This document shows, piece by piece, positions 1 through 36,557 of a DNA stretch of 36,557 bases. Both the position numbers and the translations under genes were made by a program. Within the stretch, counting starts at the first letter, position 1. Each line of letters opens with the position of its first letter. Under the pieces are notes generated by a model that was not told where the DNA came from, did not search any database, and saw nothing but the letters and a program-made list of their open reading frames with translations. This stretch comes from Oscillatoriales cyanobacterium CG2_30_44_21 (GTDB taxonomy: Bacteria > Cyanobacteriota > Cyanobacteriia > Pseudanabaenales > Pseudanabaenaceae), in assembly GCA_001873375.1 (NCBI GenBank), contig MNZA01000170.1, positions 1 through 36,557 on the forward strand, given 5' to 3'.

Positions 1-60
1 TTGCGCCGCCACTCCCTTCTGGAGTTTTTAAATAAAAAATGGCTACGCCATTCTTTATCT
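1..60. repeat. Partial GC-core repeat plus a short inverted repeat upstream of the cytochrome gene
   Basis: The window opens inside a GCGCCGCC half-core of the hairpin family seen throughout. Bases 30-60 then form a second inverted repeat, AAATAAAAAATGGC-tac-GCCATTCTTTATCT, with two mismatches. It matches the family also found at 16314-16346 and, more loosely, 34429-34461. No gene is visible in 1-111. Confidence 0.6.
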
Positions 61-123
61 GGTATTACAGGCAGCGAAAGCTAGATAACTGCTAGATTTG
101 TGTAAATAGTTTTGGTAATAGCA

Positions 124-723
124 ATGCGATCGCTTTCTCAAAGTCCAAAGCCAAGGCAAACTCCCGCCGCAAAGGTGTTTCACTGGGTGAGTTTTGTTAG
201 TTTATTTTTGATGATTACGAGCGGGTTGCAGATTTACAATGCGAACCCTGTATTTGGTGGACGCGGCGGAATCCATATTCCCGCAATTTTTGGTCTAGGG
301 GGCTGGCTAGCGGGTGGTAGACATTGGCACTTTGCAACCATGTGGATTTTTGCTTTAAATTTACTTTGGTATGGAGCCTATGTATTAGTGACTAAACGTT
401 GGCAACATCGCTATGTCAGTGCCAAGGATGTCAGAGCTTTGATAGTGAGTCAAAACCAGAAGCGCAAAAATTATGCGTGGCATCGGCTAGTTTACACATC
501 GTTTATCCCATTTCTCTTGTTGGCAATTTATTCAGGAATAGGAATGTATAAACCTGCTCAGTTTTACTGGATTGTCGATAGCTTTGGTGGTTGGGATGCT
601 CTGCGAATTACTCATTTTATGACTGTGCCGATTACGATCGCCCTAGCCACAATTCACTCACAGTTGGGTCGTCAGGTTGGTGGCGATCGCCTAGTTGACT
701 CTATGTTTTGGACGGATAATTAA
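124..723 (+). CDS. Cytochrome b/b6-type membrane subunit, partner of the downstream molybdopterin oxidoreductase
   Basis: This is a roughly 199-residue membrane protein with about four hydrophobic helices, resembling the diheme cytochrome b subunits of hydrogenases and formate dehydrogenases. Candidate haem-ligand histidines lie in KVFHW, RHWHF, YAWHR, ITHFM and TIHSQ, numbered H24, H71/H73, H124, H168 and H182 from the track's TTG start. The ORF track starts at a TTG at 112, but the ATG at 124 is the more usual choice; neither has a strong Shine-Dalgarno. The stop is followed after two bases by the ATG of the molybdoenzyme gene, so the two are surely co-transcribed. By family precedent it would exchange electrons between the quinone pool and the exported partner; the direction is not known. 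Confidence 0.8.
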   Translation: MRSLSQSPKPRQTPAAKVFHWVSFVSLFLMITSGLQIYNANPVFGGRGGIHIPAIFGLGGWLAGGRHWHFATMWIFALNLLWYGAYVLVTKRWQHRYVSAKDVRALIVSQNQKRKNYAWHRLVYTSFIPFLLLAIYSGIGMYKPAQFYWIVDSFGGWDALRITHFMTVPITIALATIHSQLGRQVGGDRLVDSMFWTDN

Positions 724-725
724 CC

Positions 726-1466
726 ATGTCACCACAAAATACTCCAGATCCAAATTTAGATCCTGATTTAGATGACACGGACTTATTACCCCGCCGCCGT
801 TTTTTGACCCTAGCTGGTGCGGGATTGCTGACGATTGGCTTTGGTAGTCTTGCTGAATCGGTCGTGGGCGGTTTGTCGGAACCGTTAAATCAACAAGTCG
901 AGTCCTTGATTTTTAAACCGCAGCAGCCTGTGCCAGAGTTTCCAATTAGTGCGATTGAGCCTGACAAACTAATTGTGAATAGCTTCCGTGGCACTCCTGC
1001 GATTGATCAGTTAGCCTATCGCCTAACCATTGATGGTGAGGTCAATCAGCCGCTTAGTCTCAGTACGCAAGATTTAAAAGATTTACCCTTTGTCGATATG
1101 GTGATTCGTCATGTCTGTGTGGAAGGGTGGGCAGCGATCGTACAATGGGGCGGGGTGCGATTGCGAGATCTAGTGGCGATCGCGAAACCATCTAATAAAG
1201 CTAAGTATGTGTATTTCTATTCAGCAGATGGCTATTACGAAAGTTGGGATATTGACTCAGCTTTGCATCCGCAAACCCTGATGGCTTATCAAAAAAATGG
1301 TCAAGATCTCACGCCTGAGTATGGAGCGCCTTTACGTCTTGCATCTCCTATCAAGCTGGGCTATAAGCTCAGTAAATGGGTGACGAGAATTGAATTAAGG
1401 AGTGAATTGGGTCAAAAGCGCGGCTATTGGGAAGATTTGAGTTACGAGTGGTACGCAGGGATCTAA
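726..1466 (+). CDS. Tat-exported molybdopterin-dependent oxidoreductase (sulfite-oxidase fold)
   Basis: This 246-residue protein begins with an acidic stretch, then a twin-arginine signal (PRRRFLTLAGAGLL, about residues 22-36), so it should be folded with cofactor and exported by Tat. The body matches the oxidoreductase molybdopterin-binding family related to YedY/MsrP and SoxC. The cysteine of RHVCVEGW (C131) is the expected Mo ligand, and the C-terminus GYWEDLSYEWYAGI is typical of the family. It lacks the C-terminal dimerisation domain of true sulfite oxidases, judging by length. It lies two bases after the cytochrome b gene, so the pair probably forms a membrane-linked redox enzyme. The substrate (methionine sulfoxide, sulfite or another S/N-oxide) cannot be told from sequence. 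Confidence 0.85.
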   Translation: MSPQNTPDPNLDPDLDDTDLLPRRRFLTLAGAGLLTIGFGSLAESVVGGLSEPLNQQVESLIFKPQQPVPEFPISAIEPDKLIVNSFRGTPAIDQLAYRLTIDGEVNQPLSLSTQDLKDLPFVDMVIRHVCVEGWAAIVQWGGVRLRDLVAIAKPSNKAKYVYFYSADGYYESWDIDSALHPQTLMAYQKNGQDLTPEYGAPLRLASPIKLGYKLSKWVTRIELRSELGQKRGYWEDLSYEWYAGI

Positions 1467-1518
1467 AAGCCTTAAAAATAATGGCGGCGCTGTGCGCCGC
1501 CATTATTTTTAAGGCTTT
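1466..1518. terminator. Perfect 25-bp-arm hairpin at the end of the molybdoenzyme operon
   Basis: The arms AAAGCCTTAAAAATAATGGC... and their exact complement flank a TGT loop. The left arm begins on the last base of the TAA stop codon. The core is GGCGGCGC-tgt-GCGCCGCC. It probably acts as transcription terminator or 3'-end stabiliser, although there is no long U-tract. Confidence 0.75.
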
Positions 1519-1581
1519 GTTAATTTTTGTTACAATTTTGAAATAAGTTTTTAAGAAATTAGATCGCGAGATTAAATAATA

Positions 1582-1776
1582 ATGCGCTTAATTTTTACAG
1601 CTAGTTTTAATAAATTTCAGAAGATCAATGCCACACAGGCTTGGTCGCTATTTCTGACAGGATGTAAAAATGATGATTCTTTGGGTAAAAATCCGATGAT
1701 GGGCAGGTATCTAACAGTGGCAATTTTGGGAGCAGCGATCGCTCAGATTGTCGAGGCGATTTTAACGGCTGTTTAA
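1582..1776 (+). CDS. Possible small protein with a C-terminal hydrophobic helix (doubtful)
   Basis: A 64-residue ORF lies between two hairpins. Its C-terminal third (about residues 40-64, GRYLTVAILGAAIAQIVEAIL) would form one membrane helix; the N-terminal part is basic and polar. I recognise no family and see no Shine-Dalgarno before the ATG. It contains a HIP1 site, which occurs in coding and non-coding DNA alike. It may be a real small membrane protein or a chance ORF in the roughly 410-base gap between the molybdoenzyme gene and glnB. Confidence 0.3.
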   Translation: MRLIFTASFNKFQKINATQAWSLFLTGCKNDDSLGKNPMMGRYLTVAILGAAIAQIVEAILTAV

Positions 1777-1781
1777 GGGAA

Positions 1782-1814
1782 GCTAATTTGCAGCGCAATG
1801 CGCTGCAAATTAGC
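1782..1814. terminator. Perfect 15-bp hairpin between convergent units
   Basis: The arm GCTAATTTGCAGCGC is followed by an aat loop and its exact complement. It begins a few bases after the stop of the small ORF and could terminate transcription in either direction. Confidence 0.6.
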
Positions 1815-1828
1815 CTCTATACACAGCG

Positions 1829-1861
1829 AAAGGGAGTCAAAGCTTAGCTTTGACTCCCTTT
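1829..1861. terminator. Hairpin downstream of glnB
   Basis: The arm AAAGGGAGTCAAAGCT has a one-base spacer and a perfect complement. It lies 16 bases beyond the glnB stop on the minus strand, which makes it the likely glnB terminator. Confidence 0.65.
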
Positions 1862-1877
1862 GCTGCATTTTAAAGAT

Positions 1878-2243
<366 letters not shown>

Positions 2244-2286
2244 TTAATACACTTGAATCGCTACCCCAATTTGTAGCCTATCATAC
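2244..2286 (-). promoter_or_regulatory. NtcA-activated promoter of glnB
   Basis: On the minus strand a GTA-TGATAGGC-TAC sequence (2273-2286) matches the NtcA consensus GTA-N8-TAC exactly. It is followed after 23 bases by TATTAA (2244-2249) as a -10 element. This is the class II NtcA-dependent promoter layout, with the NtcA box replacing the -35. Confidence 0.8.
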
Positions 2287-2409
2287 TTTTAATAGCTGAC
2301 TTGGCGATTAATTTTTGGCTCACATCGTTATCTGGTATGGCGATCGCCACTTTTGTCGAAACTGCAATAGAGTGAGGTGGCGCAAAGTATCGCCTCTATA
2401 ATTCTCTCA

Positions 2410-2449
2410 AAATAACAATGGCGGCGCTTTCGCGCCGCCATTGTTATTT
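2410..2449. terminator. GC-core hairpin overlapping the Ca2+-ATPase stop codon
   Basis: An 18-bp perfect arm (AAATAACAATGGCGGCGC) with a tttc loop. The outer right arm runs into the stop codon of the minus-strand ATPase gene, so the gene's last bases are mirrored on the other side of the core. Confidence 0.7.
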
Positions 2450-5267
2450 AGGATTTACGCTGCCAAGCCCACCAACGAAATACCAATTTCTCTAATTCGA
2501 TCCAGACAAACATGAGCGCACTGAAGCCAAAACAAACGGCTAGTTCTTCTGGTCTGAGTAAATGTGTACCAAAGAAACGGCGCAGAGGCTCGATATAAAT
2601 CAGCCCTAGTTGTAGAACCGTGGTCATAATCACCGATCCCCAGACATAGGGGTTAGTCCTTGGGTCTAGTTCAATCGTGAGTTGGGTATTGGAGCGGATC
2701 GCGATCGCATGACCCATTTGAGCAATACAAAGAGTCGTAAAGACCATTGTTGCCCAGCGTTCAGGGTCATATAAACCGCCAAAAGTATTAGCTTTGGTAT
2801 AACCTTCTGCCCAAACCATTAGAGAGATAGTGATAATTGCTAGAACTATGCCAATTCTGACCATATAAGCCCCCATACCCCTTGCAAAGATATTTTCGCG
2901 CGGGTCAAAGGGAGGTCTTTGCATCACATTCGGTTCAGCAGGTTCCACGGCGAGGGCTAGTGCAGGCAAGCCATCAGTAACCAGATTCATCCATAAGATT
3001 TGCAAGGGGGCGAGGGGAACAGCTAGGCTCAACATGGGTGCTGTGGCGATCGTGATGACTTCGCCGATATTACTGCCGAGAATGTACTTAATAAAGCGGC
3101 GGATATTTGTGTAAACAACGCGCCCTTCCTCGGTGGCGGCGACAATCGTGGCAAAGTTGTCATCTAGCAAAATCATGTCACTAGCTTCTTTGGACACGTC
3201 CGTACCAGTGATCCCCATGGCGATCCCAATGTCGGCTTGCTTGAGCGCAGGCGCATCATTAACGCCATCGCCTGTCATCGCCACAAATTGATGTTGTCTT
3301 TGCAAAGCTTGCACAATCCGCAGCTTATGCTCTGGCGATACCCTGGCATAGACGCTAACCTCACTCACTTCACGATCTAGATCCTGACTGGTCATGCGCT
3401 CTAGTTCTTTACCCGTGAGGACGCGATCGCCTGAGCGGACAATCCCTAGATCTTCAGCGATCGCCTTAGCTGTAAGTTGGTGATCCCCTGTAATCATGAT
3501 CGGGCGAATTCCCGCCGCACGACATTGTTTGACTGCCTCGCGCACTTCGGGGCGAGGTGCATCAAACATCCCCACTAAGCCAACCCAAATGAGATTGCTT
3601 TCGTCTTTTTCAGTCAGACTGCCTTCGGATGCGTCACCAAAGTTGCGATAGGCAAAACCCAGCACTCGCAGCCCACGACTAGCCAGATCATTGTTTTGTT
3701 CTAAAACATGGTGACGTTGCTCGTCACTGATGCCATGAACTTGATCGCCAATCTGAATATGGGTGCAGCATTCCAAGGTTAGCTCTGGTGAACCCTTACA
3801 AAACATCACGCTGCCGCCATGCTCACCCTTGACCAATACGCTCATGCGTTTACGTTCCGAGGAGAATGGGATTTCGGAGACGCGGGGCATCCGATGCTGC
3901 CATTCTGAGAAATCGCAACCACCTTTGCTAGCCAAAACGATGAGAGACCCTTCGGTAGGATCACCGATGATGATCCATTCGCCATCTTTTTGCTGCAAGA
4001 TGGAGTCGTTACAAAATACGCAAGCCATTAATAGTTGCTGGACTTCAGGAATACTTCCCACTTCTAGATGAGTAGTCTCTAACCCACTACTGACGACATT
4101 AAACTCGCCCGATGGCTCGTATCCCTTACCTGTAACTTGTAACGAGTGCAGACCTGTGCGAATACTCTGCACGACCATTTTGTTTTGGGTTAATGTGCCT
4201 GTTTTGTCAGAGCAGATTGTGGTCACAGAGCCAAGAGTCTCGACAGCAGGTAAACGGCGAATCAGAGCATGGCGCTTGACCATACGCTGAGTGCCAAGGG
4301 CAAGGGTGACGGTAACAACCGCAGGTAGACCTTCAGGAACAACGGCAACTGCCATACTTAGAGACGTTTTGAGCAGGTCTCCAAAGTCACCTTTGTTTAA
4401 TAAGCCGATCACTACAACTAGCACAACTAAAGCCAGCGAACCGTAAACTAGCACATTGCCCAGTTGGGACATTCTCTGCTGGAGGGGCGTGTCTTCTGTT
4501 TCAACGTTCTGGATCAGAACTGCAATTTTGCCCAGTTCAGTTGCCATGCCTGTTTTGGTAACTAAGACTTTGGCTCGTCCCTGCACCACCTCTGTGCCTT
4601 GATAAACACAATTGAGGCGATCGCCTAAGCTTGCCTCTAGGTCTAAAAGACAGTCAGCATTTTTACTAACGGCTTCTGATTCTCCTGTGAGTGCCGACTC
4701 GCGGACTTGGAGATGCTGCTCATCGAGTAATCTGCCATCGGCGGCAATTTGCACACCTGCCTCCAAAAGCATCACATCCCCAGGTACTAGCTCTTTGCCA
4801 CTAATTTCAATAATGTTGCCATCGCGCACAACGCGCACTGTGGGAGAGGACATTCTTTTGAGCGCCGCCAGCGCTTTTTCGGCGTTACTCTCTTGCATAT
4901 AGCCAAGAATGCCATTGAGGAGAACGATCGAGGTAATTGCGATCGCATCTTTAGGAAATTCGCCGTCCCTAATATCGAGGACTGCTGAGACAACGGCGAC
5001 CGCCATCAGCATGATCAACATGATGTTAGTAAATTGATCGATGAAGATCTGAATCGGCGCTCGCCCAGCCTTCTCTACTAATTCGTTAGCTCCGTACTGA
5101 GCAAGACGGACTGACACTTCTTGTTCGTTAATTCCAGATTGGGAATCACTATGGAGTAATGCGATCGCTTCGTCAGCACTGAGAGTGTGCCAGAGAGCCA
5201 GAGAATTTGGATCAGTAAGGTCTGTCTCAATTGCCATAGATATTTTTGAGTAAACGGCTACAAACAT
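2448..5267 (-). CDS. pacL: P-type Ca2+-transporting ATPase (type IIA, PacL-like)
   Basis: This 939-residue P-type ATPase has the expected domain order: cation-ATPase N-terminal domain (about 25-80), actuator domain with TGES (194-197), phosphorylation site DKTGT with Asp354, nucleotide-binding domain, hinge TGDGVNDAP, and about ten membrane helices. Ca2+-site residues of the SERCA type are present: PEGLP in M4 (311-315), SNIGEV in M5, and NLVTDG in M6. It should export Ca2+ (possibly also Mn2+) from the cytosol. The first ATG (5267) and one ten codons on (5237) are both possible, and neither has a clear Shine-Dalgarno. It is transcribed alone, divergently from ftsY. Confidence 0.93.
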
Positions 5268-5436
5268 AGTACTAAAAAATAGTACTTACCCATTTAAAGA
5301 ATTGTGCCGCGCCCCAATCCTTAATAATTTCGTTAAACCGCCGCGATCTGAACTTAATGCAGGCAATGCCTAAGTCTTAAAAAAGCGCTACACTTGGACT
5401 TTGGTATAGATTGAGACCTTTTACGAGGGTATTGGT

Positions 5437-7038
5437 ATGGTGTTTAACTGGTTTCGGCGCAAGTTTGATGATGACAAAGATCCCAATAATCAATCTGTGG
5501 AGCCAGTCCCGACTGAAGTAGAAGTACCCGACCCCATACCTACGCCATCGCCCGCATCTCAAGATTTATTAAATTGGGCAAAAGCTGCTTATGCCAATGT
5601 GCAGCAACAGGCGGAAATTATCGAGCCAGAGCCTCAAGTCATTGAGGATGTGGTAGTTACGGAAGCAGAAACACCTCAACCAGAAATCATTGAATCAGAA
5701 GTTCAAATTACTGAAAGTGATGCTCCATTTCAGGTTGAAATTGTAGAAATTGCTGATCCTGAAATTGTTGTACAGAATTTAGATTTAGAAACTGTTGCCG
5801 AAACTATACCTGAAGAAATACAAACTGCGGCAATAGAAGTTAATGAAGTTGAAGTAGAGGCTATCCTAGCTCCGTTAGAAAACGCTCCTGATGCATCCGA
5901 ATCAGTGCCTTTTTGGATGCAGTCGGAAAGCGATCGCCTTGCTCGTATTGCTGCCCTTGAAGCCACCGCAATCATTGAACCAGTGCCAGAAGTCAAGCCT
6001 GCTCCACGCCGTAAAGCCACGATCAAATTTGATGATGACTTTATCTGGTCAGCCGAAGTGCTTGCGTCTCAAGGTCGCCGTCCCGAAGAAATATCTGCCG
6101 AAGAAATTACATGGCTAAACCGTCTCCGCCAAGGCTTAGACAAAACCCGCTTATCTCTGGTCAATCAGCTTAAATCTATTGTCGGTCAAGGGCCTCTCAG
6201 TGCCGAAGCTGTTGACGATATCGAAGCTTTGCTCTTACAGGCGGATGTGGGCGTGAAAGCCACTGACCAGATTATTTCTAAGCTGCAAGCCAAACTTCGC
6301 GCCGAAGTATTGCCACCTGAAGAGGCGATCGCCTACCTCAAACAAATTTTGCGAGAAATGCTCGATGTTGCTACGGCTAAAGGTGATCAACCAATCCCCA
6401 TGTTGATTCCTGAAAAGAACCAACTAAATATCTGGTTAATTACAGGCGTAAATGGAGCAGGCAAAACCACGACTATCGGTAAGCTGTCCCACTTAAGCGT
6501 TAAGTCTGGTTACAAAACCCTGATTGCTGCTGCCGATACTTTTCGGGCGGCGGCGGTCGAACAGGTCAAGAGTTGGGGATTGCGTTCTAATGTGGATGTA
6601 ATTTGTAACCCTGCTCAAAATGCCGATCCTGCGGCAGTGGTTTTTGATGCGATCAGCGCCGCTCAAGCTAGAGGTACAGAACTGCTGCTAGTCGATACAG
6701 CAGGACGCTTACAAAATAAGAAGAACTTGATGGAAGAACTTAGCAAAATTCGCCGCATCGTGGACAAAAAGTCTGCCGATGCCAAAATTGAGTCGTTGCT
6801 AGTACTTGACTCCACCCTTGGGCAGAATGGACTCAAACAAGCTGAGGTCTTTGCCCAATCCGCAGGGATCACAGGTGTGATTTTGACAAAGCTTGATGGC
6901 ACTGCCAAAGGTGGTGTGGCGATCGCAGTAGTGCAACAACTGGGCTTACCGATTCGCTTTATCGGTGCTGGTGAAGGGATCGAAGATTTGCGTCCATTCT
7001 CGAGTTATGAGTTTGTGGAAGCGCTTCTAAGCAATTAA
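5437..7038 (+). CDS. ftsY: Signal recognition particle receptor FtsY
   Basis: This SRP GTPase receptor docks SRP-ribosome complexes at the membrane for co-translational insertion. Residues 1-200 are an acidic, low-complexity A-domain rich in Glu, Val, Ile and Pro. The N domain follows (about 225-320), then the G domain: P-loop GVNGAGKTTT (337-346), DTFRAAAVEQ (367-376), DTAGR (420-424), TKLDGTAKGG (484-493) and GAGEGIEDLRPF at the C-terminus. At 533 residues it sits at the long end for FtsY because of the A-domain. It stands alone, divergent from the Ca2+-ATPase and convergent with the response regulator gene, separated from it only by the hairpin at 7042-7070. Confidence 0.95.
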   Translation: MVFNWFRRKFDDDKDPNNQSVEPVPTEVEVPDPIPTPSPASQDLLNWAKAAYANVQQQAEIIEPEPQVIEDVVVTEAETPQPEIIESEVQITESDAPFQVEIVEIADPEIVVQNLDLETVAETIPEEIQTAAIEVNEVEVEAILAPLENAPDASESVPFWMQSESDRLARIAALEATAIIEPVPEVKPAPRRKATIKFDDDFIWSAEVLASQGRRPEEISAEEITWLNRLRQGLDKTRLSLVNQLKSIVGQGPLSAEAVDDIEALLLQADVGVKATDQIISKLQAKLRAEVLPPEEAIAYLKQILREMLDVATAKGDQPIPMLIPEKNQLNIWLITGVNGAGKTTTIGKLSHLSVKSGYKTLIAAADTFRAAAVEQVKSWGLRSNVDVICNPAQNADPAAVVFDAISAAQARGTELLLVDTAGRLQNKKNLMEELSKIRRIVDKKSADAKIESLLVLDSTLGQNGLKQAEVFAQSAGITGVILTKLDGTAKGGVAIAVVQQLGLPIRFIGAGEGIEDLRPFSSYEFVEALLSN

Positions 7039-7041
7039 TTA

Positions 7042-7070
7042 AGAATGGCGGCGCTTTGCGCCGCCATTCT
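7042..7070. terminator. Shared bidirectional hairpin between ftsY and the response regulator gene
   Basis: The perfect 13-bp arm AGAATGGCGGCGC has a ttt loop. It starts four bases after the ftsY stop, and its right arm includes part of the minus-strand response-regulator stop codon (7069-7071). It can serve both convergent genes. Confidence 0.75.
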
Positions 7071-7962
7071 AGGCAACGCAAACAATACAGGTCAAGGCGA
7101 TCGCCACTTCATCAGCGCATTGTTGAATCGCGGCTACATCTTTTAAGCTAACCGCATTAGCTCTTTGCCAGCGCATTGACAAAACCCCTAGTACCTTTTC
7201 CCTAAACACAATTGCGATCGCTAAACTCGTCCGCAAAGATTGATCTTGACCCACATCAAAATTAATTTGCGATTTTGCCAAGGCGATCGCTTGGAGAGAC
7301 TGCGGATCATCAGACAAATTCCCAACTCCATTGCCACATATAGCTTGGATATCTGTAAAAAGATTATTTTCCACAAGCTGAAACACCACCGCGTCCGCCT
7401 CAAAATTTTGCCAAAAAGCATTAGCAAGCGGCAATACGCTATCAGCTAGCTGGTTGGATCTCTGGGCGATCTCTACAATTACAGCGAGGAGATGGTTTTG
7501 AGCTTGCGATCGGCGTAATTCTTCCGATCTTTGCTTGAGCAAGTCGTAGCTTTGAGTTGCTTCCGAGATGATTGACTTTAACTGCTCTGGCTCCCAAGGC
7601 TTAGTGATGTACTTGTGGACTTGCCCTGAATTAATCGCCTCAATCAAATCGGCAATATCCGTGTATCCCGTTAGCACAATTCGCATCGTATCGGGGAAAT
7701 CGGAAACAGTGCGACTTAAGAATTCCGTACCCTTCATTTCGGGCATTCGCTGATCGGAAATAATCGCTGCCATCTCACCTTCGTTCGCGAGGATTTCTAA
7801 TGCTTTAAAGCCACTATCGGCGCGGAATATCGTAAAGTCGCGGCGAAAAGTGCGATATAGCAAATCCAGATTGTCCTGTTCATCATCAACCACCAAAAGC
7901 TTTGGTTTCTTAACTGGACTAGCTTTACTTGGCTCAGCCGCGGAAAATAAAGAGAAAGTCAT
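7069..7962 (-). CDS. Response regulator with receiver domain and C-terminal GAF-like domain
   Basis: The 297-residue protein has a CheY-like receiver at about residues 20-140: acidic pair D26-D27, phosphoacceptor D70 in ISDQRMPEM, T98 in VLTGYTD and K121 in YITKPWE. This SDQRMPxMxG...TGYTD...YITKPW style is common in regulators coupled to HD-GYP or GGDEF outputs. Residues about 155-295 look like a degenerate GAF domain ('VLGVLSMRWQ', 'LKDVAAIQQCADEVAIAL'), with a coiled linker between. There is no DNA-binding or enzymatic output domain, so it may act through protein contacts or a small ligand. No cognate kinase lies nearby. The stop codon lies in the hairpin shared with ftsY. Confidence 0.85.
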   Translation of the reverse strand: MTFSLFSAAEPSKASPVKKPKLLVVDDEQDNLDLLYRTFRRDFTIFRADSGFKALEILANEGEMAAIISDQRMPEMKGTEFLSRTVSDFPDTMRIVLTGYTDIADLIEAINSGQVHKYITKPWEPEQLKSIISEATQSYDLLKQRSEELRRSQAQNHLLAVIVEIAQRSNQLADSVLPLANAFWQNFEADAVVFQLVENNLFTDIQAICGNGVGNLSDDPQSLQAIALAKSQINFDVGQDQSLRTSLAIAIVFREKVLGVLSMRWQRANAVSLKDVAAIQQCADEVAIALTCIVCVA

Positions 7963-8015
7963 AGAAAAACTTTGATTGAGTACAAATCAGAATTGCGCAA
8001 TGCGCCGCCACTTGC

Positions 8016-8052
8016 CAATAAATAAGGGGCGTACAACGCCCCTTATTTATTG
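8016..8052. terminator. Terminator hairpin of the aldolase gene
   Basis: The 17-bp perfect arm CAATAAATAAGGGGCGT has an aca loop and lies 18 bases beyond the aldolase stop on the minus strand. A partial GC core (GCGCCGCC) sits just beyond it at about 8002. Confidence 0.7.
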
Positions 8053-8070
8053 CTTAGAAATTAGTATTGA

Positions 8071-9150
8071 TTATGCTTTGACAGCTTCGCGGCTAACTTG
8101 CTTCAGTTCGCCCTTAGCATACTTACCAACAAAGTCATAAATGCTAACTTGCTTGATCTTGCTTGCTTGACCAGCCGACTCAAACTGCACATAGCGATCG
8201 GCACATACCTTTTGCATATACTTGATCGAAGGCTTCAAGAAGTGGCGAGGGTCAAACTCCTTAGGAGCCTTAAACAATGCTTCACGAACAGCCGCCGTAA
8301 TTGCCAAGCGGCAGTCAGTGTCGATGTTAACCTTACGCACACCACACTTAATACCCTTTTGAATTTCTTCAACAGGTACACCGTAGGTTTCAGGAATAGC
8401 GCCGCCGTACTCATTAATCAAAGCCAGCAAATCTTCAGGAACTGAAGAAGAACCATGCATGACCAAGTGGGTGTTGGGCAAGCGATTGTGAATTTCTTCG
8501 ATGCGGCTGATGGCAAGGATTTCGCCAGTAGGCTTGCGAGTAAACTTGTAAGCACCGTGGCTAGTACCGATCGCAACTGCCAGAGCATCAACTTGAGTGC
8601 GCTCAACAAAGTCAGCAGCTTCGTTAGGATCGGTGAGAAGCTGCGAATGATCCAACGCGCCATCAAAACCATGTCCATCTTCAGCTTCACCCTTACCAGT
8701 TTCAAGGGAACCCAAACAACCTAGTTCACCTTCGACACTTGCACCAAAGGCATGGGCAACTTCAACAACTTTAGAAGTAACTTCCACGTTGTAATCGTAG
8801 CTAGCAGGAGTCTTGGCATCGGCTTCCAATGAGCCATCCATCATCACACTGGTAAAGCCATTTTGAATTGCCGAGAAGCAAGTTGCAGGTGCGTTACCGT
8901 GATCTTGGTGCATCACGATGGGCAGATGAGGATAGGTTTCGGCAGCAGCCAAAATCAAGTGACGTAAGAAATTTTCGCCCGCATAGTTGCGTGCGCCACG
9001 AGATGCTTGCAAGATTACAGGGCTGTTGGTTTCATTTGCAGCCTGCATAATCGACTGGATCTGCTCCATGTTGTTGACATTAAATGCAGGAATGCCGTAT
9101 CCGTTTTCTGCCGCATGATCGAGCAGCAGACGCATTGGTACTAAAGCCAT
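8071..9150 (-). CDS. fba: Fructose-bisphosphate aldolase, class II
   Basis: This cytosolic Zn-dependent aldolase interconverts fructose-1,6-bisphosphate (and sedoheptulose-1,7-bisphosphate in Calvin-cycle organisms) with triose phosphates plus an aldose phosphate. The 359-residue protein matches the class II cyanobacterial/CbbA type throughout: IVMHQDHG carries the catalytic Asp83 and Zn His84, GTSHGAYKF and [10 protein letters not shown] carry further metal and phosphate ligands, and NIDTDCRLA is the family's C-terminal signature. AGGAG precedes the ATG. It lies downstream of apcF on the same strand but is separated from it by two hairpins, so it is probably independently transcribed. Confidence 0.97.
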
Positions 9151-9236
9151 ATATAAAATCTCTCCTAGACTAGATCGAGCTTGTTTCGACTGATGACAAT
9201 CTTAAATCATTTTGAAGGCTTATCAAATTAAAATCC

Positions 9237-9277
9237 CAAAAGCAAATGGCGGCGCGAAGCGCCGCCATTTGCTTTTG
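9237..9277. repeat. GC-core hairpin upstream of the aldolase gene
   Basis: The 19-bp perfect arm CAAAAGCAAATGGCGGCGC has a gaa loop. It sits between the apcF terminator and the aldolase start, so it is not simply the end of a gene. Confidence 0.7.
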
Positions 9278-9305
9278 AATGAATAGGCTTCGCCACGCAC
9301 ATCTG

Positions 9306-9350
9306 TATCTAAATAAAAAAGGGTGCTAAGCACCCTTTTTTATTTAGATA
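9306..9350. terminator. apcF terminator, overlapping the stop codon
   Basis: The 22-bp arm TATCTAAATAAAAAAGGGTG... pairs perfectly with the other side around a one-base spacer. On the minus strand the stem is followed by no separate U-tract, but the T-rich arm itself supplies a U-run. The apcF stop codon (9344-9346) lies inside the arm. Confidence 0.75.
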
Positions 9351-9841
9351 TTCTTTTCGCTTAACTCTCGGCTCATGTAGTCAAAGGGAGCAGCTAGCCA
9401 TTCAGCAGAATCGCCAACTTGCTCAAATACAAGTTGTTTCAAAATCTGAATGCCTTGAACTGTAGGACCAATGGGAACGCACAACGAGTTATAGGTTTCA
9501 CGCAAGCCTTGTAAAACTCTTTCGTCAAGGACATCATTGTTACCAGCAATTAGAGCATAGGAAGCATAGCGGAGGTAGTAGTCCATATCGCGCAAGCAGG
9601 CAGCAAAGCGGCGAGTTGTGTATGCATTTCCGCCTGGACGGATTAGATCAGGAACTTCTTCAAATAGCTGCGAGCCAGCTTTGCGAACTAAAGAAGCGGC
9701 ATTGGCGGTAATGGCTGAAGAGGCGGCTAGGCGAGCATTGCCTGTGGCAAAGTAGGACTTGAGGGTATCCATGGCATCGCGGTCAAAGTATTTACCAGTG
9801 GCATCGTAAGCACCAATCAGGCTGGTAATTGCATCCTGCAT
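9344..9841 (-). CDS. apcF: Allophycocyanin beta-18 subunit
   Basis: This is a phycobilisome core subunit of the terminal-emitter trimers that pass energy to photosystem II. The 165-residue product has the phycobiliprotein fold, with Cys82 in AACLRDMDYYLRYA as the phycocyanobilin attachment site and Asn72 in GGNAYTTRR where beta subunits carry methyl-asparagine. SQLFEE.PDLIRPGG, GPTV.GIQILK and the C-terminus FDYMSRELSEKNI distinguish ApcF from ApcB. It is a little shorter than the usual 169 residues owing to a compact segment before the C-terminus, and it has Cys in NSLCVPIG where Gly is usual. A GGAG precedes the ATG. It is unlinked to other phycobilisome genes here, as is usual for apcF. 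Confidence 0.93.
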   Translation of the reverse strand: MQDAITSLIGAYDATGKYFDRDAMDTLKSYFATGNARLAASSAITANAASLVRKAGSQLFEEVPDLIRPGGNAYTTRRFAACLRDMDYYLRYASYALIAGNNDVLDERVLQGLRETYNSLCVPIGPTVQGIQILKQLVFEQVGDSAEWLAAPFDYMSRELSEKNI

Positions 9842-10202
9842 ATAGTTTTCTCCTTATTATTAGCTTTTAAATAAATGTATCGGTAACGTATTTATAAAGT
9901 TTGTAAAGTATATATAACTTAAACTTGGTAACTGACTTATTGCTAGCTACCCAAATCATTTTACTGCGATCGCAGTCCCTAATACGTCACTGCAAGGTAA
10001 GCTTAGACTATTAAAGATTTATTAAATTAAAGATCAATATTTAAGGGTCTACACTTAGCAGCACTTTGGCTAGGCTTAGGCACTGACTTTTTGACACCAG
10101 AACTAAATCCTAGGGTTCAACTTAATTGAGTAAACTAAGTAACCCTAAATAATTTTTTTGTAGAGCAATGCTAAGAAATGAGTTTACTGCGAGGCTAGGC
10201 GT
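9842..10202. other. 361-base gap between divergent apcF and the FIST gene
   Basis: No ORF is supported here. The apcF-proximal part is AT-rich with TATA-like stretches (for example TATATATAAC near 9912), fitting the apcF promoter, but I cannot fix -35/-10 boxes. One HIP1 site is present. On the plus strand, 10111-10160 contains a hairpin followed by a T-run, listed separately. Confidence 0.5.
10111..10158 (+). terminator. Hairpin plus T-run upstream of the FIST gene: attenuator or end of a small RNA
   Basis: TAGGGTT (10111-10117) pairs with AACCCTA (10141-10147). Inside it ACTTA pairs with TAAGT. AATAATTTTTTT follows directly, giving the form of an intrinsic terminator reading rightward. No upstream plus-strand gene needs it, so it may end an unannotated RNA starting in 9842-10110 or act in the leader of the FIST gene. 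Confidence 0.4.
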
Positions 10203-11411
10203 ATGAATTGGGTTACTAGTCTTTCGACAAAAATATCGTTAGAAGCGGCGGTGCAGGATTTAGCGCAGCAAGTTTTGGCATTGCTTGGCGATCGCTCTCT
10301 CGATTTAGGGTTTTTATTTGTTTCCACAGCGTTTGCCAGTGACTATCCGCGACTATTGCCACTTTTAGCCGAAAAGTTACCGATCAAAAAATTAATCGGT
10401 TGTTCGGGCGGCGGCATTGTCGGCAATGGTCAAGAATTTGAGGATAAGCCCGCAATTTCCCTACTGATCGGTCATCTGCCCGATGCTGAGGTGAAAATAT
10501 TTCACTTAGATGATAGCGATTTGCCTGACTTGGATAGCTCACCCGATCGCTGGCAAAGCTTAACTGGTGTCGATCCAGCAACGGAGCCTAATTTTGTATT
10601 GGTTGGTGATCCCTTCTCATTTCCGATCAATGACTTGATCCAAGGTTTAGACTTTGCTTATCCGAATGCAGTCAAAGTGGGCGGTTTGGCGAGTAGCGGC
10701 GGCATGGGAGCCAATGCTTTATTTTGCTTTTATGAAGAAGGAAAGTACAAGCTTTATCGCACAGGACTTTTGGGTGTGGCGCTATGGGGAGACATCACCA
10801 TTGATCCAGTGGTGGCTCAAGGATGTCGCCCCATTGGGAAGATTTTGCAGGTGTCTGAATGCGAACGCAATCTGATTTTAGGTTTGGAAGGTAAGCCGCC
10901 CTTGAGTCTATTGCAAGATACGGTGGGTGGGCTGAGCCAAAGCGATCGCGAGTTAGCGCAGCATTCTCTATTCATCGGCGTAGTCATGAATGAGTTCAAG
11001 GCTAATCCTTCGCAGGGAGATTTTTTAATTCGCAATATTATTGGTGTTGACCCCCGATCTGGCGCGATCGCCGTTGGCGATCGGATGCGTCCTGGTCAAC
11101 GGATTCAGCTACACTTGCGCGATGGCAAGGCTTCGGCGGAAGATCTCGAAGAAGCGATGATTAATTATCTAAATCATTTGAACCTAGAGTCTCCTAATAT
11201 TGCACCTACGGCAGCCTTGATGTTTTCTTGTATGGGTCGGGGCGAGAGGCTATACAACAAGCCTAATTTTGATTCGGAAATATTACAAAAACACCTTGGC
11301 TTAATTCCGTTGGGTGGCTTTTTCTGTTCAGGAGAGATTGGTCCTGTGGGAGGGACAACTTTCTTGCATGGCTATACTTCTGTTTTTGGAATTTTAAGAC
11401 CTAAAAGTTAA
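10203..11411 (+). CDS. FIST-domain sensory protein
   Basis: This 402-residue protein has a FIST N-terminal domain (about 1-220; the GCSGGGIVG segment at about 67-75 is characteristic) and a FIST C-terminal domain (about 230-395, ending IPLGGFFCSGEIGPVGG...LHGYTSVFGIL). FIST domains are predicted to bind small ligands such as amino acids and are often linked to signal transduction. Here there is no fused output domain and no transmembrane segment, so it is probably a cytosolic stand-alone sensor or enzyme. The neighbours give no partner. A purine-rich GAGG lies upstream of the ATG. The hairpin at 11434-11494 follows the stop. Confidence 0.85.
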   Translation: MNWVTSLSTKISLEAAVQDLAQQVLALLGDRSLDLGFLFVSTAFASDYPRLLPLLAEKLPIKKLIGCSGGGIVGNGQEFEDKPAISLLIGHLPDAEVKIFHLDDSDLPDLDSSPDRWQSLTGVDPATEPNFVLVGDPFSFPINDLIQGLDFAYPNAVKVGGLASSGGMGANALFCFYEEGKYKLYRTGLLGVALWGDITIDPVVAQGCRPIGKILQVSECERNLILGLEGKPPLSLLQDTVGGLSQSDRELAQHSLFIGVVMNEFKANPSQGDFLIRNIIGVDPRSGAIAVGDRMRPGQRIQLHLRDGKASAEDLEEAMINYLNHLNLESPNIAPTAALMFSCMGRGERLYNKPNFDSEILQKHLGLIPLGGFFCSGEIGPVGGTTFLHGYTSVFGILRPKS

Positions 11412-11433
11412 GAGTTACAGCGCTTTGCGCCTA

Positions 11434-11494
11434 CTTAAACCCCAAAAAATAAGTGGCGGCGCGAAGCGCCGCCACTTATTTTTTGGGGTTTAAG
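11434..11494. terminator. 29-bp-arm perfect hairpin after the FIST gene
   Basis: The arm CTTAAACCCCAAAAAATAAG...GGCGGCGC has a gaa loop and an exact complement. It is preceded by the shared motif TACAGCGCTTTGCGC-ct-ACTTAAA, part of which enters the stem. Confidence 0.75.
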
Positions 11495-11563
11495 GATGTA
11501 GTTTTGCGAATAGTTACAAATACTTAGTTACGACTGTTCCCATGCTAATTTGGGAATACATGG

Positions 11564-11680
11564 CAGTAATTAAGTAGCTAGGCATAAGTAAACTAAAAAC
11601 CAAAAAGGTTGTTCCGCCCGCTACGCGGGCGGAACAACCTCTGGTTTTAGTTTTTACTTATCTCAGCTACTCAATTACTG
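11564..11680. mobile_element. MITE-like inverted-repeat element, 117 bp
   Basis: The two ends match as inverted repeats: CAGTAATTaAGTAGCTaGGCATAAGTAAA at the left and its near complement at the right. The centre is a perfect hairpin AGGTTGTTCCGCCCGC-tac-GCGGGCGGAACAACCT. Related copies lie at 20506-20603 and, interrupted, at 16122-16402. It has no coding capacity, so it would have to be mobilised in trans. Confidence 0.65.
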
Positions 11681-11751
11681 ATGAGCGCAAAGCCTCTCTC
11701 AATTGAAGATTGCTGTAACTAAGAGATAGGGAATATCTAAGGATTAATTGA

Positions 11752-12156
11752 ATGTCTGATTTACATTCCATCGGTGTGCTTGGTGATTATTTGGGTAACT
11801 TCTCGCGATCGCATTGTGTATCGATATGTGCGTTCCTTGTACCTGCCAACTTGATTGTTACTTCCCAAACGATTCTATTCACAATTTTAAAGCGATCGCC
11901 TGTTCAGATTTTTACAATTAGTATCAGTGCGATCGTCTACGCTTCGCTAATGATTGCCCATGTGGCTAGTTGGTATATTGTTGGCGTGGTGATGGCTCCC
12001 ACTTTTATCTTGATGTTTTTGGGGATAACTTGCTTGGGAACTAATTGTGTTGCGCTTTGGCTAAAAGTTAAGCAGATTGAAATTGATTATTTAGGAATTC
12101 TTAAAAAGTCTGTTCCGATTAATTGGTTCTCTCGCAGGATGTCGGTTACTAATTGA
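11752..12156 (+). CDS. Small integral membrane protein of unknown function
   Basis: This 134-residue protein is preceded by AAGGA at good spacing before the ATG. The N-terminal part is followed by three hydrophobic stretches, at about 26-46, 52-74 and 77-102. The segment GDYLGNFSRSHCVSICAFLVPANL looks conserved-like to me, but I cannot assign a named family. The C-terminus is basic and presumably cytosolic. It has its own hairpin terminator starting on the stop codon and is convergent with the CSP41-like gene. Confidence 0.65.
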   Translation: MSDLHSIGVLGDYLGNFSRSHCVSICAFLVPANLIVTSQTILFTILKRSPVQIFTISISAIVYASLMIAHVASWYIVGVVMAPTFILMFLGITCLGTNCVALWLKVKQIEIDYLGILKKSVPINWFSRRMSVTN

Positions 12157-12194
12157 AAGTAAAAAGAGAGCGCAGAGCGCTCTCTTTTTACTTT
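12156..12194. terminator. Hairpin at the end of the small membrane protein gene
   Basis: The 18-bp perfect arm AAAGTAAAAAGAGAGCGC has an aga loop and begins on the last base of the stop codon. In both directions the outer arm is T-rich, so it can serve both this gene and the convergent CSP41-like gene. Confidence 0.7.
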
Positions 12195-12212
12195 TGAAAT
12201 GGCGGTGCTTCG

Positions 12213-13154
12213 TTATTTTAAAATTTGGTCATCAGTGGAAAAGTCAATGTCGGCTTGACCGCGTTGACTAACTAGATAGTCTTGTTCAAAGGAAGTTTTT
12301 AGTCCAGAAACAAGATCGTATTTTGGTTGCCAGTTGAGGTCTTGAATAGCTTTGTTAACGGTCGCGAAGAAATGCTGCAAGCGGAAGGGGAAAGCCTTTT
12401 TCTTGCCAAAGTCAAAGGCTTTGGGATTGTAGTACACAAAGTTTAATTGGCTAGGATCTTTGCCTGCGGCGATCGCGCATTGCTTGGCAAGTCCAATAAA
12501 AGTGACATAGCGAGTATCGGACACATTATAAATTTCACCGATCGCTTTTTGGTTTCCTAAGACTGCGACCATGGCGCTAGCAAGGTCTTCGACATGACCA
12601 AGTTGAGTAATAAATTTGCCATTTGCTGGGATCGGAATGGGGCGATCGCGCACGATTCGGTCAAAGAACCAAGCTTCTACATCATTATAGTTTTGTGGAC
12701 CATAGATGTAAGTCGGACGAATGGATGTGTAAGGAAATCCAGTTTCGGCTCGTAACTGTTGCAAATAGGCTTCGGTGTCGAGTTTGCCACTGTGACGACT
12801 CTTGGGGTCAGTGGCATCGGTTTCTGCATAGGGCAGTACATCACTGTCGAGATATACGCCAGCCGAACTCATGTAGACAAAATGTTGTAAGCGATCGCGA
12901 AAAATCTCTACCAATGGCTGAGTATCACTCAACTCGCGACTATTGTTATCAAAAATCACTTCAAAAGATTCATCGCCTAGCTTTTCTTGAAGCTGTTGCG
13001 GATCAGTGCGATCGCCGATGATTGTCCGCAGTCCCGCCACAGGTGAGGGCTTTTTGCCGCGATTGAATAGGGTGACATCATGCCCTTGGGCAACTAATTG
13101 TTTGACGAGAGACACACCGATAAATCTAGTGCCACCCATGACTAAAATTTTCAT
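12213..13154 (-). CDS. NAD-dependent epimerase/dehydratase-fold protein, CSP41-like
   Basis: The 313-residue protein has an N-terminal Rossmann motif MGGTRFIG (6-13) and SSAGVY (about 95-100), and it resembles the chloroplast stem-loop binding proteins CSP41a/b and their cyanobacterial homologues. The usual catalytic YxxxK of the short-chain dehydrogenase/epimerase superfamily is not evident: the region reads SRHSGKLDTE, with no Tyr in place, as I recall for CSP41. CSP41 proteins bind RNA and associate with ribosomes and transcripts in plastids, so an RNA-related role is plausible, but sugar-nucleotide chemistry cannot be excluded. It is divergent from the amidase gene; that divergent promoter region carries a GC-core hairpin. 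Confidence 0.82.
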   Translation of the reverse strand: MKILVMGGTRFIGVSLVKQLVAQGHDVTLFNRGKKPSPVAGLRTIIGDRTDPQQLQEKLGDESFEVIFDNNSRELSDTQPLVEIFRDRLQHFVYMSSAGVYLDSDVLPYAETDATDPKSRHSGKLDTEAYLQQLRAETGFPYTSIRPTYIYGPQNYNDVEAWFFDRIVRDRPIPIPANGKFITQLGHVEDLASAMVAVLGNQKAIGEIYNVSDTRYVTFIGLAKQCAIAAGKDPSQLNFVYYNPKAFDFGKKKAFPFRLQHFFATVNKAIQDLNWQPKYDLVSGLKTSFEQDYLVSQRGQADIDFSTDDQILK

Positions 13155-13210
13155 TATTTAAAATTGCTGTTGTGAACTCTCCTAATTATGAAACTGATCG
13201 GGAATTTTAG

Positions 13211-13245
13211 AAATGAGTTGCGGCGCAAAGCGCCGCAACTCATTT
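13211..13245. repeat. GC-core hairpin inside a divergent promoter region
   Basis: The 16-bp perfect arm AAATGAGTTGCGGCGC has an aaa loop. It lies between the starts of the CSP41-like and amidase genes, so it cannot be a terminator of either. A similar element with the same GAGTTGCGGCGC sequence is at 23791-23819, also between divergent genes. Confidence 0.7.
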
Positions 13246-13326
13246 TGGGTTTTGCAATGGCGCTTTGCGCCCCCAGTCAATCTCTGGGTTACACTTGGCA
13301 ATGGCGAAAGATAATTGAGAGACATT

Positions 13327-15162
13327 ATGCGGCGATTGATCGGAATTTTTTTAATTGGGATGCTGAGCTTCCTAGCTGCCAAGAGTCTTAGCGCTCAAAC
13401 CCCAAACCAAGAATTTATCCCGCCCAAGGGGCTGCATCTCACCTATCCACCATTGCAACACCAGACAACTAGCGATCGCCTATTTTTTATTGGTACTGCG
13501 CCTAAAAATGGCAATGTCAGCATCAATGACAAGTTAATCCAACGCAGCGATGCGGGGCATTTTGCGCCAAGCTTGCCGCTGCAATTGGGTGAAAATAATT
13601 TCAATATTGAATATGCTGAGGGAACAGGCGATCACCCTCCCGAAAAGATCAATGTCAAAGTCATCCGAGCATCGCGGATTGCCCTCCCTCCCACAGAATT
13701 TGGCTTTATTAGTGATTCGTTATTTCCCGCCGTTGATATTGCCAGACAACCTAACGAAAGAATTTGTTTTGATGCGATCGCCACGCCCAAAACGGCAGTC
13801 TCGGTCAGAGTAGGGGATCAGAACATCGCCATGTTGCCCCGCCGCCGCAATGTCCAACTACCACCCAACTCCTCGGTACTCACAGGCGACAATGAAGCCA
13901 ATGCCGAGTCACCTTCAGGCTATTTTCGTGGTTGCACTACTTTTGAAGTCGCAGGACAATTGGGCAAACCTGAGTATGAACTGCGCCAAGGAGATCGCCT
14001 GATCAAGCAAGCAGCCAAAGGTAAACTAGAAATCTTATCGCCCAAAGAATTCCAGATTGCCCATGTGAAGGCGATCGCGGCTGATGCTCGGACAGGCGCA
14101 AGTACGGACTTCTCACGACTAACGCCTTTACCCCAAGGCACAAAAGCTCTAATTACAGGCAAACAAGGGAACTGGCTTAGGTTTGACTATGGTGGCTGGG
14201 TCAGAGATAGCCTTGTCACCATCGAAGAGGTGGAAACTCTTCCCAAATCAATTGTGCGGAGCGTTAGTACTAAGCGTATTGTCAATTCTCTAAATAACAT
14301 TTGGACAGAAGTAAAGATTCCTCTTGAAGTGCCAGTGCCAATTTCCATTGTGCAAAGCGATCGCCTATTGACACTGACGCTGCACAATGTCACCGCGCAA
14401 ACTGACACTATTTCCATCGATCCAGATTCGATCATTAATAAAATAGATTGGGAACAAGCAGATCCCGACAAGGTAATTTACAAAATTCAGCTTAAACCCA
14501 AACAACAGTGGGGATACAAGGTTCTCTATCAAGGCACAAATTTAATTATTGCTCTCAAACATCCACCGCAAATTTCTCAACAGACGGCAGAAACAACACC
14601 TTTGCAAGGCACTAAAATCTTGCTCGATGCAGGACATGGTAGCCAAGAAGATTTAGGCTCTCGTGGACCAACGGGCTATCCTGAAAAGGATGTCACCCTA
14701 ATTACTTCCAAACTCCTAGAAACAGAACTGCGATCGCGTGGTGCTAAAGTAATCATGACTCGCACCGATGACTCAGATGTATTGCTGGAGCCGAGAGTTA
14801 ACCTGATTAATCAAGAAGAACCAACTCTCGCAATCAGTATTCACTACAATGCCCTTCCAGACGATGGCGACGCGATCAATACGGCGGGCGTTGGAGCTTT
14901 TTGGTACAATTCTCAAGCTCAAGACTTTGCCAGTTTTATCAACACCTATCTAGTTAAAAAACTTGATCGCCGTGATTATGGAGTTTTCTGGAATAACCTT
15001 GCCCTCGCCCGTCCGACAATAGCGCCATCGGTTCTTTTAGAATTAGGCTTTATGATCAATCCTGTGGAATTTGAATGGATTATTGATCCCCAACAGCAAC
15101 AGATACTTACTAAAACTCTGGCTGATGGTATTACTGAGTGGATTCTCAATGCTGTTAACTGA
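13327..15162 (+). CDS. N-acetylmuramoyl-L-alanine amidase (AmiC-type, periplasmic)
   Basis: This peptidoglycan hydrolase cleaves between MurNAc and the stem peptide, probably in septal wall splitting and cell-cell communication. A signal peptide (MRRLIGIFLIGMLSFLAAKSLSAQ) is followed by about 390 residues of beta-rich AMIN-like and linker sequence. The Amidase_3 domain occupies about the last 180 residues. Its Zn and catalytic residues are visible: His in LLDAGHG, Glu in GYPEKDV, His in ISIHYNA and Glu in VLLELGFMINP. The track starts at TTG 13315, but the ATG at 13327 has GAGAG five bases upstream and opens directly on the signal peptide. Its 3' end overlaps the AEC permease gene by 14 bases. 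Confidence 0.92.
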   Translation: MRRLIGIFLIGMLSFLAAKSLSAQTPNQEFIPPKGLHLTYPPLQHQTTSDRLFFIGTAPKNGNVSINDKLIQRSDAGHFAPSLPLQLGENNFNIEYAEGTGDHPPEKINVKVIRASRIALPPTEFGFISDSLFPAVDIARQPNERICFDAIATPKTAVSVRVGDQNIAMLPRRRNVQLPPNSSVLTGDNEANAESPSGYFRGCTTFEVAGQLGKPEYELRQGDRLIKQAAKGKLEILSPKEFQIAHVKAIAADARTGASTDFSRLTPLPQGTKALITGKQGNWLRFDYGGWVRDSLVTIEEVETLPKSIVRSVSTKRIVNSLNNIWTEVKIPLEVPVPISIVQSDRLLTLTLHNVTAQTDTISIDPDSIINKIDWEQADPDKVIYKIQLKPKQQWGYKVLYQGTNLIIALKHPPQISQQTAETTPLQGTKILLDAGHGSQEDLGSRGPTGYPEKDVTLITSKLLETELRSRGAKVIMTRTDDSDVLLEPRVNLINQEEPTLAISIHYNALPDDGDAINTAGVGAFWYNSQAQDFASFINTYLVKKLDRRDYGVFWNNLALARPTIAPSVLLELGFMINPVEFEWIIDPQQQQILTKTLADGITEWILNAVN

Positions 15163-16105
15163 TAGTCTCAATTTCTGGTCTGTCTTCCACTTGGGGGATC
15201 TTGCCAATGCATATTTTCCATTAGTTTTATGGACAGGTGTGGGATTAGTTATTTCCAGATTTGCTTCTGCTAATTTATCGAAATATTTGGGCGTGGGACT
15301 CTATTGGGTGGGTGTGCCGTTACAGCTATTTGTGTTAGCCAGACATACGGAGTTCTCAGATACACCTTACATTCCTTATGTGGCGATCGCTACTTTAGTC
15401 CTCAGTTGGTTGCTTGCCCTAATTGGCTGGCAGTTTGCCAAACGCGAAGATAGCGATCGCTCTAGTTTGGGAAGCTTTATTTTGGCGACAATGCTCGGTA
15501 ACACGGGTTTTGTGGGCTTAACCTTAACCAATTCCTTAACCAGTTCCACTTATACCGATTGGGCAGTTCTCTATAGCATCGCCAGTAATGTCGCTGGCAA
15601 TTATGGAATTGCTGTATTTATCGCTAGTTACTTCGGCAAGAGTGACGTAAAGCCGCCTTGGTGGAAACTAATCCTTAACGTGGCAACTGTGCCAAGTCTG
15701 TGGGCTTTTGCGATCGGTTGGTACACTCGTCCAATTGGCTTGCCTCAGTCCATTGAGTCAGCGCTCGACACAGGCATCTGGATTACGATCGCCTTTGCCC
15801 TCACCCTAGTTGGGTTACGTCTCGGTAAAATCGAGAAATGGGAAAGCCTCAAACCCGCGGCGATCGCCGCAGGTTTACGGGTAGGACTTGTGCCATTAGC
15901 GATCGGTTTAGGTGCGACCGCCTTTGGCTTGAGAGACGATCCCCGCTTGATCTTAACTTTGATGTCTGGTACACCCACAGGTTTGTCGGTGCTGATCTTG
16001 GCAGAAGTGTATAACCTAGATCGCGATTTGCTAATCAGCACGATCGCCCTTTCTTTTGTCGGCTTAATTTTCGCATTACCAATCTGGATTGTCTGCTTCA
16101 GCTAA
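15149..16105 (+). CDS. AEC-family permease (auxin-efflux-carrier-like)
   Basis: This integral membrane protein has about ten helices. The segments LATMLGNTGFVGLTLTNS and MSGTPTGLSVLILAEVYNLDRDL are characteristic of AEC transporters, which move organic anions or small metabolites. The substrate is unknown. The track's start at 15071 lies well inside the amidase gene; the ATG at 15149 gives a 318-residue product, has GAG upstream, and overlaps the amidase stop by only 14 bases, which points to translational coupling. It is followed by the repeat-filled gap at 16106-16426. Confidence 0.82.
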   Translation: MLLTDSLNFWSVFHLGDLANAYFPLVLWTGVGLVISRFASANLSKYLGVGLYWVGVPLQLFVLARHTEFSDTPYIPYVAIATLVLSWLLALIGWQFAKREDSDRSSLGSFILATMLGNTGFVGLTLTNSLTSSTYTDWAVLYSIASNVAGNYGIAVFIASYFGKSDVKPPWWKLILNVATVPSLWAFAIGWYTRPIGLPQSIESALDTGIWITIAFALTLVGLRLGKIEKWESLKPAAIAAGLRVGLVPLAIGLGATAFGLRDDPRLILTLMSGTPTGLSVLILAEVYNLDRDLLISTIALSFVGLIFALPIWIVCFS

Positions 16106-16186
16106 ATCATTAATTTGATATAAGTAGCTAGGCAGGAGTAAACCCAAAAGTATGTTTCGTCCGCTACGCGGACGAAACATACTTTT

Positions 16187-16281
16187 GGGTTAGGACTTAC
16201 GCAAAAATGACTTAAAACTAGATTGCAAGGGCAATTCATGAATTGCCCTTACAATGCGTTGGTTTGCGTAAGTCCCAACCC
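16187..16281. mobile_element. MITE with GGACTTACGCA terminal repeats
   Basis: The ends GGGTTAGGACTTACGCAAA and TTTGCGTAAGTCCCAACCC are inverted repeats with a single mismatch. The interior contains the palindrome AGGGCAATTCATGAATTGCCCT. There is no transposase; the element would need one supplied in trans. Confidence 0.65.
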
Positions 16282-16289
16282 ACGAAGTT

Positions 16290-16353
16290 ATACCAATTCC
16301 AGTATGGTTTTTAAAATAAAGAAATAGCGTAGCCATTTCTTTATTTGGTATTA
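16290..16353. repeat. ATACCAA...TTGGTAT inverted-repeat element
   Basis: Short ends TATACCAA/TTGGTATTA enclose the stem AAATAAAGAAATAGC-gta-GCCATTTCTTTATTT with one mismatch. It is the same family as bases 30-66 of the window. Confidence 0.55.
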
Positions 16354-16426
16354 TTCCGCCCGCTACGCGGGCGAAATAACCTCTAGGTTTGCTTAGCCAC
16401 TTAAAAGTTTAGAAGGAAAGTTAGTT

Positions 16427-17344
16427 ATGGACTTTAGTGCAGCGTTACCGATTTTTGCGATTACTCTGCGAGAGGGAGTGGAAGCGGCTCTTGTGGTGGG
16501 AATTGTGATGGCATATCTCAAAAAAGCCGATCGCAGTAATCTCTTCCCTTGGGTATTTGGTGGTATTGGTACAGGGTTGTTAGCGAGTCTATTGGTGGGA
16601 ATCTTATTGAATTGGTTCTTCCAAAAAGTTGAGAATACCGAACCATTGGGAGCGGCTTTTTATGGAGAGTTGTGGAAAGGAGCTTTAGGAATTATTGCGA
16701 TCGCCATGTTGAGTTGGATGTTGGTATGGATGACTGAAAATGCCAAGGCGCTCAAAGGTGAAATAGAGGGTCAGATTGGCAAAGCGATCGCCAATGAACA
16801 AAGCGCAGGCTGGGCAGTTTTTGCATTGATTTTAATTGCAGTATTGCGCGAAGGTTTTGAGGTGGTGATTTTTATCTCTGCAAAATTGCAAACAGGAATT
16901 GTGCCGATTATCAGTGCGATCGCAGGTTTAGTCGGTGCTGTTGCCATTGGAATCGCCCTCTTCCAATTTGGTATTCGCATTAATCTCAAAGCCTTTTTTC
17001 AAGCGATGGGCATCTTCCTGTTGCTGATCGTGGCGGGGCTAGTGGTCAGCGCGATCGGGCATCTCGACAAAGCGATCGCCGCCTATGCGAACCTTTACCA
17101 AACTTCTATCTGTCTACCTAGTGATGCGAGTTTGAGTTCCTGTTTGCTAGGTGATCTGGTGTGGGATGTGCATGATGTTTTTCCTGACAATCAATTTCCT
17201 GCGATTCTTCTCAAAGCGATGTTTGGATTTCGCGATCGCCTATTTTTGGGACAGGCGATCGCCTATTTTGCATTTTTAACTTCCGCAGGCTTTCTCTATT
17301 TTCAAAGCCTTACGGGTCAAACTCCTTTGCTTGCCAAGAAATAG
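16427..17344 (+). CDS. FTR1-family high-affinity iron permease
   Basis: The 305-residue, about seven-helix membrane protein carries the two family motifs that bind iron in the pore: REGVE at 15-19 and REGFE at 141-145. It resembles EfeU/FTR1. AAGGAAAG precedes the ATG. No EfeO- or EfeB-like partner and no multicopper oxidase lies next to it, so any ferroxidase partner must be elsewhere. I see no clear Fur box, and the upstream gap is filled by repeats. The last codons and the stop lie within the hairpin at 17335-17379. Confidence 0.9.
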   Translation: MDFSAALPIFAITLREGVEAALVVGIVMAYLKKADRSNLFPWVFGGIGTGLLASLLVGILLNWFFQKVENTEPLGAAFYGELWKGALGIIAIAMLSWMLVWMTENAKALKGEIEGQIGKAIANEQSAGWAVFALILIAVLREGFEVVIFISAKLQTGIVPIISAIAGLVGAVAIGIALFQFGIRINLKAFFQAMGIFLLLIVAGLVVSAIGHLDKAIAAYANLYQTSICLPSDASLSSCLLGDLVWDVHDVFPDNQFPAILLKAMFGFRDRLFLGQAIAYFAFLTSAGFLYFQSLTGQTPLLAKK

Positions 17345-17379
17345 GGATGCGCGGCTTCGCCGCGCATCCCTATTTCTTG
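17335..17379. terminator. Hairpin incorporating the last codons of the FTR1 gene
   Basis: The 21-bp perfect arm CAAGAAATAGGGATGCGCGG... has a ttc loop. The left arm covers the last coding bases and the TAG stop of the FTR1 gene, so the coding end is mirrored downstream. Confidence 0.75.
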
Positions 17380-17435
17380 ATTTGAAATTGATCGGTTAGA
17401 ATACTATTACAAAACTACACATTGGCAGGATTTGT

Positions 17436-17873
17436 ATGGAAACTCTAGATCTAGAAAAGCTATTTCAAAAAAGCTACTATGTCACCCTCGGCGCGACATC
17501 ATCCCTACTAGAAGTAATTCAAGACCCTGCTAAGCGGGAAGAGAACTTAAAAATGCTAGGGCGCAGCTTTGACGAAGTTACCCAAGATCTAGCCAATAAA
17601 GGTGTATCTGTCGAAGCAGAAGCTCGCAGCTATGTCGATAGCTTCATCGCGCAGCAGGTCAATGGCACAGGGGAAAATAAGTCCAGTGAAAATGGATTGA
17701 CGACAGTTACCACCACCGCCAAGACTGTCTATGACAATTCTACAGAAACCACCATCAAAGTCGAGACAAAGCCTGCTGACAAGATCAAATCCAGTATGCG
17801 TGACGAGATTCAAGAACTCACTCAACAACTTTCTAGCTTACGCGCTGAAATGGAACAATTACGCACAAAGTAA
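17436..17873 (+). CDS. Conserved-looking coiled-coil protein, possibly phasin-like
   Basis: This 145-residue soluble protein has a helical N-terminal half (about 1-75), a Thr/Lys-rich linker with TTTVTTT-type sequence (about 85-110) and a C-terminal coiled coil (about 118-145, RDEIQELTQQLSSLRAEMEQL). The layout recalls phasin-like or PhaR-associated granule proteins, but I see no motif that proves it. It is monocistronic, lying between two hairpins. The C-terminal coiled coil suggests oligomerisation. Confidence 0.6.
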   Translation: METLDLEKLFQKSYYVTLGATSSLLEVIQDPAKREENLKMLGRSFDEVTQDLANKGVSVEAEARSYVDSFIAQQVNGTGENKSSENGLTTVTTTAKTVYDNSTETTIKVETKPADKIKSSMRDEIQELTQQLSSLRAEMEQLRTK

Positions 17874-17897
17874 ATACAGCGCTTTGCACTGACTTAA

Positions 17898-17946
17898 AGT
17901 CCAGAGAAAGTTTTGAAAGCGGCGCTTTCAAAACTTTCTCTGGACT
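17898..17946. terminator. 23-bp-arm perfect hairpin after the coiled-coil gene
   Basis: The arm AGTCCAGAGAAAGTTTTGAA..GC surrounds a ggc loop and pairs perfectly. It is preceded by TACAGCGCTTTGCACTGACTTAAA, the same leader motif as at 11416 and 35661. Confidence 0.7.
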
Positions 17947-17974
17947 ACTCAAAGCCTTAATAGACTGTAAGAGT

Positions 17975-18001
17975 AAAAAGCGTTGCATTGCAACGCTTTT
18001 T
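17975..18001. terminator. GCGTTGC-core terminator
   Basis: AAAAAGCGTTGC-att-GCAACGCTTTTT, followed by ATTTTTG. It is the same core as at 25565-25591 and 34518-34544, and is a good rightward terminator in form. Confidence 0.65.
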
Positions 18002-18081
18002 ATTTTTGTTGGTGCGTGAGATGCTGGGGTTAATTTTTGTAATAAATAGCCAGCTTATTTTTCTGCATATATCAACAAATC

Positions 18082-18087
18082 TATAAT
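18082..18087 (+). promoter_or_regulatory. Possible -10 box of pflB
   Basis: A perfect TATAAT lies about 55 bases upstream of the preferred pflB ATG (18142). No convincing -35 lies at 16-18 bases upstream, so an activator-dependent promoter is possible. Confidence 0.35.
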
Positions 18088-18141
18088 TAATTTAAGTAAA
18101 GGTTTTTATCTACCTTTCGATAAATAATGGAGATTAAAGCG

Positions 18142-20370
18142 ATGTATGATCAATGGCAAAGCTTTACAGAAGGAGTTTGGGAACGAGAAATTAACGTCAG
18201 AGACTTTATCCAAAAGAACTATACGCCCTATGCAGGGGATAGCAGCTTTTTGGAGTCTGTCACCCCAAGAACGCAGCAACTTTGGCAAGAAGTCTCAGAA
18301 TTAATGCGTCAAGAGCGGGAAAAGGGAGTTCTTGATGTCGATACCAAGGTTCCTACTTCCATTACTGCCCATGATGCAGGATATATCAATCGCGAACTAG
18401 AGCAAATCGTGGGTTTACAGACCGACAAGCCCCTCAAACGCGCCATTATGCCCTATGGCGGCATTCGTGTGGTTAAGGCAGGTTTAGAAGCCTATGGCTA
18501 TGAACTTGATCCGCAAACGGAAGAGATTTTTTCTAAATATCGCAAAACCCATAACGATGGTGTCTTCGATGCCTATACCAGCGAAATGCGGAAGGCAAGG
18601 CGATCGGGGATCATTACAGGGCTGCCCGATGCCTATGGACGTGGGCGGATTATCGGTGACTATCGCCGCGTGGCACTCTATGGCTGCGATCGCCTGATTG
18701 ATGACAAGAAGCATCAGCAAGAATCCCTCGAAGTCGATGTGATCGATGAAAATATTATTCGTCTGCGCGAAGAAATTTCGGAACAGATTCGCGCCCTATT
18801 TGAACTGAAGGAAATGGCAGCCAAGTACGGTTTTGATATTGGTCGCCCTGCGGCTAACTCCCGTGAAGCTGTGCAATGGCTGTATTTTGCTTACCTCGGT
18901 GCAGTCAAGGAACAAAATGGCGCAGCCATGTCCCTCGGTCGGGTTTCCACATTCCTTGACATCTATTTTGAACGGGATTTGCGAAATGGCAAGATTACGG
19001 AATCGGAATTGCAAGAATTAGTTGATCATTTCGTGATGAAATTGCGGATGGTCAGATTCTTGAGAACTCCTGATTACAATGCCCTGTTTTCAGGCGATCC
19101 CACTTGGGTTACGGAAGTAATCGGTGGCATGAGTGCCGATGGTCGGACGCTAGTTACCAAGAGCAGTTTCCGCTTCCTGCATACCCTGACCACTTTGGGC
19201 GCGGCTCCTGAGCCTAACTTGACGGTGCTGTGGTCGGAGCATCTGCCTGAAAACTTCAAGCAATTCTGTGCCAAAGTCTCCAGCGATACCAGTTCCATTC
19301 AGTACGAAAGTGATGACCTGATGCGTCCTACCTATGGCGATGACTATGCGATCGCCTGTTGTGTGTCAGTGATGCGAATTGGTAAGCAGATGCAGTTCTT
19401 TGGCGCAAGGGTAAACCTCGCCAAAACATTGCTCTACGCGATCAATGGTGGTCGTGATGAAAAGTCTGGGGATCAAGTCGCACCGCACTTTGCACCAATC
19501 ACTAGCGAATATCTGGACTACAACGAAGTCACAGAGCGCCTGCACCAAATGATGGGCTGGTTGGCGCGGCTCTATGTAAATACCTTGAACGTGATCCACT
19601 ATATGCACGACAAGTATTGCTACGAGCGCATCGAAATGGCACTGCACGATCGCGATATCTATCGGACGATGGCTTGCGGTATTGCGGGGCTGTCGGTGGT
19701 TACAGATTCTCTCTCGGCTATTAAATATGCGAAAGTGAAAGTCGTCCGTGATGAGCGTGGCTTGGCGATCGACTATGTAACCGAAGGCGAATATCCCCAA
19801 TATGGCAATAACGACGATCATGTTGATAGCATTGCCATCGAACTGGTTTCGCGGTTTATGAATGAAATCCGTAAGCAAAAGACTTATCGCGGCGCTACGC
19901 CCACCCAATCGGTGCTGACGATTACTTCTAATGTGGTCTATGGCAAAAAGACAGGCAACACTCCCGATGGACGCAAAGCGGGTGAGCCCTTTGCCCCCGG
20001 CGCGAACCCCATGCACGGACGGGACAACTGCGGCGCGATCGCCTCTTTATCTTCTGTTGCCAAACTGCCCTACAGCGATTGCCAAGATGGTATTTCCAAT
20101 ACCTTCTCGATTGTGCCTGCGGCGCTAGGCAGACAGGAAAGCGATCGCATTAACAATCTGGTTGGTTTGCTGGATGGCTATTTCCACGATGGCGGTCATC
20201 ACATCAACGTCAATGCCCTCAACCGCGATACCTTGCTGGATGCGATGGATCATCCTGAAAACTACCCACAGCTAACAATTCGTGTTTCGGGCTACGCGGT
20301 CAATTTCATCAAGCTCACCCGCGAGCAGCAGATGGATGTGGTTAAGCGTACCTTCCACGAAAGGGTATAA
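18142..20370 (+). CDS. pflB: Pyruvate formate-lyase (formate C-acetyltransferase)
   Basis: This glycyl-radical enzyme converts pyruvate and CoA to acetyl-CoA and formate during anoxic (dark) fermentation. The sequence closely follows bacterial PflB. The adjacent catalytic cysteines are in AIACCV (C411-C412 in the track's numbering), the glycyl radical Gly is in TIRVSGYAV (G722), and the region [24 protein letters not shown] is typical. Of two in-frame starts, the ATG at 18142 has GGAG nine bases upstream and opens on the family-like MYDQW; the first ATG (18127) has none. It needs the radical-SAM activase PflA, which is not in the window. The gene is monocistronic, with a hairpin after it. Confidence 0.95.
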
Positions 20371-20393
20371 ATTTTTGAAGACAGCGCTTTGCG

Positions 20394-20436
20394 AAAAAAT
20401 AACGGTGCGGCGCGAAGCGCCGCACCGTTATTTTTT
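20394..20436. terminator. pflB terminator hairpin
   Basis: The 20-bp perfect arm AAAAAATAACGGTGCGGCGC has a gaa loop, and the right arm ends in six T. A truncated ACAGCGCTTTGCG leader precedes it. Confidence 0.75.
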
Positions 20437-20505
20437 GGTTCATGACGAATTTCTAATCTTAAAGTACTTTTTATATTGATAATTTAAATTGGGTATTAGT
20501 ATTTT

Positions 20506-20603
20506 TAAGTAGCTAAGCATAAGTAAACCAGAAGGGTTATTCCGTCAGCGAAGCTGACAGAACAACCTCTGTTTTTTTTGCTTTAATTAAGCCCGGCTAC
20601 TTA
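20506..20603. mobile_element. Second copy of the AGTAGCT inverted-repeat element
   Basis: TAAGTAGCTAAGCATAAGTAAACC at the left pairs imperfectly with the right end ...GCCCGGCTACTTA. The centre is GTCAGC-gaa-GCTGAC. Compared with 11564-11680 the ends are conserved and the central arm sequence is different. Confidence 0.6.
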
Positions 20604-20628
20604 TATCCCCAATGACGATCCCCCAAAT

Positions 20629-21669
20629 ATGGAAAGTGTAAAAACTCTAAAACAGCCACTGGTAGCTAAGCATCACCACAGTAATCAGATCCTCAAAAAC
20701 TTCTGGTATGGCATAGAACATAGTGCAGCTATTTCTGCTAAACCCAAGACAATCACTTTCATGGGGCATGAATTAGTTCTTTATCGTGGAACTCAAGGAC
20801 AAATAATTGCTTTGGATGGGCGCTGCGTGCATCGAGGTTCAGAACTAGCCGCAGGTTGGGTGGAAAATGACTGCATTTACTGCCCCTATCATGGATGGCG
20901 CTATGAAGCAGATGGAACCTGTAGCCATATTCCTGCAAATCAGCCCGAAGTCAGCATTCCCATCCGCGCCAAATTGCGATCGCACCAAGTCCAAGAAAAG
21001 CATGGTTTAGTCTGGCTATTTTGGGGTGATTTACCAGTCGATGAAAGCCCATCAATTCCAGACTTGCCAGAATTTACGCAAGCGGGATGGCGCACAGTTT
21101 CAGGCAGCTTTACTTGGGATGGGCATTATTCAAGGGTAATCGCGAATACTATCGACATGGCTCACGCTCCCTTTGTCCATGCAACTGCCTTCGGCAGAAA
21201 AGAATCTCCTGCCGTCCAAGCCTATAAGTTAGAGATGTCCGAATGGAGCGCTAGCGGATTCATTACCTTTGAGACCAAGCCCGCCTATTCACTGAAGCTG
21301 ATTTTAGGAAATAACCCACCAAATGGCATTTTTCGAGCTACCTTCTATATGCCCAATGTCTCACGAGTAGATTTGCAGTTTGGGAAGTTCCAATTCGTTC
21401 TATTTATGGTGCATTTACCTGTCAGCGAGATGCAGACGACTACTAAGTGGTCACATATCCGTAATTTTGTGACGAATCCCTTGGCGGATAGTTTTATGCG
21501 TCAAGATGTAGTCAAGACATTCGTACAAGACAATCTTGCTGTCAAGATTCAAGCTGGAGCGGCTCCCCTCGATCTCACTGAAGAAGTTCACGCACCTGCC
21601 GACGCGATAGAACTTGCCTATCGCAAGTTCTATGCCCAAGCAGTGCAAATGGGATGGAGTGAGGGGTAA
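20629..21669 (+). CDS. Rieske non-haem iron oxygenase
   Basis: The 346-residue protein has an N-terminal Rieske [2Fe-2S] domain with CVHRG (C66, H68) and CPYHGW (C85, H88). The catalytic domain has the mononuclear-iron motif NTIDMAHAPFVH (D176, H179, H184). It belongs to the PaO/vanillate demethylase-like group that includes chlorophyll-related and aromatic-ring oxygenases. It needs an electron donor, probably ferredoxin. Cyanobacteria often carry several such genes without known substrates. The next gene encodes a protochlorophyllide-reductase C-terminal-like domain, so a tetrapyrrole substrate is an attractive but unproven idea. Confidence 0.88.
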   Translation: MESVKTLKQPLVAKHHHSNQILKNFWYGIEHSAAISAKPKTITFMGHELVLYRGTQGQIIALDGRCVHRGSELAAGWVENDCIYCPYHGWRYEADGTCSHIPANQPEVSIPIRAKLRSHQVQEKHGLVWLFWGDLPVDESPSIPDLPEFTQAGWRTVSGSFTWDGHYSRVIANTIDMAHAPFVHATAFGRKESPAVQAYKLEMSEWSASGFITFETKPAYSLKLILGNNPPNGIFRATFYMPNVSRVDLQFGKFQFVLFMVHLPVSEMQTTTKWSHIRNFVTNPLADSFMRQDVVKTFVQDNLAVKIQAGAAPLDLTEEVHAPADAIELAYRKFYAQAVQMGWSEG

Positions 21670-21670
21670 G

Positions 21671-21703
21671 AAGTAAAAGCGGCGCAGAGCGCCGCTTTTA
21701 CTT
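21671..21703. terminator. Hairpin between the Rieske gene and the PCP_red gene
   Basis: The 15-bp perfect arm AAGTAAAAGCGGCGC has an aga loop and begins two bases after the Rieske stop. It may separate the two genes transcriptionally or only stabilise the upstream mRNA. Confidence 0.65.
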
Positions 21704-21736
21704 ACGATGTATTTAGGTAGAACAGTTGGTGAAAAT

Positions 21737-21922
21737 ATGAGTAAATTAGTGGTCTGGACAGTTGAGGCAGAGAGTAAGCTAAAAGAGATTCCATTTTGGG
21801 GGAGATTTTTAGTGCGGAGAGAAGTGGAGAAGTTTGCTAGGGGAATAGATGCTAAGGAAATTAATCTGGAAGTATACGATTTAGCAAATCAAAAGTGGCT
21901 ATCAAGTCAAAAAAATAGTTAA
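21737..21922 (+). CDS. Small stand-alone PCP_red-domain protein
   Basis: The track's 71-residue ORF is better started at ATG 21737, which has GGTG six bases upstream, giving 61 residues. The product (VVWTVEAESKLKEIPFWGRFLVRREVEKFARGIDAKEINLEVYDLA) closely resembles the small helical domain at the C-terminus of ChlB and in other redox proteins (PCP_red, PF08369): WT.EA...L..IP...R...R...E..AR....EI..EV...A. Proteins with only this domain occur in cyanobacteria; the function is unknown, perhaps a pigment or redox-partner contact. It lies 67 bases after the Rieske oxygenase gene. The stop falls in the hairpin 21913-21951. Confidence 0.7.
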   Translation: MSKLVVWTVEAESKLKEIPFWGRFLVRREVEKFARGIDAKEINLEVYDLANQKWLSSQKNS

Positions 21923-21951
21923 GGCGGCGCATCACGCCGCCTTAACTATTT
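21913..21951. terminator. Hairpin between convergent PCP_red and kinase genes
   Basis: The 17-bp arm AAATAGTTAAGGCGGCG has a 5-base loop and includes the PCP_red stop codon. A weaker stem, GAGATACA...TGTATCTC (21952-21978), follows toward the kinase stop. Confidence 0.7.
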
Positions 21952-21976
21952 GAGATACAGCGCTTGGCGATGTATC

Positions 21977-23740
21977 TCATTGTCTTTGGGTGGTGTTGAT
22001 GAGCCACTGCCCTGACGACTCTTGCCAGATTAAGCCCATGCGTAATGTTTCGGGAGTAATTGTGGATGACTTTTGATAGGTTAAATCAATATCGATTATG
22101 GCTGAATCTGCTTTTACTTCCACAATCCGCGCTCCTCTCACCTCAACTTTATCGATAGTCTGCCAAAAACCTGTAAAAGTCTCATAACCGCCTGCGCGAT
22201 CGCGTTGAAAAGTGGGTGTGAGTTTTTGCCAAGCACCTGTAAACTGTCGCTCATTGATCAGGCTGTAATAGTCCTTAATGAACTGTTCGGGAGAGCTTTG
22301 CGGCTTGGGTGGTGGAGTTGCAGTTTTAGGGGAAGTTGGGATAGGTGAAGGCGATGGCGTAACCCCAGAGATGCGCTGAACTGCGTCATCAGGATTGGGA
22401 CTTGCAAAGGCACAGTAAGCATCATCAACAAATTTAGAATGCTCTTTCAGCTTCTCTCGACAGTTTTCCAAATTAGAATACTGCCCTGTATATACTTGAA
22501 AAAACTGACTATTTCCCAAATTAGGATAATCAGGTATCCAAAATACCCCTGCTTCTGTGTAGCCCTGCGATCGCAACTTCTCAACTCTCAATTTCGCCTT
22601 TGCCGACTCCTCAAAAGCAGAATCCGCTAAAAAATAAAAGGCAGACTTCTGCGCAGATTTACTCGCAGGGAAAATTCTATTCCACCAAGAAGCAATGTCA
22701 CTACGCTGAGAAATCACGACCGCCATTGCCACCATTGCCCCCAGCCCTGCGCCCACCATTACCGTTACGAGTAAAGGCGCGATCGCTTTTCTTTTGGACG
22801 GTGCAGGTTGATAGGTGTAAATAGGCTGTGCGGGCGGCTCCCCATGGCTTCGCGGCGTTACCGCTAGGGTTTGCATATTTGAGAGGCTTTGGGATTTAGG
22901 CAATGGAGCTAAGTTAGTACTCCTGACTGCGATCGCATCTAACATCTGTTGCGCCGAACTGTAGCGATCGCGTGGGTCGAACTGGAGCGCCTTGGTAAAT
23001 ACTGCTTTTAGCTCTGGGCTAAGGTTGACTTGTGACTGCCAGCGCACTTCCCCCGATTGCGGATCAGTCCCCAACTGCTGCGGGTACTTGCCCGTTAGCG
23101 CATAGATCACCGTCAAAGCGAGGCTATAGAGATCGCTTGCAAAAAAAGGTCTTCCCGCCGCCTGCTCCGAAGCCATAAAGCCAGGCGTACCAATCACAAT
23201 CGAATTGGCTTGCTGAGGGGCACCTTTGACAGTTGTAATATTCAGAGTCTCTTTGACGGCTCCAAAGTCAATCAAAACAGGTTCTCGCGATCGCAAAATA
23301 ATATTATCAGGCTTAATATCGCGATGAATAATCCCCTGACTATGCACATAGGTAAGGGTTTGGAGGACGCTTACCATTAGAGCCTTAGCAGCATCCTCAG
23401 TCCACTGACCCTGCTGTCTGACCGTTTCCGCCAGCGTCAATCCATCGATCCACTCTTGGACTAAATAAAATAGACCAGCCTCAACAAAATTGGCATAAAG
23501 CTTGGGAATATATCGGTTCTCTTCTCCCAAAGCTTCGAGTACAGCCGCTTCCCTCTGAAACCTCTGCTGCAATAGCTCATACATTTGCGGATTGTCCGCG
23601 ATCGGTCGTAATTGCTTGATCACACATCGGCGATTAGATGGCATTTTTGTGTCTTCCGCCATGTAGGTTTCCCCAAAGCCACCACTGCCTAAAACGCTAG
23701 TGACACGATAGCGGTTATCTAAGAGTGTTGACATCATCAT
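21977..23740 (-). CDS. Membrane-anchored Ser/Thr protein kinase (Hanks type)
   Basis: The kinase domain occupies residues about 8-275: glycine loop LGSGGFGETY (18-27), Lys42, IIHRDIKPDN (137-146, Asp141 catalytic), LIDFG (Asp158) and GTPGFMASEQ. One membrane helix follows at about 319-344. The extracytoplasmic part carries an SPOR-like segment (about 365-450: FYFLADSAF..AKAKLRVEKLRSQGY..VFWIPDYPNL..FQVYTGQYSNLENC) and, after a Pro/Ser/Thr linker, a C-terminal domain (about 483-587) with an NTF2-like look (EQFIKDYYSLINERQFTGAWQKLTP). The SPOR-like part suggests envelope or peptidoglycan sensing. Three consecutive ATGs make the exact start uncertain. It is transcribed alone, divergent from the Uma2 gene. 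Confidence 0.88.
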   Translation of the reverse strand: MMMSTLLDNRYRVTSVLGSGGFGETYMAEDTKMPSNRRCVIKQLRPIADNPQMYELLQQRFQREAAVLEALGEENRYIPKLYANFVEAGLFYLVQEWIDGLTLAETVRQQGQWTEDAAKALMVSVLQTLTYVHSQGIIHRDIKPDNIILRSREPVLIDFGAVKETLNITTVKGAPQQANSIVIGTPGFMASEQAAGRPFFASDLYSLALTVIYALTGKYPQQLGTDPQSGEVRWQSQVNLSPELKAVFTKALQFDPRDRYSSAQQMLDAIAVRSTNLAPLPKSQSLSNMQTLAVTPRSHGEPPAQPIYTYQPAPSKRKAIAPLLVTVMVGAGLGAMVAMAVVISQRSDIASWWNRIFPASKSAQKSAFYFLADSAFEESAKAKLRVEKLRSQGYTEAGVFWIPDYPNLGNSQFFQVYTGQYSNLENCREKLKEHSKFVDDAYCAFASPNPDDAVQRISGVTPSPSPIPTSPKTATPPPKPQSSPEQFIKDYYSLINERQFTGAWQKLTPTFQRDRAGGYETFTGFWQTIDKVEVRGARIVEVKADSAIIDIDLTYQKSSTITPETLRMGLIWQESSGQWLINTTQRQ

Positions 23741-23790
23741 GGTTGTATTAATCGCTTGTAGCGATCGTACAGCATATCCAAGCTAAGGAA

Positions 23791-23819
23791 CGAGTTGCGG
23801 CGCAAAGCGCCGCAACTCG
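23791..23819. repeat. GC-core hairpin between divergent genes
   Basis: The 13-bp perfect arm CGAGTTGCGGCGC has an aaa loop. It lies between the starts of the kinase and Uma2 genes and is close in sequence to 13211-13245. Confidence 0.7.
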
Positions 23820-23899
23820 CTTAGGAGTGCCGCGAACTCCAATCTCTTGACTGGGAAAACAGTAAAATAGATCACATTCGTAAACATTGGGGTAAATAT

Positions 23900-24475
23900 A
23901 TGAACGCCCTTACCATCATTCTTGAGCCAATTTTTGAACTCACAGACGAAAAACTATTTCAACTTTGTCAACAAAATCGCGACCTAAGATTTGAGCGGGG
24001 CGCTCAAGGAGATATTACGATTATGGCTCCCGAAGGCAGTGATACAGGAATGCGTAACCTAGGTTTAGGCAGTCCTTTGTGGAATTGGAATCAAAGAAAA
24101 AATCTCGGTGTTGCCTTTGGTTCTTCGGCAGGATTTATATTGCCTAATGGGGCAATGCGATCGCCTGATGTCTCGTGGATTATCAAAGCTAGATGGGAAT
24201 CCCTCACAACGGAGCAACAATCAAGATTTGCACCGATATGTCCAGACTTTGTGATTGAGTTAATGTCTCCCAGCGATAGCCTATCGCTGACCCAAGCAAA
24301 AATGCAGGAATATCAAGACAATGGCGCAAAGTTGGGCTGGTTGATCAATCGCAAAGATAGACAAGTAGAAATTTATCGCATTGGTCAACCTGTGGAAATT
24401 TTGGAATATCCCATCAGCCTATCAGGAGAAGACCTCCTTCCCGAATTTGTACTGGAACTACGAGCGATTTGGTAA
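23900..24475 (+). CDS. Uma2-family (DUF820) protein, putative PD-(D/E)XK nuclease fold
   Basis: The 191-residue protein has the standard Uma2 layout: LTDEKLFQLCQQN near the start, then DITIMAPEGSDTG, the restriction-endonuclease-like core SPDVSWI...PDFVIELMSPSDS, and MQEYQDNGAKLGWLINRKDRQVEIYR. These proteins are highly multiplied in cyanobacteria and have a predicted PD-(D/E)XK fold, but their function is unknown. The gene follows ATG-proximal GGGGT and is followed by a long hairpin. Confidence 0.88.
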   Translation: MNALTIILEPIFELTDEKLFQLCQQNRDLRFERGAQGDITIMAPEGSDTGMRNLGLGSPLWNWNQRKNLGVAFGSSAGFILPNGAMRSPDVSWIIKARWESLTTEQQSRFAPICPDFVIELMSPSDSLSLTQAKMQEYQDNGAKLGWLINRKDRQVEIYRIGQPVEILEYPISLSGEDLLPEFVLELRAIW

Positions 24476-24494
24476 GTGGCTACGCTCTCTTCCA

Positions 24495-24547
24495 AGCAAA
24501 GCCAGTATATTTGCGCCCCTGTGGGGCGCAAATATACTGGCTTTGCT
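24495..24547. terminator. Perfect 25-bp-arm hairpin after the Uma2 gene
   Basis: The arm AGCAAAGCCAGTATATTTGC..CCC has a tgt loop and an exact complement. The core here is GCGCCCC/GGGGCGC rather than the usual GGCGGCGC. Confidence 0.7.
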
Positions 24548-24674
24548 AATTTATTTATATTTTGGTTTTGAGCATTGCCAAAATTACCACAATGCATTAA
24601 TATCTTGCAGTCAAAATAGACAAAATTTGGATGACGCTGTACCGAAAACCAAGTAGGCAGCAGAGGAACTTTTT

Positions 24675-25532
24675 ATGCGTATCTATTACCTAGCTGGCGT
24701 GATTCTTAGCGTTGCCACAATCATTAGTGCTTGTGGCGAGGGTACTCCTGTTGAATGTTCTATCAGTACCGCCCGAGAAGTTAGACAAGGTGTTGCCAAA
24801 ACAGCTAAGTTCGCGGCTGGGACGGATTGCGAACAGATAAGAACTTTAGTCGCTGAGGGGAAGCCATTGCCAACTATTGGCGATGGTACTACGACCAACG
24901 CTCCGCCAGCTCCTGCGCAGGCTCCTGTAACTGCTCCGACCTTTGACACGCCCCTAGTATCTGGACAAAGCACCCGAGAACTAATTGAGACCACCGATAA
25001 AGAAGCAAGGGTAAGAGAGCTAGAACAAAAGATTGGTGTGGACTCTAAGCAGTTGCGCGACCCCTTCACTAGCACTGTGATCAACCCAGTCCCTAAACTA
25101 GAAACACTCTTAGAAAAGCCAAAGGCTCCGCCTAAGTTAAGAGCAGCCGTTGTTGTCAGAACCAACGCCAATCGCAATAGCATCATCGCGCCTCCTGATA
25201 TACAGGCGGCGGAAGGGACGATAGTTACGGGTACTTTGGAAGCTGGGGGGACGATTTATGCCATTGTTAAAGCTTTTGGTGAAACGACCTCCCGTTCTGT
25301 CAGCGCGGGACAACTAATTTCCAACGGTAAAGTTTTGGTGAAGCGCATTGATACCAATGCGGAGCCGCCCATTGTGGTGCTACAACAAAATGGCGTGGAG
25401 GTACAGCGTCCTGTGGGAGCGCCAGTAGCTGGTTCTACTCCTAGTCAGCCTAATCAGTCCTTGCCAGCGAACTCGGCCACGCAATCCAGCGAACCCCCAA
25501 TTTCAATTCCACCGTTAATTCCTGCTCAATAG
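24675..25532 (+). CDS. Lipoprotein with a PilP-like C-terminal region (function uncertain)
   Basis: GAGGAA precedes the ATG. A signal peptide ends in the lipobox IISAC (Cys20), so the mature protein should be lipid-anchored. A Pro/Ala-rich linker covers about 70-110, then LRDPFTSTVINP (about 128-140), and a compact beta-rich region at about 178-245 (GTLEAGGTIYAIVKAFGETTSRSVSAGQLISNGKVLVKRI). The RDPF plus small beta domain recalls PilP, the pilotin-like inner-membrane lipoprotein of type IV pili, but no pil gene is adjacent. The tail is Pro/Ser/Gln-rich. I regard the PilP relation as suggestive only. Confidence 0.6.
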   Translation: MRIYYLAGVILSVATIISACGEGTPVECSISTAREVRQGVAKTAKFAAGTDCEQIRTLVAEGKPLPTIGDGTTTNAPPAPAQAPVTAPTFDTPLVSGQSTRELIETTDKEARVRELEQKIGVDSKQLRDPFTSTVINPVPKLETLLEKPKAPPKLRAAVVVRTNANRNSIIAPPDIQAAEGTIVTGTLEAGGTIYAIVKAFGETTSRSVSAGQLISNGKVLVKRIDTNAEPPIVVLQQNGVEVQRPVGAPVAGSTPSQPNQSLPANSATQSSEPPISIPPLIPAQ

Positions 25533-25564
25533 TGTTACGGCGCTTTGCGCTGAAAATTGAACCA

Positions 25565-25591
25565 AAAAAGCGTTGCTTTGCAACGCTTTTT
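25565..25591. terminator. GCGTTGC-core terminator of the lipoprotein gene
   Basis: AAAAAGCGTTGC-ttt-GCAACGCTTTTT, followed by CGCTTTTTAG. It is nearly identical to 17975-18001. Confidence 0.7.
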
Positions 25592-25610
25592 CGCTTTTTA
25601 GGATGCCATT

Positions 25611-25651
25611 AAAAAAATGAGAGCATTGTAAGTCAACGCTCTCATTTTTTT
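25611..25651. terminator. infC terminator (bidirectional)
   Basis: AAAAAAATGAGAGC pairs with GCTCTCATTTTTTT around an inner, slightly imperfect stem. A-runs and T-runs flank both sides, so it can stop transcription from infC on the minus strand and from the left. Confidence 0.7.
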
Positions 25652-25694
25652 GGATTCAAAAATATAGCGCATGGCGCTGCCTTTTTGCTGAATT

Positions 25695-26219
25695 CTACTT
25701 TTTAGGAGCCATCAGCATAGTGATGTTTCTGCCTTCTCGCTTGGGATACTGTTGAATCTCGGCAACGGATTCCAGATCGCTTGCCATACGATTGAGTAGA
25801 ACCTCGGCAAGGTCAACGTGCTGAATCTCGCGCCCGCGAAACATGACTGTGGCTTTTACCTTGTCCCCTTCTTTCAGAAAACGTTCGGCGTGGTTGATTC
25901 TGACCTTGTAGTCATGCTCTTCGATTTTGTAGCGCATCTTCACTTCTTTAACGTCAGAAGTATGTTGCTTTTTACGAGCCTCTCTGGCTTTCTTCTCTTG
26001 TTCAAACTTGAACTTGCCATAATCCATGATCCTGCATACGGGTGGATCAGCTTTGTCACTGACAAGAACAAGGTCTAATTCCTTTTCTTCAGCCATCTTT
26101 AAGGCTTCTTTGGGAGTGAGAATGCCGAGTTGCTCTCCCTCCATATCAATGACTCGGATTTTTGGATATCTGATACGTTCGTTGATTTGGGGAAGGTCTT
26201 TAATTGGCTTTTTAGTCAT
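25695..26219 (-). CDS. infC: Translation initiation factor IF-3
   Basis: IF-3 binds the 30S subunit, keeps it free of 50S and proofreads initiator tRNA and start codon. The 174-residue protein has the normal length: N-domain [22 protein letters not shown], the linker rich in Lys and Glu ([17 protein letters not shown]), and the C-domain with [40 protein letters not shown]. The start is an ATG, not the rare AUU used by some bacteria. It is not followed by rpmI-rplT, unlike in many bacteria, and appears monocistronic with its own promoter and a leader of about 210 bases. Confidence 0.97.
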
Positions 26220-26295
26220 GAAATCTCTGTTATCTAGTCTCTTTTAGGTATTAATTGAATTACTAAGGGTTTACAAATGTATGTAAGCATCTGGG

Positions 26296-26325
26296 CAAAA
26301 GCAGTGGCGATCGCTACTGCTTTTG
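26296..26325. promoter_or_regulatory. HIP1-centred hairpin in the infC leader
   Basis: CAAAAGCAGT and ACTGCTTTTG flank GGCGATCGCT, making a 30-base inverted repeat that is perfect apart from two wobble-type positions. It lies about 75 bases upstream of the infC ATG, within the predicted untranslated leader. Confidence 0.5.
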
Positions 26326-26437
26326 GATTTAAGTGCGCCTCATTACTTAGCAAAGCTCTATTAGAGTATCCAAGCTTTTGCGCTCAACTACGTTTAGCAA
26401 TCTTGCAAGGCTTTTTACTTGACATAAACGTTTAAGT

Positions 26438-26466
26438 ATAGTACGAACTCCCCCATCTTGTGTCAA
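26438..26466 (-). promoter_or_regulatory. Sigma70-type promoter of infC
   Basis: On the minus strand TTGACA (26461-26466) is followed by 17 bases and TACTAT (26438-26443); an alternative -10, TATACT, overlaps at 26435-26440. It starts only a few bases after the aroB stop, so infC need not depend on the aroB promoter. The predicted transcript start is near 26430. Confidence 0.7.
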
Positions 26467-26469
26467 GTA

Positions 26470-27588
26470 TCATGCGACTATTTTTCGTAAATTTTGTTTA
26501 ACTAGCTCAGCTGTGACTTGATCGCTGAGATTGGCGGAGCCGAGTGCTGTCGGCAAGATGAAGCGCACTTTTCCTGCTTCTACTTTCTTGTCATTGGACA
26601 AAGAAGCAGCGATCGCATCTAGGTCAATGTCTGAGGGCAGAGTTTGCGGTAAACGGGCTTTGCTAATCAATAACATTTGTCGATCTTGATCTGGCTGTGT
26701 CCATAGTCCAAGGTCAACCGCGATCGCGCCTGCGATCGCCATGCCTAGCCCCACAGCTTCGCCGTGATTGTAGAGGCGGTAATTGGTGACTGATTCGATC
26801 GCATGACCGACTGTGTGACCGTAGTTGAGAATTGCCCGCAAATTGCCCTCTTTTTCATCCTTGGAGACGATCTCGGCTTTGGCTTTGGCACAACGATATA
26901 GGATTGATTGTAGTAAGTCAGGTTTGACATAGCGCAACTGGTCAAGGCGATCGCAATTAGCTAATAGCTCAAATAAATCGCGATCCCAGATCACGCCATA
27001 TTTAATTACTTCGGCGATCGCGGAACGAAACTCGCGGGCAGGTAAAGTCTTGAGGACTTCGGGATCAACCCAAACTAGACGCGGCTGGTGAAATGCGCCA
27101 ATTAAGTTTTTGCCATGAGGGTGGTTGATCCCCGTTTTGCCACCGATCGCTGAGTCCACCATTGCTAAAAGTGTCGTTGGTACTTGCACTAGGTCAATCC
27201 CGCGTAACCAAGTTGCTGCCGCATAGCCCGACATATCACCAACTACGCCACCACCAAGGGCAATGATTAAGGACGATCGCTCTAGGCGATGGGCAAGGGC
27301 AGCATCATAAATTTTTTGGAGCGAGTTGGCGGTCTTGAATCTTTCTCCTGCTGGCAAAATTAGATTGGTAGCATTAAATCCTGCATTAGTAAGAGAGGAG
27401 CTTACAGTCTCACCGTAATGTTTATAAATGACAGGATTAGAAACAATTAAAACCTTGTTACTTTTTTTACCCAGTCCAATTTCTACTAATTTTGTGCCTA
27501 AGTTTTGCAGGCTATGGTTAGCGATCGCAATGTCATAACGGCGATCGCCTTCAAGGGCAACGGTGACAGTTGCGGAGTTTGAGGACAT
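26470..27588 (-). CDS. aroB: 3-dehydroquinate synthase
   Basis: This second step of the shikimate pathway converts DAHP to 3-dehydroquinate with NAD+ and Zn2+ (or Co2+), in the cytosol. The motifs [22 protein letters not shown] and [29 protein letters not shown] mark NAD and substrate binding. The metal ligands are Glu in AEVIKYGV, His in [12 protein letters not shown] and His in [10 protein letters not shown]. The track begins at TTG 27600, but a TATAAT at 27609-27614 would put the transcript start at about 27602, so the ATG at 27588 (372 residues, MSSNSATV) is the better start. Confidence 0.95.
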
Positions 27589-27608
27589 ATTTCTAATCAA
27601 AGGTTAGT

Positions 27609-27614
27609 ATTATA
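27609..27614 (-). promoter_or_regulatory. -10 box of aroB
   Basis: A perfect TATAAT on the minus strand lies 20 bases before the ATG at 27588. No good -35 hexamer lies at 16-18 bases. The implied leader is about 14 bases. Confidence 0.5.
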
Positions 27615-27647
27615 GGCGATATGGCAATGCAAAAATCGCGATCGCGC

Positions 27648-27983
27648 CTAACTTACGGCATACTCTGTAAACTGACGCATAAATTCAGAATGAAAGCCGA
27701 TCACAATATCCTGTTTAGGCACTCCTGCTTTCACTAATTCTTCGGCAAGTTCAATTTCTGTACCGTTATATTGCAACCAAATTTTGCCTTGTTTAATATC
27801 AAGGTGCAGAATGCAACCATAAACACGATGTTCTTTTTCCCAGCCAACATTGACAATTTGATAATGGTCATGCTCTGTGTCAAAAATCAACTCTCGATCT
27901 ACACCATTTCGTCTGTAGTCATCTTGACCATACTCTTTAATAATCGTTTTAATAATTTCCCGATATTTATTTAGTTTATCCAT
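27648..27983 (-). CDS. xisI: XisI-family protein
   Basis: The 111-residue protein matches XisI along its length: MDKLNKYREIIKTIIKEYG, then GVDRELIFDTEHDHYQIVNVGWEKEHRVYGCILHLDIKQGKIWLQYNGTEIELAEELVKAGVPKQDIVIGFH. XisI was described as a factor controlling excision of the fdxN element in heterocystous Anabaena, with XisH and the recombinase XisF. Here there is no recombinase and no fdxN, so that role is unlikely. xisH-xisI pairs are spread through cyanobacteria, often in multiple copies. The start overlaps the 3' end of xisH by 13 bases, indicating coupled translation. Confidence 0.93.
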   Translation of the reverse strand: MDKLNKYREIIKTIIKEYGQDDYRRNGVDRELIFDTEHDHYQIVNVGWEKEHRVYGCILHLDIKQGKIWLQYNGTEIELAEELVKAGVPKQDIVIGFHSEFMRQFTEYAVS

Positions 27984-28387
27984 TGCTCTATTTCCTGCTT
28001 AGTTGGGTTATAGACAATCAGGCTTATACCTTGATTTTTAATAACAAGCTGAATCAATTCTAATTTAAAGAATGTTTCGTAAGTTGCGATCGGTACAGCC
28101 AAATACATTATCCTCTCTGGTTGCTTTTGGCTAAGCACAGCTTTGTAATTAATAAATTGCCCCAAAGCTCTATGAAACTCAGAAATTGCCGAACTACCAA
28201 TAAAGCTTTTAATTTCAACTGCGATTTTTTCACCATCACGTTCAGCAGCAATTATTTTTTCAGCAGCTAAATCAATATAAATTTCAACCCCACCAAAATC
28301 TAAGTACAGTGGATCATCGGTGATTGCCCAGCCTTCTTTTTCTAGCCCTATTTTGACTGTATCGTGAAAAATATCTTTTGCAGGCAT
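27971..28387 (-). CDS. xisH: XisH-family protein (endonuclease-like fold)
   Basis: The start at 28387 fits the family's usual MPAKDIFHDTVK; the track's ATG at 28402 adds five residues. The product of about 138 residues contains a PD-(D/E)XK-like core: DFGGVEIYIDLAAEKIIAAERDGEKIAVEIKSFIG, with Asp/Glu and the ExK in VEIKSF, then SEFHRALGQFINYKAVL. That suggests a nuclease-type fold related to restriction enzymes and Uma2 proteins. It always pairs with xisI, so the two probably work together, perhaps as an enzyme and its partner or inhibitor. No recombinase gene lies near. Confidence 0.92.
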   Translation of the reverse strand: MPAKDIFHDTVKIGLEKEGWAITDDPLYLDFGGVEIYIDLAAEKIIAAERDGEKIAVEIKSFIGSSAISEFHRALGQFINYKAVLSQKQPERIMYLAVPIATYETFFKLELIQLVIKNQGISLIVYNPTKQEIEQWIN

Positions 28388-28442
28388 AAAATTAAGTAAC
28401 ATTCCAACAAGTATTTACCAAGACTGACCAAAATACACCTAA

Positions 28443-28940
28443 TTATGACTGTACTTTGTTTTTCTGTCTCCACTCTGGCGGGAGTTCAACACTTACTTTG
28501 ATATCTATGGTTCCTGAATTTTGATTAAAGTTCATAATAGTTAGCTTAACAAATTGCTCCAACTCTTGCTCTGTTGCAGTCTGTGATTGCGAAAAAGACC
28601 TTAATCGATATCCTTCGGTTTCGCTCCAATGGGGAATACTATGACGACTACCTGTATTTTGTTCTGGACTATCTGCCATATTAGTAATCTTTTTAAAATA
28701 TTTGTATAAAGTTTTGCATAGGTAAACCTCTACACCTTTTGGACTTTTGACTAAATTCTTGGCAATCTCAGTGGGCGTATGTCCACACAGCAAACTTCGC
28801 AAATACAGCTTTTCTGTTGGATTTAAACCCTTACGAGAATTAGGAGCAACTTCTTGTTTGACCTTCGCAAATCGTTCGTAAATTTTGTCTAAGTCCCAGT
28901 AATATTGTGCTTCAGCAAATATCTTTTCCTCGTCAATCAT
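28443..28940 (-). CDS. Helix-turn-helix protein divergent from the TerY-P-like triad
   Basis: The ATG at 28940 has AGGTGG five bases upstream and is preferred to the track's GTG at 28949. Residues about 35-95 form a LuxR/sigma-like HTH: LNPTEKLYLRSLLCGHTPTEIAKNLVKSPKGVEVYLCKTLYKYFKKIT. A similar N-terminal HTH module is found in cyanobacterial STAND/NTPase and vWA-MoxR-associated proteins. The C-terminal part is polar (SRHSIPHWSETEGYRLRSFSQSQ) and ends in a predicted beta segment (TIDIKVSVELPPEW). Transcribed divergently from the vWA-PP2C-kinase genes over a 113-base gap rich in repeated TAGC motifs, it is a candidate regulator of that cluster. Confidence 0.72.
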   Translation of the reverse strand: MIDEEKIFAEAQYYWDLDKIYERFAKVKQEVAPNSRKGLNPTEKLYLRSLLCGHTPTEIAKNLVKSPKGVEVYLCKTLYKYFKKITNMADSPEQNTGSRHSIPHWSETEGYRLRSFSQSQTATEQELEQFVKLTIMNFNQNSGTIDIKVSVELPPEWRQKNKVQS

Positions 28941-28968
28941 AAATTCCACCTAAATAGTAGCTAATGAC

Positions 28969-29029
28969 TAGCAAAATTCATAGCATATGCTAGGTAAAGC
29001 TTAGCAAAAGAATATGCTATTGTTATAAA
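28969..29029. promoter_or_regulatory. Divergent promoter with repeated operator-like motifs
   Basis: TAGCAAAA...ATATGCTA occurs twice (28969-28992 and 29002-29019), with 8- and 2-base spacers. The first copy contains the palindrome TAGCATATGCTA (28981-28992). The second copy overlaps a plausible promoter of the vWA gene: TTAGCA (29001-29006), 17 bases, TATAAA (29024-29029). A regulator bound here would block or control the triad and probably the HTH gene. Confidence 0.55.
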
Positions 29030-29053
29030 AATTCTCAAGTAGATATAACAGTT

Positions 29054-29728
29054 ATGGCAGTTAATTACCGTGATTTTCCTGAAGCCTACGAGAATACTGA
29101 AGCAAGATGTCCTGTAGTACTTGTGCTTGATGTTTCGGGATCGATGTCAGGGGAGCCAATTAGACAATTAAATGAGGGGCTAAGAGTTCTAAAAAAAGCA
29201 TTGGAAGATGACCCAACTGCGAGTTTGCGTGTAGAAGTAGCAGTTGTTACATTTGGGGCTTCAGTTAGCCTTGCCCATGATTTTGCCACGATGGATGCGT
29301 TTAACCCTCCAACACTTAGCGCAGATGGTGGCACGCCTATGGGTGAAGGACTTGAATATGCTCTGCAATTAGTGGCTGAACGAAAAGAGCAGTACAAAAA
29401 TCATGGTCTAAAATATTATCAGCCTTGGGTATGGCTGATTACAGATGGTTATCCAAATGGCAACTCGCCTTGGCAAGAAGCTGCTCAGAAAATTCATCAA
29501 GAGCATAAAAACAAGAAAATCTCTTTCTTTGCCGTGGCGGTTGAGGGAGCCGATATGAACCAACTCAAGCAGGTTTCTCCGCCAGATCGTACTCCTGTTA
29601 AATTGAACGGACTTGACTTTAAGACGATGTTTTTATGGCTAAGTAGATCAGTGGGCAAAACAGCTAGTGGCAAAGTTGGTGAAGAAGGGCAAACTAAACT
29701 AGAGCCAATTGGTTGGGGAAGTGTTTAA
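29054..29728 (+). CDS. von Willebrand A-domain protein (TerY-like)
   Basis: The 224-residue soluble protein is almost entirely a vWA domain, with a complete MIDAS: DVSGSMS (D26, S28, S30), Thr94 in GGTPMGEG and Asp131 in LITDGYPNG. The region with QLNEGLRVLKKALEDDPTA and VAVEGADMNQLKQVS fits the TerY subfamily of tellurite-resistance/stress systems. A vWA domain with metal in the MIDAS binds partner proteins. The stop codon overlaps the ATG of the PP2C gene (TAATG), so the two are coupled. It is the first gene of the triad with PP2C and kinase. Confidence 0.85.
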   Translation: MAVNYRDFPEAYENTEARCPVVLVLDVSGSMSGEPIRQLNEGLRVLKKALEDDPTASLRVEVAVVTFGASVSLAHDFATMDAFNPPTLSADGGTPMGEGLEYALQLVAERKEQYKNHGLKYYQPWVWLITDGYPNGNSPWQEAAQKIHQEHKNKKISFFAVAVEGADMNQLKQVSPPDRTPVKLNGLDFKTMFLWLSRSVGKTASGKVGEEGQTKLEPIGWGSV

Positions 29729-31389
29729 TGTGGGGATGGGGAAGTAATCAAGGTAAATCTCAAAATCAGGCTTCAACAAGAAGCCAGTGGAGAGCGATCG
29801 CCCGTTTCGAGATGGGGACAAGCCACATATCAACGCAAACGCCTTGTCAAGACTATGCAGAATATAAGCCATATGGCAATGATTACTTGATTGGAGCCGT
29901 ATCTGATGGGGCAGGGAGCCGCAGTTTGTCCCATTATGGCTCTAAGATTGCTGTTGAGACTACTATAAAATTTTTTACAGAAAAACTAGAAACCTCACGA
30001 AGCAAGTCATTCTTGTCACAAGATGGTGTGCAAATAGTTTTTCGAGAATTGATTGAAGTCGTTAGACATGAAATAGAAATAGCGGCGCAGGATTACTATC
30101 GGGAGAAGGGTAAAAAAGTTAGTGTGGGTGAATTTGCTTGTACTCTTCTGGCTTTTATCGCCTTTCCAGATGGCATAGCAGCTATGCAATTAGGTGACGG
30201 TTTCATTGTTGTCAGAAACTATCAAGGTAAAGGCTATGACTTACTTTTTGAGCCAAGCAAAGGCGAATACGCAAATGAAACTACCTTTGTAACTTCATCT
30301 TCCACGCATATTCAGCAAGATCTACAGATAACTTACAAAGCTAATCCTGTTAGCTTTATTTGTGCCTCAACTGATGGTCTAGAAAATTTAGCTCTCAATT
30401 TACGAAACAATGTAGCTTATCCGAAGTTTTTTGTCCCCCTCGAAAAATATATTCAAGAAACGATAGAGCCAGAGAAAGACGGCTACCTTATAGCTTTTTT
30501 AAATCATGAGACAGTTAATCGTAAGACTGATGATGATAAGACTATTTTGTTATGCGTCGATGTAAATGCTGATCCCGTCACAGAAATAAATTTAGGTGAT
30601 ACACCGACATCTAAAATACCTAGTTCACTGCCTCCGTCACAAACTCCACCGCCTGTGATTGGCTATCCGCCACCTATTCCCTTGCCTTCAGGCAGGAGAA
30701 CACCTAAACCATCTCCCGCAGATGTAATTACTACCCAAACTCCGTTTCCAACAGAAACGGATGACATTACTTATACAGCGCCTACATCAACGAAAAAGAT
30801 AAAAACAAAAGATTCACCTGTTTTAATAGGTCTTTTTCTATTTTCAAGTTTTCTGTATGTCTATTTTGCGACACTTGCAGCTTATCTTTTAGTTGAAAAA
30901 ATTCATCAAAACCGTCCTGAATTACAAATAACCATTGAAGTTTTGTGGAACAAAGCAGCAATTGGTTCTATACCAATTTGGGTTGCTACGATTTTTATTA
31001 TTGTTCTAACACTTTGGTCAATATTTTCTGGATTATATGCCACTGATAATGATATCGATAAAGATCGAAGATCCAAAAAAGATCAAAAATTCAAAAGTAC
31101 AAAAAAAGAAACTATACAGAGCTTAATTAAAAGTTTTAAACCAAATTTTGGCGAAATTATTTCTGTTTGTTTACCAGTTTTTGCTCTAACTTTGGCGCTC
31201 CTAACATCAATACACTTAAATAATACTTTTCCAAATACAAAAAGCTCAAACTCGAATAGTCAAAAAACTCAACAAACAGAAATTAGAAATAATTCTGGGG
31301 AATCGGCAAAAACCTTGAACGATCCCTGCAATGGTAAAAATGATTTTATGCGTCGAAAGTTATATCAAATCTTCAGATTACCAAAATGA
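29728..31389 (+). CDS. PP2C-type protein phosphatase with C-terminal membrane helices
   Basis: The ATG at 29728 overlaps the vWA stop and has GGGGAAG upstream; the track's TTG at 29713 is less likely. The N-terminal 280 residues form a PP2C_2-type phosphatase with the metal-binding residues: QDYAEY (D42), SDGAG (D60), LGDGF (D157), STDGL (D216) and TDDDKT (D268-D270). A proline-rich linker follows (about 290-345), then three membrane helices at about 364-390, 411-437 and 475-498. The phosphatase should face the cytosol, anchored in the membrane. It presumably dephosphorylates targets of the kinase encoded next. The C-terminal tail (NDPCNGKNDFMRRK...) looks unlike the rest. Confidence 0.85.
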   Translation: MWGWGSNQGKSQNQASTRSQWRAIARFEMGTSHISTQTPCQDYAEYKPYGNDYLIGAVSDGAGSRSLSHYGSKIAVETTIKFFTEKLETSRSKSFLSQDGVQIVFRELIEVVRHEIEIAAQDYYREKGKKVSVGEFACTLLAFIAFPDGIAAMQLGDGFIVVRNYQGKGYDLLFEPSKGEYANETTFVTSSSTHIQQDLQITYKANPVSFICASTDGLENLALNLRNNVAYPKFFVPLEKYIQETIEPEKDGYLIAFLNHETVNRKTDDDKTILLCVDVNADPVTEINLGDTPTSKIPSSLPPSQTPPPVIGYPPPIPLPSGRRTPKPSPADVITTQTPFPTETDDITYTAPTSTKKIKTKDSPVLIGLFLFSSFLYVYFATLAAYLLVEKIHQNRPELQITIEVLWNKAAIGSIPIWVATIFIIVLTLWSIFSGLYATDNDIDKDRRSKKDQKFKSTKKETIQSLIKSFKPNFGEIISVCLPVFALTLALLTSIHLNNTFPNTKSSNSNSQKTQQTEIRNNSGESAKTLNDPCNGKNDFMRRKLYQIFRLPK

Positions 31390-31433
31390 TAAATCCTTTA
31401 ATTTAAGCCTAGCTTTAATAAATTGGATTTATC
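31388..31433. promoter_or_regulatory. Stem-loop between the phosphatase and kinase genes
   Basis: GATAAATCC (31388-31396) pairs perfectly with GGATTTATC (31425-31433). AATTT/AAATT and AAGC/GCTT pair inside it. It starts at the PP2C stop codon. There is no T-run, so it may be a processing or stabilising element rather than a terminator. Confidence 0.4.
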
Positions 31434-31482
31434 TAATGTTTTATTCATATAAAAGACAAGTTAGTCGCGTAAGCAAAAAACA

Positions 31483-32700
31483 ATGAAAGATGATCAGGGA
31501 AAATCATTTAATTTCAATGGTGAACCTTTTGGCAGTGGTGGGGAAGGAAAAATCTATAGGATAAATCGACCAGGTTTTGTTGTTAAAATTTATGAAAAGC
31601 TACCCACTCCAGAACAAGTTAGCAAACTAAAAGTAATGATTGCTAATCCTCCCAAAACTTCTCCAAGCGATCCTGGTGATGTGGCGATCGCCTGGCCAAC
31701 TAGCTTAGTCTATAAGGGAAAGCAATGCATTGGGTTTTTAATGCCTGAAATAGGTAGAAACGTCCAGTTTATTCAAGTGTATAATCCCAAGAGTCGTAAA
31801 AAGATATTGCCTAAATGCAATTGGTTATTTCTTCACACAGCAGCACGAAATTTTACAGAAATAGTTAAGGATTTACATAAATCGGGCTATGTAATAGGTG
31901 ACATTAAACCGCAAAATATTCTAGTTAATGATCGGGCTTTCGTTTCCGTAGTTGATACAGACTCATTCCAAGTCAAGAATGGCAATACTGTTTATAGATG
32001 TCATGTCGTAACTGAAGGATTTACGCCTCCAGAAATGCTGGGGTTTGACACTTCAAATATTACCCAAACTCTCTATCATGACCGCTATCGCGTAGCCTTA
32101 ATAATCTACCACCTATTGTTTACTAGACACCCGTTTAATGAGGGAACCTGGCAAGATTCGGGCGATGAGCAAAGCCAAGTAGACAAGATGAAAAATGGAA
32201 TATGGCTATATAACTCGCAGGGCTTATTAAAATTTCACATATCAACAATACCCTTACAGGTCATTCACCCAAAGCTTCAGGAGCTATTTAAACGATGTTT
32301 TAATGATGGTCACAAAGACGCAACCAAGAGACCATCAGCAGAAGATTGGAGTGCTGCTTTGAAAGTAGCTATTAATGATCTTACTTCTTGCGGCAAAATT
32401 GATACCCATAAGTATAGTCGAACCTACGGTAAGTGCTATTGGTGCGAAAGAAAAAATATTTTGAATGGGGTAGATATTTTTGAGGGCTCAGCAAAACCTG
32501 TTATTTCGCTCCCGCCGCCAAGCAATCCTCCCGTTCAGACTACTCCCAGTACACCGATACCGACACCATCGCCGCCACTACCCACGAAAAAAATAATTGG
32601 TTTTGTGCTTTTAGCTATAGCGACAATTTGCTTTATCGGGGGCGCTATACCATTCGGTTTTATTTTAGGATTTATTGGTTTTAGCTGCTTTTCTGATTAA
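31483..32700 (+). CDS. Protein kinase with zinc-ribbon and C-terminal membrane segment
   Basis: The kinase domain spans about 10-300: glycine loop FGSGGEGKIY (16-25), Lys35, GDIKPQN with catalytic Asp140, where the usual HRD reads IGD, and VDTDSFQV in place of DFG (Asp158). This style (GDIKPQNILV...VDTDSFQV...GFTPPEM) is that of the TerY-P kinases. A Zn-ribbon-like stretch follows (about 303-321: C303, H309, C318, C321). A Pro-rich linker and a membrane segment at about 371-400 end the protein. It is the third gene of the triad, 93 bases after the phosphatase gene. Confidence 0.85.
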   Translation: MKDDQGKSFNFNGEPFGSGGEGKIYRINRPGFVVKIYEKLPTPEQVSKLKVMIANPPKTSPSDPGDVAIAWPTSLVYKGKQCIGFLMPEIGRNVQFIQVYNPKSRKKILPKCNWLFLHTAARNFTEIVKDLHKSGYVIGDIKPQNILVNDRAFVSVVDTDSFQVKNGNTVYRCHVVTEGFTPPEMLGFDTSNITQTLYHDRYRVALIIYHLLFTRHPFNEGTWQDSGDEQSQVDKMKNGIWLYNSQGLLKFHISTIPLQVIHPKLQELFKRCFNDGHKDATKRPSAEDWSAALKVAINDLTSCGKIDTHKYSRTYGKCYWCERKNILNGVDIFEGSAKPVISLPPPSNPPVQTTPSTPIPTPSPPLPTKKIIGFVLLAIATICFIGGAIPFGFILGFIGFSCFSD

Positions 32701-32706
32701 TAACTA

Positions 32707-33690
32707 TTACTTTGTCATCGCTTGACATAACTCAATGATTGCCGTTTGCAAAGTTGCCGTTTCCTCTTTGCCATGTTTGAGGTCAGCTTCTAAACGCAAC
32801 AAAATACTTAGCGATCGCATTAACTTTTGACTGTTTAAACCTTGTACTTCTTGCTTTAAAAAATAAACCCGTTTAGGATTGCCAATTTCTGCCGCATCTG
32901 CGATCGCCTTATCATCCCTTTCGCCCGACTCTTGCATTAATTTAATCCAGAGCCATGTCCGAAACTGCCCCACCAAAGTGGCACAAATCCGCAATCCCGC
33001 TTCATTATTTCGCAATAACTCACCGATCAAAGACAGCGATCGGCTTGTATCGGCGGTACGAATTGCCCCCGCCAATTGCAAACTATTGTGAGCCGATGCT
33101 TGGATTAATGGCGTAATTTCTTTCGCGGTCATCGGCTTGGCATTGCCATGATGCGATAGTTGTAACTTTTGCAACTCCATAGTCAATCGTCGGCTGTCAC
33201 TTCCGATCGCATCAACTAACAGGTCAATGGCATCATTGGTTAGTTTCAAATCAATTTCTACGGCAGATTGCTTAACTAACTGGGCGATCGCATCTGTCTT
33301 CCAAGGCGGAATTAAAGAAAACTCTAAAACCTTGGCATATTTTTGAATTAACTTAGTAGATTTGGCTCTGCCATCAGGTTTATTGGCAGTAGTAAATAGG
33401 ATGTAAGAATCGTCAGGTAAATGATTAAATGTTCGCTCCAATTCGGCAAGCAATGACTCGGAGCAGCGTTGGGCGATCGCGGTGTCGGCAAGCCATGTCA
33501 AACGACCACCCATCCCAAAAGGAGCAGTCGCCGCTTGGTTTAAACCATCCATCACTTCTAGATCGCCGCTAGCGTTGATTTTTATATAGTTAAAATCTTT
33601 CCACAGGGGATCGATATACTTATTAATTAACTTTTTTGTTGCTTGATTAATTTGATAATCATCATCTCCCCAATAAAAGTAGACAGGCAT
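32707..33690 (-). CDS. holA: DNA polymerase III subunit delta
   Basis: This clamp-loader subunit opens the beta clamp during chromosome replication. The 327-residue protein begins MPVYFYWGDDDYQI, typical of HolA, and follows the family's AAA+-like layout: a degenerate P-loop region, AERTF-type middle region with YILFTTANKPDGRAKSTKLI (delta-specific), DAIGSDSRRLTMELQKL, and a helical C-terminal collar (about 215-325, SLSLIGELLRNNEAGLRICATLVGQFRTWLWIKLM). The gene is convergent with the kinase gene, only six bases apart, and divergent from the sugar transferase gene. Confidence 0.93.
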   Translation of the reverse strand: MPVYFYWGDDDYQINQATKKLINKYIDPLWKDFNYIKINASGDLEVMDGLNQAATAPFGMGGRLTWLADTAIAQRCSESLLAELERTFNHLPDDSYILFTTANKPDGRAKSTKLIQKYAKVLEFSLIPPWKTDAIAQLVKQSAVEIDLKLTNDAIDLLVDAIGSDSRRLTMELQKLQLSHHGNAKPMTAKEITPLIQASAHNSLQLAGAIRTADTSRSLSLIGELLRNNEAGLRICATLVGQFRTWLWIKLMQESGERDDKAIADAAEIGNPKRVYFLKQEVQGLNSQKLMRSLSILLRLEADLKHGKEETATLQTAIIELCQAMTK

Positions 33691-33731
33691 TGTATGATTA
33701 TTCCAACTATGTGGTGTGGTGCAGAGGATTA

Positions 33732-34424
33732 ATGATTACTAGAAGTAAAGTAAGCAGTCAGGCAAGACCAAAAAAGCCCAAAGCTCTTGCCAATCAAATC
33801 GATCACTATGAGGTTTGGGGAAAGAGAAGCTTTGATATTTTATTTGCTTTAGCCGTCTTAATCCTGTTGTCACCAGTATATTTAACCATTGCTCTTTTGG
33901 TGTTGATTAGCTCACGGGGATCAATATTTTACATTCACCAAAGGGTGGGTTTAAACGGACGGGAATTTAAATGTATTAAATTTAGAACCATGATTGATGG
34001 AGCTGAGCAGTTATTAGAAAATTACTTGGACTCCTGCCCCATCAGTCGTGCTGAATATGAGTCTTCCTTCAAGTTAAAGCAAGATCCGCGCATTACTGGG
34101 ATTGGTAAGTTTTTAAGAACCACCAGCCTCGATGAGCTACCCCAGTTTTGGAATGTTTTGGTTGGTGATATGAGTGTGGTGGGTCCACGCCCTCTCGTAC
34201 AGGCGGAGTTAATCAGGTATGGCAATAGGATTGATGAAGTGTTGAGTGTGCGCCCCGGAATCGCGGGGCTGTGGCAAGTGTCAGGTCGCAATGACATCCC
34301 CTATGCGAAGCGAGTTCAGCTTGATGCAAGCTATGTCAAGCTAATGTCTCTGGGCTTAGATATTAAGCTAATCCTCAATACGGTTTTAGTGGTGATTTTC
34401 CCTTGGGGAAATGGAGCGTATTAA
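33732..34424 (+). CDS. Bacterial sugar transferase initiating exopolysaccharide synthesis (WbaP-like)
   Basis: This membrane enzyme transfers a hexose-1-phosphate from a UDP-sugar to a lipid carrier as the first step of polysaccharide repeat assembly. One membrane helix lies at about residues 33-57 (track numbering 47-71), followed by the catalytic domain: KCIKFRTM, DPRITGIGKFLRTTSLDELPQFWNVLVGDMSVVGPRPL and RPGIAGLWQVSGRN. The track starts at 33690, overlapping the start of holA; the ATG at 33732 with GAGG five bases upstream is preferred, giving 230 residues. It is not accompanied by glycosyltransferases here. Confidence 0.92.
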   Translation: MITRSKVSSQARPKKPKALANQIDHYEVWGKRSFDILFALAVLILLSPVYLTIALLVLISSRGSIFYIHQRVGLNGREFKCIKFRTMIDGAEQLLENYLDSCPISRAEYESSFKLKQDPRITGIGKFLRTTSLDELPQFWNVLVGDMSVVGPRPLVQAELIRYGNRIDEVLSVRPGIAGLWQVSGRNDIPYAKRVQLDASYVKLMSLGLDIKLILNTVLVVIFPWGNGAY

Positions 34425-34428
34425 CACC

Positions 34429-34461
34429 AAATTAAGAAAAGGCGCAGCCATTTCTTAATTT
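34429..34461. repeat. Inverted repeat AAATTAAGAAA...TTTCTTAATTT
   Basis: The 11-bp arms are perfect, with the loop aggcgcagcca. It resembles the elements at 30-60 and 16314-16346 and lies just after the sugar transferase stop, where it may also act as a terminator. Confidence 0.5.
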
Positions 34462-34499
34462 CAAAAACCAAAAATGACGGCGATTTTGATTACAGACTA

Positions 34500-34562
34500 T
34501 TAACCCAGAAATAATTTTAAAAGCGTTGCTTCGCAACGCTTTTAAAATTATTTCTGGGTTAA
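34500..34562. repeat. Perfect 30-bp-arm hairpin with GCGTTGC core
   Basis: Outer arm TTAACCCAGAAATAATTTTA then AAGCGTTGC-ttc-GCAACGCTT and the exact complement. The longest perfect inverted repeat in the window; its core is shared with 17975-18001 and 25565-25591 but its outer arm is unique. Confidence 0.75.
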
Positions 34563-34612
34563 TTTAATACCAAAGGATGCGGCGCTAATCTTTTGAATGG
34601 AAATATCTTAAT

Positions 34613-34649
34613 AAAAAAAGTTGCGGCGCGAAGCGCCGCAACTTTTTTT
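34613..34649. terminator. GC-core terminator near the membrane protein gene
   Basis: AAAAAAAGTTGCGGCGC-gaa-GCGCCGCAACTTTTTTT, ending in a T-run on both strands. It probably ends the minus-strand gene at 34669-35604. Confidence 0.7.
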
Positions 34650-34668
34650 TAACGCAAGGCGCAGCAGT

Positions 34669-35604
34669 TTAATTTCTACGACTGCGGGCTGTGGGTTTGG
34701 AAGAAAGATCGAACTCCAAAGCGGCAGCCATGCCCCAAAGCAGAAAGGCAAGAATCCAGAAAAACTCGGTTGGTTCACCACTTTGATAGGGTTTGCAAGG
34801 CTCGCTAGAGTTGATGCTGTAGTTGAACCAGAGATCGCTTAGAAACATAGAAATACCTGCACTGCCCAGCAGTCGCCAAGACTGTGCCGCCTTGCCGCCC
34901 CAAAAAGCTAGCAAAAGAATTGTCGCGACAATCAGCAACCAAATATCGCCAAGGGCATAGACGGTATTGAGAATTTTGCCTGTGTATTGATCTTCGGTGA
35001 TTGCTCCACCTACGCCAAAAGTGACATAAGCTGCCATTGCGATACCGACAAAACCTACACCACCAACGATCGCCCATTGTTTGGGATAAAGATTAAGTCG
35101 GCGACCAATCACAGACATTGCCATGCCCCATGCCAAAAATGCATAGGTGGCTGTGAAGAAAATATCGGCGATCGAGGGGAACGTGCTTACTAGATCAGTC
35201 GCTCCCTTTGCACCCGCTCCAATCAAACCGCTTTGATATTGAAAGTCTAGGTAACCAAAAATTAAATTGCCGATCCCCCAAGAGAGAATGCCAAGCCCTA
35301 AACCTAACCAAACTGTCCGACCATTGAGAATTTTAGGGCTGCGCCAATTTCGCAAACATAATAAGCCTGAAGCGGCGATCGCGACAGTTTGAAAAATATA
35401 AGTACCAGAGCGATACCAATTAGGTCTGAAGGTGAAATCTTTTACAACATTGATACAGCCTTGGGGCTTAATCGCTGGGGTAACTTCCGTGGGAGCGCTT
35501 AAAAATAGGTAAAACATGAGAGATACTACTGCCCATGCGATCGCTGCCCAGACAATTTGCTGTGTGGAAATCTCTGATGAAGTGGAAGATTTGACCCTAC
35601 TCAT
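34669..35604 (-). CDS. Polytopic membrane protein of unknown function
   Basis: The 311-residue protein has about eight hydrophobic segments, starting at about residue 17 and ending at about 300, with a loop at about 40-65 (PTEVTPAIKPQGCINVVKDFTFRPNWYRSG). The arrangement resembles the N-terminal seven-helix regions of some signalling proteins, but there is no GGDEF or kinase output domain. I know no named family for it. The final residues are basic (SSKPTARSRRN), so the C-terminus is probably cytosolic. It lies downstream of the Npun_F0813-type gene on the same strand, separated by a hairpin. Confidence 0.65.
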   Translation of the reverse strand: MSRVKSSTSSEISTQQIVWAAIAWAVVSLMFYLFLSAPTEVTPAIKPQGCINVVKDFTFRPNWYRSGTYIFQTVAIAASGLLCLRNWRSPKILNGRTVWLGLGLGILSWGIGNLIFGYLDFQYQSGLIGAGAKGATDLVSTFPSIADIFFTATYAFLAWGMAMSVIGRRLNLYPKQWAIVGGVGFVGIAMAAYVTFGVGGAITEDQYTGKILNTVYALGDIWLLIVATILLLAFWGGKAAQSWRLLGSAGISMFLSDLWFNYSINSSEPCKPYQSGEPTEFFWILAFLLWGMAAALEFDLSSKPTARSRRN

Positions 35605-35681
35605 AGATCTTGAACCTTGGCTACAAACATAAAAAAATTGTTGTTTTAATAAGCTTAGAATACAGCGCTTTGCGCGGACTT

Positions 35682-35724
35682 AAAAATTTTGAAAGTGGCG
35701 CGAAGCGCCACTTTCAAATATTTT
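35682..35724. terminator. GC-core hairpin after the Npun_F0813-type gene, slightly imperfect
   Basis: GAAAGTGGCGC-gaa-GCGCCACTTTC is perfect, but the outer arms (AAAAATTTT versus AAATATTTT) differ at two positions. It is preceded by TACAGCGCTTTGCGCGGACTTAAA at 35661. Useful as a rare imperfect member of the family. Confidence 0.65.
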
Positions 35725-35730
35725 GGGTGT

Positions 35731-36390
35731 TCATCCCCACAGTTTACCTTTGGGAATCTTTTGCAGCCATGCAGTTACAGACATTGCTTCAGGAAGTTCG
35801 CTTAGAGCTTCCATGGCACTGTCTACAAAGCTACTGCTGCCGAAGTACGATGAGCCAAGTCGATGCACTTCTCCCAAAAGCATCTGTAATTTGCTTTCAT
35901 CCCAGTTGGGGATCTGCACACTATTAAGGGGATTAATTGATAATATTGCTTCCAGAGACTGGAGATTTTCGCATTGTGCAAACTTTCCTTGTTGCATAAA
36001 TCTCAGCAGGTCTTGCTTAAAAGAAACTGCCTGCCTTGTCCCGAGCAGATCTTCGACATCAAAATATACAGATTGCATCATTAGTAAGCAACCCTGCACA
36101 AGGTGAGTCCCTACCGATGAGCTAGTATTGGCGGCTGTGGCAGCTTGGGGGGCTAGCTTGACGCGCCCCCATACGCTAAAGCGTTGAGGCTCCTCTAACA
36201 ATACACAAGCTTTACCTTTGTTATCAGTTAAGTCACGCCATAGGGCTAAAGCTTCGTCTCGGTTATCGCCAAACATATTGAGTAACCGAAATGTTTGCCC
36301 TTGATACTGCAAAATCGGTATTTGTTGATCTTTATTTTGAGGGTTTTGAACGTTGACTATTTCAACGTCTTGGCGCTTCAGGATAAACAT
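35731..36390 (-). CDS. Npun_F0813-family cyanobacterial conserved protein
   Basis: The 219-residue soluble protein begins MFILKRQDVEI and contains QQIPILQYQGQTFRLLNMF and ALWRDLTDNKGKACVLLEEPQRFSVWGRVKL, which I recognise as the conserved N-terminal region of the Npun_F0813 family, found in cyanobacteria and without a known function. The C-terminal half is helical. No enzymatic motif or membrane segment is visible. It has the upstream region 36391-36557, which holds no other gene. Confidence 0.72.
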   Translation of the reverse strand: MFILKRQDVEIVNVQNPQNKDQQIPILQYQGQTFRLLNMFGDNRDEALALWRDLTDNKGKACVLLEEPQRFSVWGRVKLAPQAATAANTSSSVGTHLVQGCLLMMQSVYFDVEDLLGTRQAVSFKQDLLRFMQQGKFAQCENLQSLEAILSINPLNSVQIPNWDESKLQMLLGEVHRLGSSYFGSSSFVDSAMEALSELPEAMSVTAWLQKIPKGKLWG

Positions 36391-36544
36391 TTATCTACTG
36401 TTGACTCAACTGATGTTACCAGTAGCAACAAACTGTAGCTACCTAATGCCAAGGTTAATAATAATCCTAAAATCACGTTTCCACCTTGAAAGTTTGAAAT
36501 ATATAGCCTTAATCAGTCTTGGTAGGATATAAAACCCAATAAGT

Positions 36545-36557
36545 GAGTGGCGGCGCG
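36545..36557. repeat. Half of a GC-core hairpin cut by the window end
   Basis: GAGTGGCGGCGCG is the left half of the family core. The stretch 36391-36544 upstream of the Npun_F0813-type gene shows no ORF and no clear promoter. Confidence 0.5.

Follow-up and report, generated by a model that had tools for sequence, protein, structure and literature searches.

A Yeg-type kinase-phosphatase triad with a predicted membrane tail on the phosphatase in a cyanobacterial genomic island

Three adjacent genes of Oscillatoriales cyanobacterium CG2_30_44_21, for a vWA protein, a PP2C phosphatase and a Ser/Thr kinase, probably encode a cyanobacterial lineage of the Yeg-type Ser/Thr phosphorylation switch in which both opposing enzymes would be membrane-anchored. 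By homology, the triad is a gene-for-gene counterpart of yegL-pphC-yegI of Escherichia coli, and the ter-linked TerY-P triads are not its nearest kin. As a membrane kinase, YegI, is already known in E. coli, the unusual feature is confined to the phosphatase and its predicted membrane tail. Such a tail recurs in 14 cyanobacterial triads and hence is not unique. The window is the stretch of 36,557 nucleotides at positions 1 to 36,557 of contig MNZA01000170.1. Gene content, active sites, predicted tails, homology, linkage, a clade-restricted HTH gene and a genomic island were all read from sequence.

Gene layout and active sites

The vWA protein (224 aa, positions 29054-29728), the phosphatase (553 aa, 29728-31389) and the kinase (405 aa, 31483-32700) are encoded by intact frames on the forward strand. 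The TAA stop codon of the vWA gene (29726-29728) shares a base with the ATG of the phosphatase gene at 29728. The single direction and the TAATG overlap described in the original prediction were correct. The Pfam matches were VWA (1.5e-12), PP2C_2 (2.3e-44) and Pkinase (7.9e-13), respectively.

The catalytic features named in that prediction were also confirmed. The vWA protein has the MIDAS pattern DVSGS...T...D and is predicted to be soluble, as hydropathy revealed no TM segment in it. The metal-site residues of the phosphatase (D42, D60/G61, D157, D216 and D269/D270) were invariant in 38 relatives. In the kinase, the catalytic residues K35, D140, N145 and D158 are retained and, like C303, H309, C318 and C321 of a Zn-ribbon-like C-H-C-W-C motif, were invariant or nearly so. 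The AlphaFold model of the kinase had a pLDDT of 84.6, and its nearest folds in the PDB were protein kinases; a sequence search of solved structures returned only distant kinases. The same sequence search gave no match for the phosphatase, and its fold matches in the PDB included the catalytic domain of PstP.

Triad linkage, set in the original prediction as one of two points on which a membrane triad would stand or fall, was evident in relatives: among 81 PP2C loci, the vWA gene was adjacent on the same strand in 79 and the kinase gene in 74, which is far more than expected by chance.

Relationship to Yeg and TerY-P systems

The vWA protein, phosphatase and kinase share 46, 34 and 30% identity with YegL, PphC and YegI (E = 4e-58, 1e-36 and 5e-44), versus 31, 27 and 24% with the ter-linked TerY-P proteins of IncHI2 plasmids. 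At the E. coli locus yegL-pphC(yegK)-yegI, genes for the same three proteins are read in one direction and follow one another as they do here; homology extends over the full domains, and the vWA and PP2C genes overlap in both systems. YegI is likewise a membrane-anchored kinase whose anchor follows the C-H-C-W-C zinc motif. PMC13232886, citing Rajagopalan 2018 and 2020, describes YegI as an inner-membrane autophosphorylating kinase that is dephosphorylated by PphC in E. coli.

The systems also differ. PphC is a soluble protein of 253 aa with no tail, whereas the phosphatase in the window has three predicted TM helices. We did not treat a soluble phosphatase as defining; because of these helices, and since all else agrees, we call the triad a variant of the Yeg type. 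YegI has a degenerate catalytic loop, GDVNQNS, in place of GDIKPQN, and a long coiled-coil/HhH tail in place of a short TM hairpin. In E. coli K-12, yegJ is inserted in the locus, and there is no island, HTH gene or XisHI pair. We know of no signal, substrate or expression condition for E. coli YegL-PphC-YegI.

The original prediction had taken the triad for a variant of TerY-P, a placement that did not hold. Strict TerY-P membership would imply a role in the metal/tellurite response or in phage defense, as known from ter operons and Gao et al. 2020. TerY-P triads of IncHI2 ter plasmids, and those linked to CoCoNuT systems, combine a vWA protein, a PP2C phosphatase and a Zn-ribbon kinase in one operon (PMC11090510). 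Indeed, the genes in the window form a vWA, PP2C and Ser/Thr kinase operon that matches TerY-P in its three activities and their order, the kinase has a Zn-ribbon-like motif, and each of the three proteins is distantly homologous to its IncHI2 counterpart. The island that carries them has moved horizontally, and TerY-P protects P. aeruginosa from phage (PMC10889362). However, the Yeg-type proteins are nearer in all three cases, and the window vWA protein had no Pfam match to TerY_C, which was detected in the IncHI2 triad used as positive control (E = 3e-53). In the IncHI2 system, moreover, the PP2C protein has a long N-terminal extension, TerD and TerW adjoin the triad, and none of the three proteins contains a TM segment. 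The original prediction had noted no ter gene nearby. This was borne out at a larger scale: TerD is missing from the entire genome, and the single TerC-family gene maps to a different contig. By inspection, the genes around the triads with a membrane phosphatase are for the most part housekeeping genes or belong to small addiction modules. The PADLOC TerY model matched the window with an E value of only 0.005; this is a weak point, as PADLOC also misses the IncHI2 triad, and we dismissed its silence as evidence against TerY-P. Based on the nearer Yeg homologues and the lack of TerY_C and TerD, strict TerY-P membership was rejected, and we consider the corresponding function unlikely. Searches of phage records yielded only three matches, all weak and all to the kinase.

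Membrane tails and their distribution

Membrane segments were predicted at the C-termini of both enzymes, as originally proposed; a failure of this prediction at both ends, the second point that would have told against a membrane triad, did not occur. The phosphatase consists of a catalytic domain (residues ~21-283), a Pro/Thr-rich linker and three predicted TM helices (about residues 363-500, positions 30815-31227, forward strand). Three 19-residue windows of this tail had a mean Kyte-Doolittle hydropathy of at least 2.08. AlphaFold placed long helices at residues 364-395, 397-447 and 474-500, with a pLDDT of ~50-81 that was lowest at the helix ends. The second loop of the tail contains 11 K/R residues versus 3 in the first; by the positive-inside rule, this suggests an N-in/C-out topology. 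In the kinase, the predicted TM segment follows the zinc motif as part of a C-terminal hydrophobic hairpin, whose helix 369-385 was modelled with confidence and helix 392-403 with low confidence.

That both enzymes would act at the membrane had been put forward as unusual. This stands for the phosphatase and not for the kinase: 43 of 59 relatives with a soluble phosphatase also have a TM kinase, and an anchored kinase is thus normal in the YegI-like family. C-terminal membrane helices were predicted on the phosphatase of 14 cyanobacterial triads, from relatives of Pseudanabaena, Oscillatoria, Trichodesmium, Planktothricoides, Microcoleus and Calothrix, versus 73 triads in which the phosphatase was soluble.

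These tails may be passive anchors, in which case the system would work as in triads with a soluble phosphatase and read its signal elsewhere. We regard this as a plausible but less favoured explanation. The tail evolves fast, with a dN/dS of 0.40 for the TM region and 0.68 for the linker versus 0.13 for the catalytic domain, consistent with moderate constraint on the TM region. This pace would suit a low-specificity anchor and was counted against the membrane-switch reading. Also in line with a passive anchor, the number of TM segments in the phosphatase tail varies among members, and soluble relatives are the majority. The tail in the window had no significant homology to the three-TM tails of the other group by hmmsearch or hhalign (best E = 0.16), a point against the membrane switch. 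In its favor, the predicted TM segment of the kinase tail is under strong constraint (0.07), besides the moderate constraint on that of the phosphatase. Against a passive anchor, tail presence clusters on the tree, requiring 1-2 changes versus 11-13 in shuffles, none of 500 of which was as low. A quick phosphatase tree united the membrane tails in one clade (SH-aLRT 84); a careful phosphatase tree and a concatenated tree resolved them as a grade with 2 changes, and the AU test did not reject a single clade (p = 0.122). Kinases paired with membrane phosphatases are also shorter than others and lack WD40 repeats (0/12 versus 19/59; p = 0.028, uncorrected for phylogeny), which hints that the sensing part has moved.

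Proposed mechanism

For the membrane-anchored switch, we infer catalysis, topology, complex formation, sensing and output as follows. Through its hairpin, the kinase would be anchored at the membrane, where it would phosphorylate itself as well as at least one cytoplasmic partner. The three-TM tail would tether the PP2C domain, which would undo this phosphorylation locally. The soluble vWA protein may bind a divalent metal through its MIDAS and either bridge the two enzymes or present a substrate. Because the kinase has no additional sensor domain, the stimulus would most likely enter through the phosphatase tail, shifting the balance between kinase and phosphatase. The divergently encoded HTH protein would be the likeliest local regulator or output.

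Mycobacterial PknB-PstP similarly pairs an opposing Hanks-type kinase and PP2C phosphatase, each with a membrane segment, but these segments are single and there is no vWA partner. In that system, extracellular PASTA domains are found on the kinase, and the pair functions in cell-wall regulation. If the phosphatase were the sensor in the cyanobacterial triad, the roles would be opposite to the common view, in which the kinase senses and the phosphatase is constitutive. Cyanobacterial relatives with a membrane phosphatase, a recurrent HTH neighbor and recent horizontal transfer provide a natural comparison set for asking whether the kinase or the phosphatase half does the sensing, whether the switch acts on the HTH protein and whether the triad is an accessory, for example defensive, module.

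HTH neighbor

An HTH-like protein of 168 aa is encoded divergently from the triad (28446-28949, reverse strand), with 104 bp between its gene and the vWA gene; the original prediction had overlooked both this gene and the island. It had a weak GerE/LuxR-like Pfam match (E = 0.037). The HTH gene adjoins 10 of 14 triads with a membrane phosphatase versus 0 of 73 with a soluble one. Elsewhere, the family occurs beside unrelated systems or forms the N-terminal part of large proteins, which rules out the HTH protein as an exclusive partner of the triad from the HTH side. Because of these occurrences, and because it is missing from four of the membrane-phosphatase triads, the HTH protein may lie outside the switch. 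A distinct four-part membrane signaling module of cyanobacteria, with a multi-pass PP2C as sensor, the opposing kinase and the vWA protein as switch and a phospho-regulated HTH output, spreading among strains as a mobile accessory and possibly defensive island, is a speculative reading to which we give little credence.

Genomic island

The triad lies in an island of about 5 kb (27612-32706) between aroB and holA, in the order XisI-XisH-HTH-vWA-PP2C-kinase. XisI (27648-27983; Pfam XisI, 4.5e-46) and XisH (27971-28402; Pfam XisH, 1.3e-57) are encoded on the reverse strand. Of 23 other Pseudanabaena genomes, 22 have aroB directly beside holA, with an empty site.

Such an island might be a passenger, either neutral or in decay, that serves no function in the strain at present. 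Its restriction at this site to two Pseudanabaena species would fit, as would a second triad in the same genome, of the genus type, which is broken. However, every frame and active site in the island is intact, and dN/dS was well below 1 for the vWA protein (0.04), the PP2C catalytic domain, the kinase (0.11) and the HTH protein (0.05), and we consider a passenger very improbable.

The block shared with P. cinerea had dS values of 0.2-0.4 versus at least 1.3 in flanking genes, and both identity and dS changed stepwise at the two island edges. These comparisons indicate that the cassette was recently transferred horizontally and travels between strains as a unit. The dS values of XisH and XisI relative to P. 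cinerea were 0.29 and 0.27.

Placement of the triad

The triad comprises three genes on the + strand, encoding a vWA protein (224 aa, 29054-29728; Pfam VWA, 1.5e-12), a PP2C phosphatase (553 aa, 29728-31389; PP2C_2, 2.3e-44) and a kinase (405 aa, 31483-32700; Pkinase, 7.9e-13). All three Pfam assignments exceeded the curated cut-offs. The positions and shared direction given in the original prediction were confirmed, as was the TAATG overlap of the vWA stop with the PP2C start. The PP2C active-site residues, D42, D60/G61, D157, D216 and D269/D270, were conserved among 38 relatives. Similarly, K35, D140, N145 and D158 of the kinase and its zinc motif, C303/H309/C318/C321, were conserved among 29-54 relatives.

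The set had been predicted to be a TerY-P triad. The likeness holds in outline, but the Yeg-type branch is closer. In Escherichia coli K-12, yegL-pphC-yegI stand in the matching order. Using BLASTP, identities were 46% for vWA-YegL (4e-58), 34% for PP2C-PphC (1e-36) and 30% for kinase-YegI (5e-44), versus 31% (2e-22), 27% (7e-10) and 24% (1e-18), respectively, for the triad of an IncHI2 ter plasmid. In that plasmid, TerD, TerW and a vWA protein bearing TerY_C adjoin the triad; Pfam found no TerY_C in the window vWA. As predicted, no ter gene is nearby: TerD was absent from the whole genome, and the single TerC-family gene lies on another contig. Based on the identities and the absence of TerY_C and TerD, the set is judged to belong to the Yeg-type branch, yet to resemble a TerY-P triad in the outline of its working. 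A membrane kinase is already established in this branch: according to PMC13232886, YegI is membrane-bound and autophosphorylating, and PphC removes its phosphate. By hydropathy, YegI has TM segments after its zinc motif.

Predicted membrane tails

The three C-terminal PP2C helices that had been predicted were supported by both hydropathy and AlphaFold. Specifically, hydrophobic segments occur at approximately residues 365-383, 415-433 and 477-495 (19-residue means 2.08, 2.36 and 2.38), and the confidently folded model has long tail helices at 364-395, 397-447 and 474-500 (block pLDDT ~50-81). The predicted C-terminal hydrophobic segment of the kinase was also present (mean 2.65); its model was confident and places helices at 369-385 and, with low confidence, at 392-403. 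The PP2C TM2-TM3 loop contains 11 K/R residues versus 3 in the first loop, a charge difference that, under the positive-inside rule, probably places the catalytic domain in the cytoplasm.

Distribution and history

The membrane-PP2C triad is a real, recurring form within a known kind of triad. Scanning species genomes with a PP2C alignment yielded 80 loci, all cyanobacterial judging by record title, or 81 with the window. The linkage expected of relatives was observed, with a vWA gene beside PP2C in 79/81 loci and a kinase in 74/81. C-terminal TM segments occurred on PP2C in 12/81 loci and in two loci (L086 and L087) from a second genome set. Carriers were the window, Pseudanabaena cinerea, Dulcicalothrix, Calothrix, Oscillatoria (two), an uncultured Oscillatoriales, Trichodesmium MAGs (two), Planktothricoides, an Oscillatoriaceae MAG and Microcoleus. 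The tails of seven members outside Pseudanabaena were mutually homologous; sequence comparison did not establish homology of the window tail to these.

On trees built without tail columns, the trait clustered, changing once on the quick PP2C tree and twice on the careful PP2C, quick kinase, quick vWA and concatenated trees, versus 11-13 times in shuffles. In the concatenated analysis, 36 soluble-PP2C triads united in a single clade (95/91), preceded by a basal grade of membrane-PP2C triads; on this topology, the membrane form would be old, with a single loss. Grouping the membrane-PP2C triads as one clade was not rejected (p 0.122).

The island between aroB and holA

In 22 of the 23 other Pseudanabaena genomes in which holA was found, aroB is directly downstream of it. 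In the closest genome by holA (94%), the gap is ~77 bp, and no kinase homologue was found genome-wide. In the window and P. cinerea, XisI-XisH-HTH-vWA-PP2C-kinase fills this gap. Between these two, dS was 0.21-0.40 across the six island genes versus 1.3 for aroB, 1.8 for infC and 2.2 for holA, and nucleotide identity was mostly 90-98% in the block (the variable PP2C tail excepted) versus ~63-87% in flanking genes. Thus, after the two lineages split, either they exchanged the block or each acquired it. Its genes included no recognised integrase.

Between the two species, dN/dS was 0.04 for vWA, 0.13 for the PP2C catalytic domain, 0.40 for the PP2C TM region, 0.09 for the kinase domain and 0.07 for the kinase TM. 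The least conserved island stretch, 31250-31480, runs from the PP2C C-terminus through the gap before the kinase; identity was 41% in a 250-bp bin, and the reading frame is open in both species. XisH and/or XisI also stand upstream of vWA, mostly divergently, in soluble-PP2C triads of Nostoc-type genomes (L110, L118, L121, L089 and L090).

The divergent HTH gene

An HTH-like protein (168 aa, 28446-28949, - strand) is encoded divergently to vWA. By profile search, a copy adjoined 10/14 membrane-PP2C triads, one being a 64-aa fragment (L086), and 0/73 soluble-PP2C triads (Fisher p 3e-10, shared ancestry ignored); it was missing at those of two Calothrix relatives and two Trichodesmium MAGs. In many cyanobacteria, the domain also adjoins other genes or forms the N-terminal part of larger proteins. 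Because the link is loose from the HTH side, the protein ranks as a candidate local regulator and a possible, rather than established, part of the set. A second standalone copy lies elsewhere in the window's genome (G000:C199:9762-10223).

Proposed mechanism

At the sequence level, the active sites are complete, the tails predicted, the linkage conserved and constraint present. The kinase would autophosphorylate, PP2C would undo this phosphorylation at the membrane, and vWA may act as a metal-dependent bridge; the HTH protein could be regulator or output. Across related kinases, domain variation sits in the tail (WD40 in 20/54; also TPR, DUF1036 and FGE-sulfatase), which suggests that the kinase tail is the input in that family. 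The window kinase has no such domain, leaving the PP2C membrane tail as the best remaining candidate through which a signal may be sensed. WD40 occurred on 0/12 kinases of membrane-PP2C triads versus 19/59 others (p 0.028, kinship ignored), and median kinase lengths were 478 and 664 aa, respectively.

Triads of the Yeg/TerY-P superfamily and their membrane kinases are known already. In the papers searched, neither an HTH neighbour nor a triad whose PP2C crosses the membrane several times was described, although Anantharaman 2012 may mention either.

Other triads

Kinase C-terminal tails exchange DUF1036, FGE-sulfatase, TPR and WD40 domains freely (L166/L088, L043 and L150 kinases), and kinase-grafted C-type-lectin-like domains are retroelement targets in cyanobacteria (PMC7517822). 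One triad kinase of 1093 aa (L085:3365-6643, genome G328) carries two kinase domains in tandem, both complete, with WD40 repeats and then a TM hairpin behind them. In other Pseudanabaena, the gene immediately after a soluble vWA-PP2C-kinase triad encodes a helicase (L050:2042-8323; PADLOC MkoA, 5e-93), making the set a candidate Mokosh-like/TerY-P-like defence operon. Finally, a second triad of the window's genome, on a different contig, is of the genus type and broken (L053/L099, G000:C258:88-3143): vWA is truncated, PP2C is intact, the kinase has an internal deletion and a frameshift, and a VapBC-like toxin-antitoxin pair sits between PP2C and kinase.
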